From: Methanobacteriaceae archaeon
Lineage (GTDB): Archaea; Methanobacteriota; Methanobacteria; Methanobacteriales; Methanobacteriaceae
NCBI GenBank assembly: GCA_029219465.1
Contig: JAQXTL010000015.1
Span: 1-64,000, forward strand
Reading direction: 5' to 3'
Length of the DNA stretch: 64,000 nt
How positions within the stretch are numbered: the stretch's first letter is position 1; every line of letters starts with the position of its first letter. A model generated the notes under the pieces. The model was not told where the DNA came from and ran no database searches. It worked only from the letters and a program-made list of their open reading frames with translations. Made by a program: the position numbers and the translations under genes. This document shows positions 1-64,000 of this stretch, piece after piece.

Positions 1-1
1 A

Positions 2-223
2 AAATCAATCACTCCACGATATAAAAGCTTCATTTATCACTTAAAAGATAAACGAGTTGAAAAAACAAGTAACAAAATTGAAAATGCATTTCAAAAAACA
101 ATGCCAAAATCAAGAAAACGAACATTCAAGACTAAACGAGGTGTTTTAAAACGAATCTATCGCAGGGATCTCATTTGGAATGACAATCGCAAAAAGGATT
201 TTGAAAATCAACAAAGTTTTTGA
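2..223 (+). CDS. C-terminal end of a DDE-type IS transposase (cut by window edge)
   Basis: An open frame of 73 codons enters from the left edge and stops at 221-223. The peptide is strongly basic and contains NKIENAFQKTMPKSRKR followed by FKTKRGVLKRIYRR. The pattern of Ile-Glu-Asn, then a Phe, then a Pro-Lys with basic residues, then Lys-Thr-x-x-Gly resembles the tail of archaeal DDE transposases just after the last catalytic Glu. The family is recalled from this pattern and not searched. Only the tail is visible, so it cannot be said whether the element is intact. The following 265 bases up to the next gene are AT-rich with no clear inverted repeat that I can call an IS end. Confidence 0.5.
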   Translation, partial: KSITPRYKSFIYHLKDKRVEKTSNKIENAFQKTMPKSRKRTFKTKRGVLKRIYRRDLIWNDNRKKDFENQQSF

Positions 224-488
224 AAGAGTCATATATTGCTTATTAAAACTTTTAAACATTTAATAGAAATTTGGAAATCATTTAAATTAAGTGATAAAAC
301 ATTGATTTTTGAATAAACTTTTAATAATATTATCTAAAATTAGTTTTTTATTTAGTTAAAAAGTGAATAATTTATAAAATTTTCATAAAATTCTATTATT
401 ATGTCATTGTTTAATTTTCACAATCTTTATAATATATAAAGTAGATAATGTAGCATATATTAATTTAAATATGGGTATAGGGATTTGA

Positions 489-2714
489 ATGGTGTATAAA
501 GTAAAATATGATGAAAAAAATTACTCCGTAGTCATCACCAAAACTGGAAAAGAAGACTGGTTTACTCCCGGTAAGGTTCTTTATGATGTTAAGCCCTATG
601 ACGGTTTTCTAAAGGACATGTCTACAAATTTGGATATTGTAATTCCAGTTAATGATTTTAAAGATTATACACATATTTATTCAAATGTTTTCATTGAAGA
701 GTTAGAGATTAGTATACCTAATAACATTATTGGTACTAGCTTTGGAGACAATTACCGTAAATTGAAGGATATCATATATCCTATTTTTGAACAAGTCTAC
801 AAAACCAAAACCAAAAAGAAACTACACTTTTATTTTGAAAATGGGGAAGGTCAGGTAAAATACATATTTTTAGATATAATTTATGCTGAAGAAAGTATTG
901 TAATTGTTTATAATAATACAACTGATCCATTGCTTAATTCCCAGCAGCAAATTCATACATCTAAAGAATTCAATGAAGTTTCTTACAACTATATTAAAGA
1001 TATCAATGGAAATTATTTCTATGATTCAAATATCTATGAGCTTGTTGAAAGAGAGTTCTGCCAAGATGACTTTAAAAGAGATATTATTTGCGATTTAGTC
1101 GTTCCTGAAGATAAAGAATTATATAACTCACTAATTACAGGAGATACTCAGTATAGTAATACAACTCATAATAATGTTTATATCCAAACTAAAAAAGGAA
1201 CTAGAAAAAGTCTGGTTATTACTTCAAGTAAGTTATATGTTGGTAAAGAATTATCACAAGTTGCAGTTACAATAACTGATATTAGTAAAAATATTGAGAG
1301 AAAAAATAAACTTCTCATGAATAAACTGTTAACTATAATTGATAATAAATTAGGTGTTGGTACATACATTAAAGATAAAAAAACTGGTGCATATATTATT
1401 TCAAATGCACTTTATGACAAGTTACACCTTTCTAAACCAGAAGCACATAATTTAGATATGAATTATAAGAAATATCTTATTGATGAAGAAGATCATAAAT
1501 ATTTCGATGATTTTTACAATGGTAAAATCCAATGTTTAGAACGTGAAGTAAGATATAAATCTCCTAACTGTGATAAAAATCAACATTTATTTGTTTATTT
1601 AAACAGATATATTGAAGATGATAGTGATATATTCTTCATGGGTATTAAAGAGATTAGTCGTGAAATTAAAATTCAAAAGAATTTACTTTCACAAAACCAT
1701 GAATTAATGTTCTTAACATCTGTAGTAAAAGATATCCAGGAATCCACTTCATTAGCTATTAGTTATATGGATTCTAAAGGTAAATTCCACTGGAGTGATG
1801 AAATTTATAGAATTATTGATCGCTATCCAAGACCAGAAGATGAAGATATTAATATTTTAGCACCATTGGTTTCTTATGATGATCAAATTAAAATGGAATC
1901 TATAATTTATAATTCAATTGATGATGAATTATTCCATAATGACTTCTTAATAACAACTGAAACAGGAAAAGAAAAGTATATAAGAACTACAGCACGTAAA
2001 ATCTTTGATGATGAAGGTAATTTCCTTCGTTTAAGTATGTCTGCTCAAGACATTTCCAAACAAAAAGAATACGAAAAACAGTTAGTTAGAAATACTGAAG
2101 AGAAAAATGTTTTGGTCCAGGAAGTTCACCATCGTGTGAAAAATAATCTCCAGATTATTATGAGTTTCATCAACTTGGAGAAAAAGTTCCATAAAGGAAA
2201 CTATGAGAAAATCCTTGATGTAACTGAAAGACGTATTGGTGCACTTGCTTTAATTCACGAACGTACATATAAAGACGAAAATATGAATTATATGAATGTT
2301 CCAGTATTCTTAGAAGATTTGGACAAACAATTATATGCTCGTTCAAGAAAAAGAGGATACAAATTTGTCACAAGTATTGATGAAGATTTAACATTCTCTA
2401 TTAATACTGTTACTCCATTATCTTTAATTATTAATGAGTTAACTGCAAATACATTCAAATATGCTTTTGATGATGAGGATGAATCTTCTAAAATAATTTT
2501 TAAATCTTTAGAATTATTTGAAAAAGATGGTAAAAAATTCTGTAAATTTAAATACAAGGATAATGGTAGTGGATTGCCTGAAGGATTTGACTTAACAGAA
2601 TACAAAGGATTAGGTTGGCAAATTATTACTTCCCTTGCAAGACAAATGGACGCAGAATATGAAATTATCGATGATAACGGCGTTGGAATGTCTTTAACAT
2701 TCCCTGTCGTTTAA
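489..2714 (+). CDS. Multi-PAS sensor histidine kinase, HisKA_2 type
   Basis: A soluble-looking 741-residue sensor kinase. The first ~540 residues look like three to four consecutive PAS-like sensor modules (for example around IKDINGNYFYDSN, ISYMDSKGKFHWSDE and the PAC-like LSMSAQDISKQKEYEKQL) without any membrane segment, so it should sense a cytoplasmic signal. The dimerisation/phosphoacceptor box is EVHHRVKNNLQ with His547/His548, the HisKA_2 signature, followed by the ATPase N-box PLSLIINELTANTFKYAF and the G-boxes DNGSGLP and GLGWQI. No response regulator is adjacent, so it is an orphan kinase. An AGGG sequence lies just upstream of the ATG. It is the last gene before a convergent small regulator. 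Confidence 0.9.
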   Translation: MVYKVKYDEKNYSVVITKTGKEDWFTPGKVLYDVKPYDGFLKDMSTNLDIVIPVNDFKDYTHIYSNVFIEELEISIPNNIIGTSFGDNYRKLKDIIYPIFEQVYKTKTKKKLHFYFENGEGQVKYIFLDIIYAEESIVIVYNNTTDPLLNSQQQIHTSKEFNEVSYNYIKDINGNYFYDSNIYELVEREFCQDDFKRDIICDLVVPEDKELYNSLITGDTQYSNTTHNNVYIQTKKGTRKSLVITSSKLYVGKELSQVAVTITDISKNIERKNKLLMNKLLTIIDNKLGVGTYIKDKKTGAYIISNALYDKLHLSKPEAHNLDMNYKKYLIDEEDHKYFDDFYNGKIQCLEREVRYKSPNCDKNQHLFVYLNRYIEDDSDIFFMGIKEISREIKIQKNLLSQNHELMFLTSVVKDIQESTSLAISYMDSKGKFHWSDEIYRIIDRYPRPEDEDINILAPLVSYDDQIKMESIIYNSIDDELFHNDFLITTETGKEKYIRTTARKIFDDEGNFLRLSMSAQDISKQKEYEKQLVRNTEEKNVLVQEVHHRVKNNLQIIMSFINLEKKFHKGNYEKILDVTERRIGALALIHERTYKDENMNYMNVPVFLEDLDKQLYARSRKRGYKFVTSIDEDLTFSINTVTPLSLIINELTANTFKYAFDDEDESSKIIFKSLELFEKDGKKFCKFKYKDNGSGLPEGFDLTEYKGLGWQIITSLARQMDAEYEIIDDNGVGMSLTFPVV

Positions 2715-2732
2715 ATTTTTTTTAAAATAAGA

Positions 2733-2993
2733 TTATAATTTTTTTGCAACAGATTTTCCTAAATCTGTGCATTTATATAATCTGCCTTTTCTTACATCTT
2801 CATTAATACAGATAACTAAATTTTTCTTTTTTAAATCAGAAAGAGCAGATGAAACTTGACTTGTATTTACATTTATTTCTTTAGCAATTTGTGATGGCAT
2901 TTTCAAATCATTGTTTATTGATTTTAATGTAGCTGTCCTATAAGCAGATACTTTAACAAAACCAAGAAGTTCATATATTTGAGTATTATCCAT
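2733..2993 (-). CDS. Small winged-helix transcriptional regulator
   Basis: An 86-residue protein made almost entirely of one winged-helix domain. The recognition part reads MPSQIAKEINVNTSQVSSAL and the wing follows as DVRKGRLYKCTDLGKSV, the arrangement seen in short archaeal MarR/ArsR-like regulators. It has a same-length relative in this window at 18224-18484, sharing PxQIAK, the CINE stretch, the KGRLY/RGRIY wing and the closing GxxV motif. It lies about 130 bp downstream of comE on the same strand but with its own AT-rich upstream region. Its target and ligand cannot be told from sequence. Confidence 0.85.
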   Translation of the reverse strand: MDNTQIYELLGFVKVSAYRTATLKSINNDLKMPSQIAKEINVNTSQVSSALSDLKKKNLVICINEDVRKGRLYKCTDLGKSVAKKL

Positions 2994-3122
2994 ATTATTA
3001 TTTTTTTAATTATTCTTTTTAATGTTTATATATTAGTTATATGGATTTATATTCGTTTAATAACAAGTTTTACATATTTATTAAACATTTTATAATAAAA
3101 AATAAAAAGAGAAATAGGTTAT

Positions 3123-3659
3123 TTAAATAATATCCATAAACCTATTTTTAATTTCAACAGGAGTTAAATCAATGATTGGTGCTTTTGAGTTTCCGGATTC
3201 AGTATTATATACAATAAAACTAGCATCCTCGCTTTTAATAAACTCTTTTAAATTGATATCTTTAAAGTTATAGCTGTTTTTAAATCCTACACCTCTTGCA
3301 ACATCAACTAAATCTAATTCCTGTGCATAAGTATCCTGATTTCCTGTTGAACCATAAGCACCATTGTCTATAACAATCCATGTTAAATTTCTAGGATTAT
3401 TAGCAAATACAGTTACTAGAGAACCCATATTCATTAAAAGTGCACCGTCACCATCAATTACAACAATATCTCTGTTTGGCTGTGATAGGGCAAGACCTAA
3501 ACCGATAGATGATGCAAGTCCCATTGATCCAATCATGTAGAAGTTTTCATTTCTGTCTTTAATGTCATATAATTCTCTTGATGGAAATCCAATGTTACAA
3601 ACTACTAATTCATCGTCAATGTATTTCATTATATCTTCAATAGCTTCTCTTCTTGCCAT
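3123..3659 (-). CDS. comE: Sulfopyruvate decarboxylase, beta subunit
   Basis: Beta (TPP-binding) subunit of sulfopyruvate decarboxylase, which converts sulfopyruvate to sulfoacetaldehyde in coenzyme M biosynthesis. The thiamine-diphosphate motif is visible as IDGDGALLMNMG followed by an Asn-rich turn (NNPRNLTWIVIDNGAYG), and MIGSMGLASSIGLGLA matches the substrate/cofactor side of the family. I place the start at the internal ATG at 3659 (protein MARREAIED, 178 residues), because GGTGAT lies just upstream and a longer frame would overlap comD by 50 bases. comD ends four bases upstream, so the two are translationally coupled. Phosphonopyruvate decarboxylase is the alternative, but the split alpha/beta arrangement in a methanogen favours ComDE. 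Confidence 0.92.
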   Translation of the reverse strand: MARREAIEDIMKYIDDELVVCNIGFPSRELYDIKDRNENFYMIGSMGLASSIGLGLALSQPNRDIVVIDGDGALLMNMGSLVTVFANNPRNLTWIVIDNGAYGSTGNQDTYAQELDLVDVARGVGFKNSYNFKDINLKEFIKSEDASFIVYNTESGNSKAPIIDLTPVEIKNRFMDII

Positions 3660-3663
3660 ATTA

Positions 3664-4155
3664 TCACCAATATTTGATTTCAAGTAAAACACTTGTTGGT
3701 TTTCCACTTTCAACAGATAAGTTCCAAGCTTCTTTTACATTTTCATATGCTTGTTCAGGAATTTGCGGTTTGAAAAATGTATAATTCATTGCTTCTAAGA
3801 TTAATGGAGTTGATTCTCCCATTGGAACTTGTCCACAGATGTTTTCTCCTTCAGTTCCTCTGTGACTCATTATCATTAATAATGGGAATTCATATAATTC
3901 AGTAAGGGATTTTAATGCATTAATTGAGTTTCCAAGACCTGAATTTTGCATTAAAATAGCTACTTTTTTACCTCCAAGATATGCCCCAGCACATATTCCA
4001 ATTCCTTCTTCTTCACGGGTAACTGGAACGTGGGTTATATCAGGGTCTTCATCAATCATATTTAATAATTTTGATAGATTAACGCAGGGAACACTTACAA
4101 TAAAATCGATTCCTGCATCTTTAAGTCCATTAAATATAGCTTCACTACTATCCAT
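3664..4155 (-). CDS. comD: Sulfopyruvate decarboxylase, alpha subunit
   Basis: Alpha subunit (163 residues) of the heteromeric sulfopyruvate decarboxylase for coenzyme M synthesis. It corresponds to the pyrimidine-binding half of TPP enzymes: [14 protein letters not shown] near the N-terminus, then [20 protein letters not shown] containing the conserved Glu that activates thiamine, and [18 protein letters not shown]. The normal ComD length is about 160-170 residues, so it is complete. It is the first gene of the comDE pair and reads divergently from cofH; the 154-base gap between them must hold both promoters. Confidence 0.92.
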
Positions 4156-4309
4156 TATATCACTTAAATTCTTTTTTTATAAATATTTGTTAGATTTATT
4201 ATAAAAAACTATTTAATTACTTGAAATTCTTTAATATTTGAATTTAATAAAATAAATTCCAAAAATCGAATAGTAACCTTTTTATTTAACTTGAAACTAA
4301 AATAGGATT

Positions 4310-5428
4310 ATGTTTGATAAACTACCAATTTCTTCTAAAACAGAACAAATCTTAACTAAATCTTTAGATGAACAGATTTCTGTTGAAGAAGCAAATTACT
4401 TAATGAATCTTAAAGGATCTGATGTTTATCCTTTACTTGCCACTGCTGATTATTTAAGACAAGATATTGTTGGAGACAACATTACATTCATTAATAATTG
4501 TAATATCAACTTTACAAATATTTGTACTGTTAGATGTGGTTTTTGTGCATTTGGAAAGGATGAAGACGATCATGATGCATATATATTGGATGATGAAGCA
4601 ATTTTAGAAAAAGCTCATGGTGCTGTTGAAAAAGGAGCACGTGAATTTTGTGTAATGGGAGGAGTACTTCCTGATGCTGATATTAGCTATTATGAACACT
4701 TGCTTACATTATTAAAAGATGAATATCCTGATGTGATGATTCATGGTTTTTCACCAACTATGATTAAGGATGCATGTGAAGTATCTAAAATGGACATTGC
4801 TGAAGGTTTTGAAATATTAAAAGATGCAGGTCTTGACACCCTTCCGGGAACAGCTGCTGAAATATTAACAGACCGTTCAAGAGAAATAATTTGTCCTGAG
4901 AAAGTTAGTGTTTCCGAGTGGATAGATATCGTTAAAACAGCTCATGAAGTTGGAATCAAAGGATCATCCACTATCATGTATGGGCACGTCGAAACTTTAG
5001 AAGAAAGAGTGCAACATATTGATATTATTAGAAAATTACAAGAAGAAACTCATGGTTTTACCGAGTTTATTCCAATGACTTTTATGCATGAATATTCTCC
5101 AATCTTTTTGGAAGGACAATCAAACCTTGGAGCTACTGGAATGCAGGATTTAAAATTATATGCAGTATCCAGATTAATGCTTAGAGATTTAATTCCAAAT
5201 ATTCAAGTATCCTGGGTAAAAATGGGTTTCAGATTTGCTCAAGTTTCCCTTATGGCTGGTGCTAACGATTTAGGTGGTACCTTAGGTGGAGACGAATTAT
5301 CCGCTGCTTCAGGTGCTCCGGATGGAGTTGAAGCATCAATTGCAAGTTTAAGTAAAATTATTAAGGATTTAGGTAGAAATCCTCTTGAGAGAAACTCCGA
5401 ATACTCTGAGTTTTATCCAGTTGATTAA
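4310..5428 (+). CDS. cofH: FO synthase subunit 2 (radical SAM)
   Basis: CofH joins a tyrosine-derived fragment to 5-amino-6-ribitylaminouracil during synthesis of the F420 chromophore FO, together with CofG (not in this window). The radical-SAM cluster motif is CTVRCGFC (C-x3-C-x2-C), preceded by NNCNINFTNI. Family motifs GGVLPDADISYYE, DTLPGTAAEIL and TFMHEYSPIF distinguish CofH from CofG and from the related MqnC/MqnE. The length of 372 residues is normal. It is followed after 12 bases by a thymidylate-kinase-like gene, so the two probably share a transcript. Confidence 0.92.
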   Translation: MFDKLPISSKTEQILTKSLDEQISVEEANYLMNLKGSDVYPLLATADYLRQDIVGDNITFINNCNINFTNICTVRCGFCAFGKDEDDHDAYILDDEAILEKAHGAVEKGAREFCVMGGVLPDADISYYEHLLTLLKDEYPDVMIHGFSPTMIKDACEVSKMDIAEGFEILKDAGLDTLPGTAAEILTDRSREIICPEKVSVSEWIDIVKTAHEVGIKGSSTIMYGHVETLEERVQHIDIIRKLQEETHGFTEFIPMTFMHEYSPIFLEGQSNLGATGMQDLKLYAVSRLMLRDLIPNIQVSWVKMGFRFAQVSLMAGANDLGGTLGGDELSAASGAPDGVEASIASLSKIIKDLGRNPLERNSEYSEFYPVD

Positions 5429-5440
5429 TTAGGTGTTTAA

Positions 5441-6025
5441 ATGAATAAATTTATTGTCATAGATGGATTAGATGGGTCTGGAAAAGATACACAGGCGAAT
5501 TTACTTGCTGATATGTATGAAAAGCAAGGATGTAATGTCGTTGTTCGCTCCCACCCATGTCCAGACAATAAATATGGTAGAAAATCAAAAGAAGCACTTT
5601 TAAAAACTGGAAAAATTAATCATTTACTTGCAACTATTTATTTTGGTCTTGATGCAGTCAGATCTGTTGTGAAATATTGTCGTGATGACAGTATTGACGT
5701 ATTAATCTTTTCAAGATATATCTTAGCAGTTATGTATCTTCCAGATGGGATTAATACAATGGTCTATAAAATAGTGTCATTTATTCTTCCAACATCTGAT
5801 TGTATGTTCTTTTTAGACGTTAGCCCAGAAGAATCACTTAGAAGAATTGGTTCTCGTAATGAAGAAACAGAAATGTTTGAAAATATAGAATGTTTACGCG
5901 AAAACCGTTTAAGATCACAAAAGTTTACCTACAACTGGAATGTTATTCCTGGTGATGATTCTGCGGAGGTAATTTCACAAAAAATAAAAATGAAATGTCT
6001 TGAAACAGACAATTTAATTAAATAA
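5441..6025 (+). CDS. Thymidylate kinase family protein
   Basis: A 194-residue P-loop nucleoside-monophosphate kinase of the thymidylate kinase family. Walker A is GLDGSGKDT at residues 9-17, a DR/SR-type motif appears as IFSRYILAVMYLP, and a lid region follows near SPEESLRRIGSRNEE. The expected role is phosphorylation of dTMP to dTDP. The DRY motif of typical Tmk is altered to SRY and the lid is short, so substrate may differ; many archaeal genomes carry a second diverged Tmk-like gene. An AGGTGTTTAAATG start matches the local pattern. Its 3' end overlaps the end of the convergent 6018-6275 gene by eight bases. Confidence 0.75.
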   Translation: MNKFIVIDGLDGSGKDTQANLLADMYEKQGCNVVVRSHPCPDNKYGRKSKEALLKTGKINHLLATIYFGLDAVRSVVKYCRDDSIDVLIFSRYILAVMYLPDGINTMVYKIVSFILPTSDCMFFLDVSPEESLRRIGSRNEETEMFENIECLRENRLRSQKFTYNWNVIPGDDSAEVISQKIKMKCLETDNLIK

Positions 6026-6275
6026 CTTCTTTTATTCCTTCATTTGTTATAATCATTAATGAATTAAGGTTATCTAAAACAAGTGACACAATAGGATGAG
6101 TTTGAATATCCTTGTGCATAAATACTATCTCATTTTCAACAATATCAATCCAGTTAACGTGATATACAACAACACCGTTAACAATTAATCCTAAAAACTC
6201 AGGAACATACCTGTCAGGGTTTATTTCTTCAAAATATTTATTGTTTTTTAGTATTTCTCTTAAGACATTTTCCAT
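6018..6275 (-). CDS. Small conserved-looking protein after priS, unknown function
   Basis: An 85-residue protein beginning MENVLREIL and rich in hydrophobic beta-strand-like stretches (PEFLGLIVNGVVVYHVNW, LNSLMIITNEG). I do not recognise the family. The start at 6275 is chosen because GGTGT lies seven bases upstream and priS ends two bases before it, so it is translationally coupled to the primase gene. A longer frame begins 27 bases upstream, inside priS, without its own ribosome binding site. Tight coupling suggests a primase-related or at least co-expressed role; that is inference only. Confidence 0.7.
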   Translation of the reverse strand: MENVLREILKNNKYFEEINPDRYVPEFLGLIVNGVVVYHVNWIDIVENEIVFMHKDIQTHPIVSLVLDNLNSLMIITNEGIKEVI

Positions 6276-6276
6276 A

Positions 6277-7254
6277 TTATACACCTTTTCTTTCATAAAC
6301 AAATTTTGGAACAGCTTTATCTAGTGGATCAAAACTTTCTCTATTTTTAACTTCCATACATTTCATACTTACCTTTGAGTGAAGTGATGAAGGAAGTCTT
6401 AGAATTCTTTTTAAATCAATTGATACTTTAGCATCAATAGTTGATAAGTTAACACGTGCCATTGCTCCAACCAGGTTTTTATATCTTCTAGGTCCAATAT
6501 CTCTTTTAAAATAACCCCAGTTATCGTTATCCAAGTGATGTCTTGAAGCCATGATGTCTTTCATTAATTTAGGGTTTATTCCATCAATTTTTTCATTACC
6601 TACTAAATGTTGAATATTGAATTTTACTTTATCTGTAAATATCTTTGAATATCCAATTGGTATTGTGAAATGCTCAAAGTTAAAGCTTTTATTTGAAATT
6701 TCAGGGTTTACAAATTGAGATTTTGGAACTTCAGCACCAGCAACATACTTTAAGACTTCAGATCTAAGTTCACTATTAGCACTCATCATTTCTTCATCTA
6801 AAATCCTAATGTGATATCCTCTTCCAGAATAAATCAAATGTATGTTTTTTAAGCCTAAATCTGATTGCAATGTGTCTATTAATGAGTTAACTATCTCTAA
6901 AGCTTCACCAAGACAAACTTCACAAACTCCATTGCATTGACAAGACCTGATTGGAATATCTTTAGCATCTACATCAAAGATATACTCTGCTTTTAACCAA
7001 TCTTCTCTTCTTTTTGGATTATTATAGAATGCTACTGAGATATATGATGCAAATGGAGCTTTAAATCTTAAGAATTTTCCTAAAGCTTCAGGTCCTCCAA
7101 ATGTTTTATATCTGTCGTTTGGTCCTCTTCCGTTATGGTCAAAACCAAATTCTCTTTTTTTTAAATCAGTAGCTATGAATTCTGGTAAGTCTTTTACTGA
7201 CCATTCTTCACGATAGTATTGTCTTCTTTCTTTAAGTGTCGCTTTAGAAAACAT
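6277..7254 (-). CDS. priS: DNA primase small (catalytic) subunit
   Basis: Catalytic subunit of the archaeal-eukaryotic primase, making primers for replication with PriL. The metal-binding motif is YIFDVDAKD. A Cys cluster CQCNGVCEVC follows at the zinc knuckle position, and the polymerase motif SGRGYHIRI lies about 25 residues further. The length of 325 residues is normal. A small gene is coupled to its 3' end. The large subunit priL is nearby on the same strand but separated by a gene of opposite strand, so the two subunits are not a simple operon. Confidence 0.93.
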   Translation of the reverse strand: MFSKATLKERRQYYREEWSVKDLPEFIATDLKKREFGFDHNGRGPNDRYKTFGGPEALGKFLRFKAPFASYISVAFYNNPKRREDWLKAEYIFDVDAKDIPIRSCQCNGVCEVCLGEALEIVNSLIDTLQSDLGLKNIHLIYSGRGYHIRILDEEMMSANSELRSEVLKYVAGAEVPKSQFVNPEISNKSFNFEHFTIPIGYSKIFTDKVKFNIQHLVGNEKIDGINPKLMKDIMASRHHLDNDNWGYFKRDIGPRRYKNLVGAMARVNLSTIDAKVSIDLKRILRLPSSLHSKVSMKCMEVKNRESFDPLDKAVPKFVYERKGV

Positions 7255-7359
7255 AATAATATGTTACTTTTTTAAAGTATTTATTTTATAGGTATGTGTG
7301 CATCTGCAAAGTAATGATTTAGCACACTTTTATTAATTAAGATATTTAAAAATAAATTC

Positions 7360-7875
7360 ATGGACGATGTAGTTGAAGTAATCGGAATTGAACATTTAAA
7401 AGTAATTTTATCTGGTCTTTCTCCTGAAGAGATTATAATGCCTGCTTATGAAAACTGGCAAACTTGTATGAAAACAGGATATACCAGATTAAACCTTGAA
7501 ACTGGTGAGATTTATGGTGTTGGAGTAGAATTAAATGATCTTCCACTACCATCTACAATATACATTGAGTTATACAAAATTGATGCATATGATGAGCCAA
7601 TAAGCGAAGAAGAATTTTTCTCTCAAAGTGAATATGATAAGTTTTTAGAATTCAGTGCCAGTGAGCCTAGTGAATATATTCCAGATATTATATCTGAATT
7701 TTGCCAAATAAACGGAATTGATGAAGATAAACGTAAAATTGGAATATTAGCTTATAATTTTGAAAAAAAAGAAAGAAGTAATTATAATATGTGGGAATCA
7801 TCTGTTTTAAACAAGTATTATGATGCAATTTATGAAGACCATAATCCATTTATGTTTTCACAAAATTCATTATAG
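7360..7875 (+). CDS. Acidic protein of unknown function between priS and priL
   Basis: A 171-residue acidic protein (MDDVVEVIGIEHLKVIL at the start) with no signal peptide or membrane segment and no motif I can name. It contains a Trp/Tyr-rich first third (MPAYENWQTCMKTGYTRLN) and a Glu/Asp-rich middle. It is read divergently from priS with about 105 bases between them, and its stop lies two bases before the end of convergent priL. No convincing ribosome binding site precedes the ATG, so a leaderless transcript is possible. Function unknown. Confidence 0.75.
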   Translation: MDDVVEVIGIEHLKVILSGLSPEEIIMPAYENWQTCMKTGYTRLNLETGEIYGVGVELNDLPLPSTIYIELYKIDAYDEPISEEEFFSQSEYDKFLEFSASEPSEYIPDIISEFCQINGIDEDKRKIGILAYNFEKKERSNYNMWESSVLNKYYDAIYEDHNPFMFSQNSL

Positions 7876-7877
7876 TC

Positions 7878-9206
7878 TTATTCTTTTTGCTGCTTGTCTA
7901 ATTGGAATTTTTTACGCCCATAACATGATAATGGGTTATTTATTCCTTTACAGGACTTGTCTGGATGACATAAGCTAGGTAAATGTATTTTAATTTTCTC
8001 ACAGCTCATAGGAGTATACCATTTGGTTTCTCCTTCATGATTTATATCTACTCTATCATGCATTCCAAATCCTAATTTTGATATAATATTAATTTTTTCC
8101 TGAGGCTGGTCTTCAAATAACGGTGGTGTACAGTTATCTGCAGCATCAAAAATCAAAGGTAATATCTCATTTTCAGTAATAGTTAAGTCTGGATCCATAT
8201 CAGATACTTTAACTGTTTCTTCTGAGGCAAATATTCTTGGATATAATCTTGCATAAGATGCAAAAGAAGTTAATAATAAAACAATAGCATCGTTACGCCC
8301 GCCTGAAGATACTCCTTCAACAGTTGCCTTAATACATGGTGGAAATGCATCTGGATTTAGTTTTCCAGCCTGAACTGTACCGTAAATACCACCACTGCCT
8401 GCATAATATTGGTTGTATTTACTAATTTCAGTTGGAATAAATTCTTTTAGTTCTTCACCTATTTTAATAATTGCTGGGTGAATTTCAACTCTTTTAGACA
8501 TTTCCTTGATTCTTTTAATGTATTCTTCTGTTTTTTGCATAATTAATCTGGATAATATTTGTTCTTTAACGCTGTCTCCGATTAATATGTTATACATTCT
8601 CTCAGGGTTTCTGTCTGTGAATTTATCACTAAATCTGTTTAAAAAATCATCTTCCTGAAGTATAATTTCACCATTATCAATCAACAAATCAGTTAATTTT
8701 AGTTTTTTAGTTGCAACAATCTCTTTAAGTGATTTCCAGTGAATACTATTGTCAACCTTAACATCATCAAGCACTTCATCAATGATTTCAGCTCTTGACA
8801 TTGGAGGTATTTTAGCAAGTCTTTCTAAAATAAGAGAACCCTGTGATTCAACAAATAGTCTTGTTTCACGTGAACCAAGGTTAAACTGAATAGCTATTGC
8901 CTGACAGAGAATATGAAATGTTACAACATCTTGTTTAAATAATTCTTCATTTGTTAAATATTCAAATTCTGCCTGTGTGAAGTTTTTATTGTTCTTTTTT
9001 TCAATAGCCCACTGTATACGTTTAAGGGCTAAATCATGAAAAGATTTAGGTATAATATTATAATCCGAAAGCCTTTGATTTGTGGTTCTGGTACAAATTT
9101 CAATTAAGGATTCATCTTCATCAAATATTTGATTTAAATCTCCATAATTGCGGATTATTCCTTTTCCTTCGTTTGATAATGGATTAATATAAGAAACTTC
9201 AGCCAT
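7878..9206 (-). CDS. priL: DNA primase large subunit, Fe-S protein
   Basis: Regulatory subunit of archaeal primase (442 residues). The C-terminal iron-sulfur domain shows the four-cysteine arrangement: Cys in DAADNCTPPLFE, Cys in MSCEKIKIHLPSLC, then CHPDKSCKGINN and CYGRKKFQL near the end, as in PriL. The N-terminal part is helical, as usual in this subunit. It reads convergently with the acidic gene at 7360 and divergently from metG, with 178 bases between its start and metG. Confidence 0.9.
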   Translation of the reverse strand: MAEVSYINPLSNEGKGIIRNYGDLNQIFDEDESLIEICTRTTNQRLSDYNIIPKSFHDLALKRIQWAIEKKNNKNFTQAEFEYLTNEELFKQDVVTFHILCQAIAIQFNLGSRETRLFVESQGSLILERLAKIPPMSRAEIIDEVLDDVKVDNSIHWKSLKEIVATKKLKLTDLLIDNGEIILQEDDFLNRFSDKFTDRNPERMYNILIGDSVKEQILSRLIMQKTEEYIKRIKEMSKRVEIHPAIIKIGEELKEFIPTEISKYNQYYAGSGGIYGTVQAGKLNPDAFPPCIKATVEGVSSGGRNDAIVLLLTSFASYARLYPRIFASEETVKVSDMDPDLTITENEILPLIFDAADNCTPPLFEDQPQEKINIISKLGFGMHDRVDINHEGETKWYTPMSCEKIKIHLPSLCHPDKSCKGINNPLSCYGRKKFQLDKQQKE

Positions 9207-9384
9207 AATTTTAATTTTTTATTTTATGTATTAAATAACTAACTCATATTCAAAAACAATATTGATTTTATTATGTTTTAATTATGGAATTTATCCTATT
9301 TTTTATTGTAAAAAAGCTAATTTTATTATATAGGAGTAACATAATTATTAAATGTTTAAATTTAAATAAAGGGGATTATATTAA

Positions 9385-11373
9385 ATGTCAAAAATTTTTA
9401 TTTCATGTGCACTTCCTTATGCAAATGGACCTTGTCATTTAGGTCATATCCGTTCTACATATTTACCGGCTGATATCTATGCAAGATACAATCGTATGGC
9501 TGGAAATGATGTATTAATGGTTTGTGCTACTGATGAGCATGGTACTCCAATTGCTGTTAAAGCAGATAAGGAAAATAAAAAACCTATTGAAATTTCTAAA
9601 AGATATCATGACATGATTGTTCGTGATGTGGAATCTATGAACATATCTCTTGATAACTTTTCAAGAACTACTGATGAAAAACATTATGAAATTGCTCAAA
9701 AATTCTTTAAAGATTTATATGATAAAGGATTTATTTACAGACAAGATTTAGAGCAATTATACTGTCCTGAATGTAAAAAATTCTTACCTGACAGATATGT
9801 TGAAGGTTTATGCCCTGTTTGTGGTGCAGAAGCTCGTGGAGATCACTGTGAAAAATGTGGAAGAGCTTTAGATCCAACAGAACTTGATGAACCACACTGT
9901 ATTACCTGTGGAACCACTCCTGTTATTAAGGACACTTATCAATATGCATTTAAGTTATCTGAATTTGAAGATGAACTTAAAGACTACATTGACAATAATG
10001 AAAACCTTCCTGCAAATGTTAAAAACTATGCTTCAAACTGGCTTAAAGAAGGATTAAATGATTGGATTTTAACCAGAGATATGGATTGGGGTATTCCTGT
10101 ACCTCTTGATGAAGCTAAAGGTAAAGTATTATATGTATGGATTGAAGCATTTTTAGGTTATATTTCATCTGCTTCTCAATGGTCTGAAAAGTCTGGTAAA
10201 AAATGGGAAGAATATTGGAGCGATTTTGTTGTTCACTTCATTGGAAAAGACATTATCTACCACCACTCAATCTTCTGGCCAGGTTTATTAAAAGCATATG
10301 GATGCAAATTACCTGATAAAATTTACGCTGGAGAATTTTTATCTCTTGAAGGAGAAAAAATGTCCACCAGTAAAAATTGGGTTATTTGGATTGACGATTT
10401 TGTAAAAGACTATGATCCTGATTTACTTAGATACTTCTTAACAATCAATGCACCTTTAAACAAGGATTCTGATTTCTCATGGGATGATTTCCAAAAAAGA
10501 AACAATGACGAATTGGCTGATGTAATTGGAAACTTCTTACACAGAACATTTACATTTACCCGTAAATTCTTCGATAACAAAATCCCAGAATATGCAAATC
10601 CTTCCAATGAAGATGAAGAATTTAGAAAAGCTATTGAAGAGTTACCACAAAACGCTGGTGAATACATATCTAATTTCGAATTCAGAGAAGGTTTACTTGA
10701 AATATTTAAAGTTGCTAAAAAAGGAAACAAATATTTCAACGATCAAGAACCTTGGAAAGCTGTTAAAGAAGACAAACAAAAAGCAGCAAACTGTTTATAC
10801 TTATCAAATCAATTAGCTAAAATATTGGCTTTCACTTTAAAACCTTATTTACCAACCAAAGCTGATGACATAGCTAAAATATTAAATATTGATGATTTAT
10901 CCAACTGGGACGATGCAGCAGTATTCCTCCCTACAGGATATGAAATCAATAAATCCAAACCTTTATTTAAAAAGATTGAAGACGATGAGATTGCTCTTCA
11001 AAAAGAAAAATTACAAGAAAACTTAAAAACTACTGAGGATGAAAATATGAGTGATTTAATTACTATTGACAAATTTGACGAAATTGAAATTAAAATTGGA
11101 CAAATCAAAGAAGCTGAAAAAATTGAAAAATCCGACAAATTATTAAAATTACAAATCGATGTAGGAGAAGAAAAACCTAGACAAATCGTTTCAGGTCTTG
11201 CTAAAGTTTACAACCCAGAAGACTTAATTGATAAAAAAGTATGTGTAATCGTAAACTTAGAACCTGCTAAATTGTTCGGAACCTTATCTGAAGGTATGGT
11301 ACTTGCAGCTGGAGATTCCTGTGCATTATTAACTCCTGATGAACAAGGTAAAGTCGGCGAAAGAATTCAATAA
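9385..11373 (+). CDS. metG: Methionyl-tRNA synthetase
   Basis: Class I aminoacyl-tRNA synthetase charging tRNA-Met. The HIGH motif is CHLGH at residues 17-21 and the KMSKS motif is EKMSTSKNW. The zinc-binding insert has the paired knuckles CPEC, CPVC, CEKC and CITC, typical of archaeal MetRS. The C-terminal ~110 residues form an EMAP/Trbp111-like tRNA-binding domain (ITIDKFDEIEIKIGQI, then VSGLAKVY), so the protein is the long fused form of 662 residues. AAGGGGATTATATTAA precedes the ATG. It probably heads the transcript that continues into the next two genes. Confidence 0.97.
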   Translation: MSKIFISCALPYANGPCHLGHIRSTYLPADIYARYNRMAGNDVLMVCATDEHGTPIAVKADKENKKPIEISKRYHDMIVRDVESMNISLDNFSRTTDEKHYEIAQKFFKDLYDKGFIYRQDLEQLYCPECKKFLPDRYVEGLCPVCGAEARGDHCEKCGRALDPTELDEPHCITCGTTPVIKDTYQYAFKLSEFEDELKDYIDNNENLPANVKNYASNWLKEGLNDWILTRDMDWGIPVPLDEAKGKVLYVWIEAFLGYISSASQWSEKSGKKWEEYWSDFVVHFIGKDIIYHHSIFWPGLLKAYGCKLPDKIYAGEFLSLEGEKMSTSKNWVIWIDDFVKDYDPDLLRYFLTINAPLNKDSDFSWDDFQKRNNDELADVIGNFLHRTFTFTRKFFDNKIPEYANPSNEDEEFRKAIEELPQNAGEYISNFEFREGLLEIFKVAKKGNKYFNDQEPWKAVKEDKQKAANCLYLSNQLAKILAFTLKPYLPTKADDIAKILNIDDLSNWDDAAVFLPTGYEINKSKPLFKKIEDDEIALQKEKLQENLKTTEDENMSDLITIDKFDEIEIKIGQIKEAEKIEKSDKLLKLQIDVGEEKPRQIVSGLAKVYNPEDLIDKKVCVIVNLEPAKLFGTLSEGMVLAAGDSCALLTPDEQGKVGERIQ

Positions 11374-11390
11374 ATATATTTTAGATTAAA

Positions 11391-12968
11391 ATGCCTGAAT
11401 CTGTCCTAGTAAACAAAGCGGAAAACTTCCTAAAAGAGATAGCAAACGATGCTATTAGTCTTGAGAATATCGAAGATTTCGATACTTTTAAAGACCTCTA
11501 CTTTAAACTAGATGACAGATTAGACTTTTTACAAAACTTAAAAGATGATATGGATGCACAGGGTTACACAACCCCTTTTACATCCTTAAATAAATATGGT
11601 GCAAAATCAGTAGCTGACGTTGATGTTGAGGAGATGGGTGAAAATAGTCGCCACAACAAAATATTTAGAATGAAAGCAAATACTAAGAAAAACATTCTAG
11701 ATAGAGTTAAATCAGCTATTGACTCACATAAAATTGCTATTGGAAACTTGGAGCAATTTGGATATGTAAAATGCAATTCATGTTATAAAAAATATTCAAT
11801 GAGTGACTACAAACAAATGGACGGTAAATGTAGTTGTGGAAGTACTGGTTTTTCATTTAAAGTCCAAAAAGATGCTACTCATAGAATAGAAATAATCCCA
11901 TACTTACCATTGTCCGGTAACTATATGGTTTTAAGAAACCAACTTTCTGCTTTTGGTCGTGAATCTCTTAAAAAAGTTTTAAATATCTTAAAACAGGAAC
12001 GTAGGGGTGTTGTTAAAACAATAGCTTTAGTAATTCGTTTTAGAGATAAAAACAACAGATTGGTTAGAAAAAACATTACTCTTGATTCAGAATATGTAAA
12101 TAACTATGAAGAAGAAGTAAGAAGATTATATGGAAATCGTGTGAGAATTGAAGCATTGAGATTCCATAGAACAAAACCTGCTATTATTGATGATAATCAT
12201 GCAAGAACTGCTCTTGCTATTGGTTATGTAAGATATAGTGAAAAGATAATCCAAGAGATTGAAGACGACATATTAAAAAGAAAACTTACTGATTTTAAAC
12301 GAATCAACAAATACGATGAAATCATTGCGGAATATGAAAATAAAAACCCTGATTTCATTGATGATTATGATTTGGATGCTATTGAGAAATGGAGAAAATC
12401 TCAAATTGAAGATAATTTCAAACGCCTAGGATTTTATGACAAATTTGGAAACATAAACAGATCCCTTAGTCGTGATTTGAAAAAAAGAGAAAGTGTCTAT
12501 AAAAATATCTTTAGAAATATCGCTCCTACATTGATTATTTGGGATATATTCAGATATTACCTTACTACTTCAAACAATTCACGTAAGATTGATATTAGTC
12601 CATTCCCGTATATTAGGGTAGAATTAGACAGAGAACAAAGAAAAGTATTCCAGGCTACTAACAGAAAGGTAATTGAGACTTTAAATAACTTCACCAATAT
12701 CAAAATTATTCCTGTTTGTGAAATGGACTTACTTTTGTATGATAAATTCAAATTTGAAAAAGAAATCAAAAGTTCCAATATTAAATTTAACAATGTTGCT
12801 TTAGGTGCTGCACTGATTCATGAAAACTCTGATATTGACCTTGAAAGTATCAGTAATGCGTTTAATATTAATGAATCCAAAATTAAAAAGGAAATAAAAA
12901 ATATTGACAATATTAAAAATCCAAAAAGCGACAAATCCAAGAAATTTTTAGATTTAATTAAGAAATAG
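11391..12968 (+). CDS. Methanogen conserved protein of unknown function (DUF530-like)
   Basis: A 525-residue protein 17 bases downstream of metG. It has a helical N-terminus, a four-Cys zinc-ribbon-like element around residues 126-144 (CNSCYKKYS, then CSCGS), a central alpha/beta region, and a basic, charged C-terminal part ending in KKFLDLIKK. It looks like the DUF530 family found in methanogens; that assignment is from memory of the overall layout and is moderate at best. The zinc ribbon plus basic character fits RNA or DNA binding. No good ribosome binding site precedes the start, but coupling to metG is likely. Confidence 0.7.
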   Translation: MPESVLVNKAENFLKEIANDAISLENIEDFDTFKDLYFKLDDRLDFLQNLKDDMDAQGYTTPFTSLNKYGAKSVADVDVEEMGENSRHNKIFRMKANTKKNILDRVKSAIDSHKIAIGNLEQFGYVKCNSCYKKYSMSDYKQMDGKCSCGSTGFSFKVQKDATHRIEIIPYLPLSGNYMVLRNQLSAFGRESLKKVLNILKQERRGVVKTIALVIRFRDKNNRLVRKNITLDSEYVNNYEEEVRRLYGNRVRIEALRFHRTKPAIIDDNHARTALAIGYVRYSEKIIQEIEDDILKRKLTDFKRINKYDEIIAEYENKNPDFIDDYDLDAIEKWRKSQIEDNFKRLGFYDKFGNINRSLSRDLKKRESVYKNIFRNIAPTLIIWDIFRYYLTTSNNSRKIDISPFPYIRVELDREQRKVFQATNRKVIETLNNFTNIKIIPVCEMDLLLYDKFKFEKEIKSSNIKFNNVALGAALIHENSDIDLESISNAFNINESKIKKEIKNIDNIKNPKSDKSKKFLDLIKK

Positions 12969-12975
12969 TGATTAT

Positions 12976-13440
12976 ATGGATGAAGATGTAACAACAATTC
13001 ATATAACAAAAGCCTTAAGTTCTGCAATTATTGTGGATTTAATGGAAAAATATCCTAATTTAGAGACTATTACATGTTCTCCTAGTGTTTATAACAGAAC
13101 TTCAGATACATATATTGATGCACTATCACAGCTTGATATTGAAGTTGTAAAAAAATATAACTGGGGAGCGGAATCTAAAACAAACGGTGAAGAGTTTAAG
13201 GTTTTAGAATTGTCAAATGAAGGATTTAAACCTAAACAAATAGCTGAAAAATTAGATTTAAAACTTAGTCGTGTTTATTATTTATTGAAAAAAGCTGATG
13301 CTAAATTTGATAATAGAAAAAGAAAACACAATCATGTAGAGATTAAAAACCTTAAAGATGATGGTTTATCTGCAAAAGAGATTTCTGAAAAATTAGATAT
13401 TCCCTTAAGGACTGTCTATTATATTTTAAATAAAAAATAA
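12976..13440 (+). CDS. Protein with tandem helix-turn-helix motifs
   Basis: A 154-residue protein. The N-terminal 60 residues form a small alpha/beta domain (IHITKALSSAIIVDLMEKYP). It is followed by two successive helix-turn-helix units that resemble each other: KPKQIAEKLDLKLSRVYYLL at about residues 85-104 and SAKEISEKLDIPLRTVYYIL at about 133-152. Both share the pattern KxIxEKLDxxLxxVYYxL, so the second HTH probably arose by duplication. The GTGAT ribosome binding site overlaps the stop codon of the upstream gene, so it belongs to the metG transcript. Likely a DNA-binding regulator; target unknown. Confidence 0.8.
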   Translation: MDEDVTTIHITKALSSAIIVDLMEKYPNLETITCSPSVYNRTSDTYIDALSQLDIEVVKKYNWGAESKTNGEEFKVLELSNEGFKPKQIAEKLDLKLSRVYYLLKKADAKFDNRKRKHNHVEIKNLKDDGLSAKEISEKLDIPLRTVYYILNKK

Positions 13441-13476
13441 TTACTTTTTTTAATAATGAACATTAAATAGTTTATT

Positions 13477-14490
13477 ATGATGATTTTACCACAAATTCCT
13501 TTATATGGGATAGCTTTAATCTGTGGATTACTATCTTTTTTTGTAACCAGATTAACTATGCCAAGGATGATTAGAAAGCTTGAAGCCGCGAATATTGTTG
13601 GGAAAGATATTCACAAATCCTGGAAACCTATTGTTGCGGAAATGGGTGGATTTGGTATTCTTTTCGGGTTTATTATAGGAATGTTTTCTGGAATATATAT
13701 GCACGATATTCTAGCATTCAAATTAGTTATTGTTTTAGTAGTAATATTGATTGTTGGAATAATCGGTATTGCTGATGATTTACTTGCTCTATCTTCAAAA
13801 GAGAAGTTTATTTTACTTTTCCTTGCAGGTCTTCCATTGATTTGGGCAGCACCACCTAATGTGGGAATATTATACTTAATTACAATTCCTATTGCATTAT
13901 CTATTGGTTCTAATTTAACCAATATGCTTGCTGGTTTAAATGGTATTGAATCAGGTTTAGGTATTATTTCAATGACTTCACTTACCATTGCATGTATTAT
14001 TCTTGGAAAATACGATGTAACTATCATTTCCATGAGTATGCTTGGTGCATTAATCGCATTTTTATACTACAACAAATATCCTGCTAAGATTTTCCCAGGA
14101 GATACTGGTACATTAATTATTGGTGCAGCTATTGTTTGTATTGCGTTTATTGGACGTGTAAAGCTTATTGCATTTATTGTATTGATGCCAAATATCATTG
14201 ATGCTGCTTTAAAATTCTATTCTGCAGGATTTATGAACCGTCAACAGCAAAAACCAACTCAATTAAACGAAGATGGTAAATTAGTAAGACCAGATGCTGG
14301 TTTTAAATCAATGATCAGGTTAATTTTAAGAAAACCTATTGCAGAAAAAGATGCTGTTAGAATAATCTGGGCTATTGGAGTAGTATTTGGAATTATTGGT
14401 ATTCTTGTAGCATTAATAATGCCTGGTGCACTTGAAAACCAGACTTTAGTTAACTTCTTACAGATTAAAGAGATGTTTTATTATATTTAG
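13477..14490 (+). CDS. MraY/GPT-family sugar-phosphate polyprenyl transferase
   Basis: An integral membrane glycosyltransferase family 4 protein (337 residues, about ten membrane segments). It transfers a sugar-1-phosphate, probably GlcNAc- or a related amino-sugar phosphate, from UDP-sugar to a polyprenyl/dolichyl phosphate carrier. Family motifs are visible: ADDLLALSSKEKFIL (metal-binding Asp pair), NMLAGLNGIESGLG, and PAKIFPGDTGTL. The start could be 13477 or the next ATG at 13480. Whether it serves N-glycosylation (AglH-like) or pseudomurein precursor synthesis cannot be decided here. The next gene starts directly at its stop codon. Confidence 0.88.
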   Translation: MMILPQIPLYGIALICGLLSFFVTRLTMPRMIRKLEAANIVGKDIHKSWKPIVAEMGGFGILFGFIIGMFSGIYMHDILAFKLVIVLVVILIVGIIGIADDLLALSSKEKFILLFLAGLPLIWAAPPNVGILYLITIPIALSIGSNLTNMLAGLNGIESGLGIISMTSLTIACIILGKYDVTIISMSMLGALIAFLYYNKYPAKIFPGDTGTLIIGAAIVCIAFIGRVKLIAFIVLMPNIIDAALKFYSAGFMNRQQQKPTQLNEDGKLVRPDAGFKSMIRLILRKPIAEKDAVRIIWAIGVVFGIIGILVALIMPGALENQTLVNFLQIKEMFYYI

Positions 14491-14499
14491 GTGTTTAAT

Positions 14500-15171
14500 A
14501 TGATGAGACCATACACAATTTTAAATGCTGCTATGACTTTAGATGGTAAAATCGCAACAAAAACCGGAAGTTCTAATATTTCAGGAAAAAAAGATTTAGA
14601 AAGAGTTCATGAGCTTAGAAAAGAATGTGACGCAATTATGGTTGGAATTGGAACTGTACTTGCAGATGATCCAAGATTAACTGTTCACAAAATTGATGCA
14701 AATCCTGAAGATAATCCTGTTCGTATTGTAGTTGACAGCAAATGCAGAACACCTGAAGATGCTAGAATTACAAATTTTGATGCTAAAACAATTATAGCCT
14801 GTGCAAGAGAATTTAAAGAGGATTTTGAAGCATCTGATAAATATGAAACATTTAAAAAAAGAGGTGTTAAGTTTATTTATTCTGGAAGTGACAGGGTTGA
14901 TTTAAAGCTTTTAATGAGTTATCTTCATGAGGAAGGTATTGATAAGTTAATGCTTGAAGGTGGATCAACTTTAAACTTTTCTATGATAAAAGCAGGTCTT
15001 ATTGATGAAATAAGAATATGTGTTGCTCCAATGGTTGTTGGAGGCAGTGAATCTAAAACATTTTTTGATGGTGAAGGTTTTGATTTAATGGATGAAGCAG
15101 TTAAACTTGAATTAACTGATTCATACACTTTGGATAAGGATTTGATTTTAACTTACAAAGTTTTAAAATAA
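14500..15171 (+). CDS. arfC: Diaminohydroxyphosphoribosylaminopyrimidine reductase (riboflavin/F420 pathway)
   Basis: 2,5-diamino-6-ribosylamino-4(3H)-pyrimidinone 5'-phosphate reductase, an NAD(P)H enzyme acting early in archaeal riboflavin and FO synthesis. The RibD C-terminal reductase fold is clear from NAAMTLDGKIA near the start, HELRKECDAIMVGIGTVLADDP, and LMLEGGSTLNFSMI. I choose the ATG at 14500 (223 residues): GGTG at 14490-14493 is the ribosome binding site. A longer frame would start on the GTG that forms part of this site. The gene is tightly linked to the MraY/GPT-like gene. Its 3' end overlaps a convergent gene by nine bases. Confidence 0.88.
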   Translation: MMRPYTILNAAMTLDGKIATKTGSSNISGKKDLERVHELRKECDAIMVGIGTVLADDPRLTVHKIDANPEDNPVRIVVDSKCRTPEDARITNFDAKTIIACAREFKEDFEASDKYETFKKRGVKFIYSGSDRVDLKLLMSYLHEEGIDKLMLEGGSTLNFSMIKAGLIDEIRICVAPMVVGGSESKTFFDGEGFDLMDEAVKLELTDSYTLDKDLILTYKVLK

Positions 15172-15627
15172 ATCCATGAAACTTGCATTTTTACAAATAC
15201 AATATTTACAAAGGGATTTTTTATCCTTGATATATTTCATTCGACCCTTGCAATAATAGGTGCCGTTTGAAATGTATACTTCTTCTTTTTTGTCTTCGCT
15301 GTATGGGTGAAGTGGTTTTTTAGCTATTAGTGCCAGGTAGAGTGTAATGTTTTTGGTGAATCGTTGCTGTTCGTCTTCACCTCCACAATACTTATCAAAA
15401 TAAAAGTCAATATCTTGATTGATACTTTTAATTATTTTATCATCCACTTCAAAATCATCAAATATAACTGTCCCATATATATCATCGTATACATTTGAGT
15501 TATATTTGGCAAGTTTCTTAGTTAATGGGTCTTGATATCTATCATCAGTTACTTTATTTTTTAAATAATCAATAGGATAACTTTTCAAATCCTTTCTAAT
15601 AATATCTAAAAGTTTGGATGCTTTCAT
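15163..15627 (-). CDS. UPF0305/DUF2115-like conserved methanogen protein
   Basis: A 154-residue protein with a helical N-terminal half and a Cys-containing C-terminal part. The closing region has [21 protein letters not shown], then [11 protein letters not shown]. The layout of LHP, a YYC strand and a terminal C-x2-C-x-C resembles UPF0305 (DUF2115) proteins of methanogens, of unknown function. The start ATG overlaps the stop of the upstream PHP gene by four bases (ATGA-type), so the two are co-translated. Confidence 0.7.
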
Positions 15628-16289
15628 AAAATCCCTTTACTTTTAAGTAACTCACGAGGATTATCAACAATAGCTTTCATTGCTTCATCATGGCTTAATC
15701 CTGCACCTAATGCAACTTCATATGATTTATCAAAAGTGATAATGTCTCCAGGTGCGTGAGTGTCTGTATCAACAAGTAATTTATTTCCAACTTCACGTGC
15801 AATATTTGCAACATGACCGTTTCCAAGACAGTGTCCTTTACGAGCTGAAATTTCAAGATAAATATCATTTTTTAAAGCAATTTCTGCTTCTTCTTTGGTA
15901 ATTAAACCAGGATGTCCTATAATATCAACATATTTTGACTCAACAGCAGCACGGTTGGTTCCAGGAGTAACAGGTTCGTTTAATGTCTCACCGTGAACAA
16001 CAACAATTTTTGCACCTAACTGTTTAGCTCTTTTTGCAATTCCATCAATTGATTCTACAGGAGCGTGGGTAACTTCAGCACCTAAAACAACAGTAATATC
16101 CCAGTTAGCATTAATATCATCAATAGCATCCTGAATTGAAGGAATATTATCAACATTATACCAGTCAACATGATCAGTAATAGCTATTACTTCATGATTT
16201 AATTTTAAAGCTCTTCTTGCAAGTTCTGAAGGTAATAATTCCCCGTCACTAAATAAACTATGCATATGTAAATCAATTCTTTTATTCAA
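15624..16289 (-). CDS. PHP-domain phosphoesterase
   Basis: A 221-residue PHP-superfamily metal-dependent hydrolase. Metal ligands are visible in [13 protein letters not shown] (HxH), [10 protein letters not shown] (TDH), VVHGETL, DIIGHPG and [12 protein letters not shown] near the end. These match the polymerase-and-histidinol-phosphatase fold. Within the family it looks like stand-alone PHP hydrolases (YcdX-like); the substrate is not determined by sequence. First gene of a two-gene unit with the UPF0305-like gene, read divergently from fprA. Confidence 0.85.
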
Positions 16290-16322
16290 AATTAGACCTC
16301 ATTTTAATTAATATGATAATAT

Positions 16323-16368
16323 TTTATATAATACATACAATATAAATTTATATAACTATATAGGAGGT
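16323..16368 (+). promoter_or_regulatory. fprA promoter and strong ribosome binding site
   Basis: The stretch has a TATA-like TTTATATAA at 16323-16331, other TATA-like AT blocks to 16354, and a near-perfect archaeal Shine-Dalgarno AGGAGGT at 16362-16368, seven bases before the fprA ATG. The strength of both signals fits a highly expressed oxidative-stress enzyme. Confidence 0.6.
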
Positions 16369-16375
16369 TATTAAA

Positions 16376-17599
16376 ATGAAAGCAAAAGCATTTAAAATTG
16401 CAGATGGAGTATATTGGGTTGGAGTAATCCACTGGAACAGCAGAACTTTCCACGGTTACGGAATTCCTGGAACTTCATACAACGCATATTTAGTATTTGG
16501 TGAAGAAAAAACTGTTTTAATCGATAACGTTTACAAAGGAATGTTTGAACAATTCGATGCAAGAGTAAAAGATGCATTCGAACAAGAAGGTAAAGAGTTC
16601 AAAATTGATGTTTTCGTACAAAACCACTCAGAAATGGACCACTCAACATTCTTAAGAGAAACTATTGAAAAATACAATCCTGATGCTGAAATATATGCAT
16701 CACAAAACTGTATTAACTTCTTAGAAGCACAATACCACAACTTCTCTGATTTAGAACTCACTCCTGTTGCAACTGGAGATGAATTAGATATTGGTGGTAG
16801 AACCTTAAAATTCGTATCTGCACCAATGCTTCACTGGCCTGACAGCATGTTCACTTTCCTTGCAGAAGACGGAATTTTATTCTCAAACGATGCATTTGGT
16901 CAACACCTTGCTTGTTCAAAAAGATATGACACTGATTACTCACTTGACCACATTATAAGAGAAGCACAAAAATACTACGCTAATCTTGTAACTTTAGGTT
17001 CCCCAATGCTTAGAATGAAACTTGAGGAATTAACAAACAGCGGTGTTTTAGAACAAGTTAAAATGATTGCACCATGTCACGGTCAAATCTGGACTAACCC
17101 AGCACCTATTGTAGAAAAATACTCTGAATGGGGATCAGGTGTATGTAAAGACAAAATCACTGTTATCTACGACACTATGCACCACTCAACCGAAAAACTC
17201 GCATTCCAAATTGCAGAAGGTATTATGAGTGAAGGTGTAGAAGTTGCAATGTACTTTATGCAAGAAGACGGTCCTGATGATGTAATTACCGACATTTTAG
17301 ACTCAAAAGCTATTGCACTTGGTGCACCTACAATGATGAACAAACCGTTCCCAAGAATCGGAAACATGATGTACTGGTTAGATTGTGTTAACTTCAAAGG
17401 AACCGGAAGTGAAAAAGATGCTTTAATCTTCTCATCCAAAGGATGGGGTGGAGGAGCAGTAGCTAAACTCCAAAAAGATTTAGAAGAAGCTGGATTTAAC
17501 GTAACTGACACTATGGACGTATTATTTGTACCTGATGAAGATGTGCTTGCAGAAGCATTCGAAAAAGGTGCACAACTTGCACGTTCCATCAAAGAATAA
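16376..17599 (+). CDS. fprA: F420H2 oxidase (diflavin flavoprotein A)
   Basis: FprA reduces O2 to water with electrons from reduced F420, a cytoplasmic O2-detoxifying enzyme of methanogens. The N-terminal beta-lactamase-like domain carries the diiron ligands in NHSEMDHS (His84, Glu86, Asp88, His89), with further ligands near MLHWPDSMF and ILFSNDAFG. The C-terminal flavodoxin domain starts near residue 255 (VIYDTMHHSTEKLA) and contains SSKGWGGGAV. The 407-residue length is standard for FprA. A strong promoter and ribosome binding site precede it, and a T-rich tract follows at 17612-17632. Confidence 0.95.
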   Translation: MKAKAFKIADGVYWVGVIHWNSRTFHGYGIPGTSYNAYLVFGEEKTVLIDNVYKGMFEQFDARVKDAFEQEGKEFKIDVFVQNHSEMDHSTFLRETIEKYNPDAEIYASQNCINFLEAQYHNFSDLELTPVATGDELDIGGRTLKFVSAPMLHWPDSMFTFLAEDGILFSNDAFGQHLACSKRYDTDYSLDHIIREAQKYYANLVTLGSPMLRMKLEELTNSGVLEQVKMIAPCHGQIWTNPAPIVEKYSEWGSGVCKDKITVIYDTMHHSTEKLAFQIAEGIMSEGVEVAMYFMQEDGPDDVITDILDSKAIALGAPTMMNKPFPRIGNMMYWLDCVNFKGTGSEKDALIFSSKGWGGGAVAKLQKDLEEAGFNVTDTMDVLFVPDEDVLAEAFEKGAQLARSIKE

Positions 17600-17611
17600 T
17601 TTCTAATTATT

Positions 17612-17632
17612 CTTACTTTTTTTCTTTTTTTA
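17612..17632 (+). terminator. Oligo-T terminator after fprA
   Basis: Two T-runs (seven T's each, split by one C) directly follow the fprA stop codon, without a strong hairpin. This is the usual archaeal intrinsic terminator form. It could separate most fprA transcripts from the flavodoxin gene. Confidence 0.5.
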
Positions 17633-17645
17633 TAAGGTTTTTATA

Positions 17646-18152
17646 ATGTCTAATTTAATTATTTATTTTTCAAGAGCTAATGAAAACTATTTTAGTGGCG
17701 AGACTAAAATTGTTGAAAAAGGCAATACCCGCCATATTGTAGACATTATCCGAAAACATATTGATGCTGATTTATTTGAAGTAATTCCAAAAACAGATTA
17801 TCCTCATGATTATTTGGAATGCACACAGGTTGCTAAAAAAGAGTTAAAAAATAAAACAAGACCAGAACTTGAAAAAACACTTACAGATATTTCTTCTTAT
17901 GATGTAATCTATATCTGTTTTCCTATCTGGTGGGGAACACTTCCAATGGCAATGTGGACACAACTCGAAAAGTTAGATTTTACTGGCAAAATTATTAAAC
18001 CATTTGTAACACATGAAGGATCCAAGTTTGGTAAATCTCTTAAAGATTTAAAAAAACTATGTAAAGGTGCAGAAATTAAAAAAGGATTTGAAATTTCAGG
18101 ATCAAACATTAAAAATGCAACTTGTATGGTTGAAATCTGGTTAAAAGAGTAA
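17646..18152 (+). CDS. Flavodoxin-family protein
   Basis: A 168-residue flavodoxin-like protein. The start LIIYFSRANENYF and the later YDVIYICFPIWWGTLPMAMW, with VTHEGSKFGKSLKDLKKLC, are typical of the Flavodoxin_4 type of FMN-binding proteins in anaerobes. It probably carries or transfers electrons in redox-stress metabolism, consistent with its place behind fprA. Only the family is certain. About 60 AT-rich bases separate it from the next regulator gene. Confidence 0.85.
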   Translation: MSNLIIYFSRANENYFSGETKIVEKGNTRHIVDIIRKHIDADLFEVIPKTDYPHDYLECTQVAKKELKNKTRPELEKTLTDISSYDVIYICFPIWWGTLPMAMWTQLEKLDFTGKIIKPFVTHEGSKFGKSLKDLKKLCKGAEIKKGFEISGSNIKNATCMVEIWLKE

Positions 18153-18223
18153 TATAAATTCACCATTTAAACACAATTTATTTATACTTATTGTTAATAT
18201 ATTAATAATAAGGAGTGTTAATA

Positions 18224-18484
18224 GTGGATGATGAAACATTAAAAAAATACGCATACGTAACAATTTCAAAATACAGGAAAAACACAGTAAAATCACTAAA
18301 AGATGATGTTAAAATTCCAACACAAATAGCAAAAGACACAGGAATTAGAAGAAACCACATATCCAAAGTATTAAGAGAACTAAAAGACTGTGGTGTTGTT
18401 GAATGTATAAATGAAGAAGCAAAAAGAGGAAGAATTTATCGTTTAACAAAATCTGGTGAAGCTATTGTTGAGCATCTTGACTGA
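18224..18484 (+). CDS. Small winged-helix transcriptional regulator
   Basis: An 86-residue single winged-helix protein, same length as the gene at 2733-2993 and clearly related: KIPTQIAKDTGIRRNHISKV for the HTH, CINEEAKRGRIYRLTKSGEA for the wing. I start it at the GTG at 18224 because AAGGAG lies at 18210-18214 with a seven-base spacer; a GTG nine bases earlier sits directly on that site. It follows the fprA-flavodoxin pair and may respond to redox state, but this is inference from position. Confidence 0.82.
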   Translation: MDDETLKKYAYVTISKYRKNTVKSLKDDVKIPTQIAKDTGIRRNHISKVLRELKDCGVVECINEEAKRGRIYRLTKSGEAIVEHLD

Positions 18485-18577
18485 ATCTTAATTCACTACT
18501 TTTTTTAGAATAATTTTATTTAAATTTAAATAAATGATATATCCAAATTTATAAATAACAATTAATTTGACTTATAA

Positions 18578-19204
18578 ATGGGAGATAATTTGGATAAAAA
18601 TAAACTCATTATTATCGGATTAATTATCATAATAATTGCATTATTAATAGGTATTTTCCTATCACTACAACCAACAAAAGAAGATACAAAAATAATTATT
18701 ATTGGTAATTCTACAATGAATGGGGGAGAATATATTGTTTTTAAACTTTTTGACTCCAATAATGTGCCTATTGCCAATCAGACTTTAAATGCAACTATAA
18801 CTTGTAATGGAAATACCAGTTCTTATCCTATCATTACTGATAATAATGGTAGTTATAAATTCACATTAAATGATTTTGATGGCAATATAACTATTAATGT
18901 CACATTTAATGGGAATGAAAACTATTCTGGAAATAATACCATAAAAAATATATTTGTTATAAAAAATGTTGCTCAATCATCTTATCAATCTGTTTCTTCA
19001 GGAAATGATGAACCTGAATATGGAACTGATGAATATGTTGATAAATGGGACCAATCATTAAGAGGAGATGGTTCCTGGGCATATACTCATGATCAACCAG
19101 TTAAAAAGGACAAACATGGAAATGAATACAAAAGAATGTATGATCCTGAGACTCACGAAAATTACTGGTATAATATGGGAAAAAGAGATTGGATAGTAGA
19201 TTAA
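18578..19204 (+). CDS. Membrane-anchored surface protein with Ig-like domain
   Basis: A 208-residue protein with one N-terminal membrane anchor (LIIIGLIIIIIALLIGIFL) and the rest predicted outside the cell. Residues ~38-130 form an Ig-like beta domain of the type common in methanogen surface proteins (VPIANQTLNATIT, then DNNGSYKFTLNDFDGNITI), followed by a linker and a Trp/Tyr-rich charged tail (YDPETHENYWYNMGKRDW). Several N-x-S/T sites could be glycosylated. A related smaller protein is at 35617. The start may be the ATG at 18578 (a TATA-like box lies 27 bases upstream, suggesting a leaderless message) or the TTG at 18590 behind GGGAGAT. Confidence 0.75.
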   Translation: MGDNLDKNKLIIIGLIIIIIALLIGIFLSLQPTKEDTKIIIIGNSTMNGGEYIVFKLFDSNNVPIANQTLNATITCNGNTSSYPIITDNNGSYKFTLNDFDGNITINVTFNGNENYSGNNTIKNIFVIKNVAQSSYQSVSSGNDEPEYGTDEYVDKWDQSLRGDGSWAYTHDQPVKKDKHGNEYKRMYDPETHENYWYNMGKRDWIVD

Positions 19205-19215
19205 ATATATAAAAA

Positions 19216-19240
19216 TTTGGAATAAAACATTTATTCCAAA
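19216..19240. terminator. Bidirectional hairpin terminator
   Basis: A perfect 10-bp stem (TTTGGAATAA / TTATTCCAAA) with a five-base loop lies between the ends of two convergent genes at 19204 and 19243, with A-rich and T-rich flanks. Position and symmetry suit a shared terminator. Confidence 0.65.
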
Positions 19241-19242
19241 AA

Positions 19243-19815
19243 TTATTCCTTTTTAACAATAATATTTGTCCATTTCAAATCGCTGCGTTCTTTTCTAACA
19301 TCATCACTTAGCCATGTTTTTATAACTTTAAAACCTACTTTTTCAAATAGTTCAGCAGCTACTTCTTCAGTTAAGTCAGTATAGTATCTTCCTTCACGCT
19401 GTCCTTCAAATTCACCATGTTTAAATGATGCGCAAAAGATTCCATCACTTTTAAGTGCTTTTTTAAGTTTTAACAATACTGATTCTAATTCATCACTTGG
19501 AACATGTAAAAGTGATGCATAAGCCCATATTCCATCAAATTCATCTTCAAAATCAATATCTTGAACTAGCATATGTTTAACATCAATACCAGTATGTTTA
19601 CTTGCAAGTTTACACATCTCAACAGACCCGTCAAATGCAAATACATTAAATCCAAGGTCCATAAAAACCTTTGTTTCTCTTCCAGATCCACATCCAACAT
19701 CTAAAATATATGCATTTTCAGGAAGTAATTCTACAAACTTTTCATAGTTGTGACTTATATCTGCATTAACAGTTCCATTAAAAAATTCTTGGGCATTTTC
19801 ATCATAAAAATTCAT
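19243..19815 (-). CDS. Class I SAM-dependent methyltransferase
   Basis: A 190-residue methyltransferase with the SAM-binding motif ILDVGCGSGRET, the acidic loop VFAFDGSVEMC, the motif GIWAYASLLHVP and FCASFKHGE. The substrate is not indicated; the fold and size match small Methyltransf_11/25 proteins. It converges with the Ig-domain gene and is read away from the MazG-like gene, with about 90 bases between their starts. Confidence 0.85.
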   Translation of the reverse strand: MNFYDENAQEFFNGTVNADISHNYEKFVELLPENAYILDVGCGSGRETKVFMDLGFNVFAFDGSVEMCKLASKHTGIDVKHMLVQDIDFEDEFDGIWAYASLLHVPSDELESVLLKLKKALKSDGIFCASFKHGEFEGQREGRYYTDLTEEVAAELFEKVGFKVIKTWLSDDVRKERSDLKWTNIIVKKE

Positions 19816-19908
19816 TTTTACGTCTCAATTTAACATATTTGTTTTTTTAGAAATAAGTAAATATTGATAAGAAGATATAATATTGTAGATATTATTGAAG
19901 GTTTTTAT

Positions 19909-20223
19909 ATGGAAGAATTAAGATCAGAAATTATTAAATTTCAAAAAGAAAGGGATTGGAAACAGTTTCATACTCCTGAGAATTTAGCAAAATCAATTTC
20001 TATTGAAGCTGCAGAACTTTTAGAACATTTTCAATGGAATAAAGAATATGATGTTAGTGAAGTTGCTGATGAACTTGCAGATGTTTTAAATTATTGTATT
20101 TTAATGGCTGATGCTCTTGATTTGGATATTAAAGAGATTGTATTAAATAAAATGAAGAAAAATGCCATTAAATATCCTGTAAGTAAATCATATGGTACTT
20201 CAAAAAAGTATACTGAGTTTTAA
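19909..20223 (+). CDS. MazG-like nucleotide pyrophosphohydrolase
   Basis: A 104-residue all-alpha NTP pyrophosphohydrolase of the MazG/RS21-C6 type, which hydrolyses (d)NTPs to monophosphates. The Mg-binding motif is split as IEAAELLEHFQW (E-x2-E type) and VADELADVLNYCI (E-x2-D type). The chosen ATG at 19909 has GAAGGT upstream; an earlier TTG gives an N-terminal extension without a ribosome binding site. It ends 15 bases before the csm1-like gene, so the two are probably co-transcribed. That is of interest because Cas10 enzymes consume ATP. Confidence 0.85.
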   Translation: MEELRSEIIKFQKERDWKQFHTPENLAKSISIEAAELLEHFQWNKEYDVSEVADELADVLNYCILMADALDLDIKEIVLNKMKKNAIKYPVSKSYGTSKKYTEF

Positions 20224-20238
20224 AAAAGGTAGATTTCA

Positions 20239-22226
20239 ATGGATGATTATGGAAATTTAAAATTTGCAAGTCTCTTTCATGATATTGGTAAATTTTACCA
20301 AAGAACAAACAAATGCAATAATACTCATTGTGAATTGTCTGCGGCTTTTGTTAAAGACAAATTGATGATTTAGTTGAAAATTTAGTATTGTATCACCACA
20401 ATCCTTCTAAATCTATAAACCCCGAATTATGTGTAATACTTCAAAAAGCAGATTATCATTCATCAAAAGAATGTATTGGGCTTGATGATGAATCAGTGAT
20501 GCCTTTAACATCTATTTTTTCAAGAATCTCATTTGATGATGAAACTGGTGATGATCATTATGTTCCATTAGTTGAACTTGACTTTAATAAACCGTTACAT
20601 GCTCAAAATAAAGATGTTATGAGTGAATGGGATTTAGTTCAAAAATATGAAGATATATTGATTAAATTTGAAAAAGAATTTGAAAACTTAGAAAATAATG
20701 ATTTAGAAACTGTATTGGCTATTTTAAAAAAATACACATCAACAATTCCTGCTTCAACTCACTACTCTAAAAGTGATATTTCATTATATGATCATCTAAA
20801 AACAACCCTTGCTATTTCTAATTGCAGATATTTATTCTCAAAAGAAGAAAACTTAACTAAAAGCGATGATGAGGAAGTTTACAGAGTAATTAACGGTGAA
20901 CTTTCAGGTATTTCTGATGTTTTATATGACATTCAAACATGTGATAATGATATGGTTAAACGTTTGCGTGGCCGTTCTCTTTATTTAAATTTATTAACAG
21001 AAGCAGTTGCTTCTAGAATTATCTTTGATTTAAATTTAGACTCTTCAAACATCATATATTGCAGTGGAGGACGTTTTATAATCATTGCACCAAACATTAA
21101 AAAAACAGAAGAGATTATTAATAAAATCAGTTTATTTGAGGAATTTGGTGCAGATTTGTTCTTAAATATTGTTTCAAAACCTGCATGTGGAGATGAGCTT
21201 GGAGAATTTGATAAAGTATTATCAAGGCTTAATTTATTGTCTGATGAAAACAGAAAACATAAATTTACAAATCAAATCAATGAATTAATCACTAAAAACA
21301 ATTCCAATTCATTATCAGAATTTGATGAATCTAAAATAGGTGATGTGGCTGCAAATGCCAAATATTTAATTAAGTATATTTGTGATGAGAAAATTACAAA
21401 TTCACTATTCTATTCCAAATTAAACATTGGATACATATTTAAAAAAGATAAAAAAGGTATTGACAGCATTATATGTGAAAATAAAGATATTCAATTTACT
21501 GTTTATAAATTAAATGATACTGATTTTCTTGATATAGATATTGTATCTAATAATGTTTCATTTGACTTTAAAGTTATGGGAAACAGTGTTCCAAATATTG
21601 ATGGAAAACCATTGTTTCTTAATCATTTAGCCAAATTAGCAGATGGTGCAGATAAGATTGGAGTAGTAAAAATAGATGCTGATAACCTTGATTTGATCTT
21701 TTCAAAAGGTTTAGGTGAAGGTGCTAAAAGCATTTCCAGAATATCTTCTCTAAGTTTTTATATTGATTTATATCTCTCAGGTAGGGTTAATCAGGTTGCA
21801 AGCAGATTTAATTTCGCAACTGAACAGCCAAAAGACATAGAAAGTGAAATTATAGAACTTGAATTTAATGATTTAGATAAAAAAACAATTTTTAAACCAA
21901 AAGGAAAACTTCCAAAAGGCGAAGGTGTATCTTCAATATATGTTATTTACTCAGGTGAAGATGATTTACTTGCTGTAGGTCCATATGATGATGTAATTAA
22001 GTTTGCATTGGAGTTTAGAAATAAATTCAAAAAATGGGCAACGAATAATGATTTAATTAATCTTTCAGCAGGAATTGTAATTGTTAAACCAGAATTTTCA
22101 ATAGGAAAAGCAGCAATAATGGCTGATAGAGAACTTAAAATATCAAAAAGCAGTGGAAAAAATAAAATTACAATGTTTAATGAACCGTTAAGCTGGGAAG
22201 AATTTGAAAAGATATTTGACTTTTAA
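20239..22226 (+). pseudogene. csm1: Cas10/Csm1-like protein with HD and palm domains, split by a frameshift
   Basis: An orphan type III CRISPR large subunit. From the ATG at 20239 (AGGT upstream) the first 44 codons give FASLFHDIGKFYQR, the HD nuclease start of Csm1, and end at TAG 20371-20373. In the next frame, open from 20355, the protein continues QIDDLVENLVLYHHNPSKS, with the second HD histidines, to 22226. The reading frame therefore shifts between about 20352 and 20361, as if one base were missing. The rest has Palm 1 (GVVKIDADNLDLIFSKGLGE) and Palm 2 (YVIYSGEDDLLAVGP, where the usual GGDD is GEDD), then MADRELKISKSSGKNKI. No csm2-csm6 genes or repeat array are near. It may be a real pseudogene or carry a sequencing error. 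Family assignment is strong; activity is open. Confidence 0.85.
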
Positions 22227-22289
22227 TATTACTTTTCAAATGCTCTTGGAATAATTGGTTTAAGTATAAAATCTAAATAATATGATATA

Positions 22290-24176
22290 ATGATGGACTG
22301 GCAATATAGTAATTACTCAAAAATCAACTCTGATATTCAAAAACATTTTCCTTTTGAAAATCCACGAGCTGATCAATTAGAGACAATTTCCGAGATTATT
22401 GAAGCTATAAATCAGGGTTATGAGTATATTGTACTGGAGGCTGGTACTGGAACTGGTAAATCTGCCATTGCAGCTACTTTATCCAATATGTCAGAATCAT
22501 CATACATTTTAACCATCACCAAACAACTTCAAGACCAGTATTTAAGAGATTTTAAAGATTTTAGAGTAGTTAAAGGCAGATCCAATTTTAATTGCCAGAA
22601 TTACTTAAATCAATCATGTTCTGAAGGTAAATGCATCACAGAAGGCATTGACTGTAAGTTTTCTCTTAAAAATAGAGAAAATGAAATAAGACGTGACAAT
22701 ACCTGTCCATATTATTATCAAAAATATCTGGCCTTGAATTCCAAAACTGTCATTTCAAATTATTATTACATGTTTTTAGAGCTTAATTATGTAAAAGACT
22801 TTGAAAAAAGAGAGTTATTAATCTTTGATGAAGCACATAACCTTGAATTAACTTTAATGGATGAATTAACATTGGAGTTTTCCAAAGGGGATTTGAAGGA
22901 ATATCTTAATTATAATTTAACTTATGAAAAAATAGATGAGTTAAACAATTCAAAGTATACTAATTGGATTGATTTTATTAATGAAATTAAGCAAGGATAC
23001 ATTGAAGAGTTAGAAAAGCTTGAAAGCTTAAATAAAATTGAGTTAATTGAAAAAATAGCTTTTGTAAGACATCAGATTGGCGATTGTAACAGGTTTATTG
23101 ATAATTTAACTCTTGATCCTGAAACATGGATTTTTGATTGGGATGAAGATAATCAGATAGCTCAGTTTAAGCCCTTAAAAATCAATAACTACACCAGAAC
23201 TACTCTTTTTGATTATGCTGATGTTTGTATTTTTATGAGTGCTACAATTCTTGACTGGAAGCTATTTTCTAAATGGCTTGGAATTCCAGAAGATAAGATT
23301 TATGCAATCAGACGTAAAAGCCCATTTGATATTAAAAATAATCCAATTACTGCTTTTGAGGATTATAATTTATCCAGAAGTTTCATCAAGGCTAATGCTC
23401 CAAGAAGTATTAAAACAATTGATGAAATTTTAAATAAACATAAAAATGAAAAGGGAATTATACATACTGTCAGTTTAAAATGCAGAGATTTAATTATGGA
23501 TAAATTAGATAATCCCCGATTAATCACACATGATAAAGAAAATAAAACAGAAGTAATTGAGAAATTTATCAAATCAGATGAACCTCTGGTTTTAATATCT
23601 CCTTCAATGGGTGAAGGTGTTGATTTACCTGGTGATTTGTGTCGTTTTCAAATAATTTATAAATTACCGTTTCCTGATTGGGGAGATAAACAAATAAATC
23701 AAAGAACCGGCATTGACAGAGAATGGTATGATTATAAAACCTGTCTTAACCTTGTTCAAACTCACGGAAGAGGAATGAGATACCTAGATGATTATTGTCA
23801 TACTTATGTAATTGACAATCGTTTTAAATCATATATTAAAGAATCATATCCACGTAATTTCCTGCCAGACAGATTTAGAGAATCTATTGAAGGAATGGAA
23901 ATTGATTTAGAAGAAAAAAACAGATTAATGAAAATCGGCGATGAATATCTAAACAATAATGACTATGAAAATGGTATTAGGTTTTTCAAACAGTTATTGG
24001 ATGATGATTTGTTTTTAAATGATATATATCCATATATGAGTTTATCAAGACTTTACCATGAAACTGAGTTATATGAAAGCGAAGTTCAAATAATAATGAA
24101 ATATTTAAGTTCAGGAAATAAATCTGAGCATTTCAATAAGCAATTAGCTAAGCTTTCAGATATGGGTTATTATTAA
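22290..24176 (+). CDS. XPD/DinG-type superfamily 2 helicase, Fe-S
   Basis: A 628-residue DNA helicase of the XPD/DinG family. Walker A is EAGTGTGKS (about residues 50-58), and a cysteine-rich segment (CQNYLNQSCSEGKC, a further Cys, then CPYYYQKYL) occupies the Fe-S position. Walker B is LLIFDEAHNLE. Motif V/VI appear as SPSMGEGVDLPGD and VQTHGRGMRY. The C-terminal ~100 residues look TPR-like (IGDEYLNNNDYENGIRFFKQ). It acts as an ATP-driven 5'-3' DNA unwinding enzyme by family. It lies 63 bases after the csm1-like gene, with an AT-rich gap that could hold a promoter. DinG-type helicases accompany type IV CRISPR systems, but no type IV genes are seen here. Confidence 0.88.
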   Translation: MMDWQYSNYSKINSDIQKHFPFENPRADQLETISEIIEAINQGYEYIVLEAGTGTGKSAIAATLSNMSESSYILTITKQLQDQYLRDFKDFRVVKGRSNFNCQNYLNQSCSEGKCITEGIDCKFSLKNRENEIRRDNTCPYYYQKYLALNSKTVISNYYYMFLELNYVKDFEKRELLIFDEAHNLELTLMDELTLEFSKGDLKEYLNYNLTYEKIDELNNSKYTNWIDFINEIKQGYIEELEKLESLNKIELIEKIAFVRHQIGDCNRFIDNLTLDPETWIFDWDEDNQIAQFKPLKINNYTRTTLFDYADVCIFMSATILDWKLFSKWLGIPEDKIYAIRRKSPFDIKNNPITAFEDYNLSRSFIKANAPRSIKTIDEILNKHKNEKGIIHTVSLKCRDLIMDKLDNPRLITHDKENKTEVIEKFIKSDEPLVLISPSMGEGVDLPGDLCRFQIIYKLPFPDWGDKQINQRTGIDREWYDYKTCLNLVQTHGRGMRYLDDYCHTYVIDNRFKSYIKESYPRNFLPDRFRESIEGMEIDLEEKNRLMKIGDEYLNNNDYENGIRFFKQLLDDDLFLNDIYPYMSLSRLYHETELYESEVQIIMKYLSSGNKSEHFNKQLAKLSDMGYY

Positions 24177-24247
24177 ATCAATTAAACACAACTTATATTA
24201 ACTTTTCAAACTAGACATAATACTAAAAAGTTAATTAGGTATTTCAT

Positions 24248-25687
24248 ATGTTAGAGTGGACTGTTTGTAAAAATTGCGGCACAATACTGGATAATTCTCA
24301 AAATATCTGTTCAAATTGCAAAAGCAATGTTGAAAAAGTAGATATTGATTATTTGAGAAATTATCTGAATAATTTGAATTTTATTTTAAAAACATTGGAT
24401 ATTTTTACTCCTTATTCTTCAATGGAGCAGTTAAAAAACAATAGCTTAGAAGACATTATTCAAAAAGATTTGTTTAATTATTTTTCCTATCTTGGATGGG
24501 GCGATGGAAAAATAACTGATAATGAATTGGAGTTTATTAATTTAATTTTAGATAAAAATTTCACAAAAGAAGATATTGCAAAACAAACTATTGATGAAAT
24601 ACCAGTATCTTTTAGTTGTCTTAAAGAAATTGATGATGTTGCCAAAAATCTTGATATGTGTCAAGTAAACTCATGTAATGAGTTATTTAGCTGTTTTAAG
24701 ATTTTTGGGAAATTCTTTATTACAGTTGATGATGATTTAAATGAAGATGTTTTAAAACTATATGCTAACTACATCTCAAAATTAGAAAGCACTCTAACCA
24801 ATGAAAATATTACTTTAAAACCGGCGAAACTTCCAGATAGTGATGAAATAAATAAACAAGAAGATCAACACTCCCTTGAAGAGTACCTTGATGAATTAAA
24901 CAAACTTGTTGGTCTTGAAAAGGTTAAAAAAGATGTTAATTCCCTTATTAATCTTGTTAGAATTAGAAAATTAAGAAGTGAGCGTGGAATTAAACAGCCT
25001 CCAATGAGTCTTCATTTGGTGTTTTCCGGAAATCCTGGAACTGGTAAGACTACTGTTGCAAGACTCTTATCTAAAATATACTGTGAAATTGGACTTTTAT
25101 CAAAAGGACATTTAGTTGAAACAGACCGTTCAGGACTTGTTGGTGGTTTTGTTGGTCAAACTGCAATTAAAACCCAAGAAGTAATCCAGTCTGCTCTTGG
25201 TGGAATATTATTTATTGATGAAGCTTACAGCTTAACATCAAAAAGTGAAAATGATTATGGAGCTGAAGCTATTGATACTCTTCTAAAAGCAATGGAAGAT
25301 CATCGTGACGATTTAATTGTAATTGTTGCTGGTTATCCTGCACTTATGGATAAGTTTTTATACTCAAATCCTGGTTTAGAGTCCAGATTTAACAAATTCA
25401 TATACTTTGAAGATTATAATGAAGAAGAATTGTATAATATCTTCCAGCTTATGAGTAAAGAGTCAAATCTAACTATTAATGAAGCAGGAGATAATTATTT
25501 AAAAGAGTATTTTAAGAAAGTATATGAAAACAGATTCTCAAATTTTGCTAACGGAAGAGCAGTTCGTAATTTATTTGAAGAAGTAATTACAAACCAAGCT
25601 AACAGATTAGCTAATAAAAGCGAAATAACCGATGATGAATTAAACACTTTAACATATGAAGATTTTTTAGTTGATGAAAATGAGTGA
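24248..25687 (+). CDS. Zinc-ribbon, TerB-like, CbbX-type AAA+ ATPase
   Basis: A 479-residue three-part protein. Residues 7-24 hold a zinc ribbon (CKNCGTIL, then CSNCKSN). Residues ~45-180 are a helical acidic domain with WGDGKITDNELEFINLIL, which resembles TerB-like modules. From about residue 210 there is a CbbX/SpoVK-like AAA+ domain: GLEKVKKDVNSLINL, Walker A GNPGTGKTT, Walker B ILFIDEAYSL, sensor 1 VIVAGYPALMDKFL, an arginine finger in NPGLESRFN, and NGRAVRNLFEE as sensor 2. CbbX-type ATPases remodel protein complexes or act in type VII-like secretion. The next gene overlaps its end, so they are co-translated. Confidence 0.85.
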   Translation: MLEWTVCKNCGTILDNSQNICSNCKSNVEKVDIDYLRNYLNNLNFILKTLDIFTPYSSMEQLKNNSLEDIIQKDLFNYFSYLGWGDGKITDNELEFINLILDKNFTKEDIAKQTIDEIPVSFSCLKEIDDVAKNLDMCQVNSCNELFSCFKIFGKFFITVDDDLNEDVLKLYANYISKLESTLTNENITLKPAKLPDSDEINKQEDQHSLEEYLDELNKLVGLEKVKKDVNSLINLVRIRKLRSERGIKQPPMSLHLVFSGNPGTGKTTVARLLSKIYCEIGLLSKGHLVETDRSGLVGGFVGQTAIKTQEVIQSALGGILFIDEAYSLTSKSENDYGAEAIDTLLKAMEDHRDDLIVIVAGYPALMDKFLYSNPGLESRFNKFIYFEDYNEEELYNIFQLMSKESNLTINEAGDNYLKEYFKKVYENRFSNFANGRAVRNLFEEVITNQANRLANKSEITDDELNTLTYEDFLVDENE

Positions 25688-26744
25688 GAAAATTTGTATT
25701 AAATGTGGAAATAAAGTAGATAGCAGCGTAAATTTCTGTCCACGCTGTAAATCACAGTCATTTAAAAATGTTAATGAACTTGTAAAACCCAAAGGAAATA
25801 TAATTCATAAATTGTTTTATACTTATAAAGACAGCTACTTTGTACTCTCAAAGTCCAAACTCCTTGCAATAATTACCTTTATCATATTTGCAGTGTCATT
25901 TTTACAGTTTAGTGTTCCAATAATTTTTGCAATTATAATTGCATTTTTAATTTATGTAATTGGTTTTTCACTAAGAAGAATTATTGATGATAAAAGACCT
26001 AATAAAAAATACTTCAAAAACAATAATTTAGGAGTAATTACTGATTTAAAACATTTAATTGGATATTGGCAGGATAAATATACTGGTGAGTTTGTCTTAT
26101 CAAAAACTAAATTAATTTCATGGTTAGTGTTCTTTTTATTTGCATTTTCAGCAAGTACAATCAAAAATGCAACTTTATTCAGTGTTGTATTAACTGCTTT
26201 AATATTTGCAGCACCAACTTTTGGAATTGGTTATGCAATTCACAGATTTATCACATCCAGACCTGTTAAGAAAGTTGTTGAAAAAACAGAACCTCTTCTT
26301 AACAAAGCTGTTAAAGTTAAAACTCCAAAAGAAACTAAAATTAACAAGGACATTCCTGATTTTAGTAAATACGAAAAGCAGCTTAAAGAATTATGTACAA
26401 TGTATGAAATTAAAGAGAATAATGCTCGTAAATTAATTGAAAAACGTTTTACTCCACCTCAATTAACCTATGACAGGTTCATTAAGTCTGTAGATAACTC
26501 AACTAAAATGTTTAATATGCACAGTGAAGCTATTTCCAATATTTTAGAAATGGCATCTCATGAAAGTGAAAAAATAGACAAAGAAATCAACAACCGTTTA
26601 GATATTCTTAAATCTCTTGTTAAAAAGATGGATGAACTTGTTGATGAATTGGTTATTAGTTTAAATGAGAGTGATGATGAAGGAAATGTCGACACTGTAT
26701 TTGGTGATATGGACGATTTAATTGACTCTGTTAAAGACTATTAA
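25680..26744 (+). CDS. Zinc-ribbon membrane protein with C-terminal coiled coil
   Basis: A 354-residue protein. It starts with a zinc ribbon (CIKCGNKV, then CPRCKSQ), followed by two pairs of membrane segments around residues 60-100 and 145-190 (LLAIITFIIFAVSFLQFSV; LISWLVFFLFAFSASTIKN). The C-terminal half is soluble and highly helical, with heptad-like DKEINNRLDILKSLVKKMDE. The two membrane blocks follow a similar FVLSKxK motif, suggesting an internal duplication. I use the ATG at 25680, which overlaps the end of the AAA+ gene by eight bases; ATG 25674 is an alternative. Function unknown; coupling suggests it works with the AAA+ protein at the membrane. Confidence 0.75.
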   Translation: MSEKICIKCGNKVDSSVNFCPRCKSQSFKNVNELVKPKGNIIHKLFYTYKDSYFVLSKSKLLAIITFIIFAVSFLQFSVPIIFAIIIAFLIYVIGFSLRRIIDDKRPNKKYFKNNNLGVITDLKHLIGYWQDKYTGEFVLSKTKLISWLVFFLFAFSASTIKNATLFSVVLTALIFAAPTFGIGYAIHRFITSRPVKKVVEKTEPLLNKAVKVKTPKETKINKDIPDFSKYEKQLKELCTMYEIKENNARKLIEKRFTPPQLTYDRFIKSVDNSTKMFNMHSEAISNILEMASHESEKIDKEINNRLDILKSLVKKMDELVDELVISLNESDDEGNVDTVFGDMDDLIDSVKDY

Positions 26745-26798
26745 CTCATTTGTATTTATCATTATTAGTAAATAGTATAATCTACAAATTTACTAGTA

Positions 26799-27689
26799 AT
26801 GACTAATCATAAACACTTGCGTACAGTAATTGAAGATATATATTCAAATGAAAATCAACTAACCGAAGAGCTTACTGCTCGTTTAATTCACGAGTTTAGA
26901 TATTCTAATCTTTATATTCCTGCTAAAAGGGAAAATGATACTTTAAATTTTATTATTTATGAAGATGAAGGATCTAAACTCACACCGTTATTTACTGATA
27001 TGGATGAATTCAGGAAGTTTTACAAAAACGATGAAAACATTCAGGTATTGCAAAATCCATTTGAATTATATCAAAATGTGCTTAAAACAACAGATATTGA
27101 TGGTTATGTTTTAAATCCATCAACTGAGAAGTATCTTTTTAAAAAAGAATTTATTTTAGCAATAAAAAACATTCCTAAAACTAATTTTTATACAACCAAC
27201 CCATATTCACAAGAGGAATTGTTATCTTTGAAAAAATCCGTTGACAATACTGATTTAGAGTCATTTATTGGGGATAGATCTTATGTTGGAGATTATGAAA
27301 GTTTATTTGAAAAAATGGCTAATTCACAATTGCTTGGATTGATGCTTTCTGATTTAAGCATTGATAAAGAGATTATTTCACTTAAACAAAGCGGACCTAT
27401 CGCTTCAATGTATACTGATAATATTGGTGGTGTTTATGCAACAGTATTTACATCAGAAAGTAAAATGGATGTAATTAACACTGATAAAAACAAGTATTCC
27501 CAACTTGTTAATCTTGCAACTCTTGTAAACTTTATTTTAACTGAAGATATGGATGGACTTATTTTAAATCCTGAAAGTGATAATGTTTTAATTCCAAGAG
27601 TTACTCTTTTGAGATATTCGCTAGGTTTTGAAATGTATGCAAATAATGATAGATTATCTGAAGCAATGTATTATTTATTTAAAATTTAA
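26799..27689 (+). CDS. SseB-like protein with two related halves
   Basis: A 296-residue soluble protein. The N-terminal half (SNLYIPAKRENDTLNFIIYE, then LTPLFTDMDEFRKF and YVLNPSTEKYLFKKEF) matches the SseB N-terminal type fold. The C-terminal half repeats the pattern: GGVYATVFTSESKMDVI and DGLILNPESDNVLIPRVTLL. So there are two SseB-like modules. SseB proteins occur near secretion and AAA+ genes but their molecular role is poorly known. No ribosome binding site is evident; an AT-rich TATA-like block about 25 bases upstream suggests a leaderless start. The next gene follows after nine bases. Confidence 0.7.
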   Translation: MTNHKHLRTVIEDIYSNENQLTEELTARLIHEFRYSNLYIPAKRENDTLNFIIYEDEGSKLTPLFTDMDEFRKFYKNDENIQVLQNPFELYQNVLKTTDIDGYVLNPSTEKYLFKKEFILAIKNIPKTNFYTTNPYSQEELLSLKKSVDNTDLESFIGDRSYVGDYESLFEKMANSQLLGLMLSDLSIDKEIISLKQSGPIASMYTDNIGGVYATVFTSESKMDVINTDKNKYSQLVNLATLVNFILTEDMDGLILNPESDNVLIPRVTLLRYSLGFEMYANNDRLSEAMYYLFKI

Positions 27690-27698
27690 GGTGATGCA

Positions 27699-28274
27699 AT
27701 GTCTGAATTATCACAATTAATTCAAATTAATAAGAATATTGAAAAACAAAACGAAGAAATTATTCGTCTTTTAAAAATAATAGCTAATGAAGCAGAAGAT
27801 GAAGAAATTGAAGAAAGTATTGAAGAAGAGTTAAACGAAGAATATTTGGATGAAAATACTCTTTTTAGATATGGTGTAGGCAAATCAATTGAAGGTAAAA
27901 TGGGTGTTGGTGAGGTTTATTTTATTGAAGATAAAAACATGTTTAAACTTTCAGTTGACAAAAACAACACAACCATTGATAATTTAACAGGTAGTGCTAA
28001 GCCTAGCTCATTTGCTTTAGAGCAATTAATAGCAAATGAATCCATGAAAAATAATGTTAGTTTAGAAGATGGTACAGTAATCATTAGTTTGGATAATTCA
28101 AACAATTTGGCTGAAAGTTTAAAGATTTGTGTAGAGCAAAGTGCAAAAAAAGTATTTATTCCAGTATCAGCATCAACACAACTAATTGGTGCTCCTCAGC
28201 AGATTATGCAATTAGTTAAACTTGATGTTTATAAAAACGAAGAAAATTTAATTGAAAAATTGTTTAATAAGTAA
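27699..28274 (+). CDS. Acidic protein of unknown function, coiled-coil start
   Basis: A 191-residue protein with a helical start (LIQINKNIEKQNEEIIRLLK), then a very acidic stretch of about 25 residues rich in Glu, then an alpha/beta domain (GVGEVYFIEDKNMFKLSVD, SGSAKPSSFALEQL-like region, VIISLDNSNNLAESLKI, VFIPVSASTQLIGAPQQ). I do not recognise the family. GGTGATG directly precedes the ATG and the spacing to the SseB-like gene is nine bases, so they form one unit that ends at the hairpin at 28286. Confidence 0.7.
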   Translation: MSELSQLIQINKNIEKQNEEIIRLLKIIANEAEDEEIEESIEEELNEEYLDENTLFRYGVGKSIEGKMGVGEVYFIEDKNMFKLSVDKNNTTIDNLTGSAKPSSFALEQLIANESMKNNVSLEDGTVIISLDNSNNLAESLKICVEQSAKKVFIPVSASTQLIGAPQQIMQLVKLDVYKNEENLIEKLFNK

Positions 28275-28285
28275 AAAGAGTGAAA

Positions 28286-28303
28286 GGACATTTTTTAATG
28301 TCC
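28286..28303. terminator. Bidirectional hairpin terminator
   Basis: A perfect 7-bp stem GGACATT / AATGTCC with a TTTT loop, lying between two convergent genes that end at 28274 and 28306, and followed by T-runs. It would serve as a terminator in both directions. Confidence 0.65.
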
Positions 28304-28305
28304 AT

Positions 28306-28650
28306 TTAATTTTTTAAATACTGTTTACTACTTACCTTTTTGTTTTTTAAAAGATGAGTATCTGCTTTTTTGTTTTTAGAGTGATGATTATTGTCTGTTT
28401 TTTTATTTTTTAAAACATGATTATTCAAATAATGAATATAATCTGCAGAAACTTCAGGAATTTCATAATGATTATCACCTAAAGGACAATAATGAATTTC
28501 ATCATTAAGTTCTAAAAGATTACTAGAAGAACTGTCATTTAAATCAATTGAATGATTATTTGCATTGTCACTTGCTGCTGCAACAAATCCGATTGAACTA
28601 ATCATAATTACGCTAAATAATAATATTAATTTTATTTTTTTAAAATTCAA
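28306..28650 (-). CDS. Small secreted His/Lys-rich protein
   Basis: A 114-residue protein with a clear signal peptide (MNFKKIKLILLFSVIMISSI, cleavage likely after FVAAA) and a hydrophilic mature part. The C-terminal half has repeats of the type HxLKNKK (three copies of LKNKK) with His pairs and a HYCPLGDNHYEIP segment, ten or so histidines in all. This could bind metal ions; no known family is recognised. GGTGA lies upstream of the ATG, and a DtxR-like palindrome sits 46-61 bases upstream, next to the TATA-like element. Confidence 0.7.
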   Translation of the reverse strand: MNFKKIKLILLFSVIMISSIGFVAAASDNANNHSIDLNDSSSSNLLELNDEIHYCPLGDNHYEIPEVSADYIHYLNNHVLKNKKTDNNHHSKNKKADTHLLKNKKVSSKQYLKN

Positions 28651-28695
28651 AGTTTTTCACCATATTAATAATATCTTTTTTAATAACCCAATTGA

Positions 28696-28711
28696 TTTAG
28701 GTTTACCTAAA
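28696..28711. promoter_or_regulatory. DtxR/IdeR-like palindrome (possible metal-dependent operator)
   Basis: The 16-mer TTTAGGTTTACCTAAA has arms TTTAGGT / ACCTAAA around TT. It resembles the half-site TTAGGT-ACCTAA of DtxR-family metalloregulator boxes. It lies in the divergent gap between 28650 (minus) and 28807 (plus), just downstream of a TATA-like AATATTTAT on the minus strand, a position suited to repression of the His-rich secreted gene. A further half-like TTTAGG occurs at 28742. Confidence 0.45.
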
Positions 28712-28806
28712 TAAATATTGTATCCTCATAGCATATAAATATTTAGGCATAACTAAAAAATTAATATTAGAAATATTTTTAAAAATCAAAAGAAAAATGA
28801 TTAACT

Positions 28807-29097
28807 ATGAATATTAAAGAAAGAATAATCCAATTAAACTTAGAACATACTGGACAAACAAAAGACATAAATGATGTTCTTATTACCATTATTTCCAAAT
28901 TCCAATTATTCGAACCATGCTTATACTTATCAGAAGACGATGACTGGCTTAATGTTTCAATGATTTCTCTTGAAAATGAAGATTTCTCACAATCAATGTC
29001 AATTCTTAAAAAAGAAATTACTGCATTTGGTGTTTTCAACAAAGAAGATGTTGACATTAATGTTCCACCAGTAGGATCACAGGACTTGTACCAATGA
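28807..29097 (+). CDS. Small protein of unknown function, first of a pair
   Basis: A 96-residue soluble, acidic protein starting MNIKERIIQLNLEHTGQ, with FQLFEPCLYLSEDDDWLNVS in the middle. No known motif. Its stop overlaps the start of the next gene (ATGA), so the two are made together and may form a complex. An ATGAT sequence six bases upstream of the ATG is a weak ribosome binding site. Confidence 0.65.
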   Translation: MNIKERIIQLNLEHTGQTKDINDVLITIISKFQLFEPCLYLSEDDDWLNVSMISLENEDFSQSMSILKKEITAFGVFNKEDVDINVPPVGSQDLYQ

Positions 29098-29387
29098 AAG
29101 AAATATTTGTAGATGCTGATTTTGATGTAGAAGAAATTACATCAAAAATCAACAATTTAATGTCAAAATGGTCAATTCAACTTTTAGATATAAATGGACC
29201 AAACTGGATAGTTTTTGACTATGAAATGGAAATCAAATACGTATTCATATTTGATGTTGATTTTAATGATTTAGAAACCCGTATCAAACTTGAAGACTTA
29301 AAACTAAATGTTATTTATCATATCAAAAGCTTAAAAGATGAAACAAGATACAGAGACAACCTTATTAATGCAGTTTTTTTTGATTAA
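29094..29387 (+). CDS. Small protein of unknown function, second of a pair
   Basis: A 97-residue acidic protein (MKEIFVDADFDVEEITSKIN) with a hydrophobic strand pattern in the middle (WIVFDYEMEIKYVFIFDVDF). Not recognised. It is translationally coupled to the 28807 gene by a four-base overlap. A T-run follows its stop. Confidence 0.65.
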   Translation: MKEIFVDADFDVEEITSKINNLMSKWSIQLLDINGPNWIVFDYEMEIKYVFIFDVDFNDLETRIKLEDLKLNVIYHIKSLKDETRYRDNLINAVFFD

Positions 29388-29477
29388 AAAAACTTGCTCT
29401 TTTTTTATTATAAACAAATACTTTATTTAATTAAAAAAATATAATTATAAATATACAAATTTTTTATAGGTGTATTA

Positions 29478-30449
29478 ATGGATTTAAATGTAGGTGTTAT
29501 TGGAGCAGGCGCATTAGGTACTGCTATTTCTCAACAGATTAGTGAAAATATATCCGAGTTAATATTGCTTTTAAGAAACAAGGAGCTTTGTGATGATATT
29601 AATAATCTGGGATATAATACCCAATACTACCCTAATTCAAAATTAAATGACAATATTAAAGCTACCATTGACATTAATGATTTATCAAATTGTGATATTA
29701 TCTTTTTGGCAATACCATCATCTGCTTTTAGAAAAACTCTTGAAGATTTAAAACCTATTGTTAAAAAGGATGTTATTATAGTAACTACTGCTAAAGGAAT
29801 TGAATATCCTTCCCTAAAAACTATGGGTAAAATAATTGAAGAGTATTTTGATGATAATTATGTTGCATTGTCAGGACCAAATTTTGCATCAGAAATAATG
29901 CTTAATTTACCAACAGTAACCAATATTGCTTCCAAATCCTATGAAAACTCACTTAAAGTTAAAAAGGTGCTTACAACCAAACAGTTTAAAGTGAAAATCA
30001 TTGATGATATTTGCGGAATTGAACTTTGTGGTATTCTCAAAAACATCAATGCAATAGCTAACGGTATTTGTGAAGGTATGAATGTTAATGAAAATGCTCG
30101 TTTTGGTATTTTAACCAGAGGATTTAAGGATACAATAATGATTATTGAAGCTATGGGTGGTAAATCCGAAACAGTGCATGAATACTGTGGATTTGGAGAT
30201 TTAATTTTAACTTCAACATCACATGAAAGCAGAAACCATACTTTAGGAATATTATATGGTCAAAGATTAATCATTGATGAAAATGCAAGTGGTATTGTAT
30301 TTGAAGGTAAAAATTCAATTAAAGCTATAAAAGAGATTTGTTCAAACAACAACATCAGCAGTGGTACTGTAAACTTTGTATATGATGTAATTATTAAGAA
30401 AATAACTCCTACAAAAGCGTTTAATAAATTATGGGAAAATATTGAATAG
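29478..30449 (+). CDS. gpsA: NAD(P)H-dependent glycerol-3-phosphate dehydrogenase, GpsA type
   Basis: GpsA reduces dihydroxyacetone phosphate to sn-glycerol-3-phosphate. The Rossmann motif is VIGAGALGTAIS at residues 6-17. Family motifs VTTAKGIEY, VALSGPNFASE, LKNINAIANGICEGMN with the catalytic Lys, ILTRGF and GFGDLILTSTSHESRN are all present. The length of 323 residues is normal. This is notable because archaeal lipids use glycerol-1-phosphate, made by another enzyme. The gene is followed without gap by a LicC-like nucleotidyltransferase and two glycerophosphotransferases, so its product most likely feeds a wall polymer. Confidence 0.9.
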   Translation: MDLNVGVIGAGALGTAISQQISENISELILLLRNKELCDDINNLGYNTQYYPNSKLNDNIKATIDINDLSNCDIIFLAIPSSAFRKTLEDLKPIVKKDVIIVTTAKGIEYPSLKTMGKIIEEYFDDNYVALSGPNFASEIMLNLPTVTNIASKSYENSLKVKKVLTTKQFKVKIIDDICGIELCGILKNINAIANGICEGMNVNENARFGILTRGFKDTIMIIEAMGGKSETVHEYCGFGDLILTSTSHESRNHTLGILYGQRLIIDENASGIVFEGKNSIKAIKEICSNNNISSGTVNFVYDVIIKKITPTKAFNKLWENIE

Positions 30450-30458
30450 GTGATAATG

Positions 30459-31226
30459 ATGATTGGCGTAATTTTATCTGCAGGAATGGGAACAAGATTA
30501 AGACCTCTTACTGACGAAATTCCAAAACCTTTACTCGAGATTAATGACATGACATTACTTGAAAGAATGATTAAAAACTGTATGGGTGCTGGAATTCGCG
30601 AATTCATTTTAATTGTAGGTTATAAAAAGCAAAAAGTTTATGAAATCGCTCCTGAGTTTGAAGAAAAATTAGATATCTCAATTAAAATTGTAGAAAACAA
30701 TGAATACAACGAAACAAATACTTCCGTTTCAACATACATTGCAACTTCTTTAATTGAAAAAGAATGTTTGGATGATTTTATTTTAATAAACGGAGATAAT
30801 GTTGTAGATCCTGAAATCATTACAAGAGTTGCTGCTACAAAAAATACCAGTTTAATTGTTGATAACTTCAAACAACTAAATGAAGAATCATTTAAATTAA
30901 TTTTAGATGATGTAAAAACCAATGAAGATAACTCAATAGCTAACGGTATTATCTCTGAAATTGGAAAAGAAATTGATATCGCATTATCAACCGGAGAGTT
31001 TATTGGTGTTTCAAAAGTTGTTAAAAGTGATGTAGCTAGTTTTAATGAGATATTAGTTGATTTAATTGATGATGACAGGCAAAACTATTATGATTTTGCA
31101 TACAAAACCTTATCAAACAAAACAACTATCGATTATGTATTAACCAATGGTCTTAAATGGACTGAAATCGATGATTACAATGACTGGAAAATAGCTAATG
31201 AACTTGTTAGTGAATTTGAAAATTAA
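30459..31226 (+). CDS. LicC-like nucleotidyltransferase (sugar/choline/glycerol phosphate)
   Basis: A 255-residue nucleotidyltransferase with the signature ILSAGMGTRLRPLT followed by PKPLLEI, then LINGDNVVDPEI as the metal-binding Asp region and FIGVSKV. It activates a phosphorylated alcohol or sugar with CTP or another NTP. In the gpsA-tagF context, making CDP-glycerol is the simplest role, although this fold is not that of TagD; phosphocholine is the other common LicC substrate. The start at 30459 is set by GGTGAT at 30449-30454 overlapping the gpsA stop. Upstream GTG and ATG codons exist. Confidence 0.75.
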   Translation: MIGVILSAGMGTRLRPLTDEIPKPLLEINDMTLLERMIKNCMGAGIREFILIVGYKKQKVYEIAPEFEEKLDISIKIVENNEYNETNTSVSTYIATSLIEKECLDDFILINGDNVVDPEIITRVAATKNTSLIVDNFKQLNEESFKLILDDVKTNEDNSIANGIISEIGKEIDIALSTGEFIGVSKVVKSDVASFNEILVDLIDDDRQNYYDFAYKTLSNKTTIDYVLTNGLKWTEIDDYNDWKIANELVSEFEN

Positions 31227-31258
31227 TTTTAACCATTATTTATTGAAAATGTGATATA

Positions 31259-32956
31259 ATGGCCTTTAAAAACAAAATTAATAATTTAAAAGAGTGTTTA
31301 GAAAACAATACTCTTTATGATAATTATTATAAATGTGATATTGATGATGATATCATATATTTAGAGTCAAGAAACGGTCAGGATTTCACAGGAAACATTT
31401 TTAGAATAGTTGAAGAAATATCTAGTGGAGATTATGGTAATTTTAAGATATATGTCTATGCAACTGAAGATGTTAAAAGTAAAATTGAATTATTTCAAAA
31501 AAATTACAATTTAGACATATATAAAGTTATTAGTGATAAAAAAGAAGCTGTTAAAATATTGTTTAGAGCCAAATACATTTTTACTGACTCAAATATTCAA
31601 TATAAATTTATTAAAAAACCAGGACAAATTTTTGTTAATACATGGCACGGTACACCATTAAAACTTATGGGTTTTGATAATCCGTCAGAGAGATTATCTA
31701 TTGGAATAATTCAAAGAGCATTCTTTTTTAGTGATTATCTTTTATATCCAAATGATTTTATGATGGATAAGATGACTACTTCTTATATGATTGATAAGAT
31801 TTATCCTGGAAAAATTTTACTTGAAGGATATCCAAGAAACAGTGTTTTTCTAAATAAATCAACACTTAAAGACAAATTAGGATTATCTGATAAAGAAGTT
31901 TTCATTTATATGCCTACATATAAGGGAACTGTTGCCAATAGAAAAGATGAAAAGCAAAAAAGAGATGTTAATGCTTTTTTAAATAAATTGGATTTGAAAT
32001 TAAATGACAATCAGGTTTTGTTTGTTAAGTTTCATCCATTTAACCAGTCACAAATTGACTTTTCTTCATTTTCACATATTAAAGCATTTCCTGAAGGCTT
32101 TGAAAATTATGATGTTTTAAATACTGCTGATGTTCTTATTACTGATTATTCTAGTGTATTTTTTGATTTTGCAAATACTAAAAGAAAGATTATTCTTTTT
32201 AACTATGATGAGCAGGAATATTTAAAAGACCGTGGAATTTACATCCCTCTTGAGGATTTGCCTTTTCCTAAGGTTCAAAGTATTGATGATTTAATCCATG
32301 AGCTAAATACACCTAAAAATTATGATGACAGTGAATTTGTTAGCGAATTTTGCAAATATGAGTCAGTTGATAGTGTAAAACGTATATGTAACAGAGTACT
32401 TAACAATGAAAATGACAGCAAATATAAAATAATTGAAAATTCAAAAAAGAATATATTAATTTATGTTGGATCTATGGAAAATAATAAAGCATTAAATCAA
32501 CTTATTCAAATGCTTAGACAGTTAGATGAAAATGTTAATGTTTTCATTTCATATAAACCATGGAGCCAAAACATAAAAGAAAACTATATGACAATATTTG
32601 AAGATTTCCCAGACAATATTGAATTTTTACCATTGAGCTTTAACATAGCCCCATCATTAAATGAAAAAATTGATTTGAATAAATTTATTAAAAAAGACAA
32701 TAAAAATATTGGTGAAAAACTAATAAATTTATTTAAACGTTCATACAAAAGACAATATGGAGATTTTCAATTTGATTTAGTATTGGATTTTCTAAGTAAT
32801 GACTTTGAACAATCCTTATTATTCGCCCATTCAGGCTTAAAAAACGCAATAGTAATTGACAAAAATACTAAAACTAAAGCTTATACACAATTTAGTGAAA
32901 TTTACGAAATATCAGAAGTTAACTTAAAAGAAATTATATATGGTGAGAATAAATGA
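31259..32956 (+). CDS. CDP-glycerol glycerophosphotransferase (TagB/TagF-like)
   Basis: A 565-residue protein whose central part (about residues 110-400) is a Glyphos_transf domain. Diagnostic motifs are NTWHGTPLKLMG, LLEGYPRNSVFL, FIYMPTYKGT, FVKFHPFNQS and LITDYSSVFFDFANTKR. By family it transfers glycerol phosphate from CDP-glycerol to a primer or growing chain at the cytoplasmic face of the membrane. The last ~150 residues are an extra alpha/beta region without a clear name (ILIYVGSMENNKALNQLI). It overlaps the next gene by four bases. GTGATATAATG gives the ribosome binding site and start. Confidence 0.88.
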   Translation: MAFKNKINNLKECLENNTLYDNYYKCDIDDDIIYLESRNGQDFTGNIFRIVEEISSGDYGNFKIYVYATEDVKSKIELFQKNYNLDIYKVISDKKEAVKILFRAKYIFTDSNIQYKFIKKPGQIFVNTWHGTPLKLMGFDNPSERLSIGIIQRAFFFSDYLLYPNDFMMDKMTTSYMIDKIYPGKILLEGYPRNSVFLNKSTLKDKLGLSDKEVFIYMPTYKGTVANRKDEKQKRDVNAFLNKLDLKLNDNQVLFVKFHPFNQSQIDFSSFSHIKAFPEGFENYDVLNTADVLITDYSSVFFDFANTKRKIILFNYDEQEYLKDRGIYIPLEDLPFPKVQSIDDLIHELNTPKNYDDSEFVSEFCKYESVDSVKRICNRVLNNENDSKYKIIENSKKNILIYVGSMENNKALNQLIQMLRQLDENVNVFISYKPWSQNIKENYMTIFEDFPDNIEFLPLSFNIAPSLNEKIDLNKFIKKDNKNIGEKLINLFKRSYKRQYGDFQFDLVLDFLSNDFEQSLLFAHSGLKNAIVIDKNTKTKAYTQFSEIYEISEVNLKEIIYGENK

Positions 32957-35136
32957 CCTTTATAAGTATTATCATCCCATTTAACAGTGCTCAAAGATAT
33001 CTAAGAGACTGTTTAGACAGTATCAGTGAAGAAAAATTAGATGATGCTGAAATCATATTAATATCAAATGGAATAGATGAACCACTTGATGAATTTTTAG
33101 AAGACTACGAGGATTTAAACATAAAAAGAATTGATTTTAAAGACAATATTGGTGTTGCTCGAGCACGTAATATTGGAATTGAAAATGCACAGGGAGAATA
33201 TGTTTATTTCATAGACTGTGATGATTATGTTGATAAAGATTCATTAAATAAACTTATCCAAGCTGCTAAAAGCACTAAAGCAGATTTTGTTAATGGAGAA
33301 CGTATAACTACTCCATATATCAGAAGCAGATTTAATGAAGAACTTGAAAAACCACACGCTGTACCTCATAAAAAAGGTGATTTAAGCGATATGGAATATT
33401 CATTATTACTTCTTGCAAGAGATAAAACCAAAAAACACGAATTTATGTCCTGTTTACATGCTTTAATCAAAAAAGATAAAATTTCAGATATCAGATTTGA
33501 CGAAACTCAAAGATATTTCACAGATTATTACTTTATGATTGATGTTTTGGAAAATATTGAATCATTTTATGGTGTTGAAGGTGCATGGTATGCTAAAAGA
33601 CACAGAGATGATCCAATAAACTTAACTTCTCTAAGCCAGGAACTTAAAGATGAGAAGTTCGTATTGTATTTTGACCAATATTTCAAAGTGAAAGACATAT
33701 TAGCTAAAAAACAAGAAAAAAAATTTAAAATACTCTCAAAACATATCACAATAGCATTATACAAATATTACTACTATAGATATTCCTTATTATTCTTAAA
33801 TAATAAAAAAGAATGTATTAGGACAGTCTATTTTGATAAAATGTGTGAAATTTCAAAAGACTTCGATGAATTGGTAAACTGGAAAAGTAAAAGAGAAGTC
33901 AAAGCACTACAATCAAAAGATATGGTAAAATATGAAAAATTGCTTAGATTCCGTTACGGTTATGTTCAAACCAAAAAAATCATGAAAAAACCGTCAAAAT
34001 TGAATTTATGGTTTTATAATGAAGTTTATAATAAAAAACCAACTCAAGATAACAAGATAATATTTATCAGTTTTGGAGGTAAATACTACTCAGACAGTCC
34101 AAAATACTTATATGAATATTTATACAACAATTATGGGGATAAATTTGAATATGTATGGGTTATTAATGATCCGACCGTTGAAATTCCTGGAAATCCAAAG
34201 AAAGTAAAAAGATATTCCCGCGAATACTACAAAGAAGTTGCACAATCAAAATATTGGGTAACCAACGGAAGACATCCTGAAAGATTAAGGAAAAAAGAAG
34301 ACCAGGTTATTGTATCCACATGGCACGGTACTCCTCTTAAAAGATTAGGATTGGATATTGGAGATATCTACACTAAAAACCCTAGAATTAAAGAATCATA
34401 TATTAAAAATGGTGAAGAATGGGATTATTTAATTTCTCCAAACCGTTACACAACAAATATTTTGAAAAGCTGTTTTGCATATCCACGTGACATTTTAGAA
34501 AGTGGATATCCAAGAAACGATATCTTATATAATGCTACTGACAGCCAGGTTAATCAGATAAAAGAGAATTTAAGCATTCCTAATGATAAAAAAATCATTC
34601 TTTATGCTCCAACATGGAGAGATGATGAGTTTTATGATACTGGATCTATTAAATTTACATTAAAACTTGAATTGGATAAATTAAAAGAAGCTATTAGTGA
34701 TGAATATATTGTACTAGTTAGAACACATTATTTCATTTCAAATAATCTTGATTTAACACCATATGAAGGCTTTGCTTTTGATGTAAGTAGCTACAATGAT
34801 ATTGCAGAATTATATTTAATCAGTGATATGTTAATTACCGATTATTCCAGTGTATTTTTCGATTTTGCAAACCTTAAAAGACCAATTTTATACTACACTT
34901 ATGATTTGGACAAATATGAAGGTATGCTTAGAGGATTCTACATAGATATTCACGAAGAAGTCCCAGGACCATTATTATTTACAACCGAAGAGGTAATTGA
35001 TAGTATCAAAAATATTGATGAAATTAATGATAAGTACAAAGAAAAATATGATAAATTTTATGAAACCTACTGTAATGTTGATGATGGAAATGCATCAAAA
35101 AGAATAGTAGAGGCAGTTTGGAAAAATAATTTATAA
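32953..35136 (+). CDS. Fusion of family 2 glycosyltransferase and CDP-glycerol glycerophosphotransferase
   Basis: A 727-residue bifunctional protein. Residues 1-~300 are a GT-A family 2 glycosyltransferase: ISIIIPFNSAQRYLRDCLDS, IGVARARNIGIENAQG and FIDCDDYVD (DxD-type). Residues ~360-727 are a Glyphos_transf domain with STWHGTPLKRLG, ESGYPRNDIL, LYAPTWRDDEF, VLVRTHYF and LITDYSSVFFDFAN. This layout is known from bacterial TagF-type/capsule enzymes and fits synthesis of a glycosylated poly(glycerol phosphate). The ATG overlaps the preceding gene's stop (ATGA). Confidence 0.88.
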   Translation: MTFISIIIPFNSAQRYLRDCLDSISEEKLDDAEIILISNGIDEPLDEFLEDYEDLNIKRIDFKDNIGVARARNIGIENAQGEYVYFIDCDDYVDKDSLNKLIQAAKSTKADFVNGERITTPYIRSRFNEELEKPHAVPHKKGDLSDMEYSLLLLARDKTKKHEFMSCLHALIKKDKISDIRFDETQRYFTDYYFMIDVLENIESFYGVEGAWYAKRHRDDPINLTSLSQELKDEKFVLYFDQYFKVKDILAKKQEKKFKILSKHITIALYKYYYYRYSLLFLNNKKECIRTVYFDKMCEISKDFDELVNWKSKREVKALQSKDMVKYEKLLRFRYGYVQTKKIMKKPSKLNLWFYNEVYNKKPTQDNKIIFISFGGKYYSDSPKYLYEYLYNNYGDKFEYVWVINDPTVEIPGNPKKVKRYSREYYKEVAQSKYWVTNGRHPERLRKKEDQVIVSTWHGTPLKRLGLDIGDIYTKNPRIKESYIKNGEEWDYLISPNRYTTNILKSCFAYPRDILESGYPRNDILYNATDSQVNQIKENLSIPNDKKIILYAPTWRDDEFYDTGSIKFTLKLELDKLKEAISDEYIVLVRTHYFISNNLDLTPYEGFAFDVSSYNDIAELYLISDMLITDYSSVFFDFANLKRPILYYTYDLDKYEGMLRGFYIDIHEEVPGPLLFTTEEVIDSIKNIDEINDKYKEKYDKFYETYCNVDDGNASKRIVEAVWKNNL

Positions 35137-35178
35137 ACTATTAAAATCTTATATAATAATAATATAAAGGTGTTTTAA

Positions 35179-35607
35179 ATGTATAAAAAAATTTTACTCC
35201 CAACCGATGGGTCAGGATATGCTAATCAGGAAATCGATAGAGTAACTAAATTAATTGCAGATGATGGAGAAATCATAATCTTATCAGTTGCTGGAAAATT
35301 AAGTCCTAATGCATTCCAACGCAGAAAACATGTTAAAGAAGTAAATGAAGGCATGTATGATGAAGCTAAAGAAAATGCAGAACTAATGGCAAAAGAATTC
35401 CCTGAAGGATACAATATTAAAACCATGGTAAAAACCGGTTTTCCTGCTGAAACAATTAATAAAGTCGCTGAAGAAGAAGGCGTTGAATTAATTGTTATTT
35501 CTGCTTCAGGTAAAAGCGGACTTCACAAATTCATCATTGGAAGTGTAGCTGAAAAAGTTTTAAAAACTTCCGAAATCGATGTTTTATTAGTTCACAATAC
35601 TGATTAA
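35179..35607 (+). CDS. Universal stress protein family
   Basis: A 142-residue UspA-domain protein. It opens ILLPTDGSGYANQEIDR and has the ATP-binding loop signature SASGKSGLHKFIIGSVAEKV (G-x2-G-x9-G-S), so it is of the nucleotide-binding type. Cytoplasmic; exact role unknown as for most Usp proteins. AAAGGTG precedes the ATG. It ends nine bases before the next gene. Confidence 0.92.
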   Translation: MYKKILLPTDGSGYANQEIDRVTKLIADDGEIIILSVAGKLSPNAFQRRKHVKEVNEGMYDEAKENAELMAKEFPEGYNIKTMVKTGFPAETINKVAEEEGVELIVISASGKSGLHKFIIGSVAEKVLKTSEIDVLLVHNTD

Positions 35608-35616
35608 GGAGTAAGT

Positions 35617-36003
35617 ATGAATTCAAGAAACATAATTATTTCCATTATCATAATAATTTTGGTTCTTGGAGGTATTTTTGTATATATTTCAGCAAATACA
35701 CAGGAAACAAAAATAGCATTTGTTTCAAATACCACCGTTCAAAATGGAGATAATCTTACAATCCAACTTAAAGGACTATATAAAAACGCTATTCCAGATC
35801 AAGAAATTAATTTAAAAATATTAGATGATTCTGGATGGGCGCACAAGTATAATGTAACCACTAATGAAACCGGTGAAGGTAGTATTCAAATTTTAGGATT
35901 TGATAATGGAAACTACACTTTACATGCAGATTATAACGGTACATTATTCTTAAAAGAATCACATCAAAGATTCCCATTTACTATTGATGATGGATATTCA
36001 TAA
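35617..36003 (+). CDS. Membrane-anchored small surface protein with Ig-like domain
   Basis: A 128-residue protein with an N-terminal membrane anchor (IIISIIIIILVLGGIFVYI) and one extracellular Ig-like beta domain (TTVQNGDNLTIQLKGL, PDQEINLKILDDSG, GNYTLHADYNGTLFL). It resembles a shortened form of the 18578 protein and the repeat modules of methanogen adhesins. A strong AAGGAG ribosome binding site lies just upstream. Probably co-transcribed with the Usp gene. Confidence 0.78.
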   Translation: MNSRNIIISIIIIILVLGGIFVYISANTQETKIAFVSNTTVQNGDNLTIQLKGLYKNAIPDQEINLKILDDSGWAHKYNVTTNETGEGSIQILGFDNGNYTLHADYNGTLFLKESHQRFPFTIDDGYS

Positions 36004-36068
36004 TATCCATAACTTTTTTTATTTTTATTAAAACTAATTTAGCTATTTTTTTACTTTATTTAAGAAAC

Positions 36069-36124
36069 AATTAATATATTGAAAAAATAGAAATATAATT
36101 AATATATTGAAAAAATAGAAATAT
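36069..36124. repeat. Perfect 28-bp tandem duplication upstream of a glycosyltransferase
   Basis: Two identical 28-base units beginning AATTAATATATTG and ending AGAAATAT lie head to tail at 36069-36096 and 36097-36124; a third copy begins (AATTAAT) and then breaks off. The unit carries a TATA-like stretch, so the duplication doubles a promoter-like element 17 bases before the ATG at 36142. Confidence 0.9.
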
Positions 36125-36141
36125 AATTAATTGGTGAAATT

Positions 36142-37299
36142 ATGGCTTTAGTTTCTGTTATAATTCCAATATTTAATGTTGAGAATTATTTGAAAAAATG
36201 TTTAAAAAGCATTATAAATCAAACATTGAAAGATATTGAGATAATTTGTATAAATGATGGATCTAGTGACAGTTCTCTTAACATATTAAATGATTTTGCT
36301 AGTAGTGATGAAAGAATAATTGTATTGTCACAAAAAAATCACGGACCTGCAAAAAGTAGAAATGAAGGTTTAAAAATAGCTAAAGGCAAATATATCTTTT
36401 TTGTTGATTCAGATGACTATATTCAAGATTATACTTTAGAAAAGCTATATGAAAATGCAAAAAATAATGATTCTGATATTGTAATGTTTAAAATGTCCGA
36501 ATTTATCCGTGAAGATGAATTACTTCAAACAAATAGATTTAATCTTGATGAAGTGTTTGAAGATACTGATTTTAACAATTTCACATTCACATATAAAGAT
36601 ATTAAACCATATGTTTTAAATAATAGCTTTTCTGCTTGCTCTAAATTCTATAAAAAGAGTTTTTTAGATAGTTATGATGATTTTACATTTCCTGAAAACT
36701 TGATATTTGAAGATGTTCCATTTCATGTTAAATCTTTAATTAGATCATCCAAAATATCATTCGTTAGCGATTATCTTTATAATTACCGTGTGTCAAATTC
36801 AAACTCCATTATGCATTCTGATAAAAACAGAAATGACATATTTAAGATATGTAACCTTGTAGAAAATGATTTGAAAAATGAAGACTGTTTTGAAGAGTTT
36901 GAAAGAGAATTTAGTGAGCTTAAAACAAATCAGATTTATCATTATGCAATGCAGGCTAAATCAGAAGACTATTTAAAGACTGCTAAAGAAGAAATTAGTA
37001 AATTAGATTTAGATAAACTTTCAAACAGATTATTTAGTAAAGCTAATGTAATTTTAGAGTGTGAAGATATTGCTGATTTTATTGTTAAAAAATATGAACT
37101 TGAAATAAGTGAATTAAAAAGTGCAAATGAAATCATAATAGAAAAAAACAAAAAACTTAAACAAAAAAATGCAAAACTAAAAGATAAGAACTCTAAATTA
37201 AAAGAGAAAAATAAAATTTTATCTGATAAAAATGAAGAGATATTATCTTCTAGAAGTTGGAAAATAACCAAGCCACTTAGAAAAATAAAAAAAAGGTGA
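36142..37299 (+). CDS. Family 2 glycosyltransferase with C-terminal coiled coil
   Basis: A 385-residue GT-A glycosyltransferase: VSVIIPIFNVENYLKKCLKS, INDGSSDSSLNIL, GPAKSRNEGLKIAKG and FVDSDDYIQ (DxD). After ~320 residues comes a strongly charged Lys-rich coiled coil with repeats like KLKxKN, then the end RSWKITKPLRKIKK. The same SWK-x-T-x-PLRK tail is on the genes at 40961 and 42370, so it may be a common docking or membrane-association tail. No membrane segment is seen. It probably builds a surface polysaccharide. GGTGA precedes the ATG. Confidence 0.87.
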   Translation: MALVSVIIPIFNVENYLKKCLKSIINQTLKDIEIICINDGSSDSSLNILNDFASSDERIIVLSQKNHGPAKSRNEGLKIAKGKYIFFVDSDDYIQDYTLEKLYENAKNNDSDIVMFKMSEFIREDELLQTNRFNLDEVFEDTDFNNFTFTYKDIKPYVLNNSFSACSKFYKKSFLDSYDDFTFPENLIFEDVPFHVKSLIRSSKISFVSDYLYNYRVSNSNSIMHSDKNRNDIFKICNLVENDLKNEDCFEEFEREFSELKTNQIYHYAMQAKSEDYLKTAKEEISKLDLDKLSNRLFSKANVILECEDIADFIVKKYELEISELKSANEIIIEKNKKLKQKNAKLKDKNSKLKEKNKILSDKNEEILSSRSWKITKPLRKIKKR

Positions 37300-37303
37300 T
37301 TGA

Positions 37304-38446
37304 TTGAGTATAGATAAACCTGCTGTTAGTATTATAATTCCTGTATATAATACTGAAGAATATCTTGAGGAATGTTTGGATAGTGTATTGAATCAGACAT
37401 TAAAAGATATTGAAATTATTTGTATTGATGACAAGTCCAGTGACAAATCACTTGATATATTATTGGAATATGCAAAAAAAGACAATAGATTAAAATTAAT
37501 ACAGCACAAGGAAAATAAAGGCCAGTCAATTGCAAGAAATACTGCACTTAAACAGGTAAATGGTGAATATATCTCATTTTTAGATAGTGATGATAAACTT
37601 GATCTTGATGCATATGAAAAACTTTATGACTTTACAAAGGACACTAAACAGGATGTAATATTATATAATATTGTTAGATTTAATGAAAAAAAGGTCCAGG
37701 AAAGTGAATTACATATTAAATCAGAAAATAATATTAAAAAAACTAATCTTTTAGAAAATCCTGATTTAATATATGATACAGTATGTAATAAATTCATTAA
37801 AACTAGTTTTTTGGTTGAAAATGATCTTGAATTTGTAGATAAATTATATGAAGATATACTCTTTTCAATGCAGATACTAACAAAAACAAAATCAATTGGT
37901 GTGTATAACGACACTAATTATTACTGGAGAAAGCGTAAAAACACAAATAAGTCAGTTACACAAAAAAGAACTGATATTAAAAACATCAAAGACCGCATAT
38001 TCATAATAAAAGAAGTAATTAGCTTATTCGAGAATAGTGAATATAACTTCATTATGGATAATTTATATAAAAAATTACTTGAGATTGACTTTAGATTATA
38101 TATAAATCAAATTGACAGAGCTAATGATGAATATAAAAAGATAATCATTGATGAAATGCTTCCTATATTAAAAACAATTCCTGATAATGTCTTTGAAAAC
38201 TTAAATTCACTTGAAAAAATCAAATATGATTTACTGTTAAGTGAAAAAATAGATGAATTGGAATATCTCACATCTAAACAAAGAGAACATAAAAAACTAA
38301 AAAAACAGAACTCTAAATTAACTAAAAAGACTAAAAAACAAAAAGATAAGAATAAAAAGTTAAAAAAGGAAATTAAAGTCTTAAAATCAACAAAAGGTTG
38401 GATTAAATATAAATTGAATAATATTTACAACAGACTATTTAAATAA
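37304..38446 (+). CDS. Family 2 glycosyltransferase with basic coiled-coil tail
   Basis: A 380-residue glycosyltransferase close in layout to its upstream neighbour: VSIIIPVYNTEEYLEECLDS, IDDKSSDKSLDIL, GQSIARNTALKQVNGEYISF and LDSDDKL. The C-terminal ~60 residues are a Lys-rich coiled coil followed by a short variant tail (STKGWIKYKLNNIYN). The start is TTG at 37304, after GGTGAT at 37295-37300 which overlaps the upstream stop; the GGTGAT-TGA-start spacing matches that at 40961. The two genes are translationally coupled and likely act on the same glycan. Confidence 0.85.
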   Translation: MSIDKPAVSIIIPVYNTEEYLEECLDSVLNQTLKDIEIICIDDKSSDKSLDILLEYAKKDNRLKLIQHKENKGQSIARNTALKQVNGEYISFLDSDDKLDLDAYEKLYDFTKDTKQDVILYNIVRFNEKKVQESELHIKSENNIKKTNLLENPDLIYDTVCNKFIKTSFLVENDLEFVDKLYEDILFSMQILTKTKSIGVYNDTNYYWRKRKNTNKSVTQKRTDIKNIKDRIFIIKEVISLFENSEYNFIMDNLYKKLLEIDFRLYINQIDRANDEYKKIIIDEMLPILKTIPDNVFENLNSLEKIKYDLLLSEKIDELEYLTSKQREHKKLKKQNSKLTKKTKKQKDKNKKLKKEIKVLKSTKGWIKYKLNNIYNRLFK

Positions 38447-38615
38447 TTATTTTATTCTATTTTTACATAAAAATGCTATTAAATTTATTATCATCACCAT
38501 TAATAGTATTTAAATAAGCAATAAGGAAATAATAATACATAAATATATTAAAACATAAAAAATATTATGTAGATTAGAAAAAAAGTTCTTTTCTATAAAA
38601 ATACTGGTGTTTTTT

Positions 38616-39431
38616 ATGAATAAAAAAATAGGTTTTATTTTAGCTTTAGTAATAGTATCTTTAATGATGGTATCTACTGTAAGCGCAGGTTTTTTTGATT
38701 TTTTAGGAGGAAATGACTCATCTGCAAACGATGACAGTACTTTCATTGTTGGTTTTGATGCAGAATTCCCACCTTACGGATATAAAGATGACAGTGGAAA
38801 CTACACTGGTTTCGACTTAGACTTAGCAAAAGAAGTTTGTGAAAGAAACAACTGGACTTTTAAAGCACAACCAATTGATTGGGATGCTAAAGACGCAGAA
38901 TTAGACTCTGGATCTATCGATTGTATCTGGAACGGATTCACAATTGATGGAAGAGAAGACAACTACACCTGGTCTGAACCTTACTTTGACAACAAACAAG
39001 TATTTGTTGTTAAAACCGATGCAGGTATTAATTCCCCTGCTGACTTAAAAGGTAAAACCGTTGAAGTACAAAAAGATTCTTCAGCATTAGCTGCTCTTCA
39101 AGGAGATAACAAAACTTTAGCAGATACTTTTGGAACTTTAACTGAAGTTGCTGATTACAACACCGCTTTCATGGATTTAGAAGGTGGAGCTTGTGATGCT
39201 ATTGCAATGGATATTGGTGTTGGAGAATATAACATTAAAACCAAAAACGCAACTGACAAATTCCAAATCTTAAAAGAATCAATTACCAGTGAAAAATATG
39301 GTATCGGATTCAAATTAGGAAACACTGCATTAAAAGACCAAGTACAATCCACATTAGATGAAATGTTTGCTGATGGTACTGTTTCTAAAATTGCAGCAAA
39401 ATACGGTATCTCTGAAGATGCTTTAATATAA
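38616..39431 (+). CDS. Polar amino-acid ABC transporter, substrate-binding protein
   Basis: Extracellular binding protein (271 residues) of the family 3/GlnH-HisJ type. A signal peptide (IGFILALVIVSLMMVSTVSA) is followed by a short Asp/Ser linker, then FIVGFDAEFPPYGYKDDSGN, YTGFDLDLAKEVCERN and GFTIDGRE. No lipobox Cys is seen, so retention may be by the uncut signal anchor. The ATG at 38616 is chosen because GGTG lies at 38606-38609; a GTG nine bases earlier is part of that site. The permease and ATPase follow directly. Substrate is probably a polar amino acid such as glutamine or cystine. Confidence 0.88.
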   Translation: MNKKIGFILALVIVSLMMVSTVSAGFFDFLGGNDSSANDDSTFIVGFDAEFPPYGYKDDSGNYTGFDLDLAKEVCERNNWTFKAQPIDWDAKDAELDSGSIDCIWNGFTIDGREDNYTWSEPYFDNKQVFVVKTDAGINSPADLKGKTVEVQKDSSALAALQGDNKTLADTFGTLTEVADYNTAFMDLEGGACDAIAMDIGVGEYNIKTKNATDKFQILKESITSEKYGIGFKLGNTALKDQVQSTLDEMFADGTVSKIAAKYGISEDALI

Positions 39432-39459
39432 GGTTAAATTAGTTGAAGGGAGACTCTAA

Positions 39460-40110
39460 ATGATATTAAGTAATGTAATTGCACAATTATTAGGAGGTAT
39501 GGTTACCTCAATTGAAATATTCTTACTTACATTATTATTCTCTCTTCCTCTCGGTTTAGTTGTAGCCGGAGGAAGAATGAGTAGATTTGCACCATTAAGA
39601 TGGTTAATGAGAATTTATATTTCAGTTATGAGAGGAACACCATTAATGTTACAATTAATTATTGTATTTTTTGCACCGTATTATGTATTTGGTATAAATT
39701 TAACTCCAGAATATAGATTTATAGCTGTTATCATTGCATTTACAATAAATTACGCAGCATACTTTGCTGAAATTTATAGAGGTGGAATTGAAGCTATTCC
39801 TAAAGGACAATACGAAGCAGCGAAAGTATTGGGATATAATAAATTTGAAACATTTTTCATAATTGTATTGCCACAGGTATTTAAAATAGTTCTTCCTTCA
39901 ATTACCAATGAAGTAATTACTCTTGTAAAAGATACTTCTCTTTCATTTGTTATTGCAATTCCAGAAATGTTTACTGTTGCAAAACAAATTGCAGCTGCAG
40001 ACGCATCAATTGCAGCATTACTCGTTGCAGGAGTATTCTACTACATATTAAATGCAATTGTTGCATTTGTAATGGAATATATAGAAAAAAGATTAAGCTA
40101 TTATGACTAG
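39460..40110 (+). CDS. Polar amino-acid ABC transporter, permease
   Basis: A 216-residue inner-membrane permease of the HisMQ type with about five membrane segments. The conserved [10 protein letters not shown] and the EAA loop ([20 protein letters not shown]) that contacts the ATPase are both present. GGGAG lies just before the ATG. A single permease implies a homodimer. Second gene of the transporter operon. Confidence 0.9.
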
Positions 40111-40120
40111 AGGGGATCTT

Positions 40121-40804
40121 ATGAGTTTACTTGAAATAAAACATCTAAAAAAAAGCTTTGGAGATAATGTTGTTTTAAAAGATATCTCCTTAAGTATAGA
40201 CAAAGGTGAAGTATTAGCCATTATCGGACCGTCAGGATCTGGTAAATCAACATTACTTAGATGTATTACAAATCTTGAAGAGGAAGATAGTGGAGATATT
40301 AATTTTGATGGGACTTTTGGATTAGTATTCCAGGATTTTAATTTATTCCCACATCATTCTGTTATAAAAAATATTACAAATGCTCCTTTAAGAGTCCAAA
40401 AAAGAAGTAAAGATGAAGTTTTCAAACATGCACGTTATTTACTTAAAAAAATGGGACTTGAAGATAAGGAAAATGCTTATCCTTGTGAGTTATCAGGTGG
40501 TCAGCAACAAAGAGTATCAATTGCAAGAGCACTTGCAATGAATCCGGATATTTTATTCTTTGATGAACCAACATCTGCACTTGACCCAGAGTTAACTGGT
40601 GAAATTTTAGAAGTAATTAAACAGTTAGCTGCAGATAACATGACCATGGTTATTGTTACTCACGAGATGAATTTCGCTCGTAAAGTTTCTGATTCAATTA
40701 TCTTTATGGAAAATGGAGTAATTGTTGAACAAGGAACTCCTGAAGAAGTATTTTCATCTGAAAATCAAAGGATGAAAGAATTCTTAGGAAAATTTGATGA
40801 TTAA
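40121..40804 (+). CDS. Polar amino-acid ABC transporter, ATP-binding protein
   Basis: A 227-residue ATPase of the GlnQ/HisP family. Walker [11 protein letters not shown]-loop [10 protein letters not shown], signature LSGGQQQR, Walker [13 protein letters not shown] and switch His in VTHEMNFA are complete. The start at 40121 is set by AGAGGGGAT just upstream; an earlier ATG at 40103 overlaps the permease end and would replace the normal MSLLEIKHL start. Powers import by the two preceding gene products. Confidence 0.93.
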
Positions 40805-40960
40805 ATTTTTATTTAATCCATCTTTTACTTTTTTTAAATAAATTAATTCTTATTTTTAAACTTATTTTACCAAATAAACACAATTTTGCCACTTATATGC
40901 AAAATAACGAAATATATTTTAATTACCATTGACATAATTTAACATAATATAGGTGATTGA

Positions 40961-42346
40961 ATGGACAAACAGGTAGATACATTAGTTATTTCTTTTAAAT
41001 TTCCACCAACAATTGATACTAGCGGAATTGTTGCTGCAAAAAGAATTATCAAAAACAATTCAATTGTAGATGTTTTACATAATATGGATGAAGATGATAC
41101 TTCTTTAAATTTTAAAGGATTAGATGAACTTATTAACGAAAGATTAACCACAAATATTAAAGGATCCTGTAGTACCATAAAAAATATGACTAAATTTACT
41201 AATCAGGGTATGAAATTGATTGATGATAAAGAATATAAAAATCTTTACACTAGGACATGGTGTATGGCGAATAATTTCCTTGCAATGGAATATAAGTTTA
41301 ATAATCCTGATGTTTGCTGGACAGCTGAATTTTCAGATCCTATCTTAATTAACATCCATGGGGAAAAAAGAATAACACCTATAGAAAATGAAGAGTTTAT
41401 TAATAGAGTTAATTTAAACATAGACAAATTCAATGAAATTAATGATACTAATCTTAATCATATAAAAAATGAAGCAAATATATATTATCTTGCTGAATTA
41501 TTAACATTTATCTTTTCAGATAAGTTAATTTTTACAAATGAAAATCAAAGAAAAGTAATGCTTGAACATCACAGCGAAGAAATCTGTGAAATGGTTATGA
41601 ATAAATCCACAATTAGTCATCATCCAACACTTGATTCTGAATATTATCATTTAGTTGAAACCAATCCAGATTTAAATGATGATGAAATTAATATTGCTTA
41701 TTTTGGAAATTTCTATTACACAAAAAGACATTTTGAAGCAATATTTTTTGCATTTGATTCATTAAACCATAAATATAAAGATAAAATCAAATTCCATTTA
41801 TTCTTAAACAAAAGTAAATATTTCGATAGATTAATTGAAGAATTAGAAATTAAAGAAAATATAATTATAAAAGAACCTATTGATTACTTTGAATTTTTAA
41901 ATTCAACATCAAAATATGATATTCTACTTATCAATGATACAATAACTGAAGGTTGTTTTAGTGTTAATCCATACTTACCTTCCAAATTTTCAGATTATAA
42001 AGGCTCTGGCAGTGATATTTGGGCAATTTATGAACAAAACAGTACATTATCAACAATGGATTTTAAATATAAATCTTCAATGACCAGTTATAAACAATCA
42101 AGAGATGTTTTAGTTGATATATTAAATGAATATGGATATAGTGATGAAGATTGCTCTTTTAGCGATAATTACTATGAACAAAGGATTACTCAATTAAATA
42201 AAATAATTGATGAACAAAATACCAAAATTAAAAGGCAGAAAAAGACCATAAAGAAATTAAAAAAATTAAATAAGAAAATAATGAAATCCAAAAGCTGGAA
42301 AATTACAAAACCACTTAGAAAAGGTATTTCATTATTTAAAAAATAG
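40961..42346 (+). CDS. Glycosyltransferase-like protein with coiled coil and SWKITKPLRK tail
   Basis: A 461-residue protein. The pattern VISFKFPPTIDTSGIVAAKR at the start, LIFTNENQRKVMLEHH in the middle, and INIAYFGNFYYTKRHFEAI with KIKFHLFLNK later fits a GT-B fold glycosyltransferase (group 1-like) that I cannot place in a named subfamily. The end is a Lys-rich coiled coil then SKSWKITKPLRKGISLF, the same tail as at 36142. GGTGATTGAATG is the start context. It likely belongs to the surface-glycan block. Confidence 0.7.
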   Translation: MDKQVDTLVISFKFPPTIDTSGIVAAKRIIKNNSIVDVLHNMDEDDTSLNFKGLDELINERLTTNIKGSCSTIKNMTKFTNQGMKLIDDKEYKNLYTRTWCMANNFLAMEYKFNNPDVCWTAEFSDPILINIHGEKRITPIENEEFINRVNLNIDKFNEINDTNLNHIKNEANIYYLAELLTFIFSDKLIFTNENQRKVMLEHHSEEICEMVMNKSTISHHPTLDSEYYHLVETNPDLNDDEINIAYFGNFYYTKRHFEAIFFAFDSLNHKYKDKIKFHLFLNKSKYFDRLIEELEIKENIIIKEPIDYFEFLNSTSKYDILLINDTITEGCFSVNPYLPSKFSDYKGSGSDIWAIYEQNSTLSTMDFKYKSSMTSYKQSRDVLVDILNEYGYSDEDCSFSDNYYEQRITQLNKIIDEQNTKIKRQKKTIKKLKKLNKKIMKSKSWKITKPLRKGISLFKK

Positions 42347-42369
42347 CTATTTAATTAAGGAGGATTATA

Positions 42370-43394
42370 ATGTTAAAAAAATTAATGAAAAATACTATTC
42401 AATTAACAATTCCTGAAATAATTGAATATGATTTCCCAATGGATGAACCATTCTTTTTAAAGATTATTCATGAAGGCACAGCATATGAGTTTGTTATTAG
42501 ATTAAGCAGTGATAATGATAGATTAATCTGCTTTGGAAGTGGTGCTCATCCAAGAAATTCAAAAACAAGTAAAGGAGAATTAATTAAGCCTCCATATTTT
42601 GACCGCTGGTCATGGTATGAGTTTGTTGATGAATCAATTATTGCATATGCAGATCCTAGTTTTTATTATGATGATAGAATAACATTAGGTTGGTTTGTTG
42701 GAGACGAAACATGGTATTTGGAAGTTGTTGGTAATATCATTGATAATATTGCACAAAACAGAAAAATAGCTAATGAAAATATTCTCTTTTATGGAAGTTC
42801 AGGTGGAGGATTTGCTCAATTGGTCTTGCAACATTACTAAAAGGTTCTAAAACTATTGTAAACAACAGTAGTTTTTCAATAAGAGACATTACTGATTGGC
42901 ATTACGAGTATCTGCTTGGAATATTGAAAAATAAATTAAATCTTAGTGAAGAAGAACTCTTAGACAAATTAAAGCATAGAATTGATTTAATTGAACTTTT
43001 CAAATATAAAAACTATATTCCTGATATAACATATTATGTTAATTCATATTCAAAAGCAGATCTTGAAAGGTGCAATGGATTTGTTAATAATGTAATAAGC
43101 CTTCAAAAAGACAATACTCTTGATGTTCATTATTATTATGAAGAAGACCCTGAAAGTAAAGGTCATGGTCCAATGGATTTTGGAAAAACATTAAATACAA
43201 TTAAAACATTTAATAATCCTAAATATGAAGAAAGTATTGAGGAAAATAATATTCTAAAACAACGGGTAAAAGAACTCAAGAAAATAACTAAGAAAAATAA
43301 AAAACTTAAAAAACAGCTTAAACAAATTAAAAACTCAAAAAGCTGGAAATTAACCGAACCACTTAGAAAGCTTAAACAGCTATTAAAAAAATAA
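42370..43394 (+). pseudogene. Alpha/beta-hydrolase-like surface-glycan protein, split by a frameshift
   Basis: One gene in two frames. The first frame (from ATG 42370, strong GGAGG) encodes 156 residues ending at TAA 42838-42840. The nucleophile-elbow-like FYGSSGGGFAQL lies just before the break. In the next frame the protein continues LATLLKGSKTIVNNSS, giving a natural GFAQLVLATLLKGS join at about 42820-42827 if one base is restored. The second frame runs to 43394, ending in a Lys-rich coiled coil and KSWKLTEPLRKLKQLL. The G-x-S-x-G elbow suggests a hydrolase or acyl transferase acting with the neighbouring glycosyltransferases. It is either a pseudogene or a sequencing error. Confidence 0.8.
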
Positions 43395-43402
43395 AAAAAT
43401 TA

Positions 43403-44263
43403 TTAATTTAATAATTTTTCATCACCATTATACATTTTAATAAAAATGCAGGTTAAAACAATTAGTACATAAATAATAAATACTTCTAAACTACCAAATA
43501 CTAAAAATAACACAATACCTGCTATTTTAAAGATTGATAATACTACTTTTTTATTACTTATATTACTATATGAGATTAATCCAAATACAACTGGTAAATA
43601 TATTATAGCAAGTACCAACCATACACAATCAATTAATGGTGTTAAATTTACTACATTGTAACCAAGTAATCCCATAAATAAATACATCTCAAATATTGTT
43701 AAAAAGAATCCCTGAACTCCACCTGTAATAGCTTGTGCTAATGTATGTTTGTTAAGGATTACACGAGACCAGATTAACATTGGATAGATTATTCCAAATA
43801 CTGCACCAATAGGTCCTAAAAGTAATATTAATGCTCCAACAGGACCTGATAATCCAGTAGTATGAATACTGATTTTCCATTTGAATGTTATTAATAAAAC
43901 AACCCCTGTGTTAATAGAATAACATAAAAGAAGTGCTGTTAAGAAGTTATCAACACCAAGAACCAATGATACAATAAAACCAATGAAATAAGAGATTATT
44001 TCAACAACCAATGGTACAAAACGGTCTTGTCTGTTTGAAATATCACCATCAGTATTTAGCTTTTTAGCCCAATAAACAATAATTGCCATTGGCAGGATTG
44101 ATGCAAAAACTAATGAAATTAATTCCAAAACAATAAACTTATTAAAGTTAAATAACCCATTTTCAAAAGATAAAACCAAACATATTATCATGAATAATGG
44201 AATACAGACAATAGGTGGGTTTGTTATTGTTGAAATTGTTTTAGCAATTTTTAATTTATTCAT
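43403..44263 (-). CDS. PAP2-family membrane phosphatase
   Basis: A 286-residue integral membrane protein, about eight hydrophobic segments. PAP2-like motifs are NRQDRFVPLVVE, HTTGLSGPVGAL (PSGH-type His) and WSRVILNKHTLAQAITGG (SR-x-H type). Such enzymes dephosphorylate lipid phosphates, in archaea probably polyprenyl pyrophosphate carriers used in wall and glycan synthesis, which fits its place next to the glycan genes. No clear ribosome binding site. The motif set is slightly diverged, so the catalytic residues deserve a structural check. Confidence 0.75.
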   Translation of the reverse strand: MNKLKIAKTISTITNPPIVCIPLFMIICLVLSFENGLFNFNKFIVLELISLVFASILPMAIIVYWAKKLNTDGDISNRQDRFVPLVVEIISYFIGFIVSLVLGVDNFLTALLLCYSINTGVVLLITFKWKISIHTTGLSGPVGALILLLGPIGAVFGIIYPMLIWSRVILNKHTLAQAITGGVQGFFLTIFEMYLFMGLLGYNVVNLTPLIDCVWLVLAIIYLPVVFGLISYSNISNKKVVLSIFKIAGIVLFLVFGSLEVFIIYVLIVLTCIFIKMYNGDEKLLN

Positions 44264-44434
44264 AATAATATGTTATTGCTTAAAACTAATAAATATTATT
44301 ACAAAAGATTTATTTTAAAACTGTTGATTATGCAATAGTTGTCAGTGCAACATTTATATAGTAGGACATCCTAATATACTAACGTAAGTCATACACCCAT
44401 GATTTTTACATAAATAAATTCGATTTTTTTTAAC

Positions 44435-44461
44435 AACTAATAAAAATTATAGTTATTAGTT
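44435..44461. promoter_or_regulatory. Inverted repeat upstream of the marR-MATE operon
   Basis: Perfect 9-bp arms AACTAATAA / TTATTAGTT separated by nine bases, 83 bases before the MarR gene and just upstream of a TATA-like AAATATAATT near 44475. A plausible operator for MarR autoregulation. A smaller palindrome TAGGA-CA-TCCTA is at 44362-44373 in the same 280-base gap. Confidence 0.45.
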
Positions 44462-44543
44462 AGACAACAACACTAAAATATAATTTTTAAACACCATAAA
44501 TTAAACAAAATTGAATTTAACACCACTTAAAAATTGAGATATT

Positions 44544-45017
44544 ATGACCAGTGAAATAATAAATATCATTGACTCTTCAAATCTCCCAATTGGTAATTTA
44601 ATAGTTATCATTGCCAAAAAGCAAAAACAATATCTTAATCAGTACTTAAATGATTTTGGTATTAATTCAACACAATTACACATATTGTATGAAATATCAC
44701 ATCAAGATAATAGCAATCAGGAAAAAATAGCTATTAGATGTAATATCAATAAAGGAGCAGTTGCAAGGTCAATTAAAAAATTAGAAGACGAGGAGTTAGT
44801 CATACGTGAAATTGATACAGATAATAGGCGTCAAAATAAACTTTCACTTACAAAAAAAGGACAGAAAACTTTAGATACATGTACTAATATCCTTAAAAAC
44901 TTAGAAGACGAATTGATTGAGGGAATCTCAATTAATAAATCAGAATTACAAAACATTCTTAAAAAGATTACTATAAATATGATTAAATTAAATGAAATGG
45001 GGGTTAAAAATGAGTAA
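44544..45017 (+). CDS. MarR-family transcriptional regulator
   Basis: A 157-residue MarR protein. Helices LGNLIVIIAKKQKQYLNQYL-like at the start, the recognition region IAIRCNINKGAVARSIKKLE, and the wing EIDTDNRRQNKLSLTKKGQK are canonical. It overlaps the following MATE exporter by eight bases, so it most likely controls that pump in response to a toxic ligand. An inverted repeat lies upstream. Confidence 0.92.
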   Translation: MTSEIINIIDSSNLPIGNLIVIIAKKQKQYLNQYLNDFGINSTQLHILYEISHQDNSNQEKIAIRCNINKGAVARSIKKLEDEELVIREIDTDNRRQNKLSLTKKGQKTLDTCTNILKNLEDELIEGISINKSELQNILKKITINMIKLNEMGVKNE

Positions 45018-46395
45018 ATCAAGTAATGTAAGCATGATTACTGGAGATCCAAAAAAAGCTATAATAAAATTAGCTATTCCAATGATGTTTTCAATGTTAC
45101 TTATCATGTTATATAACATTGCAGATAGTATTTGGGTAGCTGGACTTGGTGCTGATGCACTTGCAGCAATAGGATTTATCACACCTTTATTTATGATTCT
45201 TGTTGGACTTGGAAACGGAATTGGTGCTGGTGCAAATTCATTAATTGCAAGAAATATTGGTGCTGAAAATTACGAACAGGCAAATAACGCAGCGTTACAC
45301 GGAATTTTATTATCTATTGTTATATCTATTGTGTGTACAGTATTTGTTCTTATCTTTATGGTTCCAATTTTACAAATAATGGGTGCAGGATCAACTATTC
45401 AATATGCACTTGACTACAGTTATATTGTATTTGGATTTTTATTTGTATTCGTATATTCTAACGTAGCATCTGCAGTATTTAGATCAGAAGGAGATATGAG
45501 ACGTGCAACAATTGCAATCGCAGTTACAGCTATTTTAAACATGATTTTAGATCCTATATTCATTTATACTTTAAATATGGGAATTGCAGGTGCAGGATGG
45601 GCAACAGCATTATCTGCAACAATGTCCTGTGTTATAATGAGTTATTGGATTTGGGGTAAAAAAGATTTATACCTTGATTTATCTCCAAAGAACTTTAAAT
45701 TCGACAAACAAATCATTATTGACACATTACTTGTCGCAATTCCTTCAACATTGGAAAATATTGTAATGTCTGCACTTATGATTATTGTTAATGCTATGAT
45801 TGTTATGGCAGCAGGAACTACCACAGTAGCTGTATATACTGCATCAATGAGAATTGTACAATTAGTAATGATTCCATTAATGGGTATTGGAACTGCAGTT
45901 TTAACCGTTTCTGGTGTAGCATACGGAGCACACAATCATGAGAATTTAAAAATCAGTCATTCATACTCTATTAGAATTGGATTTATCATATCAATTATCC
46001 TTGGAGTTATAATGATTATTTTCTCATCCCCAATTGCATCAATATTCTCATACACTGCAGAAAGTGCTAGTTTAGCTCCACAAATTGCATATACCGTATC
46101 TGTATTGAGCTTATTTGTTCTTGCAGTTCCTCACGGAATGATGTCTGCTATGGTATTCCAGGGAGTTGGAAAAGGAATTTATTCCTTAATTATTACACTT
46201 TTAAGATCACTTCTCTTAGAATGTGTATTTGCATATTTATTCTGCTTTGTCTTTGGATGGGGATTAAATGGTATTTACGCAGGTGTTATCTTTGGTTGTT
46301 TCATTGGAGGAACCATTGGATATATCTGGGCGAAAATATTCATTGATAGATTCAAAAAAGTTTCAATTAGAAAATATACACCAGAAGAAAACTAG
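45010..46395 (+). CDS. MATE-family multidrug efflux transporter
   Basis: A 461-residue, twelve-segment MATE exporter with two repeated halves. Family hallmarks are MITGDPKKAIIKLAIPMMFS at the start, SIWVAGLGADALAAIG, GIGAGANSLIARNIG and, in the second half, PLMGIGTAVLTVSGVAYGA. It exports drugs or cationic compounds using Na+ or H+. I take the ATG at 45010 (MSKSSNVS); the longer frame starts inside marR. The stop is embedded in a terminator hairpin. Confidence 0.93.
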   Translation: MSKSSNVSMITGDPKKAIIKLAIPMMFSMLLIMLYNIADSIWVAGLGADALAAIGFITPLFMILVGLGNGIGAGANSLIARNIGAENYEQANNAALHGILLSIVISIVCTVFVLIFMVPILQIMGAGSTIQYALDYSYIVFGFLFVFVYSNVASAVFRSEGDMRRATIAIAVTAILNMILDPIFIYTLNMGIAGAGWATALSATMSCVIMSYWIWGKKDLYLDLSPKNFKFDKQIIIDTLLVAIPSTLENIVMSALMIIVNAMIVMAAGTTTVAVYTASMRIVQLVMIPLMGIGTAVLTVSGVAYGAHNHENLKISHSYSIRIGFIISIILGVIMIIFSSPIASIFSYTAESASLAPQIAYTVSVLSLFVLAVPHGMMSAMVFQGVGKGIYSLIITLLRSLLLECVFAYLFCFVFGWGLNGIYAGVIFGCFIGGTIGYIWAKIFIDRFKKVSIRKYTPEEN

Positions 46396-46417
46396 TTTTA
46401 TTATAAACTAGTTTTTT
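46389..46417 (+). terminator. Hairpin terminator of the MATE operon
   Basis: AAACTAGTTT occurs twice six bases apart (46389-46398 and 46405-46414). Each copy is itself palindromic, so together they form a 10-bp stem, followed by a T-run. It overlaps the MATE stop codon. Confidence 0.65.
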
Positions 46418-46443
46418 ATACTATTTTTTATCAAATATTAATT

Positions 46444-46884
46444 ATGGAATTTATTTTAAATAATAAAAAATATTCAATTTTAAACCACGAACTTTTTGTT
46501 AACTATTTAATTGTTGATAACTATTTTAGACATAATTATTCAAAATTCAGGTATGATATTAAATTTGATTTCGTAACACCTCTATTGGACAAAGAAAAAA
46601 TCGAATTTGAAGATATACATGAAAATACCAAAGTTTTAGAAGAATTAATCGAAAAAGAAGAGATTAATTTTACACCTTTCGGCCTTGATTTAGAACAGAA
46701 AAATGAACAAACATTTAAAGTTACATATCAACAATTAATCTTTGATAACATCAATATTAGAGAAGTTATTCCCTTTTTAATAGCTTTTAGTTCTCTTTTA
46801 ACATATAAACCAGTAGTTTCATTATTTCAGATTGAAGAAGAACTTGACAATTTTATTAAGAAATTTAGACAATACAATGAATAA
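46444..46884 (+). CDS. Protein of unknown function
   Basis: A 146-residue soluble protein (MEFILNNKKYSILNHELFVN at the start), charged, mixed alpha/beta. The C-terminal half has REVIPFLIAFSSLLTYKPVV, which is hydrophobic but too interrupted for a sure membrane segment. No family recognised. No ribosome binding site is visible; TATA-like AT blocks upstream suggest a leaderless message. Confidence 0.65.
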   Translation: MEFILNNKKYSILNHELFVNYLIVDNYFRHNYSKFRYDIKFDFVTPLLDKEKIEFEDIHENTKVLEELIEKEEINFTPFGLDLEQKNEQTFKVTYQQLIFDNINIREVIPFLIAFSSLLTYKPVVSLFQIEEELDNFIKKFRQYNE

Positions 46885-46946
46885 TATTTAATATTGTGAA
46901 TAACATATTATTAAATAAATATATATTAAATAGGAGATATTTGAAA

Positions 46947-47576
46947 ATGCATTGTCCAAAATGTAATTGTGAAAATAATGATTCAGCAAAATTCTGCAAA
47001 AAATGTGGAACCCCGCTGAAAAAAACAGTAACTAATATCAATACTGTTAATAATGAGAGTTCTAAAAGTGATACTACTAAATATATAATCATAGCATTAG
47101 TTATAATCGTAATTGCCCTTGCAGGAGCGTTTGCTTATATTGGATTTACAAGCCATAATAATGACCCAATTCAAAATAATGCAAATATTCTAAACCCTGG
47201 TCAGACAACATCACAATCAAGTTCAAGTTCATCATCTGGAAGTTCAAATTCAGCTCCAATGACAATCCTTGGTGGAAGTTTCTCAACAGGAAGTGGATTA
47301 TCTGATAAGACCTATGCAAGTATTAATGTTGGTTCAGAACATGCAGGTAAAAGCGCAATTATACAAATTAAGTATTCCAGAGACGGATCAAGTTTGAATA
47401 ATGGAAATATGGTGCCTGTAACTGTTGATTCTTCAGGATATATTGAAGTATCAAGTGCAGATGCATATAAATATTATCCAGATTATGCAGAAATTAATTT
47501 ATTTGATACAAACAATAATCTCTTAGATACAAAAAGCGTTTCCCTATCACCAGACAGCAGTACTCAATCATTCTAG
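46947..47576 (+). CDS. Zinc-ribbon, single-TM surface protein
   Basis: A 209-residue protein with an N-terminal cytoplasmic zinc ribbon (MHCPKCNCENNDSAKFCKKC), one membrane segment (YIIIALVIIVIALAGAFAYI), a Ser-rich linker and an extracellular beta domain (GKSAIIQIKYSRDGSSLN, VPVTVDSSGYIEVSSADAY). The start at ATG 46947 is supported by TAGGAG ten bases upstream; an upstream ATG adds 17 residues without support. Such zinc-ribbon/TM/beta proteins recur in Methanobrevibacter-type genomes; role unknown. Confidence 0.75.
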   Translation: MHCPKCNCENNDSAKFCKKCGTPLKKTVTNINTVNNESSKSDTTKYIIIALVIIVIALAGAFAYIGFTSHNNDPIQNNANILNPGQTTSQSSSSSSSGSSNSAPMTILGGSFSTGSGLSDKTYASINVGSEHAGKSAIIQIKYSRDGSSLNNGNMVPVTVDSSGYIEVSSADAYKYYPDYAEINLFDTNNNLLDTKSVSLSPDSSTQSF

Positions 47577-47599
47577 TTGAGTACACTTTTCTTTTTTTA
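47560..47599 (+). terminator. Hairpin terminator overlapping a stop codon
   Basis: GTACTCAA (47560-47567) pairs perfectly with TTGAGTAC (47577-47584) across a nine-base loop containing the stop codon TAG, followed by a T-run. It ends the zinc-ribbon surface gene. Confidence 0.65.
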
Positions 47600-47626
47600 A
47601 AAAAAATAAAAAATAGAAGTTAAAAT

Positions 47627-48403
47627 TTAGAATAACTTCTTATACGCAAAAACAATTAAAATTAAAACTATCACAATAATAATTAAATAATAATAATTTT
47701 GACCATTTTCACTGTTTGAATTTGAATTAGTGCTTTTGGAGTTAACATTAGTGTTATTTGAGCTAACATTATCTGTGGAATTATCATCATTTGATAATGA
47801 TAAAGCAGTTATTTTTGAAATAGATTTCATTAATGAATTGTTTGATGAATTTGAATCAGTTGATTCTTTTGTATTAGACGCATCATTACCTGATTCAGGA
47901 ACATTTTTTGGTATATTTGAACCAGCTGCTCCTCCAAATGCATTTGCATAATATTTAGTATGCTTTGCATATGAAATATCAAGATTTTCATAATAAATCT
48001 CTAATTTATTATCAGGATCACTGAAATCATCATAATCAGAATCATCCCAATCATCATCCCAATCATCAGAATCATCATCAGAATCGTCCCAATCATCAGA
48101 ATCATCTTCTAAATCGGAATCATCATCGAAATCATCTTCCAAATCAGACACATCATCATAATCATCATAATCAGAATCGTCTTCCAAATCAGACTCATCA
48201 TCATAATCATCATAATCAGAATCGTCTTCCAAATCAGACTCATCTTCACAATCCTCAGAATCATCTAAATCATAATCTACATCAATAATTTCAGAATCAT
48301 CAGATTGTATTGAGTTAAACTCATCAGATGCGCAACTAGCACCAATACAAGTCATAAGAAGTGTAAAAATAACAAATATAAATAGAATTCTTTTTATATT
48401 CAT
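47627..48403 (-). CDS. Secreted Asp-rich repeat protein with C-terminal anchor
   Basis: A 258-residue protein with a signal peptide (IKRILFIFVIFTLLMTCIGA), then ~110 residues that are mainly Asp, Ser, Glu and Tyr in tandem units such as DESDLEDDSDYDDYDD, an unordered Asn/Ser-rich spacer, and a C-terminal membrane segment (YYYLIIIVIVLILIVFAY) with a short basic end. The acidic tract should bind divalent cations such as Ca2+ or Mg2+, or shape the cell surface. It is likely fast-evolving because the units are near-identical DNA repeats. No sequence family is recognised. Confidence 0.75.
   Translation of the reverse strand: MNIKRILFIFVIFTLLMTCIGASCASDEFNSIQSDDSEIIDVDYDLDDSEDCEDESDLEDDSDYDDYDDESDLEDDSDYDDYDDVSDLEDDFDDDSDLEDDSDDWDDSDDDSDDWDDDWDDSDYDDFSDPDNKLEIYYENLDISYAKHTKYYANAFGGAAGSNIPKNVPESGNDASNTKESTDSNSSNNSLMKSISKITALSLSNDDNSTDNVSSNNTNVNSKSTNSNSNSENGQNYYYLIIIVIVLILIVFAYKKLF
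48137..48248. repeat. 45-bp in-frame tandem repeats in the Asp-rich gene
   Basis: The word TTCCAAATCAGAC recurs at 48137, 48182 and 48227, exactly 45 bases (15 codons) apart, with near-identical sequence between, and shorter GAATCATC-type repeats extend to about 48030. Such arrays expand and contract by slippage. Confidence 0.85.
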
Positions 48404-48512
48404 AATTTACATCCCCTATTATACTTTATAAAATATCATATATATTTGTATGTTTTATATAAAATCAATAATGTAATTAAATATAAATAAAATTATAAAC
48501 AGATTTATATTA

Positions 48513-49067
48513 ATGTCGTTTAATTTGATTTCTATTTCACTAATCGCAATAGCTCTAGCAATGGATGCTTTTAGTGTATCTATTACAAAAGGTTTTAGTC
48601 AAAAAAACCTAACTAAACCACAGATTTTATACTACGGTTTATTTTTTGGTGGTTTTCAGTTTTTAATGCCACTTTTAGGATATCTCTGTGGCAGCGCAAT
48701 TTCATCAATTGTTGAGACATTAGCATCAATTATTGGTTTTACATTACTTTTAATAATTGGACTAAATATGATCCGTGAAAGTTTAGGATCTGATGAAGAT
48801 GAAATTACTGATGAATTTTCATTTAAAGAAGTTACTTTACTTGCTATAGCTACAAGTATTGATGCTTTTGCAGTTGGAATTACCATTGCACTTTTAAAAG
48901 ACCCAATCTTAATTTCATCAGTTATTATTGGTATTGTAGCATTCCTGTTTAGTGTAGTAGGTATATTTATTGGTAAGAAAATAGGCCATATTGTTGGAGA
49001 TAAATTCCAAATTCTTGGTGGTGTTATCCTTATCTTAATTGGTATTAAAATTCTTTTAGGATTTTAA
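48513..49067 (+). CDS. mntP: Manganese efflux pump MntP family
   Basis: A 184-residue, six-segment membrane protein. The two duplicated motifs ALAMDAFSVSITKG and ATSIDAFAVGI, each with an intramembrane Asp, and the glycine-rich segments (GLFFGGFQFLMPLLG) define MntP (DUF204). It exports Mn2+ to prevent toxicity. In bacteria it is often controlled by Mn-sensing regulators or a riboswitch; no riboswitch-like structure is obvious in the 109 bases upstream here. Confidence 0.88.
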   Translation: MSFNLISISLIAIALAMDAFSVSITKGFSQKNLTKPQILYYGLFFGGFQFLMPLLGYLCGSAISSIVETLASIIGFTLLLIIGLNMIRESLGSDEDEITDEFSFKEVTLLAIATSIDAFAVGITIALLKDPILISSVIIGIVAFLFSVVGIFIGKKIGHIVGDKFQILGGVILILIGIKILLGF

Positions 49068-49754
49068 TATTCTATTTTTTTAAAAATTGACAAAACTACT
49101 GAATTTAAATCATCACATATAGATGGAACAATCAATATAGGTTATTTTTGAAGATTAACATTTTAATCAGCAAAAATTTGATAAATAATTTTTAATAAAA
49201 TTTAATAAATTTTATAAAATAATAGTCCATTTAACTATTATTTAACCGAGATAAATCATGTAAAATAATTAATTATAATTAATTGAAATATATAATCTTT
49301 AAATAATTAAATAACGAATTTACATTTAAATAATTAAAAAATAAGCCCATCTAATCGTTATTTTTATAGTAAATTTCGTTAGTGAAAAAGTATAGGTGTC
49401 GGAATTGTATTTCCGTATATTATACACAAATATATATTAAAAGTAATAATAGTAAAAATAGTCATAGTATAATTAATTGTTATAATTGTTATTTATGTAT
49501 TAATATAATTATACCATTATATGTATTAATCATATTTATATAAAATATATACTAAATATATTATTCATCAATATGATTTATACAATTACTACACTAAATA
49601 GTGTTAGTACAAATCATATATTAAGAAAATGCTATAAATCAACACTTACATATATATCAAGTTATTGAAATATAACATTTTCTTTAAATTTCTATTTTTT
49701 AATAATTTTTATGAAATTTATTAAATTTCAAGTGTCATTTTCTAACAAATCTGA
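49068..49754. other. 0.7 kb AT-rich noncoding region with hairpins
   Basis: No plausible coding frame. Contains a perfect hairpin at 49217-49243 (arms AAATAATAGT / ACTATTATTT), a long nested inverted repeat at 49312-49381 (outer arms TAACGAATTTAC / GTAAATTTCGTTA, inner AAAATAA / TTATTTT), and a small CGGAA/TTCCG hairpin at 49400-49415. It may encode a structured RNA or be a decayed mobile element. Confidence 0.5.
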
Positions 49755-50708
49755 CTAAATAAAACATAACAATAAATAAAATATTACTAATTCAGTAGCT
49801 GAAGTTAATATAAATTGATTATAATCATCAGAACTGTTGTCAATAAAGTCTATTGTGCCTATTTTTTTATATTTAGGAGATATAGGAATATCCTCAGCTT
49901 TGATATGTGTTTTATTTAAATAAACATCATCAGCATATCCTGCATAATCCATAGTAAATCTTGATCCTTTTTCATTAGATACATAAATATCAGTTGAATT
50001 AACAAATCGGCTTGATTTAAAGTCATAAGTGATTACATCACGTCTATCAAGACCAAATAAATCTGTTTGAGATAATTCAAGCATGAATTTAATTTTATCT
50101 GTTTTGTTATTAGGAGAAATTTCACCAACTCTTGAATATTGATAACTATTAGGCATTGAAATATAATGTCCTGGTTTTAAAGTACCTGTTTTAACCATAT
50201 CTACAGTAGCAAAGCCATAATTACCATGTGGAGCTTTAACAAGAGCATGACCATATTTATATCTTTTTTTAATCTCCTGAATTTCTTTTAAAGCATCAAC
50301 AGATATGGAATAATTATCATTTACCATTCCAGCAGTGATATTTTCACATATTTCATTATATTCACCATCATCAAGACCACCTAATCCAATCATCCAGCCA
50401 TCATGAGTAATGATTAAATGAGTAAAGTAGCCTCCTTCATCCTTATGCTGTCTAATAGCTGATTTTCCATGCCAATTCATCTTTTCTATAGAAATATCAG
50501 CAGATAAATTAGCATCTCTTCTATATGCAAAGGTAGCATTACTGCCGTCTTCTTGAAGAATAATCGAACAGCAACCCCAGGAGGAGTTATTTGTATTATT
50601 AACCGGTTCATTTATTGTATTATCTTGATTATTAGCATAGGAAAATCCTAAAATAGCTATAAAGATTACAATAATTGACAAAATTAAAAATTTATTCTTA
50701 GAGTTCAT
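49755..50708 (-). CDS. Secreted/anchored protein with CC motif, unknown family
   Basis: A 317-residue protein with an N-terminal signal anchor (FLILSIIVIFIAILGFSYA), a short Asn-rich linker, then SSWGCCSIILQEDGSNATFA and a long alpha/beta domain (FTHLIITHDGWMIGLGGLDD, GHALVKAPHGNYGFATVD, KPGHYISMPNSY), ending in a hydrophobic C-terminal segment. The Gly-Cys-Cys-Ser near the start of the mature domain, followed by beta strands with GxxG turns, recalls NTN-hydrolase folds where a Cys is the nucleophile, but this is a weak resemblance. I take the ATG at 50708; a TTG nine bases upstream gives a longer frame. Confidence 0.65.
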   Translation of the reverse strand: MNSKNKFLILSIIVIFIAILGFSYANNQDNTINEPVNNTNNSSWGCCSIILQEDGSNATFAYRRDANLSADISIEKMNWHGKSAIRQHKDEGGYFTHLIITHDGWMIGLGGLDDGEYNEICENITAGMVNDNYSISVDALKEIQEIKKRYKYGHALVKAPHGNYGFATVDMVKTGTLKPGHYISMPNSYQYSRVGEISPNNKTDKIKFMLELSQTDLFGLDRRDVITYDFKSSRFVNSTDIYVSNEKGSRFTMDYAGYADDVYLNKTHIKAEDIPISPKYKKIGTIDFIDNSSDDYNQFILTSATELVIFYLLLCFI

Positions 50709-50791
50709 AAATATCAAAAATTTGTTTAATACACTAATTTATGAACAACATAATATTTAAAAGTATAATAAAAAAAGAGTTGTAAAGTCAA

Positions 50792-51874
50792 TTAACTGTT
50801 AAATCTTTTAGAATTGACTTTAAGTTTTTGTTTCATTTGTTCACGGTCAATGTGAATATATTTGTCTGTTGTTTGTGAATTAGAGTGTCCTGCAATTGAT
50901 TGAACCTCCGCAACAGTTAATATTTCCGCATAATGTGAAAGTGCAGTGTGTCTTAGAATGTGAACACTGACATTTTTGCCGTAATTTACCGGACAATCAA
51001 TCCCTTCACTTTCAATTCTCTCATCACATTCACGTGCATGTTTTTTAATGATATCCTGAACTCCACGTTTACCAATTCTGTTTCCCTTGATATTTGTAAA
51101 TAGCTCTTCACGATTTACTTCTTCAGCAGCTTTATTTCTTTGAATAACAGGACGATAAACATTATTAGTGTTTTTTCTAAGTTTTGTAATACGATTCATC
51201 ATCATATCATTTAAACTAACAAGTGTATCATAAGTTATAAAGGTTGTACGGTCCTTTAATTCACCTTTTGTTGTTTCTGCTCTTAGATAAACATCAATAA
51301 ACTCATTTGTATCCTCAGGAAGGACATAAAATCCTTTTTCATCAATAGGAACTTGAATATCATCTTTGTTTAACAACACCAGTTCCTTAAGCCTCATTCC
51401 AGAGTCTATAAATGTCCTGCAAATTGCATAATCTCGAACGTTACCACTTTGTTTGATTGTATCTAAAAAGAAATTGGATTGTTGCCAAGTTAGAGATATT
51501 TTTTCAATTCTTTTTTTAGCAGTTTCAGGATCTTCTGCTTTAACTTCAATAATATCCTTCATTTTAATAGGATCATGGTGGATTTCTTCTTGAACATCTT
51601 CAGAATTTATAAATTCCAATATATTCATCATATATGTTTTTACAGTTGTCCTTTTGTTTCCACGTTGTTTTAAACAGTGTCTACGATATTTTCTTAGCTG
51701 TTTTTTAACATTATCCTCATTTAATTCTTCAACTCCATTGAATTCAAGAAATTCAATGAATTTAGATATATTGAAGGTTTGTTTTTTGATTGTTTCTTCT
51801 GTTAAGTTTTTTACCTCTTGCTTTTCTTCTAAGTATTCATCTAGGTAGTCTGTTAGCTCATCAACTTCAATCAT
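50792..51874 (-). CDS. Tyrosine recombinase / integrase (XerC/D-like)
   Basis: A 360-residue tyrosine recombinase with all catalytic residues: Arg161 in SGMRLKELV, His305 and Arg308 in VHILRHTALSHYA, His330 in IAGHSNSQTTDKY and Tyr339. The N-terminal ~90 residues are the helical core-binding domain. Such enzymes integrate or invert DNA or resolve replicons. It reads divergently from cas2-cas1, with 295 bases between starts. An AAAATTTAGGAGGAAAAA-like site lies upstream of the ATG at 51874. Whether it belongs to a mobile element or is a stable host Xer is unclear. Confidence 0.92.
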   Translation of the reverse strand: MIEVDELTDYLDEYLEEKQEVKNLTEETIKKQTFNISKFIEFLEFNGVEELNEDNVKKQLRKYRRHCLKQRGNKRTTVKTYMMNILEFINSEDVQEEIHHDPIKMKDIIEVKAEDPETAKKRIEKISLTWQQSNFFLDTIKQSGNVRDYAICRTFIDSGMRLKELVLLNKDDIQVPIDEKGFYVLPEDTNEFIDVYLRAETTKGELKDRTTFITYDTLVSLNDMMMNRITKLRKNTNNVYRPVIQRNKAAEEVNREELFTNIKGNRIGKRGVQDIIKKHARECDERIESEGIDCPVNYGKNVSVHILRHTALSHYAEILTVAEVQSIAGHSNSQTTDKYIHIDREQMKQKLKVNSKRFNS

Positions 51875-51964
51875 AAGCCATTTTTCCTCCTAAATTTTTA
51901 TACCTAAACCCTGATATACTATTTATTTTTTGAGTATATAAAGACTTCGTATCTTTTCTTTTTT

Positions 51965-51993
51965 AACGTATATTATTACATAAAATATACGTT
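51965..51993. promoter_or_regulatory. Inverted repeat between recombinase and cas2
   Basis: Perfect 9-bp arms AACGTATAT / ATATACGTT with an 11-base loop, in the 295-base divergent gap. It may be an operator, a recombination half-site pair or a hairpin in a leader. Further small hairpins are at 52071-52084 (CTGTT/AACAG) and 52094-52130. Confidence 0.45.
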
Positions 51994-52169
51994 CTCTTTA
52001 TATATAAAAATCAACAAATTTGGAAGTTTTCAGATAAGTGTTGAAAGTGAAGTAATTCCCCTACATCAATCTGTTAAAAAACAGCAATTTCTCCAGATTT
52101 TAGATTTGTAATAGAAATCTTAAAAAAAGTAATAAAAAAATTTTACTTTGAAATGATAAATTTTAACTC

Positions 52170-52445
52170 ATGTATGTGATAGTAAGTCTTGATGTAAAAT
52201 TCAAAACAAATTTGGAAAAAATTGAAAGAATCATCGAATACTATGGTCTTCGAAAAATTCAAAACATATTATATGTAGGGGAGCTGGACAACAATGAAAG
52301 AAATTCACTGAAAGAAAGTATTGATAATGTCATAAAAGAATATGATAGTGTTTTGATACTTCCAGTATGTCAAAACTGCTATTTGAAAAAGGAAAGCTGT
52401 GGTCGAGAGATTAAATTTGATAATGAACTATTTAGGGTGTACTGA
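52170..52445 (+). CDS. cas2: CRISPR-associated Cas2
   Basis: A 91-residue Cas2-type ferredoxin-like protein, partner of Cas1 in spacer integration. MYVIVSLDVKFKTNLEKIER gives the first strand with the conserved Asp8, followed by YYGLRKIQNILYVGELDNNE, matching the Cas2 sequence pattern, and VLILPVCQNC for the last strand. The C-terminus has a CQNCYLKKESCG cysteine group that is not standard. Its stop overlaps the cas1 start by one base (TGATG), so they are co-translated. No CRISPR array or other cas gene is adjacent. Confidence 0.9.
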   Translation: MYVIVSLDVKFKTNLEKIERIIEYYGLRKIQNILYVGELDNNERNSLKESIDNVIKEYDSVLILPVCQNCYLKKESCGREIKFDNELFRVY

Positions 52446-53440
52446 TGAAACTAATAATCGATGGATACAATAAATCAATACATAAAAAGGATAACCGGCT
52501 TGCCATACATGAAAACTCTGAAATTATAGATTCAATTAAGGCAAGTGAAGTTAATGACATAACAATTGTTGGAAAAGGATACGTGACTTTTGATGCATTG
52601 AATTTAATAGCACAAAATAACATTAAACTGATAGCAATCAATCCAAGAGGACAATTAACCTACACATTGGAATCACCTGACTGGAGGAATGTAACATTAA
52701 GAAAACAACAATATCAACTGAGTGAAAATAAATTAGGTCTTGAAATTTCAAAAGAACTAATCAAATGTAAAATGAAAAATCAAAAAGCAACATTAACAAC
52801 ATTAAACAAAAACAAACAGCTAAAAAGAGTATTTAATTACAGATCAAAAATTGATGAAATAATAAAACAGATTGATGAATTAAGTTTAAATGGAGATAAT
52901 GAAAAACAGAGAATAAAAATCATGGGATTAGAAGGAAAAGCCTCAAATGAATATTGGATGGGTGTAAAATACTTCATTCCAAAAGAAATTGAATTTAGAA
53001 ATAGGACTAAACAGCCGACAGATTTATTGAATTCAATGCTGAATTATGGATATGCTATTCTTGCAAGTGAAATTACAAAAAGCATTTTAGTTAATGGTTT
53101 AGATCCATACTGTGGTTTCCTACACTTTGATATGGATAGAAGAACCAGCTTAACATTTGATCTAATTGAACCATTCAGGCAGCAAATAGTAGATAAGGCC
53201 GTTATAAGTTTAATCAATAGAAAACAAATCACTAATGATGATTTAGATAAAAGAAACAATACAATAAAACTAGAAGCTAGAAAACTAATCGTAAGTAAAA
53301 TTCTTGGAAAAATATTCTCAACAATAACATATAACGATGAAACTGTCAGTTATGAAGATTTAATTAGAAAACAAAGCAAGAATTTAGTTGATACATTATT
53401 GAATGGTACTGAATTTAATGGATTTTATTTAAGATGGTGA
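52445..53440 (+). CDS. cas1: CRISPR-associated Cas1 integrase
   Basis: A 331-residue Cas1. The N-terminal beta part (MKLIIDGYNKSIHKKDNRLA, VGKGYVTFDALNLIAQNNIK) is followed by the all-helical catalytic domain with MGLEGKASNEYWMGVKYFIP (catalytic Glu), GLDPYCGFLHFDMDRRTSLTF (catalytic His) and DLIEPFRQQIVDKAV (catalytic Asp). All three metal ligands are visible, so it should be active. Length is normal. The usual next genes (array, cas4, effector modules) are absent; after its stop comes an inverted repeat and then an unrelated hydrolase on the other strand. Confidence 0.93.
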   Translation: MKLIIDGYNKSIHKKDNRLAIHENSEIIDSIKASEVNDITIVGKGYVTFDALNLIAQNNIKLIAINPRGQLTYTLESPDWRNVTLRKQQYQLSENKLGLEISKELIKCKMKNQKATLTTLNKNKQLKRVFNYRSKIDEIIKQIDELSLNGDNEKQRIKIMGLEGKASNEYWMGVKYFIPKEIEFRNRTKQPTDLLNSMLNYGYAILASEITKSILVNGLDPYCGFLHFDMDRRTSLTFDLIEPFRQQIVDKAVISLINRKQITNDDLDKRNNTIKLEARKLIVSKILGKIFSTITYNDETVSYEDLIRKQSKNLVDTLLNGTEFNGFYLRW

Positions 53441-53476
53441 GGAAATATAGATATTTTTTAGTTAAAAAATTAATGT

Positions 53477-53533
53477 CCTCAAAATTTATGAAAAAACTTC
53501 GATAAAATTAGTTAAAATCATATAATTTTGAGG
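53477..53533. repeat. Imperfect inverted repeat after cas1
   Basis: Left arm CCTCAAAATTTATGA (53477-53491) and right arm TCATATAATTTTGAGG (53518-53533) are reverse complements except for one extra base. A related half GTCCTCAGAAAG occurs at 53566-53577. Between them lies AACTTCGATAAAATTAGTTA. May be a terminator, a recombination site or a remnant repeat. Confidence 0.55.
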
Positions 53534-53695
53534 AAACCTACCCAATAAAAAGAGTGTAAAAAGGATGTCCTCAGAAAGTTTTTAAAAGAAGAAAAAATAG
53601 ATATTAAACTAAGTAAAATAAAGAAAAATAGGCAGTGTATTTACTGAATGTTTTCTAAAGTAATATCCAGAACTCACTTGAAAATTAATTTAACA

Positions 53696-54715
53696 CTATT
53701 CATTTAATTTAAACCTTAATATATCATCCCAATGCCTTCTTAATACAATTTCACATTCTAGTTTGTCTAAATCATATGCAATAGACCATTGAGTATTACT
53801 TGCAATATCTTCAGGGTTTGGGTCTTGTGCTGATGCTTTTAATGCTTTCCATACATCAGTTATTCCATTTCCACCATTATTTATTACATCCATTATGGAG
53901 TCATACCTTTCTTTTCCTTTTCCATATATTCCATTTACTCTATTTGGTTTTACTTTATCAATATACATTCCATAGAAATTTGTTGCAGCTTTAAATTTAG
54001 TAACAACCATTGGTCTTTCTTCTTTTTCAGGATCAAATTCCACTACTCTACCATCCCCAGTCTTATCTGTTATATAGAAATGATAATCCCTCCCACTCGT
54101 AGATAAAATATCATATTGTTTGATTAATTTTATCGCTTCTTCTGTTGTTTTAGCTTTATCTAAAATTAATCTAATTAATACAGTCGTTAATAAAATAGGT
54201 TTCCCAGTTTTTTGAATTGTTGGTTTGCTTGTTTGTGTCAATACAGCTATTCCAAGCCCCTTTTCATTAATCCCATCTAAACAGATATATGGTGAAATTA
54301 AACATAATGCTTTTGTTCCCATGCTTATTTCGGGATCATTATTATAAATATGATTTAATGCTGCAAATCCTATTGATTTATATCCATTTTTAGGATTACA
54401 TCTTACAAGTAGTGCTGATGAATCAAAAGAGAAATCATAGTTCCTTCCAAATAAAAATTTTTCATTATTTGGCATTGTAAATGCTGAACATCCATAATTA
54501 GGAATTTCCAATTCTAATTCTACTCCCGGAAGAGCATCTGCGAAGGTTAATTCCATCATTTGTTGATCACTTATCTCTCCTTCGACAATTGGAGTTACCT
54601 TATCGATATTATAATCATATTTTATTTCAATAGAATAAAGATTATAATCATTATATTCAGTAAGTTTTTTAATGGTTTTAATTGATTCCATTCTATCTTC
54701 TGATAATTCTAACAT
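53696..54715 (-). CDS. Choloylglycine hydrolase/NTN linear-amide hydrolase family protein
   Basis: A 339-residue protein. After a ~75-residue leader the likely catalytic Cys is in YGCSAFTMPNNEKFLFGRNY, typical of NTN hydrolases of the choloylglycine hydrolase/penicillin acylase-like group that self-cleave to expose an N-terminal Cys. YICLDGINEKGLGIAVLTQT and GRDYHFYITDKTGDGRVVEF are further family features. It hydrolyses a linear amide bond; bile salts and N-acyl amino acids are possible substrates. It is not the short bile salt hydrolase form that starts directly with Met-Cys. No signal peptide seen. Confidence 0.78.
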   Translation of the reverse strand: MLELSEDRMESIKTIKKLTEYNDYNLYSIEIKYDYNIDKVTPIVEGEISDQQMMELTFADALPGVELELEIPNYGCSAFTMPNNEKFLFGRNYDFSFDSSALLVRCNPKNGYKSIGFAALNHIYNNDPEISMGTKALCLISPYICLDGINEKGLGIAVLTQTSKPTIQKTGKPILLTTVLIRLILDKAKTTEEAIKLIKQYDILSTSGRDYHFYITDKTGDGRVVEFDPEKEERPMVVTKFKAATNFYGMYIDKVKPNRVNGIYGKGKERYDSIMDVINNGGNGITDVWKALKASAQDPNPEDIASNTQWSIAYDLDKLECEIVLRRHWDDILRFKLNE

Positions 54716-54831
54716 TCTTTCATCCTATTAATATTTTTTTCTATATTTATAAAAAAGTTCAATGAATACTGACAAATTTTAAATATTTCACCATTCCATA
54801 TTTAAAGTTTATGGAAAATTACCCCTCACCC

Positions 54832-55118
54832 TAGTTTAAAACGAATATTACCCTAACAAACATTACATTTCAAACAAGATTAACCACAACTAATTACTCC
54901 ACTTTCTGGACAAATCTTTATCATTGAACACTGTTTTTTCTTGGCATTCAGTTACTTCACTTATATTTTCCTTGAAAAATTTCAAGCAATAATCTTTTTT
55001 CGGACTGAAGTTGTCACAGTTCAAGTGAATGTTTTCTTTGCAGTTATCGCAATTTATGTCATTACCTGTTTTGTTTTTACGTTTTGAATAATTCATAAGA
55101 AAACATTCGTTTTAAACA
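54832..55118. mobile_element. Possible small element with inverted ends around a 68-codon ORF
   Basis: TTTAAAACGAATATT at 54836-54850 and its inverted relative AACATTCGTTTTAAA at 55102-55116 flank a 0.28 kb segment carrying the Cys-rich ORF at 54890-55096. A 19-base copy of the left end recurs exactly at 60276-60294. This resembles a MITE-like unit, but no target duplication was identified. Confidence 0.4.
54890..55096 (-). CDS. Small Cys-rich protein, unknown
   Basis: A 68-residue ORF (MNYSKRKNKTGNDINCDNC) with five cysteines in the order NCDNC, LNCDNF, DYCLKF and TECQEK, spaced as a possible metal-binding knuckle, and very hydrophilic. A decayed copy of its first codons and upstream DNA is found at 60279-60314. 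No ribosome binding site stands out. It may be a real small gene or part of a repeated element. Confidence 0.45.
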   Translation of the reverse strand: MNYSKRKNKTGNDINCDNCKENIHLNCDNFSPKKDYCLKFFKENISEVTECQEKTVFNDKDLSRKWSN

Positions 55119-55260
55119 TATAAAGATACTGAAAATAGTTAGTTTTCAGTAAAATAAAAAAAGTAATTAGGATTAAAAAATCCTAATTAAAAAGTGTTTA
55201 ATTGTTTTCTAATGCTCAATATATATTTAATCTTAATAATAAACAATTACACCAATTCTT

Positions 55261-55350
55261 TCCAGTACAATACCCAATTAACTAATCATTAGTAACTATC
55301 TAATTTTTTTCCAGTACAATACCCAAATTAAGCTAATCTACCATTAGTAA
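55261..55350. repeat. Imperfect tandem repeat, ~50-bp unit
   Basis: TCCAGTACAATACCCAA occurs at 55261-55277 and 55310-55326, each followed by an AATTAA block and then CATTAGTAA at 55288 and 55342. The pair sits just 3' of the adhesin-like gene. No function evident. Confidence 0.75.
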
Positions 55351-55355
55351 ATTAT

Positions 55356-58064
55356 TTAGTTTTTTCTTCTAGGTATAAATACACAAGAGAGTAATGTAAT
55401 GATTAAGACAAGTACAGGAATACCAGTAACAGGACTATTTTCAACAAAAATAGCAGCATTATTGTTATTTAAGCCATTTTCATTATAACTATCACCAATA
55501 TTACTGTTATTGTTTGCCTTATTATTATCTGCTTTATTGTTGTTATTAGTATTATTGGTACTATTGGTATTGTTTGTTCTATTGGTGTCATTTGATATGA
55601 CTTGGACTTCTGTACTATTAATTGTAATATTGTCAATTTCATGGGTATTAACAACTATTGCATTAGTAAAATTACCTTCTTTTACTGCTTTAAAGTATAA
55701 TGTAATGTTGGCGGTTTGATTAGGTTCTAAAGTATTAAGATAATAAAATGCATTATTTTTATCGTTCACAGTCCAGTTATCACCACTAAATTTAATATAT
55801 CTTAAATTTTCTGGAATATTCTCATTAAAGTAGACTTTAGTAAGATTATAATCACCGATATTTTTAACCACAACAATATATGAAAGTTCATCACCTAATT
55901 TAACAGCAGTAAGGTTTGGGGTTTTATTTATAAAAATTTTTGCTTCAAATATAGGTAGCTCTAAAGTCTGATAATCAATAGTAGCATATAATGTGTTATT
56001 TGTAGTGCTTTTAGAATATAATGTATTTAATTTATTATTTACCAAAGCCCCGGTTTCAGGATCATACACACCGGTTTTTGCAGTGAAACTTACATTACGT
56101 ATTGGTAAATATTGGTTAAAACCATTAATATTTTTACCATCAGTATATTGGGTTAAACCGGCAGTCAAATTATATGTATTACCAACAAACATAACTGTTT
56201 CATTACTTACAAAGGTCATTAAAACCCAATTATGATTAACAATACCATTTTCACTATTATTGGTATATCTGTCAATTGGATTTTTATTAGAACCCCACCA
56301 GTTATAGGTCAAATTAACACTATTTTCCCAATAACCATTGCTAACAACATCATGGTTATTATTATCAGGATTATCTATAATAACACAGTTACTAATATTA
56401 CCACCACATATACTTATAGCACCTGCTTCAGGAGCGGTGTTGTTAATGAATATATTGCCTTCTATGATATCAATACCATAGTTATATTCTCCTTGTTTAT
56501 TACAAGAGATTGCACCAGCTTCTGAACGTGCAGAGTTATTAACAAATGTGGAATTATATATTCTACCAAGATCCTCATCACAGATATATATTGCTCCAGC
56601 TTCTTCTGCGGTGTTATTATAAAATGTAGAATTAATTACAGTAAAATAATGATAACCATATGGTCTGTGGGAAATAGCACCACCTTGTTTAGATGCAGTA
56701 CAATTAATGAATCTTGAAGATCTGACTGTAACATTAATATTAATACCATCATTAAGTATTGCACCACCATCATATGTTAATGCAGTACAATTAATAAAGG
56801 TACAGTTATTAACATTAGATGCAGTACCATCATCATACCATATTGCACCACCTCCAGAAGCGCTAGTGTTAATAAAACTGCAGTTATTAAAGTCTAGGAT
56901 ATTAGTTTCAGAATTTATGTATAATGCTCCACCATCATCACCACTACTTGTATTAATAAAGCTGCAATTATTAAATATTATACTTCCATCTTCAGAACCA
57001 CTATATGAGTATATTGAACCACCATCAGATTCGGAATGTGAATTAATAAATTTAGAATTTGATATTGTAGTATTGTAAACATCGCTTTCTAAATAGATAT
57101 CTGATCCTTCATTAGCATAATTATTATTAAACAAACAATTATTAATAATTAGGTTCTCACTTGCATCGTCGATTGTCCCATAGGAACAGTTATTATTAGT
57201 AAAGTTTGAATCAACTATTGTTGTATTGATATTATCATCAGTACAGATAGCAGATCCTGAAAACACTACGTGAGTATAATTACTGATTAAATGATTATCA
57301 TTAAAGAGACAATTTGAGATATTAAGATTAGAATCTTTAGAAAAAATTCCACCACCATTAACTACAGCGTTTTCATTATATTTATTATCAGCACTGAAGT
57401 TAACATTAGAATTAGTGAAATTAGAATTATTAATGTTTGCTGTAGAATCTAAAAGATGAATAGTTCCTCCATTAACAGAGAAGGATTTAGTATAGTTAAC
57501 TAAATTTATATTAACTGCATTGTTGTTAAAACTGCAGTCATCAATATTTAATTTAGCATTGTTGGCAAATATCGCTGTTCCAGATTCATTGTTCATACCA
57601 TTTATTAATTTTAAATCATTTAATTCTAAAATTGAATCACTTACATTAAATATTCTGGCAAGACTTGATCCATCTAATGTATGTCCATTACCATTAATAA
57701 CTAAAGTTTTACCATTAATTGTGATGCCATTAGGTAGATTGTCATTTTCAGAATATTTATAATCCTTATCTAAATCTATTGTTCCATTTGTATTGGAATC
57801 AATTAAATTTTGTAAGTCTCTGAAACTACCACCATTGCCATTATTATCTAATATAATTTGGGGGCCATCTTCAGAATTGAGTTTAGTATTATAATCACTT
57901 GCAATATTTGAAGTATTGTTTAAGTCCAAATTAGAACTTTGAAGATTATCTCCATATGAATCAGTACCATTGATTAAACTACTGTCTGTAGCAGATACAC
58001 TAACCAAACAAAGAGAGAATAATAGAATAATACTTACTATGAGGATTAATTTCTTTTTTAACAC
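55356..58064 (-). CDS. Adhesin-like beta-helix surface protein
   Basis: A 902-residue secreted protein. A signal peptide (KKLILIVSIILLFSLCLVSV) is followed by ~550 residues of right-handed beta-helix repeats with motifs like NNCSFINTS, GGAIWYDDG and NSTFVNNSARSEAGAIS, the hallmark of methanogen adhesin-like proteins. About residues 715-820 form a DUF11-type domain (LGDELSYIVVVKNIGDYNLT). After an Asn-rich linker the end is SPVTGIPVLVLIITLLSCVF plus IPRRKN, a membrane-anchoring tail. It should attach to host or bacterial glycans; the target is unknown. Length and Asn/Ser content are typical. AAGGAGGAGGTG is a very strong ribosome binding site at the start. Confidence 0.9.
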   Translation of the reverse strand: MLKKKLILIVSIILLFSLCLVSVSATDSSLINGTDSYGDNLQSSNLDLNNTSNIASDYNTKLNSEDGPQIILDNNGNGGSFRDLQNLIDSNTNGTIDLDKDYKYSENDNLPNGITINGKTLVINGNGHTLDGSSLARIFNVSDSILELNDLKLINGMNNESGTAIFANNAKLNIDDCSFNNNAVNINLVNYTKSFSVNGGTIHLLDSTANINNSNFTNSNVNFSADNKYNENAVVNGGGIFSKDSNLNISNCLFNDNHLISNYTHVVFSGSAICTDDNINTTIVDSNFTNNNCSYGTIDDASENLIINNCLFNNNYANEGSDIYLESDVYNTTISNSKFINSHSESDGGSIYSYSGSEDGSIIFNNCSFINTSSGDDGGALYINSETNILDFNNCSFINTSASGGGAIWYDDGTASNVNNCTFINCTALTYDGGAILNDGININVTVRSSRFINCTASKQGGAISHRPYGYHYFTVINSTFYNNTAEEAGAIYICDEDLGRIYNSTFVNNSARSEAGAISCNKQGEYNYGIDIIEGNIFINNTAPEAGAISICGGNISNCVIIDNPDNNNHDVVSNGYWENSVNLTYNWWGSNKNPIDRYTNNSENGIVNHNWVLMTFVSNETVMFVGNTYNLTAGLTQYTDGKNINGFNQYLPIRNVSFTAKTGVYDPETGALVNNKLNTLYSKSTTNNTLYATIDYQTLELPIFEAKIFINKTPNLTAVKLGDELSYIVVVKNIGDYNLTKVYFNENIPENLRYIKFSGDNWTVNDKNNAFYYLNTLEPNQTANITLYFKAVKEGNFTNAIVVNTHEIDNITINSTEVQVISNDTNRTNNTNSTNNTNNNNKADNNKANNNSNIGDSYNENGLNNNNAAIFVENSPVTGIPVLVLIITLLSCVFIPRRKN

Positions 58065-59161
58065 GTTTTCACCTCCTCCTTGTAAATTATATAGATAATT
58101 AAAACAATATTATATTTTTACAATTGAAATGAGTTTAAATTGTCGAATAAAAGTATAATTTTATTAAATAATATTGAATAAAAATCTATTATTAAGCATA
58201 AAAACTTAATGAGTATAATATGTATAATTTAATATTTAAGACTTTTTACTAATTAAGTTCTGAATATTACTTAAGATAATATTCAGAACAAAAACCATCA
58301 TCAACCATAATATAATAGAAACTTATTTCTTAATTTATAATTTTTAAAACTCATGGATTAATAGAAATAATTTCATATATAAATCTAAGTAAAAAATTGT
58401 ATATAAATGTTATGATTAGGAAATAAAGCACAAATCTATTGTATTGGTCAAAAATAGCACAATACTATTAAAAATAAATAGAATAAGACAAAAACACAAT
58501 AAAATCAATATAAAAATCTAAAATTAACCTCAATTAAAATCTAAGAAATACATAGTTTTAAAACTTAAATAAATATATAAAACAGGTATCATATCAAAAT
58601 AAGATAAAACTAAGATTTAATTTATGAAAATAAAAATATCTAATTGTATAATATAAATATTTGGACATTCTTAAATATTTGTTTTATCATAACTCTGATT
58701 TAATCGAATATACAAAATTTGTATAAAATCGTATAAAAATCAATAAAAAAATTAGAAAATATTCTTAAAAAAATAAGTACACATAAATATACAATTAAAC
58801 AATTAACAACAATAAATTAGAATTGTTTTAAAATAAATAAAATGGATTTTATTAATAATTAGTAGAATAGATTATAAATTAAATATGAATTGAATAATAT
58901 ATATTCAAACTGAAAATAAAAATTAAACAAAATCAAAAAAATAAAAATTAAACAAAATCAAAAAAATAATTATAATAATATAATAATATAATATATTAAA
59001 AAATAATCAACATAAAACCAAACTGTTTAATATAAATCTCATTTTTACAATAATATTGAATATTATTATATTAACTATAATATTTAGTAAAAAAAATAAA
59101 CAAAAATGTTAAAAATCATACAATAAGGCTTATTATTTTAATGAAAGAAGGAGAAAGATAT
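58065..59161. other. 1.1 kb AT-rich noncoding gap
   Basis: Extremely AT-rich, without a plausible gene, between the divergent adhesin-like gene and a DUF1211 gene. It contains a 25-bp tandem repeat (AATTAAACAAAATCAAAAAA-type unit) at 58921-58970 and several TATA-like blocks. I see no structured RNA or palindrome of note. Confidence 0.6.
58921..58970. repeat. 25-bp tandem repeat, two copies
   Basis: AATTAAACAAAATCAAAAAA begins at 58921 and again at 58946, giving two 25-base units in the noncoding gap upstream of the DUF1211 gene. Confidence 0.8.
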
Positions 59162-60250
59162 ATGGAAAAGAAAAACAATGACGACATAGATTCAAGTAAT
59201 TTTCTAGAATATATTGAAGATGAAGAATTAAATAAAGATATTCATGAATTGAATCTTGCAAGAAAAAAACTCAGAAAACGTTTACATGAATTAAGAATGG
59301 AAAATAATCCAGAATACCAGAATTTATATGGGGATTTCGACAAAAGAAGAAAACTAATAGATTATGGCATTGACGAATATTCTGGAAAAGCAAATCCAGA
59401 AAATCCAGAGCAAAGAGAACACCACCACAATAAAAAACCCAAACAAGAAACTATAAACCAAGAAATGAAAATATCCAGTTCAGAAAACCCAAATCAAGAA
59501 TCTAAGATACCAAATACAGAAAACCTAAACGAACACAAAATATCCGAAAACTTAAACCAGAACAGCAGAAATATTCCAGAAAATAGGTGGATAGAATTCT
59601 TCAATAGAAATAACACATTAAGAGACAGATTTAGAGATGCATTTAGCCAGAACGTTAATATAGATCCTGGAAGATTACTTGCACTTACTGATGGAATCTT
59701 CGGAATGGTTATGACTCTTCTTGCTTTTGGTATTGAACTACCTGCTACCCAAATGAAAACATCACAAGACATTTTTAATTTTATAGTTTCAACATTACCT
59801 ACGGTAGGTACTGTTCTTGTTAGTTTTATTCTAGTAAGTACCTTTTGGGTATATCATCATGAAGTAATTAAATTAAAGAATATGGACACTATCTATCTAT
59901 GGTTGAATATTCTATATCTTGCGTCACTATCATTTATTCCATTTACTACATCATTGATGGGTTCATATGGCCAATATTTCCTTATCGAATGTGTGTTTAT
60001 AATTAACATATTTATTATTACATTATTATTTACTGCATGTGTACATTATGCAAATAATAAGAATTTCCTTGAAAATACAATGGACAAAAGTCAAAGAAAA
60101 TATTATCAACATACTTTTGCTATAATAAGTTTATTAACATTTGTTGTGGTCTTAGGTGACTATTTTATTAATTCAGCATTTACCTATCTATTAATAATAA
60201 CGCCATTTATTTTCATAATTACACAATTAAAGCATGACAGTAATAGTTAA
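59162..60250 (+). CDS. TMEM175/DUF1211-type membrane protein with long N-terminal region
   Basis: A 362-residue protein. The first ~165 residues are hydrophilic, helical and rich in Asn/Glu/Lys, with repeated SSENPNQESKI / NTENLNEHKI-like units. The rest has six membrane segments opening with DPGRLLALTDGIFGMVMTLL, where the (S/T)DG-I-F motif is that of TMEM175-like (DUF1211) potassium channels. The ATG at 59162 is chosen for AAGGAG at 59148-59153; an earlier ATG at 59141 overlaps that region. A partial paralogue starts at 63798. Confidence 0.82.
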   Translation: MEKKNNDDIDSSNFLEYIEDEELNKDIHELNLARKKLRKRLHELRMENNPEYQNLYGDFDKRRKLIDYGIDEYSGKANPENPEQREHHHNKKPKQETINQEMKISSSENPNQESKIPNTENLNEHKISENLNQNSRNIPENRWIEFFNRNNTLRDRFRDAFSQNVNIDPGRLLALTDGIFGMVMTLLAFGIELPATQMKTSQDIFNFIVSTLPTVGTVLVSFILVSTFWVYHHEVIKLKNMDTIYLWLNILYLASLSFIPFTTSLMGSYGQYFLIECVFIINIFIITLLFTACVHYANNKNFLENTMDKSQRKYYQHTFAIISLLTFVVVLGDYFINSAFTYLLIITPFIFIITQLKHDSNS

Positions 60251-60275
60251 ATTATTTTAAGAATCCCCCTTAAAA

Positions 60276-60314
60276 TAGTTTAAAACGAATATTATCTTAA
60301 GAATTACTCAAAAC
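60276..60314. repeat. Decayed copy of the 54832/55118 repeat
   Basis: TAGTTTAAAACGAATATTA at 60276-60294 is identical to 54832-54850, and 60279-60314 also matches the reverse complement of about 55082-55117, including the first codons of the 68-residue ORF, with about four differences in 36 bases and a lost start codon. Confidence 0.7.
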
Positions 60315-60369
60315 TCATATAAATAAAGAGAAAATAAGTGTTACAAATATAATGCAACACTTTCAAAAT

Positions 60370-60798
60370 TTATACTGATGCAGAAACTTGTGCAACACCA
60401 TATTCTGCAGTAGTACTGGATTCTTTAACTACTTTTCCATCTTTTAAGATTTGAATAGTTAATTCATTACTACTACCATCTTTTTTCTGTGCGTTAGCAG
60501 AAATAAGGCTTGCATCATCAGGCATATCAATAGTTTCATCACCAGAGCCACTAATACTGTTAATTGAACTAACATCTCCAGCAGCACCGGACCATTCCCC
60601 ATCGTAAATAATTTTTACTTGTTTGCCGGTTATTTGTTCTACATTATTATTACCATCATTGATAGGGCTTGTGTTTTTGTCTGGTGACCCTCCACCAGTA
60701 ATCATTCCTATTATGATAAGCCCAATACAACAAACTGCTAAAATGGAAATTACTTTTTTTGGAGTACTCCATTCTTTCCAATCATCTAAAAAACTCAT
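60370..60798 (-). CDS. Single-TM surface protein, unknown
   Basis: A 142-residue protein with a short cytoplasmic start (MSFLDDWKEWSTPKKVIS), one membrane segment (ILAVCCIGLIIIGMITG), a Gly/Asn linker and an extracellular beta domain (VKIIYDGEWSGAAGDVSS, NELTIQILKDGKVVKESS, EYGVAQVSASV). It resembles the extracellular domain layout of other methanogen small surface proteins; function unknown. GGAGG lies upstream, inside the end of the DUF2085 gene, so the two are coupled. Confidence 0.75.
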   Translation of the reverse strand: MSFLDDWKEWSTPKKVISILAVCCIGLIIIGMITGGGSPDKNTSPINDGNNNVEQITGKQVKIIYDGEWSGAAGDVSSINSISGSGDETIDMPDDASLISANAQKKDGSSNELTIQILKDGKVVKESSTTAEYGVAQVSASV

Positions 60799-60800
60799 TT

Positions 60801-61145
60801 TTAAAGGCCTCCATTTACTTTTAAATATATGAAGTATTTTAAAGCTTTGATTAGTATTCCTAAACCTAATCCTCCGAGTAGTCCAGTGGTGAATCTTAAT
60901 GTATTGTTACTTTCTCTGTATTCTAATAGTTGAGTTAATCCATCTATGGCGGCGGGGATTAATAGTAATATTGCAAGTATTAATACAGTTAGATTATAAT
61001 CTACAAAGAAAAAATAAGTGTATGTGAAATACAATATTAAAGAGATATAGAACCCTGTACATCTTGCACATACTGGGAATTGATGCCCTTTTAAGAAAAA
61101 GCTTCTTTCAGGTTTTCTATGGCAGATTAAGTTAAGTTTATTCAT
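60801..61145 (-). CDS. DUF2085 membrane protein
   Basis: A 114-residue protein with three to four membrane segments. The N-terminal signature LICHRKPERSFFLKGHQFPV followed by CARCTGFYISL is diagnostic of DUF2085, whose paired His/Cys residues suggest metal binding. Function unknown. It is followed after two bases by the single-TM surface gene at 60798. Confidence 0.85.
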   Translation of the reverse strand: MNKLNLICHRKPERSFFLKGHQFPVCARCTGFYISLILYFTYTYFFFVDYNLTVLILAILLLIPAAIDGLTQLLEYRESNNTLRFTTGLLGGLGLGILIKALKYFIYLKVNGGL

Positions 61146-61379
61146 ATGTTATTCACAACTTTTTAATACTTCTATTTTGTATTTATTTGGATTGTGAGGT
61201 AATATAATTTGTGTTTTGTTTTTGTACATTTTAATATTTTTAAGTGTTTTTTGTAAAATTGATATATGATGCAATTATTTTTGAATGAATGTTTTCTAAA
61301 AATTATTAAAAACCACAATAAGATTTAAACTAACACAAAACACTAGATAATTTACCTTTAGAAATAAAAAGTGATTATT

Positions 61380-61865
61380 ATGGAAGAATTTATTTGGCTT
61401 TTTCCAATTATTTTCATTTTTCATGATATGGAAGAAATAATTGGACTTGGACCCTGGATGGCTAAAAACAACATAAAACTCTATAAAAACTTCTCAACTG
61501 AAGGATTTGCTTTAGCAGTTTTTGAAGAGCTTATTGTTTGTATTATTTTATGTATTTTGGCTTTTAATTCAATGTTTTTTAAAAGTTTGTGGCTTGGTGC
61601 ATTTATTGGCTGTGCATTTCACTTTATAGTTCACTTTGGCCAGGCAATTGTCTTAAAAAAATATATTCCAGCACTTATTACAAGTATTATTTGCCTTCCT
61701 ATAAGTATTTACATAATCTGGCAATGCTTCGCACAAATTACAATTACTACACAATTAGTTATTAGTATGGTAATTGGAGTATTAATTGTTGTTATTAATT
61801 TGATTCTTGCTCAAAGACTAATCGGATGGTTTACTATAAATGTAATGGAGAAGATAAAATGTTAA
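61380..61865 (+). CDS. HXXEE-family membrane protein
   Basis: A 161-residue membrane protein with about four to five hydrophobic segments. IIFIFHDMEEIIGLGPWM carries the H-x2-E-E motif of the HXXEE domain, and later FHFIVHFGQA supplies further His residues, so a metal-dependent intramembrane activity has been guessed for the family, but the role is unknown. The ATG at 61380 follows GTGAT; a GTG nine bases upstream is the alternative start. The next gene starts inside its end. Confidence 0.8.
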   Translation: MEEFIWLFPIIFIFHDMEEIIGLGPWMAKNNIKLYKNFSTEGFALAVFEELIVCIILCILAFNSMFFKSLWLGAFIGCAFHFIVHFGQAIVLKKYIPALITSIICLPISIYIIWQCFAQITITTQLVISMVIGVLIVVINLILAQRLIGWFTINVMEKIKC

Positions 61866-62334
61866 GATTAAGACCATACAATGATAATGATGCAGATACA
61901 ATTTTGTCCTGGCCAAGGATGAAAGAGCATTTTATGAATGGAACGCAGGTAATTTAGGTGATTATCCAATTTCCAAAGAAGAATTTAGTGTGGTAAATGA
62001 TAATATAGCCTTTACAGCTATATATGATGAGAAAATAGTTGGTTTTTTAATTATGAAAAGATTTGAAGAATCATTTGATATTTTGCGCTTTTGTTATGTT
62101 ATTGTGGATGATACAAAACGTGGAAATGGATATGGAAAACAGATGATGATACTAGCGCTAAAGTATGCAAAAGAGATTTTTGGTGCTAAAAAAGTTAGTC
62201 TTGGTGTGTTTGAATGTAATGTGGCTGCATATAACTGCTATAAATCAGTTGGATTTAAACAAAATAAGCCAAATACCCAATATTTACTTATGGGTGAAAA
62301 ATGGGAATGTCCAGAGCTTGAAATTGAGCTTTAG
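61859..62334 (+). pseudogene. GNAT acetyltransferase, frameshifted
   Basis: From ATG 61859 the frame gives MLRLRPYNDNDADTILSW and stops at TAG 61955-61957. In the next frame the sequence goes on KDERAFYEWNAGNLGDYP, joining naturally if one A is restored near 61913-61916 (CCAAGG). The later part contains IVGFLIMKRFE, the acetyl-CoA loop VDDTKRGNGYGKQMM and AAYNCYKSVGFKQN, all typical of GNAT N-acetyltransferases. It overlaps the end of the HXXEE gene by seven bases. Real inactivation or sequencing error cannot be separated here. Confidence 0.82.
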
Positions 62335-62339
62335 TTTAA

Positions 62340-62825
62340 TTAAATTTTTTTAATATAATCTTCAAACAAAATCAAACTTCCATTATTTTCAATATGACAT
62401 GATTCATTCATTTGCCTGATATTTCCAACAATATCCAATAATAGCTGTTTATCTGAAAAATAGTCTTCTAGATCTTTTTTAAGTTTTTCAAATTGTTCTT
62501 CATCAGTTAAATTCTCCCTATTTAGAATATGGGAAATTTTAGACTCAATTCTCAATATCTTCCCTTTATTAGCGGAATTTTCATAAACTGCTTTTAATAA
62601 ATAAAGATTTCTTACTTCTTTTTTTAGTTCTGTTAGGGTTGTTGATTCTAATAAGTCCAATTCAAGACCTGATTTAACTACCAATAGTTTAACCAAGTTC
62701 TCAACAGAAATATTTTCTCCATCTTTTGAAAATTGTCTTGCTTTTTTATCTAAAAGAGCATACTGATCCGTATTAAGTCCTATTTCAATAGCTATTTTTT
62801 GTTTGGAATCTTTATTTTCAGCCAT
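62340..62825 (-). CDS. Coiled-coil protein of unknown function
   Basis: A 161-residue, highly charged helical protein (KQKIAIEIGLNTDQYALLDK at the start, then long Lys/Glu/Leu helices such as TLTELKKEVRNLYLLKAVYE). The N-terminal 60 residues could be a small ribbon-helix or sensor-like domain, but I cannot name it. Convergent with the GNAT gene. Function unknown. Confidence 0.7.
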   Translation of the reverse strand: MAENKDSKQKIAIEIGLNTDQYALLDKKARQFSKDGENISVENLVKLLVVKSGLELDLLESTTLTELKKEVRNLYLLKAVYENSANKGKILRIESKISHILNRENLTDEEQFEKLKKDLEDYFSDKQLLLDIVGNIRQMNESCHIENNGSLILFEDYIKKI

Positions 62826-62896
62826 AATATAAAGTCCTTTTTAATTTATCATGAAAAATGATAATTAATATATAAGGGTTTTTGTTATTTAAATAT

Positions 62897-63610
62897 TTAG
62901 TCATCTGTTTTTTTATAAACAAGTTTCCACTTTTTTATTTGTTTTTCAAAAAAGAAATGCTGTGAGCAGGATTCCAATATAAATCCTTCATCGTTTAACA
63001 TTTGAGTTAATTCATCAACTGATATGTCAAGTTCAAAAACGTTATTTTCCCATAACAATTCATCATTTTCATAGTATTTTACATTATAGCAGACCAATTC
63101 ATTTTCGCGGTGAAGCTGATAAACAAGTCTTCTTGTTTCATCTAAAGATTTATTGCGCTTTTCAAAGGAAATTAAATTGAAATTATTTAAATCTAAAATA
63201 AATAAGCCATTAGGTCTTAGTAATTTATTTACATTTTTAATTGTTTTTTTAATATCATCAATATTTGTAATATGCTGAAGTGCATCATCACTACATGTAA
63301 TAAAATCATATGTTTCATCATCACTATATTTTGAAACATCACATGTAACAAATTCAATATCAGGATATTTGCTTTGTGCTACCTTTATCATTTCATTAGA
63401 GATATCTACACCTTTTGTTTTGATTCCATTGTCTTTAAAAAATCCGCATAATGTTCCAGTTCCACAGCAGATATCCAAATTTTTCTTAAAGCTTTCATCA
63501 GGATGGATTAAATCCAAATATTTTAACATTCCCTTACCAAATGATAGTGAATAATCATCTACACCACATTCATCATAAACTTTGGCAAAATCATCATACA
63601 AATCATGCAT
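62897..63610 (-). CDS. Class I SAM-dependent methyltransferase
   Basis: A 237-residue methyltransferase: LDICCGTGTLCGFFKDNGIK (SAM motif I), VDISNEMIKVAQ, YDFITCSDDALQHI and LFILDLNNFN. The C-terminal part forms a small mixed domain (QLHRENELVCYNVKYYENDE), as in Methyltransf_25 proteins. Substrate unknown. GGTGAT precedes the ATG. Confidence 0.85.
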   Translation of the reverse strand: MHDLYDDFAKVYDECGVDDYSLSFGKGMLKYLDLIHPDESFKKNLDICCGTGTLCGFFKDNGIKTKGVDISNEMIKVAQSKYPDIEFVTCDVSKYSDDETYDFITCSDDALQHITNIDDIKKTIKNVNKLLRPNGLFILDLNNFNLISFEKRNKSLDETRRLVYQLHRENELVCYNVKYYENDELLWENNVFELDISVDELTQMLNDEGFILESCSQHFFFEKQIKKWKLVYKKTDD

Positions 63611-63797
63611 TTAAATCACCATCATTATTTTACATATGGTCATATAAATACTTTGTGAATTTTTTAGACATTCCTAAATTTAATAGAAATCATAAGAAAC
63701 CAAGGTTATTTAGCCAGTAACAAACTATTAATACTATTTTTAACAAAGATATTTAGTGCTTTTTTTAGTAATTAAAACATTTTAAAGGAAAATTTAT

Positions 63798-64000
63798 ATG
63801 GTTGATAAAAATTCTGATAAACATGAGAAAAAATCTGTTCTCACATTAGGTTATAGAGAGATAAATATTGATCCTGGTAGAATGATGGCACTTTGTGACG
63901 GAATTTTCGGTATGGTAATGACTTTATTGATTTTCGGTATTGAATTACCTGAACTCCAGTTCCAAACCGCTGTTAACTTTGAAACATTCATGATTAACAT
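63798..64000 (+). CDS. TMEM175/DUF1211-type membrane protein (cut by window edge)
   Basis: From ATG 63798 (AAAGGA upstream) the open frame runs off the window end. It reads INIDPGRMMALCDGIFGMVM and LLIFGIELPEL, clearly a paralogue of the 59162 protein with a much shorter hydrophilic N-terminus and Cys in place of Thr in the (S/T)DG motif. Only 67 codons are visible. Confidence 0.82.
   Translation, partial: MVDKNSDKHEKKSVLTLGYREINIDPGRMMALCDGIFGMVMTLLIFGIELPELQFQTAVNFETFMIN

Follow-up and report, generated by a model that had tools for sequence, protein, structure and literature searches.

The domains of life are distinguished in part by the mirror image of glycerol phosphate that is found in their lipids, which raises the question of what a bacterial-type sn-glycerol-3-phosphate dehydrogenase (GpsA) might do in an archaeon whose membranes contain the opposite enantiomer. 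Within the archaea GpsA is scattered, having been reported solely from Archaeoglobi and Methanobacteria, and it has been treated mainly as a matter of lipids and gene transfer, with no informative gene context described (PMC5059525). Here we consider a gpsA gene of the Methanobacteriaceae, from a Methanobrevibacter genome, in the window, i.e. the entire stretch of 64,000 nucleotides that was analysed, where it is the first of four consecutive genes with the following surroundings:

29430-29477, forward strand: putative AT-rich leader with a TATA-like stretch and an AGGTG ribosome-binding site 5' of gpsA, recognised from the sequence only
29478-30449, forward strand: gpsA, encoding an sn-glycerol-3-phosphate dehydrogenase (NAD(P)) of clade A1 (PF01210/PF07479/PF20618; NF000942; PDB 1z82)
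30450-31226, forward strand: NTase, a nucleotidyltransferase of the LicC/COG1213 type and putative CTP:glycerol-3-phosphate cytidylyltransferase (PF00483; top profile match LicC, 1jyk)
31259-32956, forward strand: TagFa, with a CDP-glycerol glycerophosphotransferase domain (residues 25-381) and a GT4 remnant (PF04464, 204 bits)
32953-35136, forward strand: TagFb, a TagF-type predicted polymerase of poly(glycerol phosphate), whose N-terminal region is GT-A-like as is usual for TagF (PF04464, 404 bits)
35179-35607, forward strand: gene for a universal stress protein, a recurrent neighbor of the cluster (PF00582)
35617-36003, forward strand: gene for a small membrane-anchored protein with an N-terminal hydrophobic segment and an extracellular, Ig-like-looking region, without a Pfam match, which recurs with the universal stress protein gene

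The tight packing of the four genes reported in the preliminary description (gaps of 0-35 bases, or overlaps) was recovered in full: all four reading frames lie in place on the forward strand, with no bases between gpsA and the NTase gene, 32 bases between the latter and TagFa, and an overlap of 4 bases (ATGA) between TagFa and TagFb. The more likely start codon of the NTase gene is an ATG located 6-9 bases past the gpsA stop codon, with GGTGAT ahead of it. Pfam and NCBIfam assignments are concordant (NAD_Gly3P_dh_N and _C, 3e-37 and 1e-35; NTP_transferase, 1e-17; Glyphos_transf, 4e-60 in TagFa and 5e-121 in TagFb). Neither RNA elements nor tRNAs were detected in the 64-kb window.

GpsA contains both its N- and C-terminal domains at full length and scores above the curated cut-off of NF000942 (265.6 against 257), its closest solved structures being the bacterial-type GpsA 1z82 (156 bits) and 3k96. 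In an alignment with human GPD1L, which also included the Thermotoga maritima enzyme, the residues K106, K188-N189, D241 and R252-N253 match those of the human protein, and they are invariant in 13 archaeal copies; their catalytic roles are presumably those known from GPD1. Three groups of GpsA are present in the order, namely A1, found in the window genome and 49 others, A2, a second type found in 19 genomes including that of the window, and A3, found in 9 genomes from two other families.

A survey of 151 genomes of the order showed that GpsA of the A1 or A3 group and the NTase occur together in 58 genomes and are both absent from 91, with a single genome coding for GpsA only and another for the NTase only. 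This co-occurrence (58/59 versus 1/92; Fisher p 1e-39, with shared ancestry ignored) is mirrored by physical linkage, in that 48 of the 62 A1/A3 gpsA copies lie within 200 bases of an NTase gene and another 8 no farther than 12 kb away, in every case on the same strand, while for 5 further copies the NTase gene is on another contig. The gene arrangement is thus far beyond chance, although the count takes no account of shared ancestry. In several other genera of the window's family gpsA and the NTase gene are followed by one or two genes for short TagF proteins, and this order is probably the older form in the family; in other families of the order an NTase-gpsA-Wzx flippase array has one or two TagF genes nearby. 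Some gpsA-NTase pairs (L029 and L030) have no TagF within several kb. The A2 copies of gpsA do not pair with an NTase of the window type, and several of those inspected adjoin genes for a TarI/IspD-like enzyme and LicD. One such locus is the second gpsA locus of the window genome itself (G000:C3, L021), which shows the order LicD-GpsA-TarI with three LicD genes, the TarI-like enzyme scoring 288 bits against a cut-off of 166. It additionally encodes an aminotransferase, an acyltransferase and a TagD-like domain fused to an oxidoreductase (108-111 bits, cut-off 165), so that CDP-glycerol could be made there. CpsC, an enzyme of the LicD family, takes part in making the teichoic-acid-like linker of certain bacterial capsules (PMC11666461).

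Phylogenetic analysis recovered the NTases of the window's family as a single, long-stemmed clade (support 100/100, stem length 1.33) with no close bacterial relative, whereas the NTases from other families of the order fall into another clade, which they share with bacterial enzymes that are often TagF-linked. The idea that the gpsA-NTase pairing arose only once in the order was accordingly rejected. With the TarI-like enzymes beside LicD included, at least three lineages of cytidylyltransferase have therefore become partners of GpsA, and such repeated pairing is stronger evidence for a shared product than one conserved operon would be.

Taking together the gene content, the intact active-site motifs, the conserved linkage and the phylogeny, we propose that the operon probably specifies the synthesis of a glycerol-phosphate-containing surface polymer in this pseudomurein-walled archaeon, with GpsA, the NTase, TagFa and TagFb acting in that order. 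The individual reactions, the substrate of the NTase, the order of TagFa and TagFb, the export of the product and its attachment to wall or capsule are all predictions of this proposal. GpsA would convert DHAP to sn-glycerol-3-phosphate, the enantiomer that is not used in archaeal lipids; the NTase would then use CTP to form CDP-glycerol, replacing TagD with an unrelated fold; TagFa may transfer the first glycerol-phosphate unit or units to a lipid-linked acceptor; and TagFb would polymerise poly(glycerol phosphate). Synthesis of the acceptor could begin with a PF00953 enzyme, for instance the one encoded at 13477-14490, a candidate TagO-type initiator from a family that also serves other pathways; nothing ties this gene to the operon. 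TagF-like capsule polymerases tolerate either enantiomer of glycerol phosphate in vitro, so that it would fall to GpsA and the NTase to determine the handedness of the polymer. An even chance is what we would give to the wider claim that members of the Methanobacteriales assemble a surface polymer out of the bacterial enantiomer alongside membranes that contain the archaeal one, by means of a previously undescribed CTP:sn-glycerol-3-phosphate cytidylyltransferase of the LicC/COG1213 fold, such that wall or capsule rather than lipids would explain their GpsA. The preliminary description had likewise drawn a route from DHAP through glycerol-3-phosphate to polymer, separate from the glycerol-1-phosphate lipids; it stands as an inference from the gpsA-NTase pairing, the second gpsA beside TarI-like and LicD genes, the CTP-enzyme structures and the full-length TagF. 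Its wording of a complete-looking route was too strong: neither an exporter nor a wall ligase is encoded in the cluster, nor any enzyme dedicated to a lipid-linked primer, and TagA, a TagGH exporter and an LCP ligase were not recognised near it.

Of the two TagF proteins TagFb is the more conventional, aligning over residues 3-724 with residues 3-716 of Staphylococcus epidermidis TagF (431 bits).

TRANSFERASES

The catalytic domain is 50% identical over 355 amino acids to that of this known poly(glycerol phosphate) polymerase and contains the motifs WHGTP (from 457) and RTHY (from 590), in which both histidines reported to be catalytic in TagF (H444 and H584 in S. epidermidis) are kept. What had been taken for a GT2-TagF fusion is hence an ordinary full-length TagF. 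TagFa, by its sequence, is a C-terminally shortened CGPTase, for which we propose a putative role as a priming or first-unit transferase. It belongs to an archaeal clade, its H130 and H259 are invariant in the alignment, and its best solved relative is Cps3D (8qoy) of Actinobacillus pleuropneumoniae. This relationship, along with the CGPTase-GT4 architecture of some relatives in the genus (777-795 amino acids) and the GT2 genes identified by Pfam downstream of the cluster at 36142-38446, makes it possible, though we lean to the contrary, that the product is a glycosyl-glycerol-phosphate copolymer or a capsule of the Cps3D type in place of a wall teichoic acid consisting simply of poly(glycerol phosphate). 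Such a structure would refine our proposal more than compete with it. It is opposed by the TagFb of homopolymer type and by TagFa of the window, which has lost the donor-binding GT4 half; unlike in the Cps3D/Cps7D systems, no Kdo-lipid or ABC capsule system was seen in the cluster.

The NTase displays the NTP_transferase fold with the G-x-G-x-R signature, the lysine and the metal-binding aspartate. Among solved structures its best profile match is LicC (1jyk, CTP:phosphocholine), followed by PntC (6pd1, CTP:2-aminoethylphosphonate), i.e. CTP enzymes with small non-sugar substrates. Its AlphaFold model (pLDDT 95) likewise has LicC as top fold match; TM-scores are alike for many sugar nucleotidyltransferases and therefore the fold alone cannot settle the substrate. 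Identity with TagD was rejected, the domain being of the PF00483 and not the CTP_transf_like (PF01467) fold, and TagD (TIGR01518) is absent above its curated cut-off from 61 genomes. Also rejected was a sugar-1-phosphate enzyme: the top NCBIfam model, Arch_glmU, scores far under its cut-off and the Y-x-x-T-N-T-S loop is LicC-like. When described motifs are compared, as opposed to aligned sequences, R16, K26, N90 and N114-G115-D116 correspond in motif and position to R16, K26, N90 and N110-G111-D112 of the Caulobacter CTP:phosphoglycerate enzyme CpgD, which are reported to bind CTP and substrate there, and the Ser/Thr-rich loop also fits that description. In CpgD N90 and N110 touch the glycerate part of the substrate. 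The enzyme shows that activation of a three-carbon phosphate is possible on the COG1213 fold.

These same relationships admit the reading that the NTase activates another small phosphate (phosphocholine, phosphoethanolamine, glycerol-2-phosphate, phosphoglycerate or some other GpsA-derived relative), with which the TagF-family enzymes would decorate a polysaccharide. The nearest neighbor in sequence and fold is after all a phosphocholine enzyme, the known substrates of COG1213 members are varied (including phosphocholine, phosphoglutamine, phosphosugars and phosphoglycerate), fusions of NTase relatives to a HAD phosphatase in Gastranaerophilales and Acetomicrobium hint at further processing of the substrate, and Gram-negative TagF-like polymerases can transfer hexose phosphate as well. 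We nevertheless judge this reading unlikely: the partner of the NTase in the 58 of 59 genomes is GpsA, whose product is glycerol-3-phosphate, two further cytidylyltransferase lineages have the same partner, TagFb is 50% identical to a known polymerase of poly(glycerol phosphate), and a choline kinase was looked for in vain among the neighboring genes. The archaeal NTase shares the fold, the R16/K26/Asp signature, N90 and, by description, the N-G-D motif with LicC and CpgD, and differs from them in being linked to gpsA and tagF, where those are linked to lic or ceramide genes. Bacterial relatives of the NTase also frequently adjoin TagF, at two loci together with GpsA.

With regard to the source of these genes, the gut habitat of the host genus and the position of TagFb among the Gram-positive TagF proteins (SH-aLRT 92, in a quick tree with moderate support) are compatible with the operon having come as a unit, and recently, from gut Firmicutes; the preliminary description had thought acquisition from gut bacteria likely. 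The trees do not support this scenario, and we now view it as highly improbable. The archaeal GpsA proteins form one clade (100/95), in which the only sampled bacterium is one Gastranaerophilales copy, sister to A3 and part of a TagF-Wzx-NTase-GpsA cluster of its own; within Methanobacteriaceae the GpsA and NTase clades are family-wide and have long stems. Across 399 Bacillota, 297 Bacteroidota and 299 Pseudomonadota the best matches reached at most 274 bits. The four genes resemble their neighbors in GC3 and codon use, and clusters of the same kind are present in other families of the order. A Firmicute donor of GpsA and the NTase was rejected on the strength of these trees and of scans of about 1,100 bacterial genomes, in each of which a few best candidates were scored. 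A Gram-positive origin is plausible for TagFb alone, and two other Methanobrevibacter lineages also group with Gram-positive TagF, suggesting that polymerases were acquired more than once. Among the best three or fewer candidates per genome from 300 Bacillota, two matched TagFb at E<=1e-100, with 43% identity.

In bacteria GpsA usually supplies phospholipid synthesis. A role of the archaeal enzyme in lipid or redox metabolism, whether for bacterial-type glycerolipids or in a DHAP shuttle, with its proximity to tagF being incidental, is nonetheless highly improbable, given that roughly half the genomes sampled from the order lack GpsA and yet need membranes, that GpsA co-varies with the NTase, and that Methanobacteria are listed with a G1P dehydrogenase and without GlpA/GlpD or GlpK (PMC5059525).

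The surface-polymer pathway proposed here has in common with the type I wall teichoic acid pathway (TagD/TagB/TagF; Bacillus subtilis 168, S. epidermidis) a full-length TagF-type polymerase that keeps both catalytic histidines, as well as glycerol-3-phosphate as the presumed precursor. It differs in its archaeal host with pseudomurein and G1P lipids, in the LicC-type NTase that would replace TagD, in the presence of gpsA within the operon, and in that TagGH and a wall ligase were not recognised in the cluster. Closer to the host, walls of the related archaeon Methanobrevibacter ruminantium are reported to contain phosphate at teichoic-acid-like levels, and genes of the same kind were described in its strain M1 in 2010, in a report whose main text mentions neither gpsA nor CDP-glycerol (PMC2812497); its genome annotation also lists glycerophosphotransferase genes. 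Teichoic-like genes in Methanobrevibacter are consequently already known, and what is new is the link to gpsA and to a non-TagD cytidylyltransferase. In the literature searched, which included few subscription papers, nothing was found on glycerol phosphate in the walls of Methanobrevibacter, on an archaeal GpsA tied to teichoic genes or on a LicC-type CDP-glycerol enzyme. Counterpoints to the main model are the absence from this literature of chemical evidence for wall glycerol phosphate and of any COG1213 enzyme using glycerol-3-phosphate, the TagD-like domain at the second gpsA locus, the TagF-free gpsA-NTase pairs and the lack of an exporter or attachment gene in the cluster.

Gene context and co-occurrence give the archaeal GpsA a concrete and testable job in surface polymer synthesis, which would explain why a bacterial-handed enzyme is kept by an archaeon whose lipids use the mirror-image molecule. 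If true, CDP-glycerol synthesis would have a second fold, and gut methanogens would possess an anionic surface polymer of possible relevance to host recognition, to archaeal viruses and to inhibitors that act on the wall. Finally, the pair of genes for the universal stress protein and the small membrane-anchored protein downstream of TagFb is present at 7 of 11 related loci.

The GpsA encoded by a gene cluster from a Gastranaerophilales bacterium emerged in the tree as the sister of archaeal clade A3, which comprises proteins from nine genomes of two other families of the order, and differs from the bacterium's own housekeeping GpsA. This suggests gene transfer between the archaea and Gastranaerophilales. 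The nucleotidyltransferase of the bacterial cluster is fused to a HAD phosphatase. The genome containing the window additionally has a second gpsA, flanked by genes for LicD and a TarI-like cytidylyltransferase, in the vicinity of an aminotransferase, an acyltransferase and a MocA-type oxidoreductase with a fused TagD-like domain; this is probably another phospho-polyol decoration locus.

L065 5527-10549 and L122: Gastranaerophilales cluster (TagF, Wzx, nucleotidyltransferase-HAD phosphatase fusion, GpsA)
G000:C3, L021 2927-10686: second gpsA locus

The relatives of TagFa (the CGPTase at 31259-32956 of the window) found at loci L027 and L028 are CGPTase-GT4 fusions of 777-795 aa, and the GT4 donor half is absent from the TagFa copies of the window and of genomes G004 and G010.

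Other features of the window are:

20388-22226: Cas10/Csm1-like gene (PF22335, PF18211)
35179-36003: genes for a universal stress protein and for a small extracellular protein with a membrane anchor
36142-37299, 40961-42346, 42924-43394: surface-polysaccharide-type proteins with a shared tail
42370-43394: apparently split gene
52445-53440: cas1-like gene (PF01867, 241 bits)

The Cas10/Csm1-like gene stands alone: no further type III genes were recognised next to it, and a helicase and an AAA ATPase follow; no CRISPR array was found within a few kb of the lone cas1-like gene. The universal stress protein and membrane-anchored protein genes repeatedly adjoin the gpsA-nucleotidyltransferase cluster. 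The three surface-polysaccharide-type proteins terminate in a coiled coil and the common tail S-(K/R)-S-W-K-(I/L)-T-(K/E)-P-L-R-K. Two 156-aa ORFs at 42370-43394, continuing in another frame with the change near 42840, appear to be one split gene, either a pseudogene or a sequence error.
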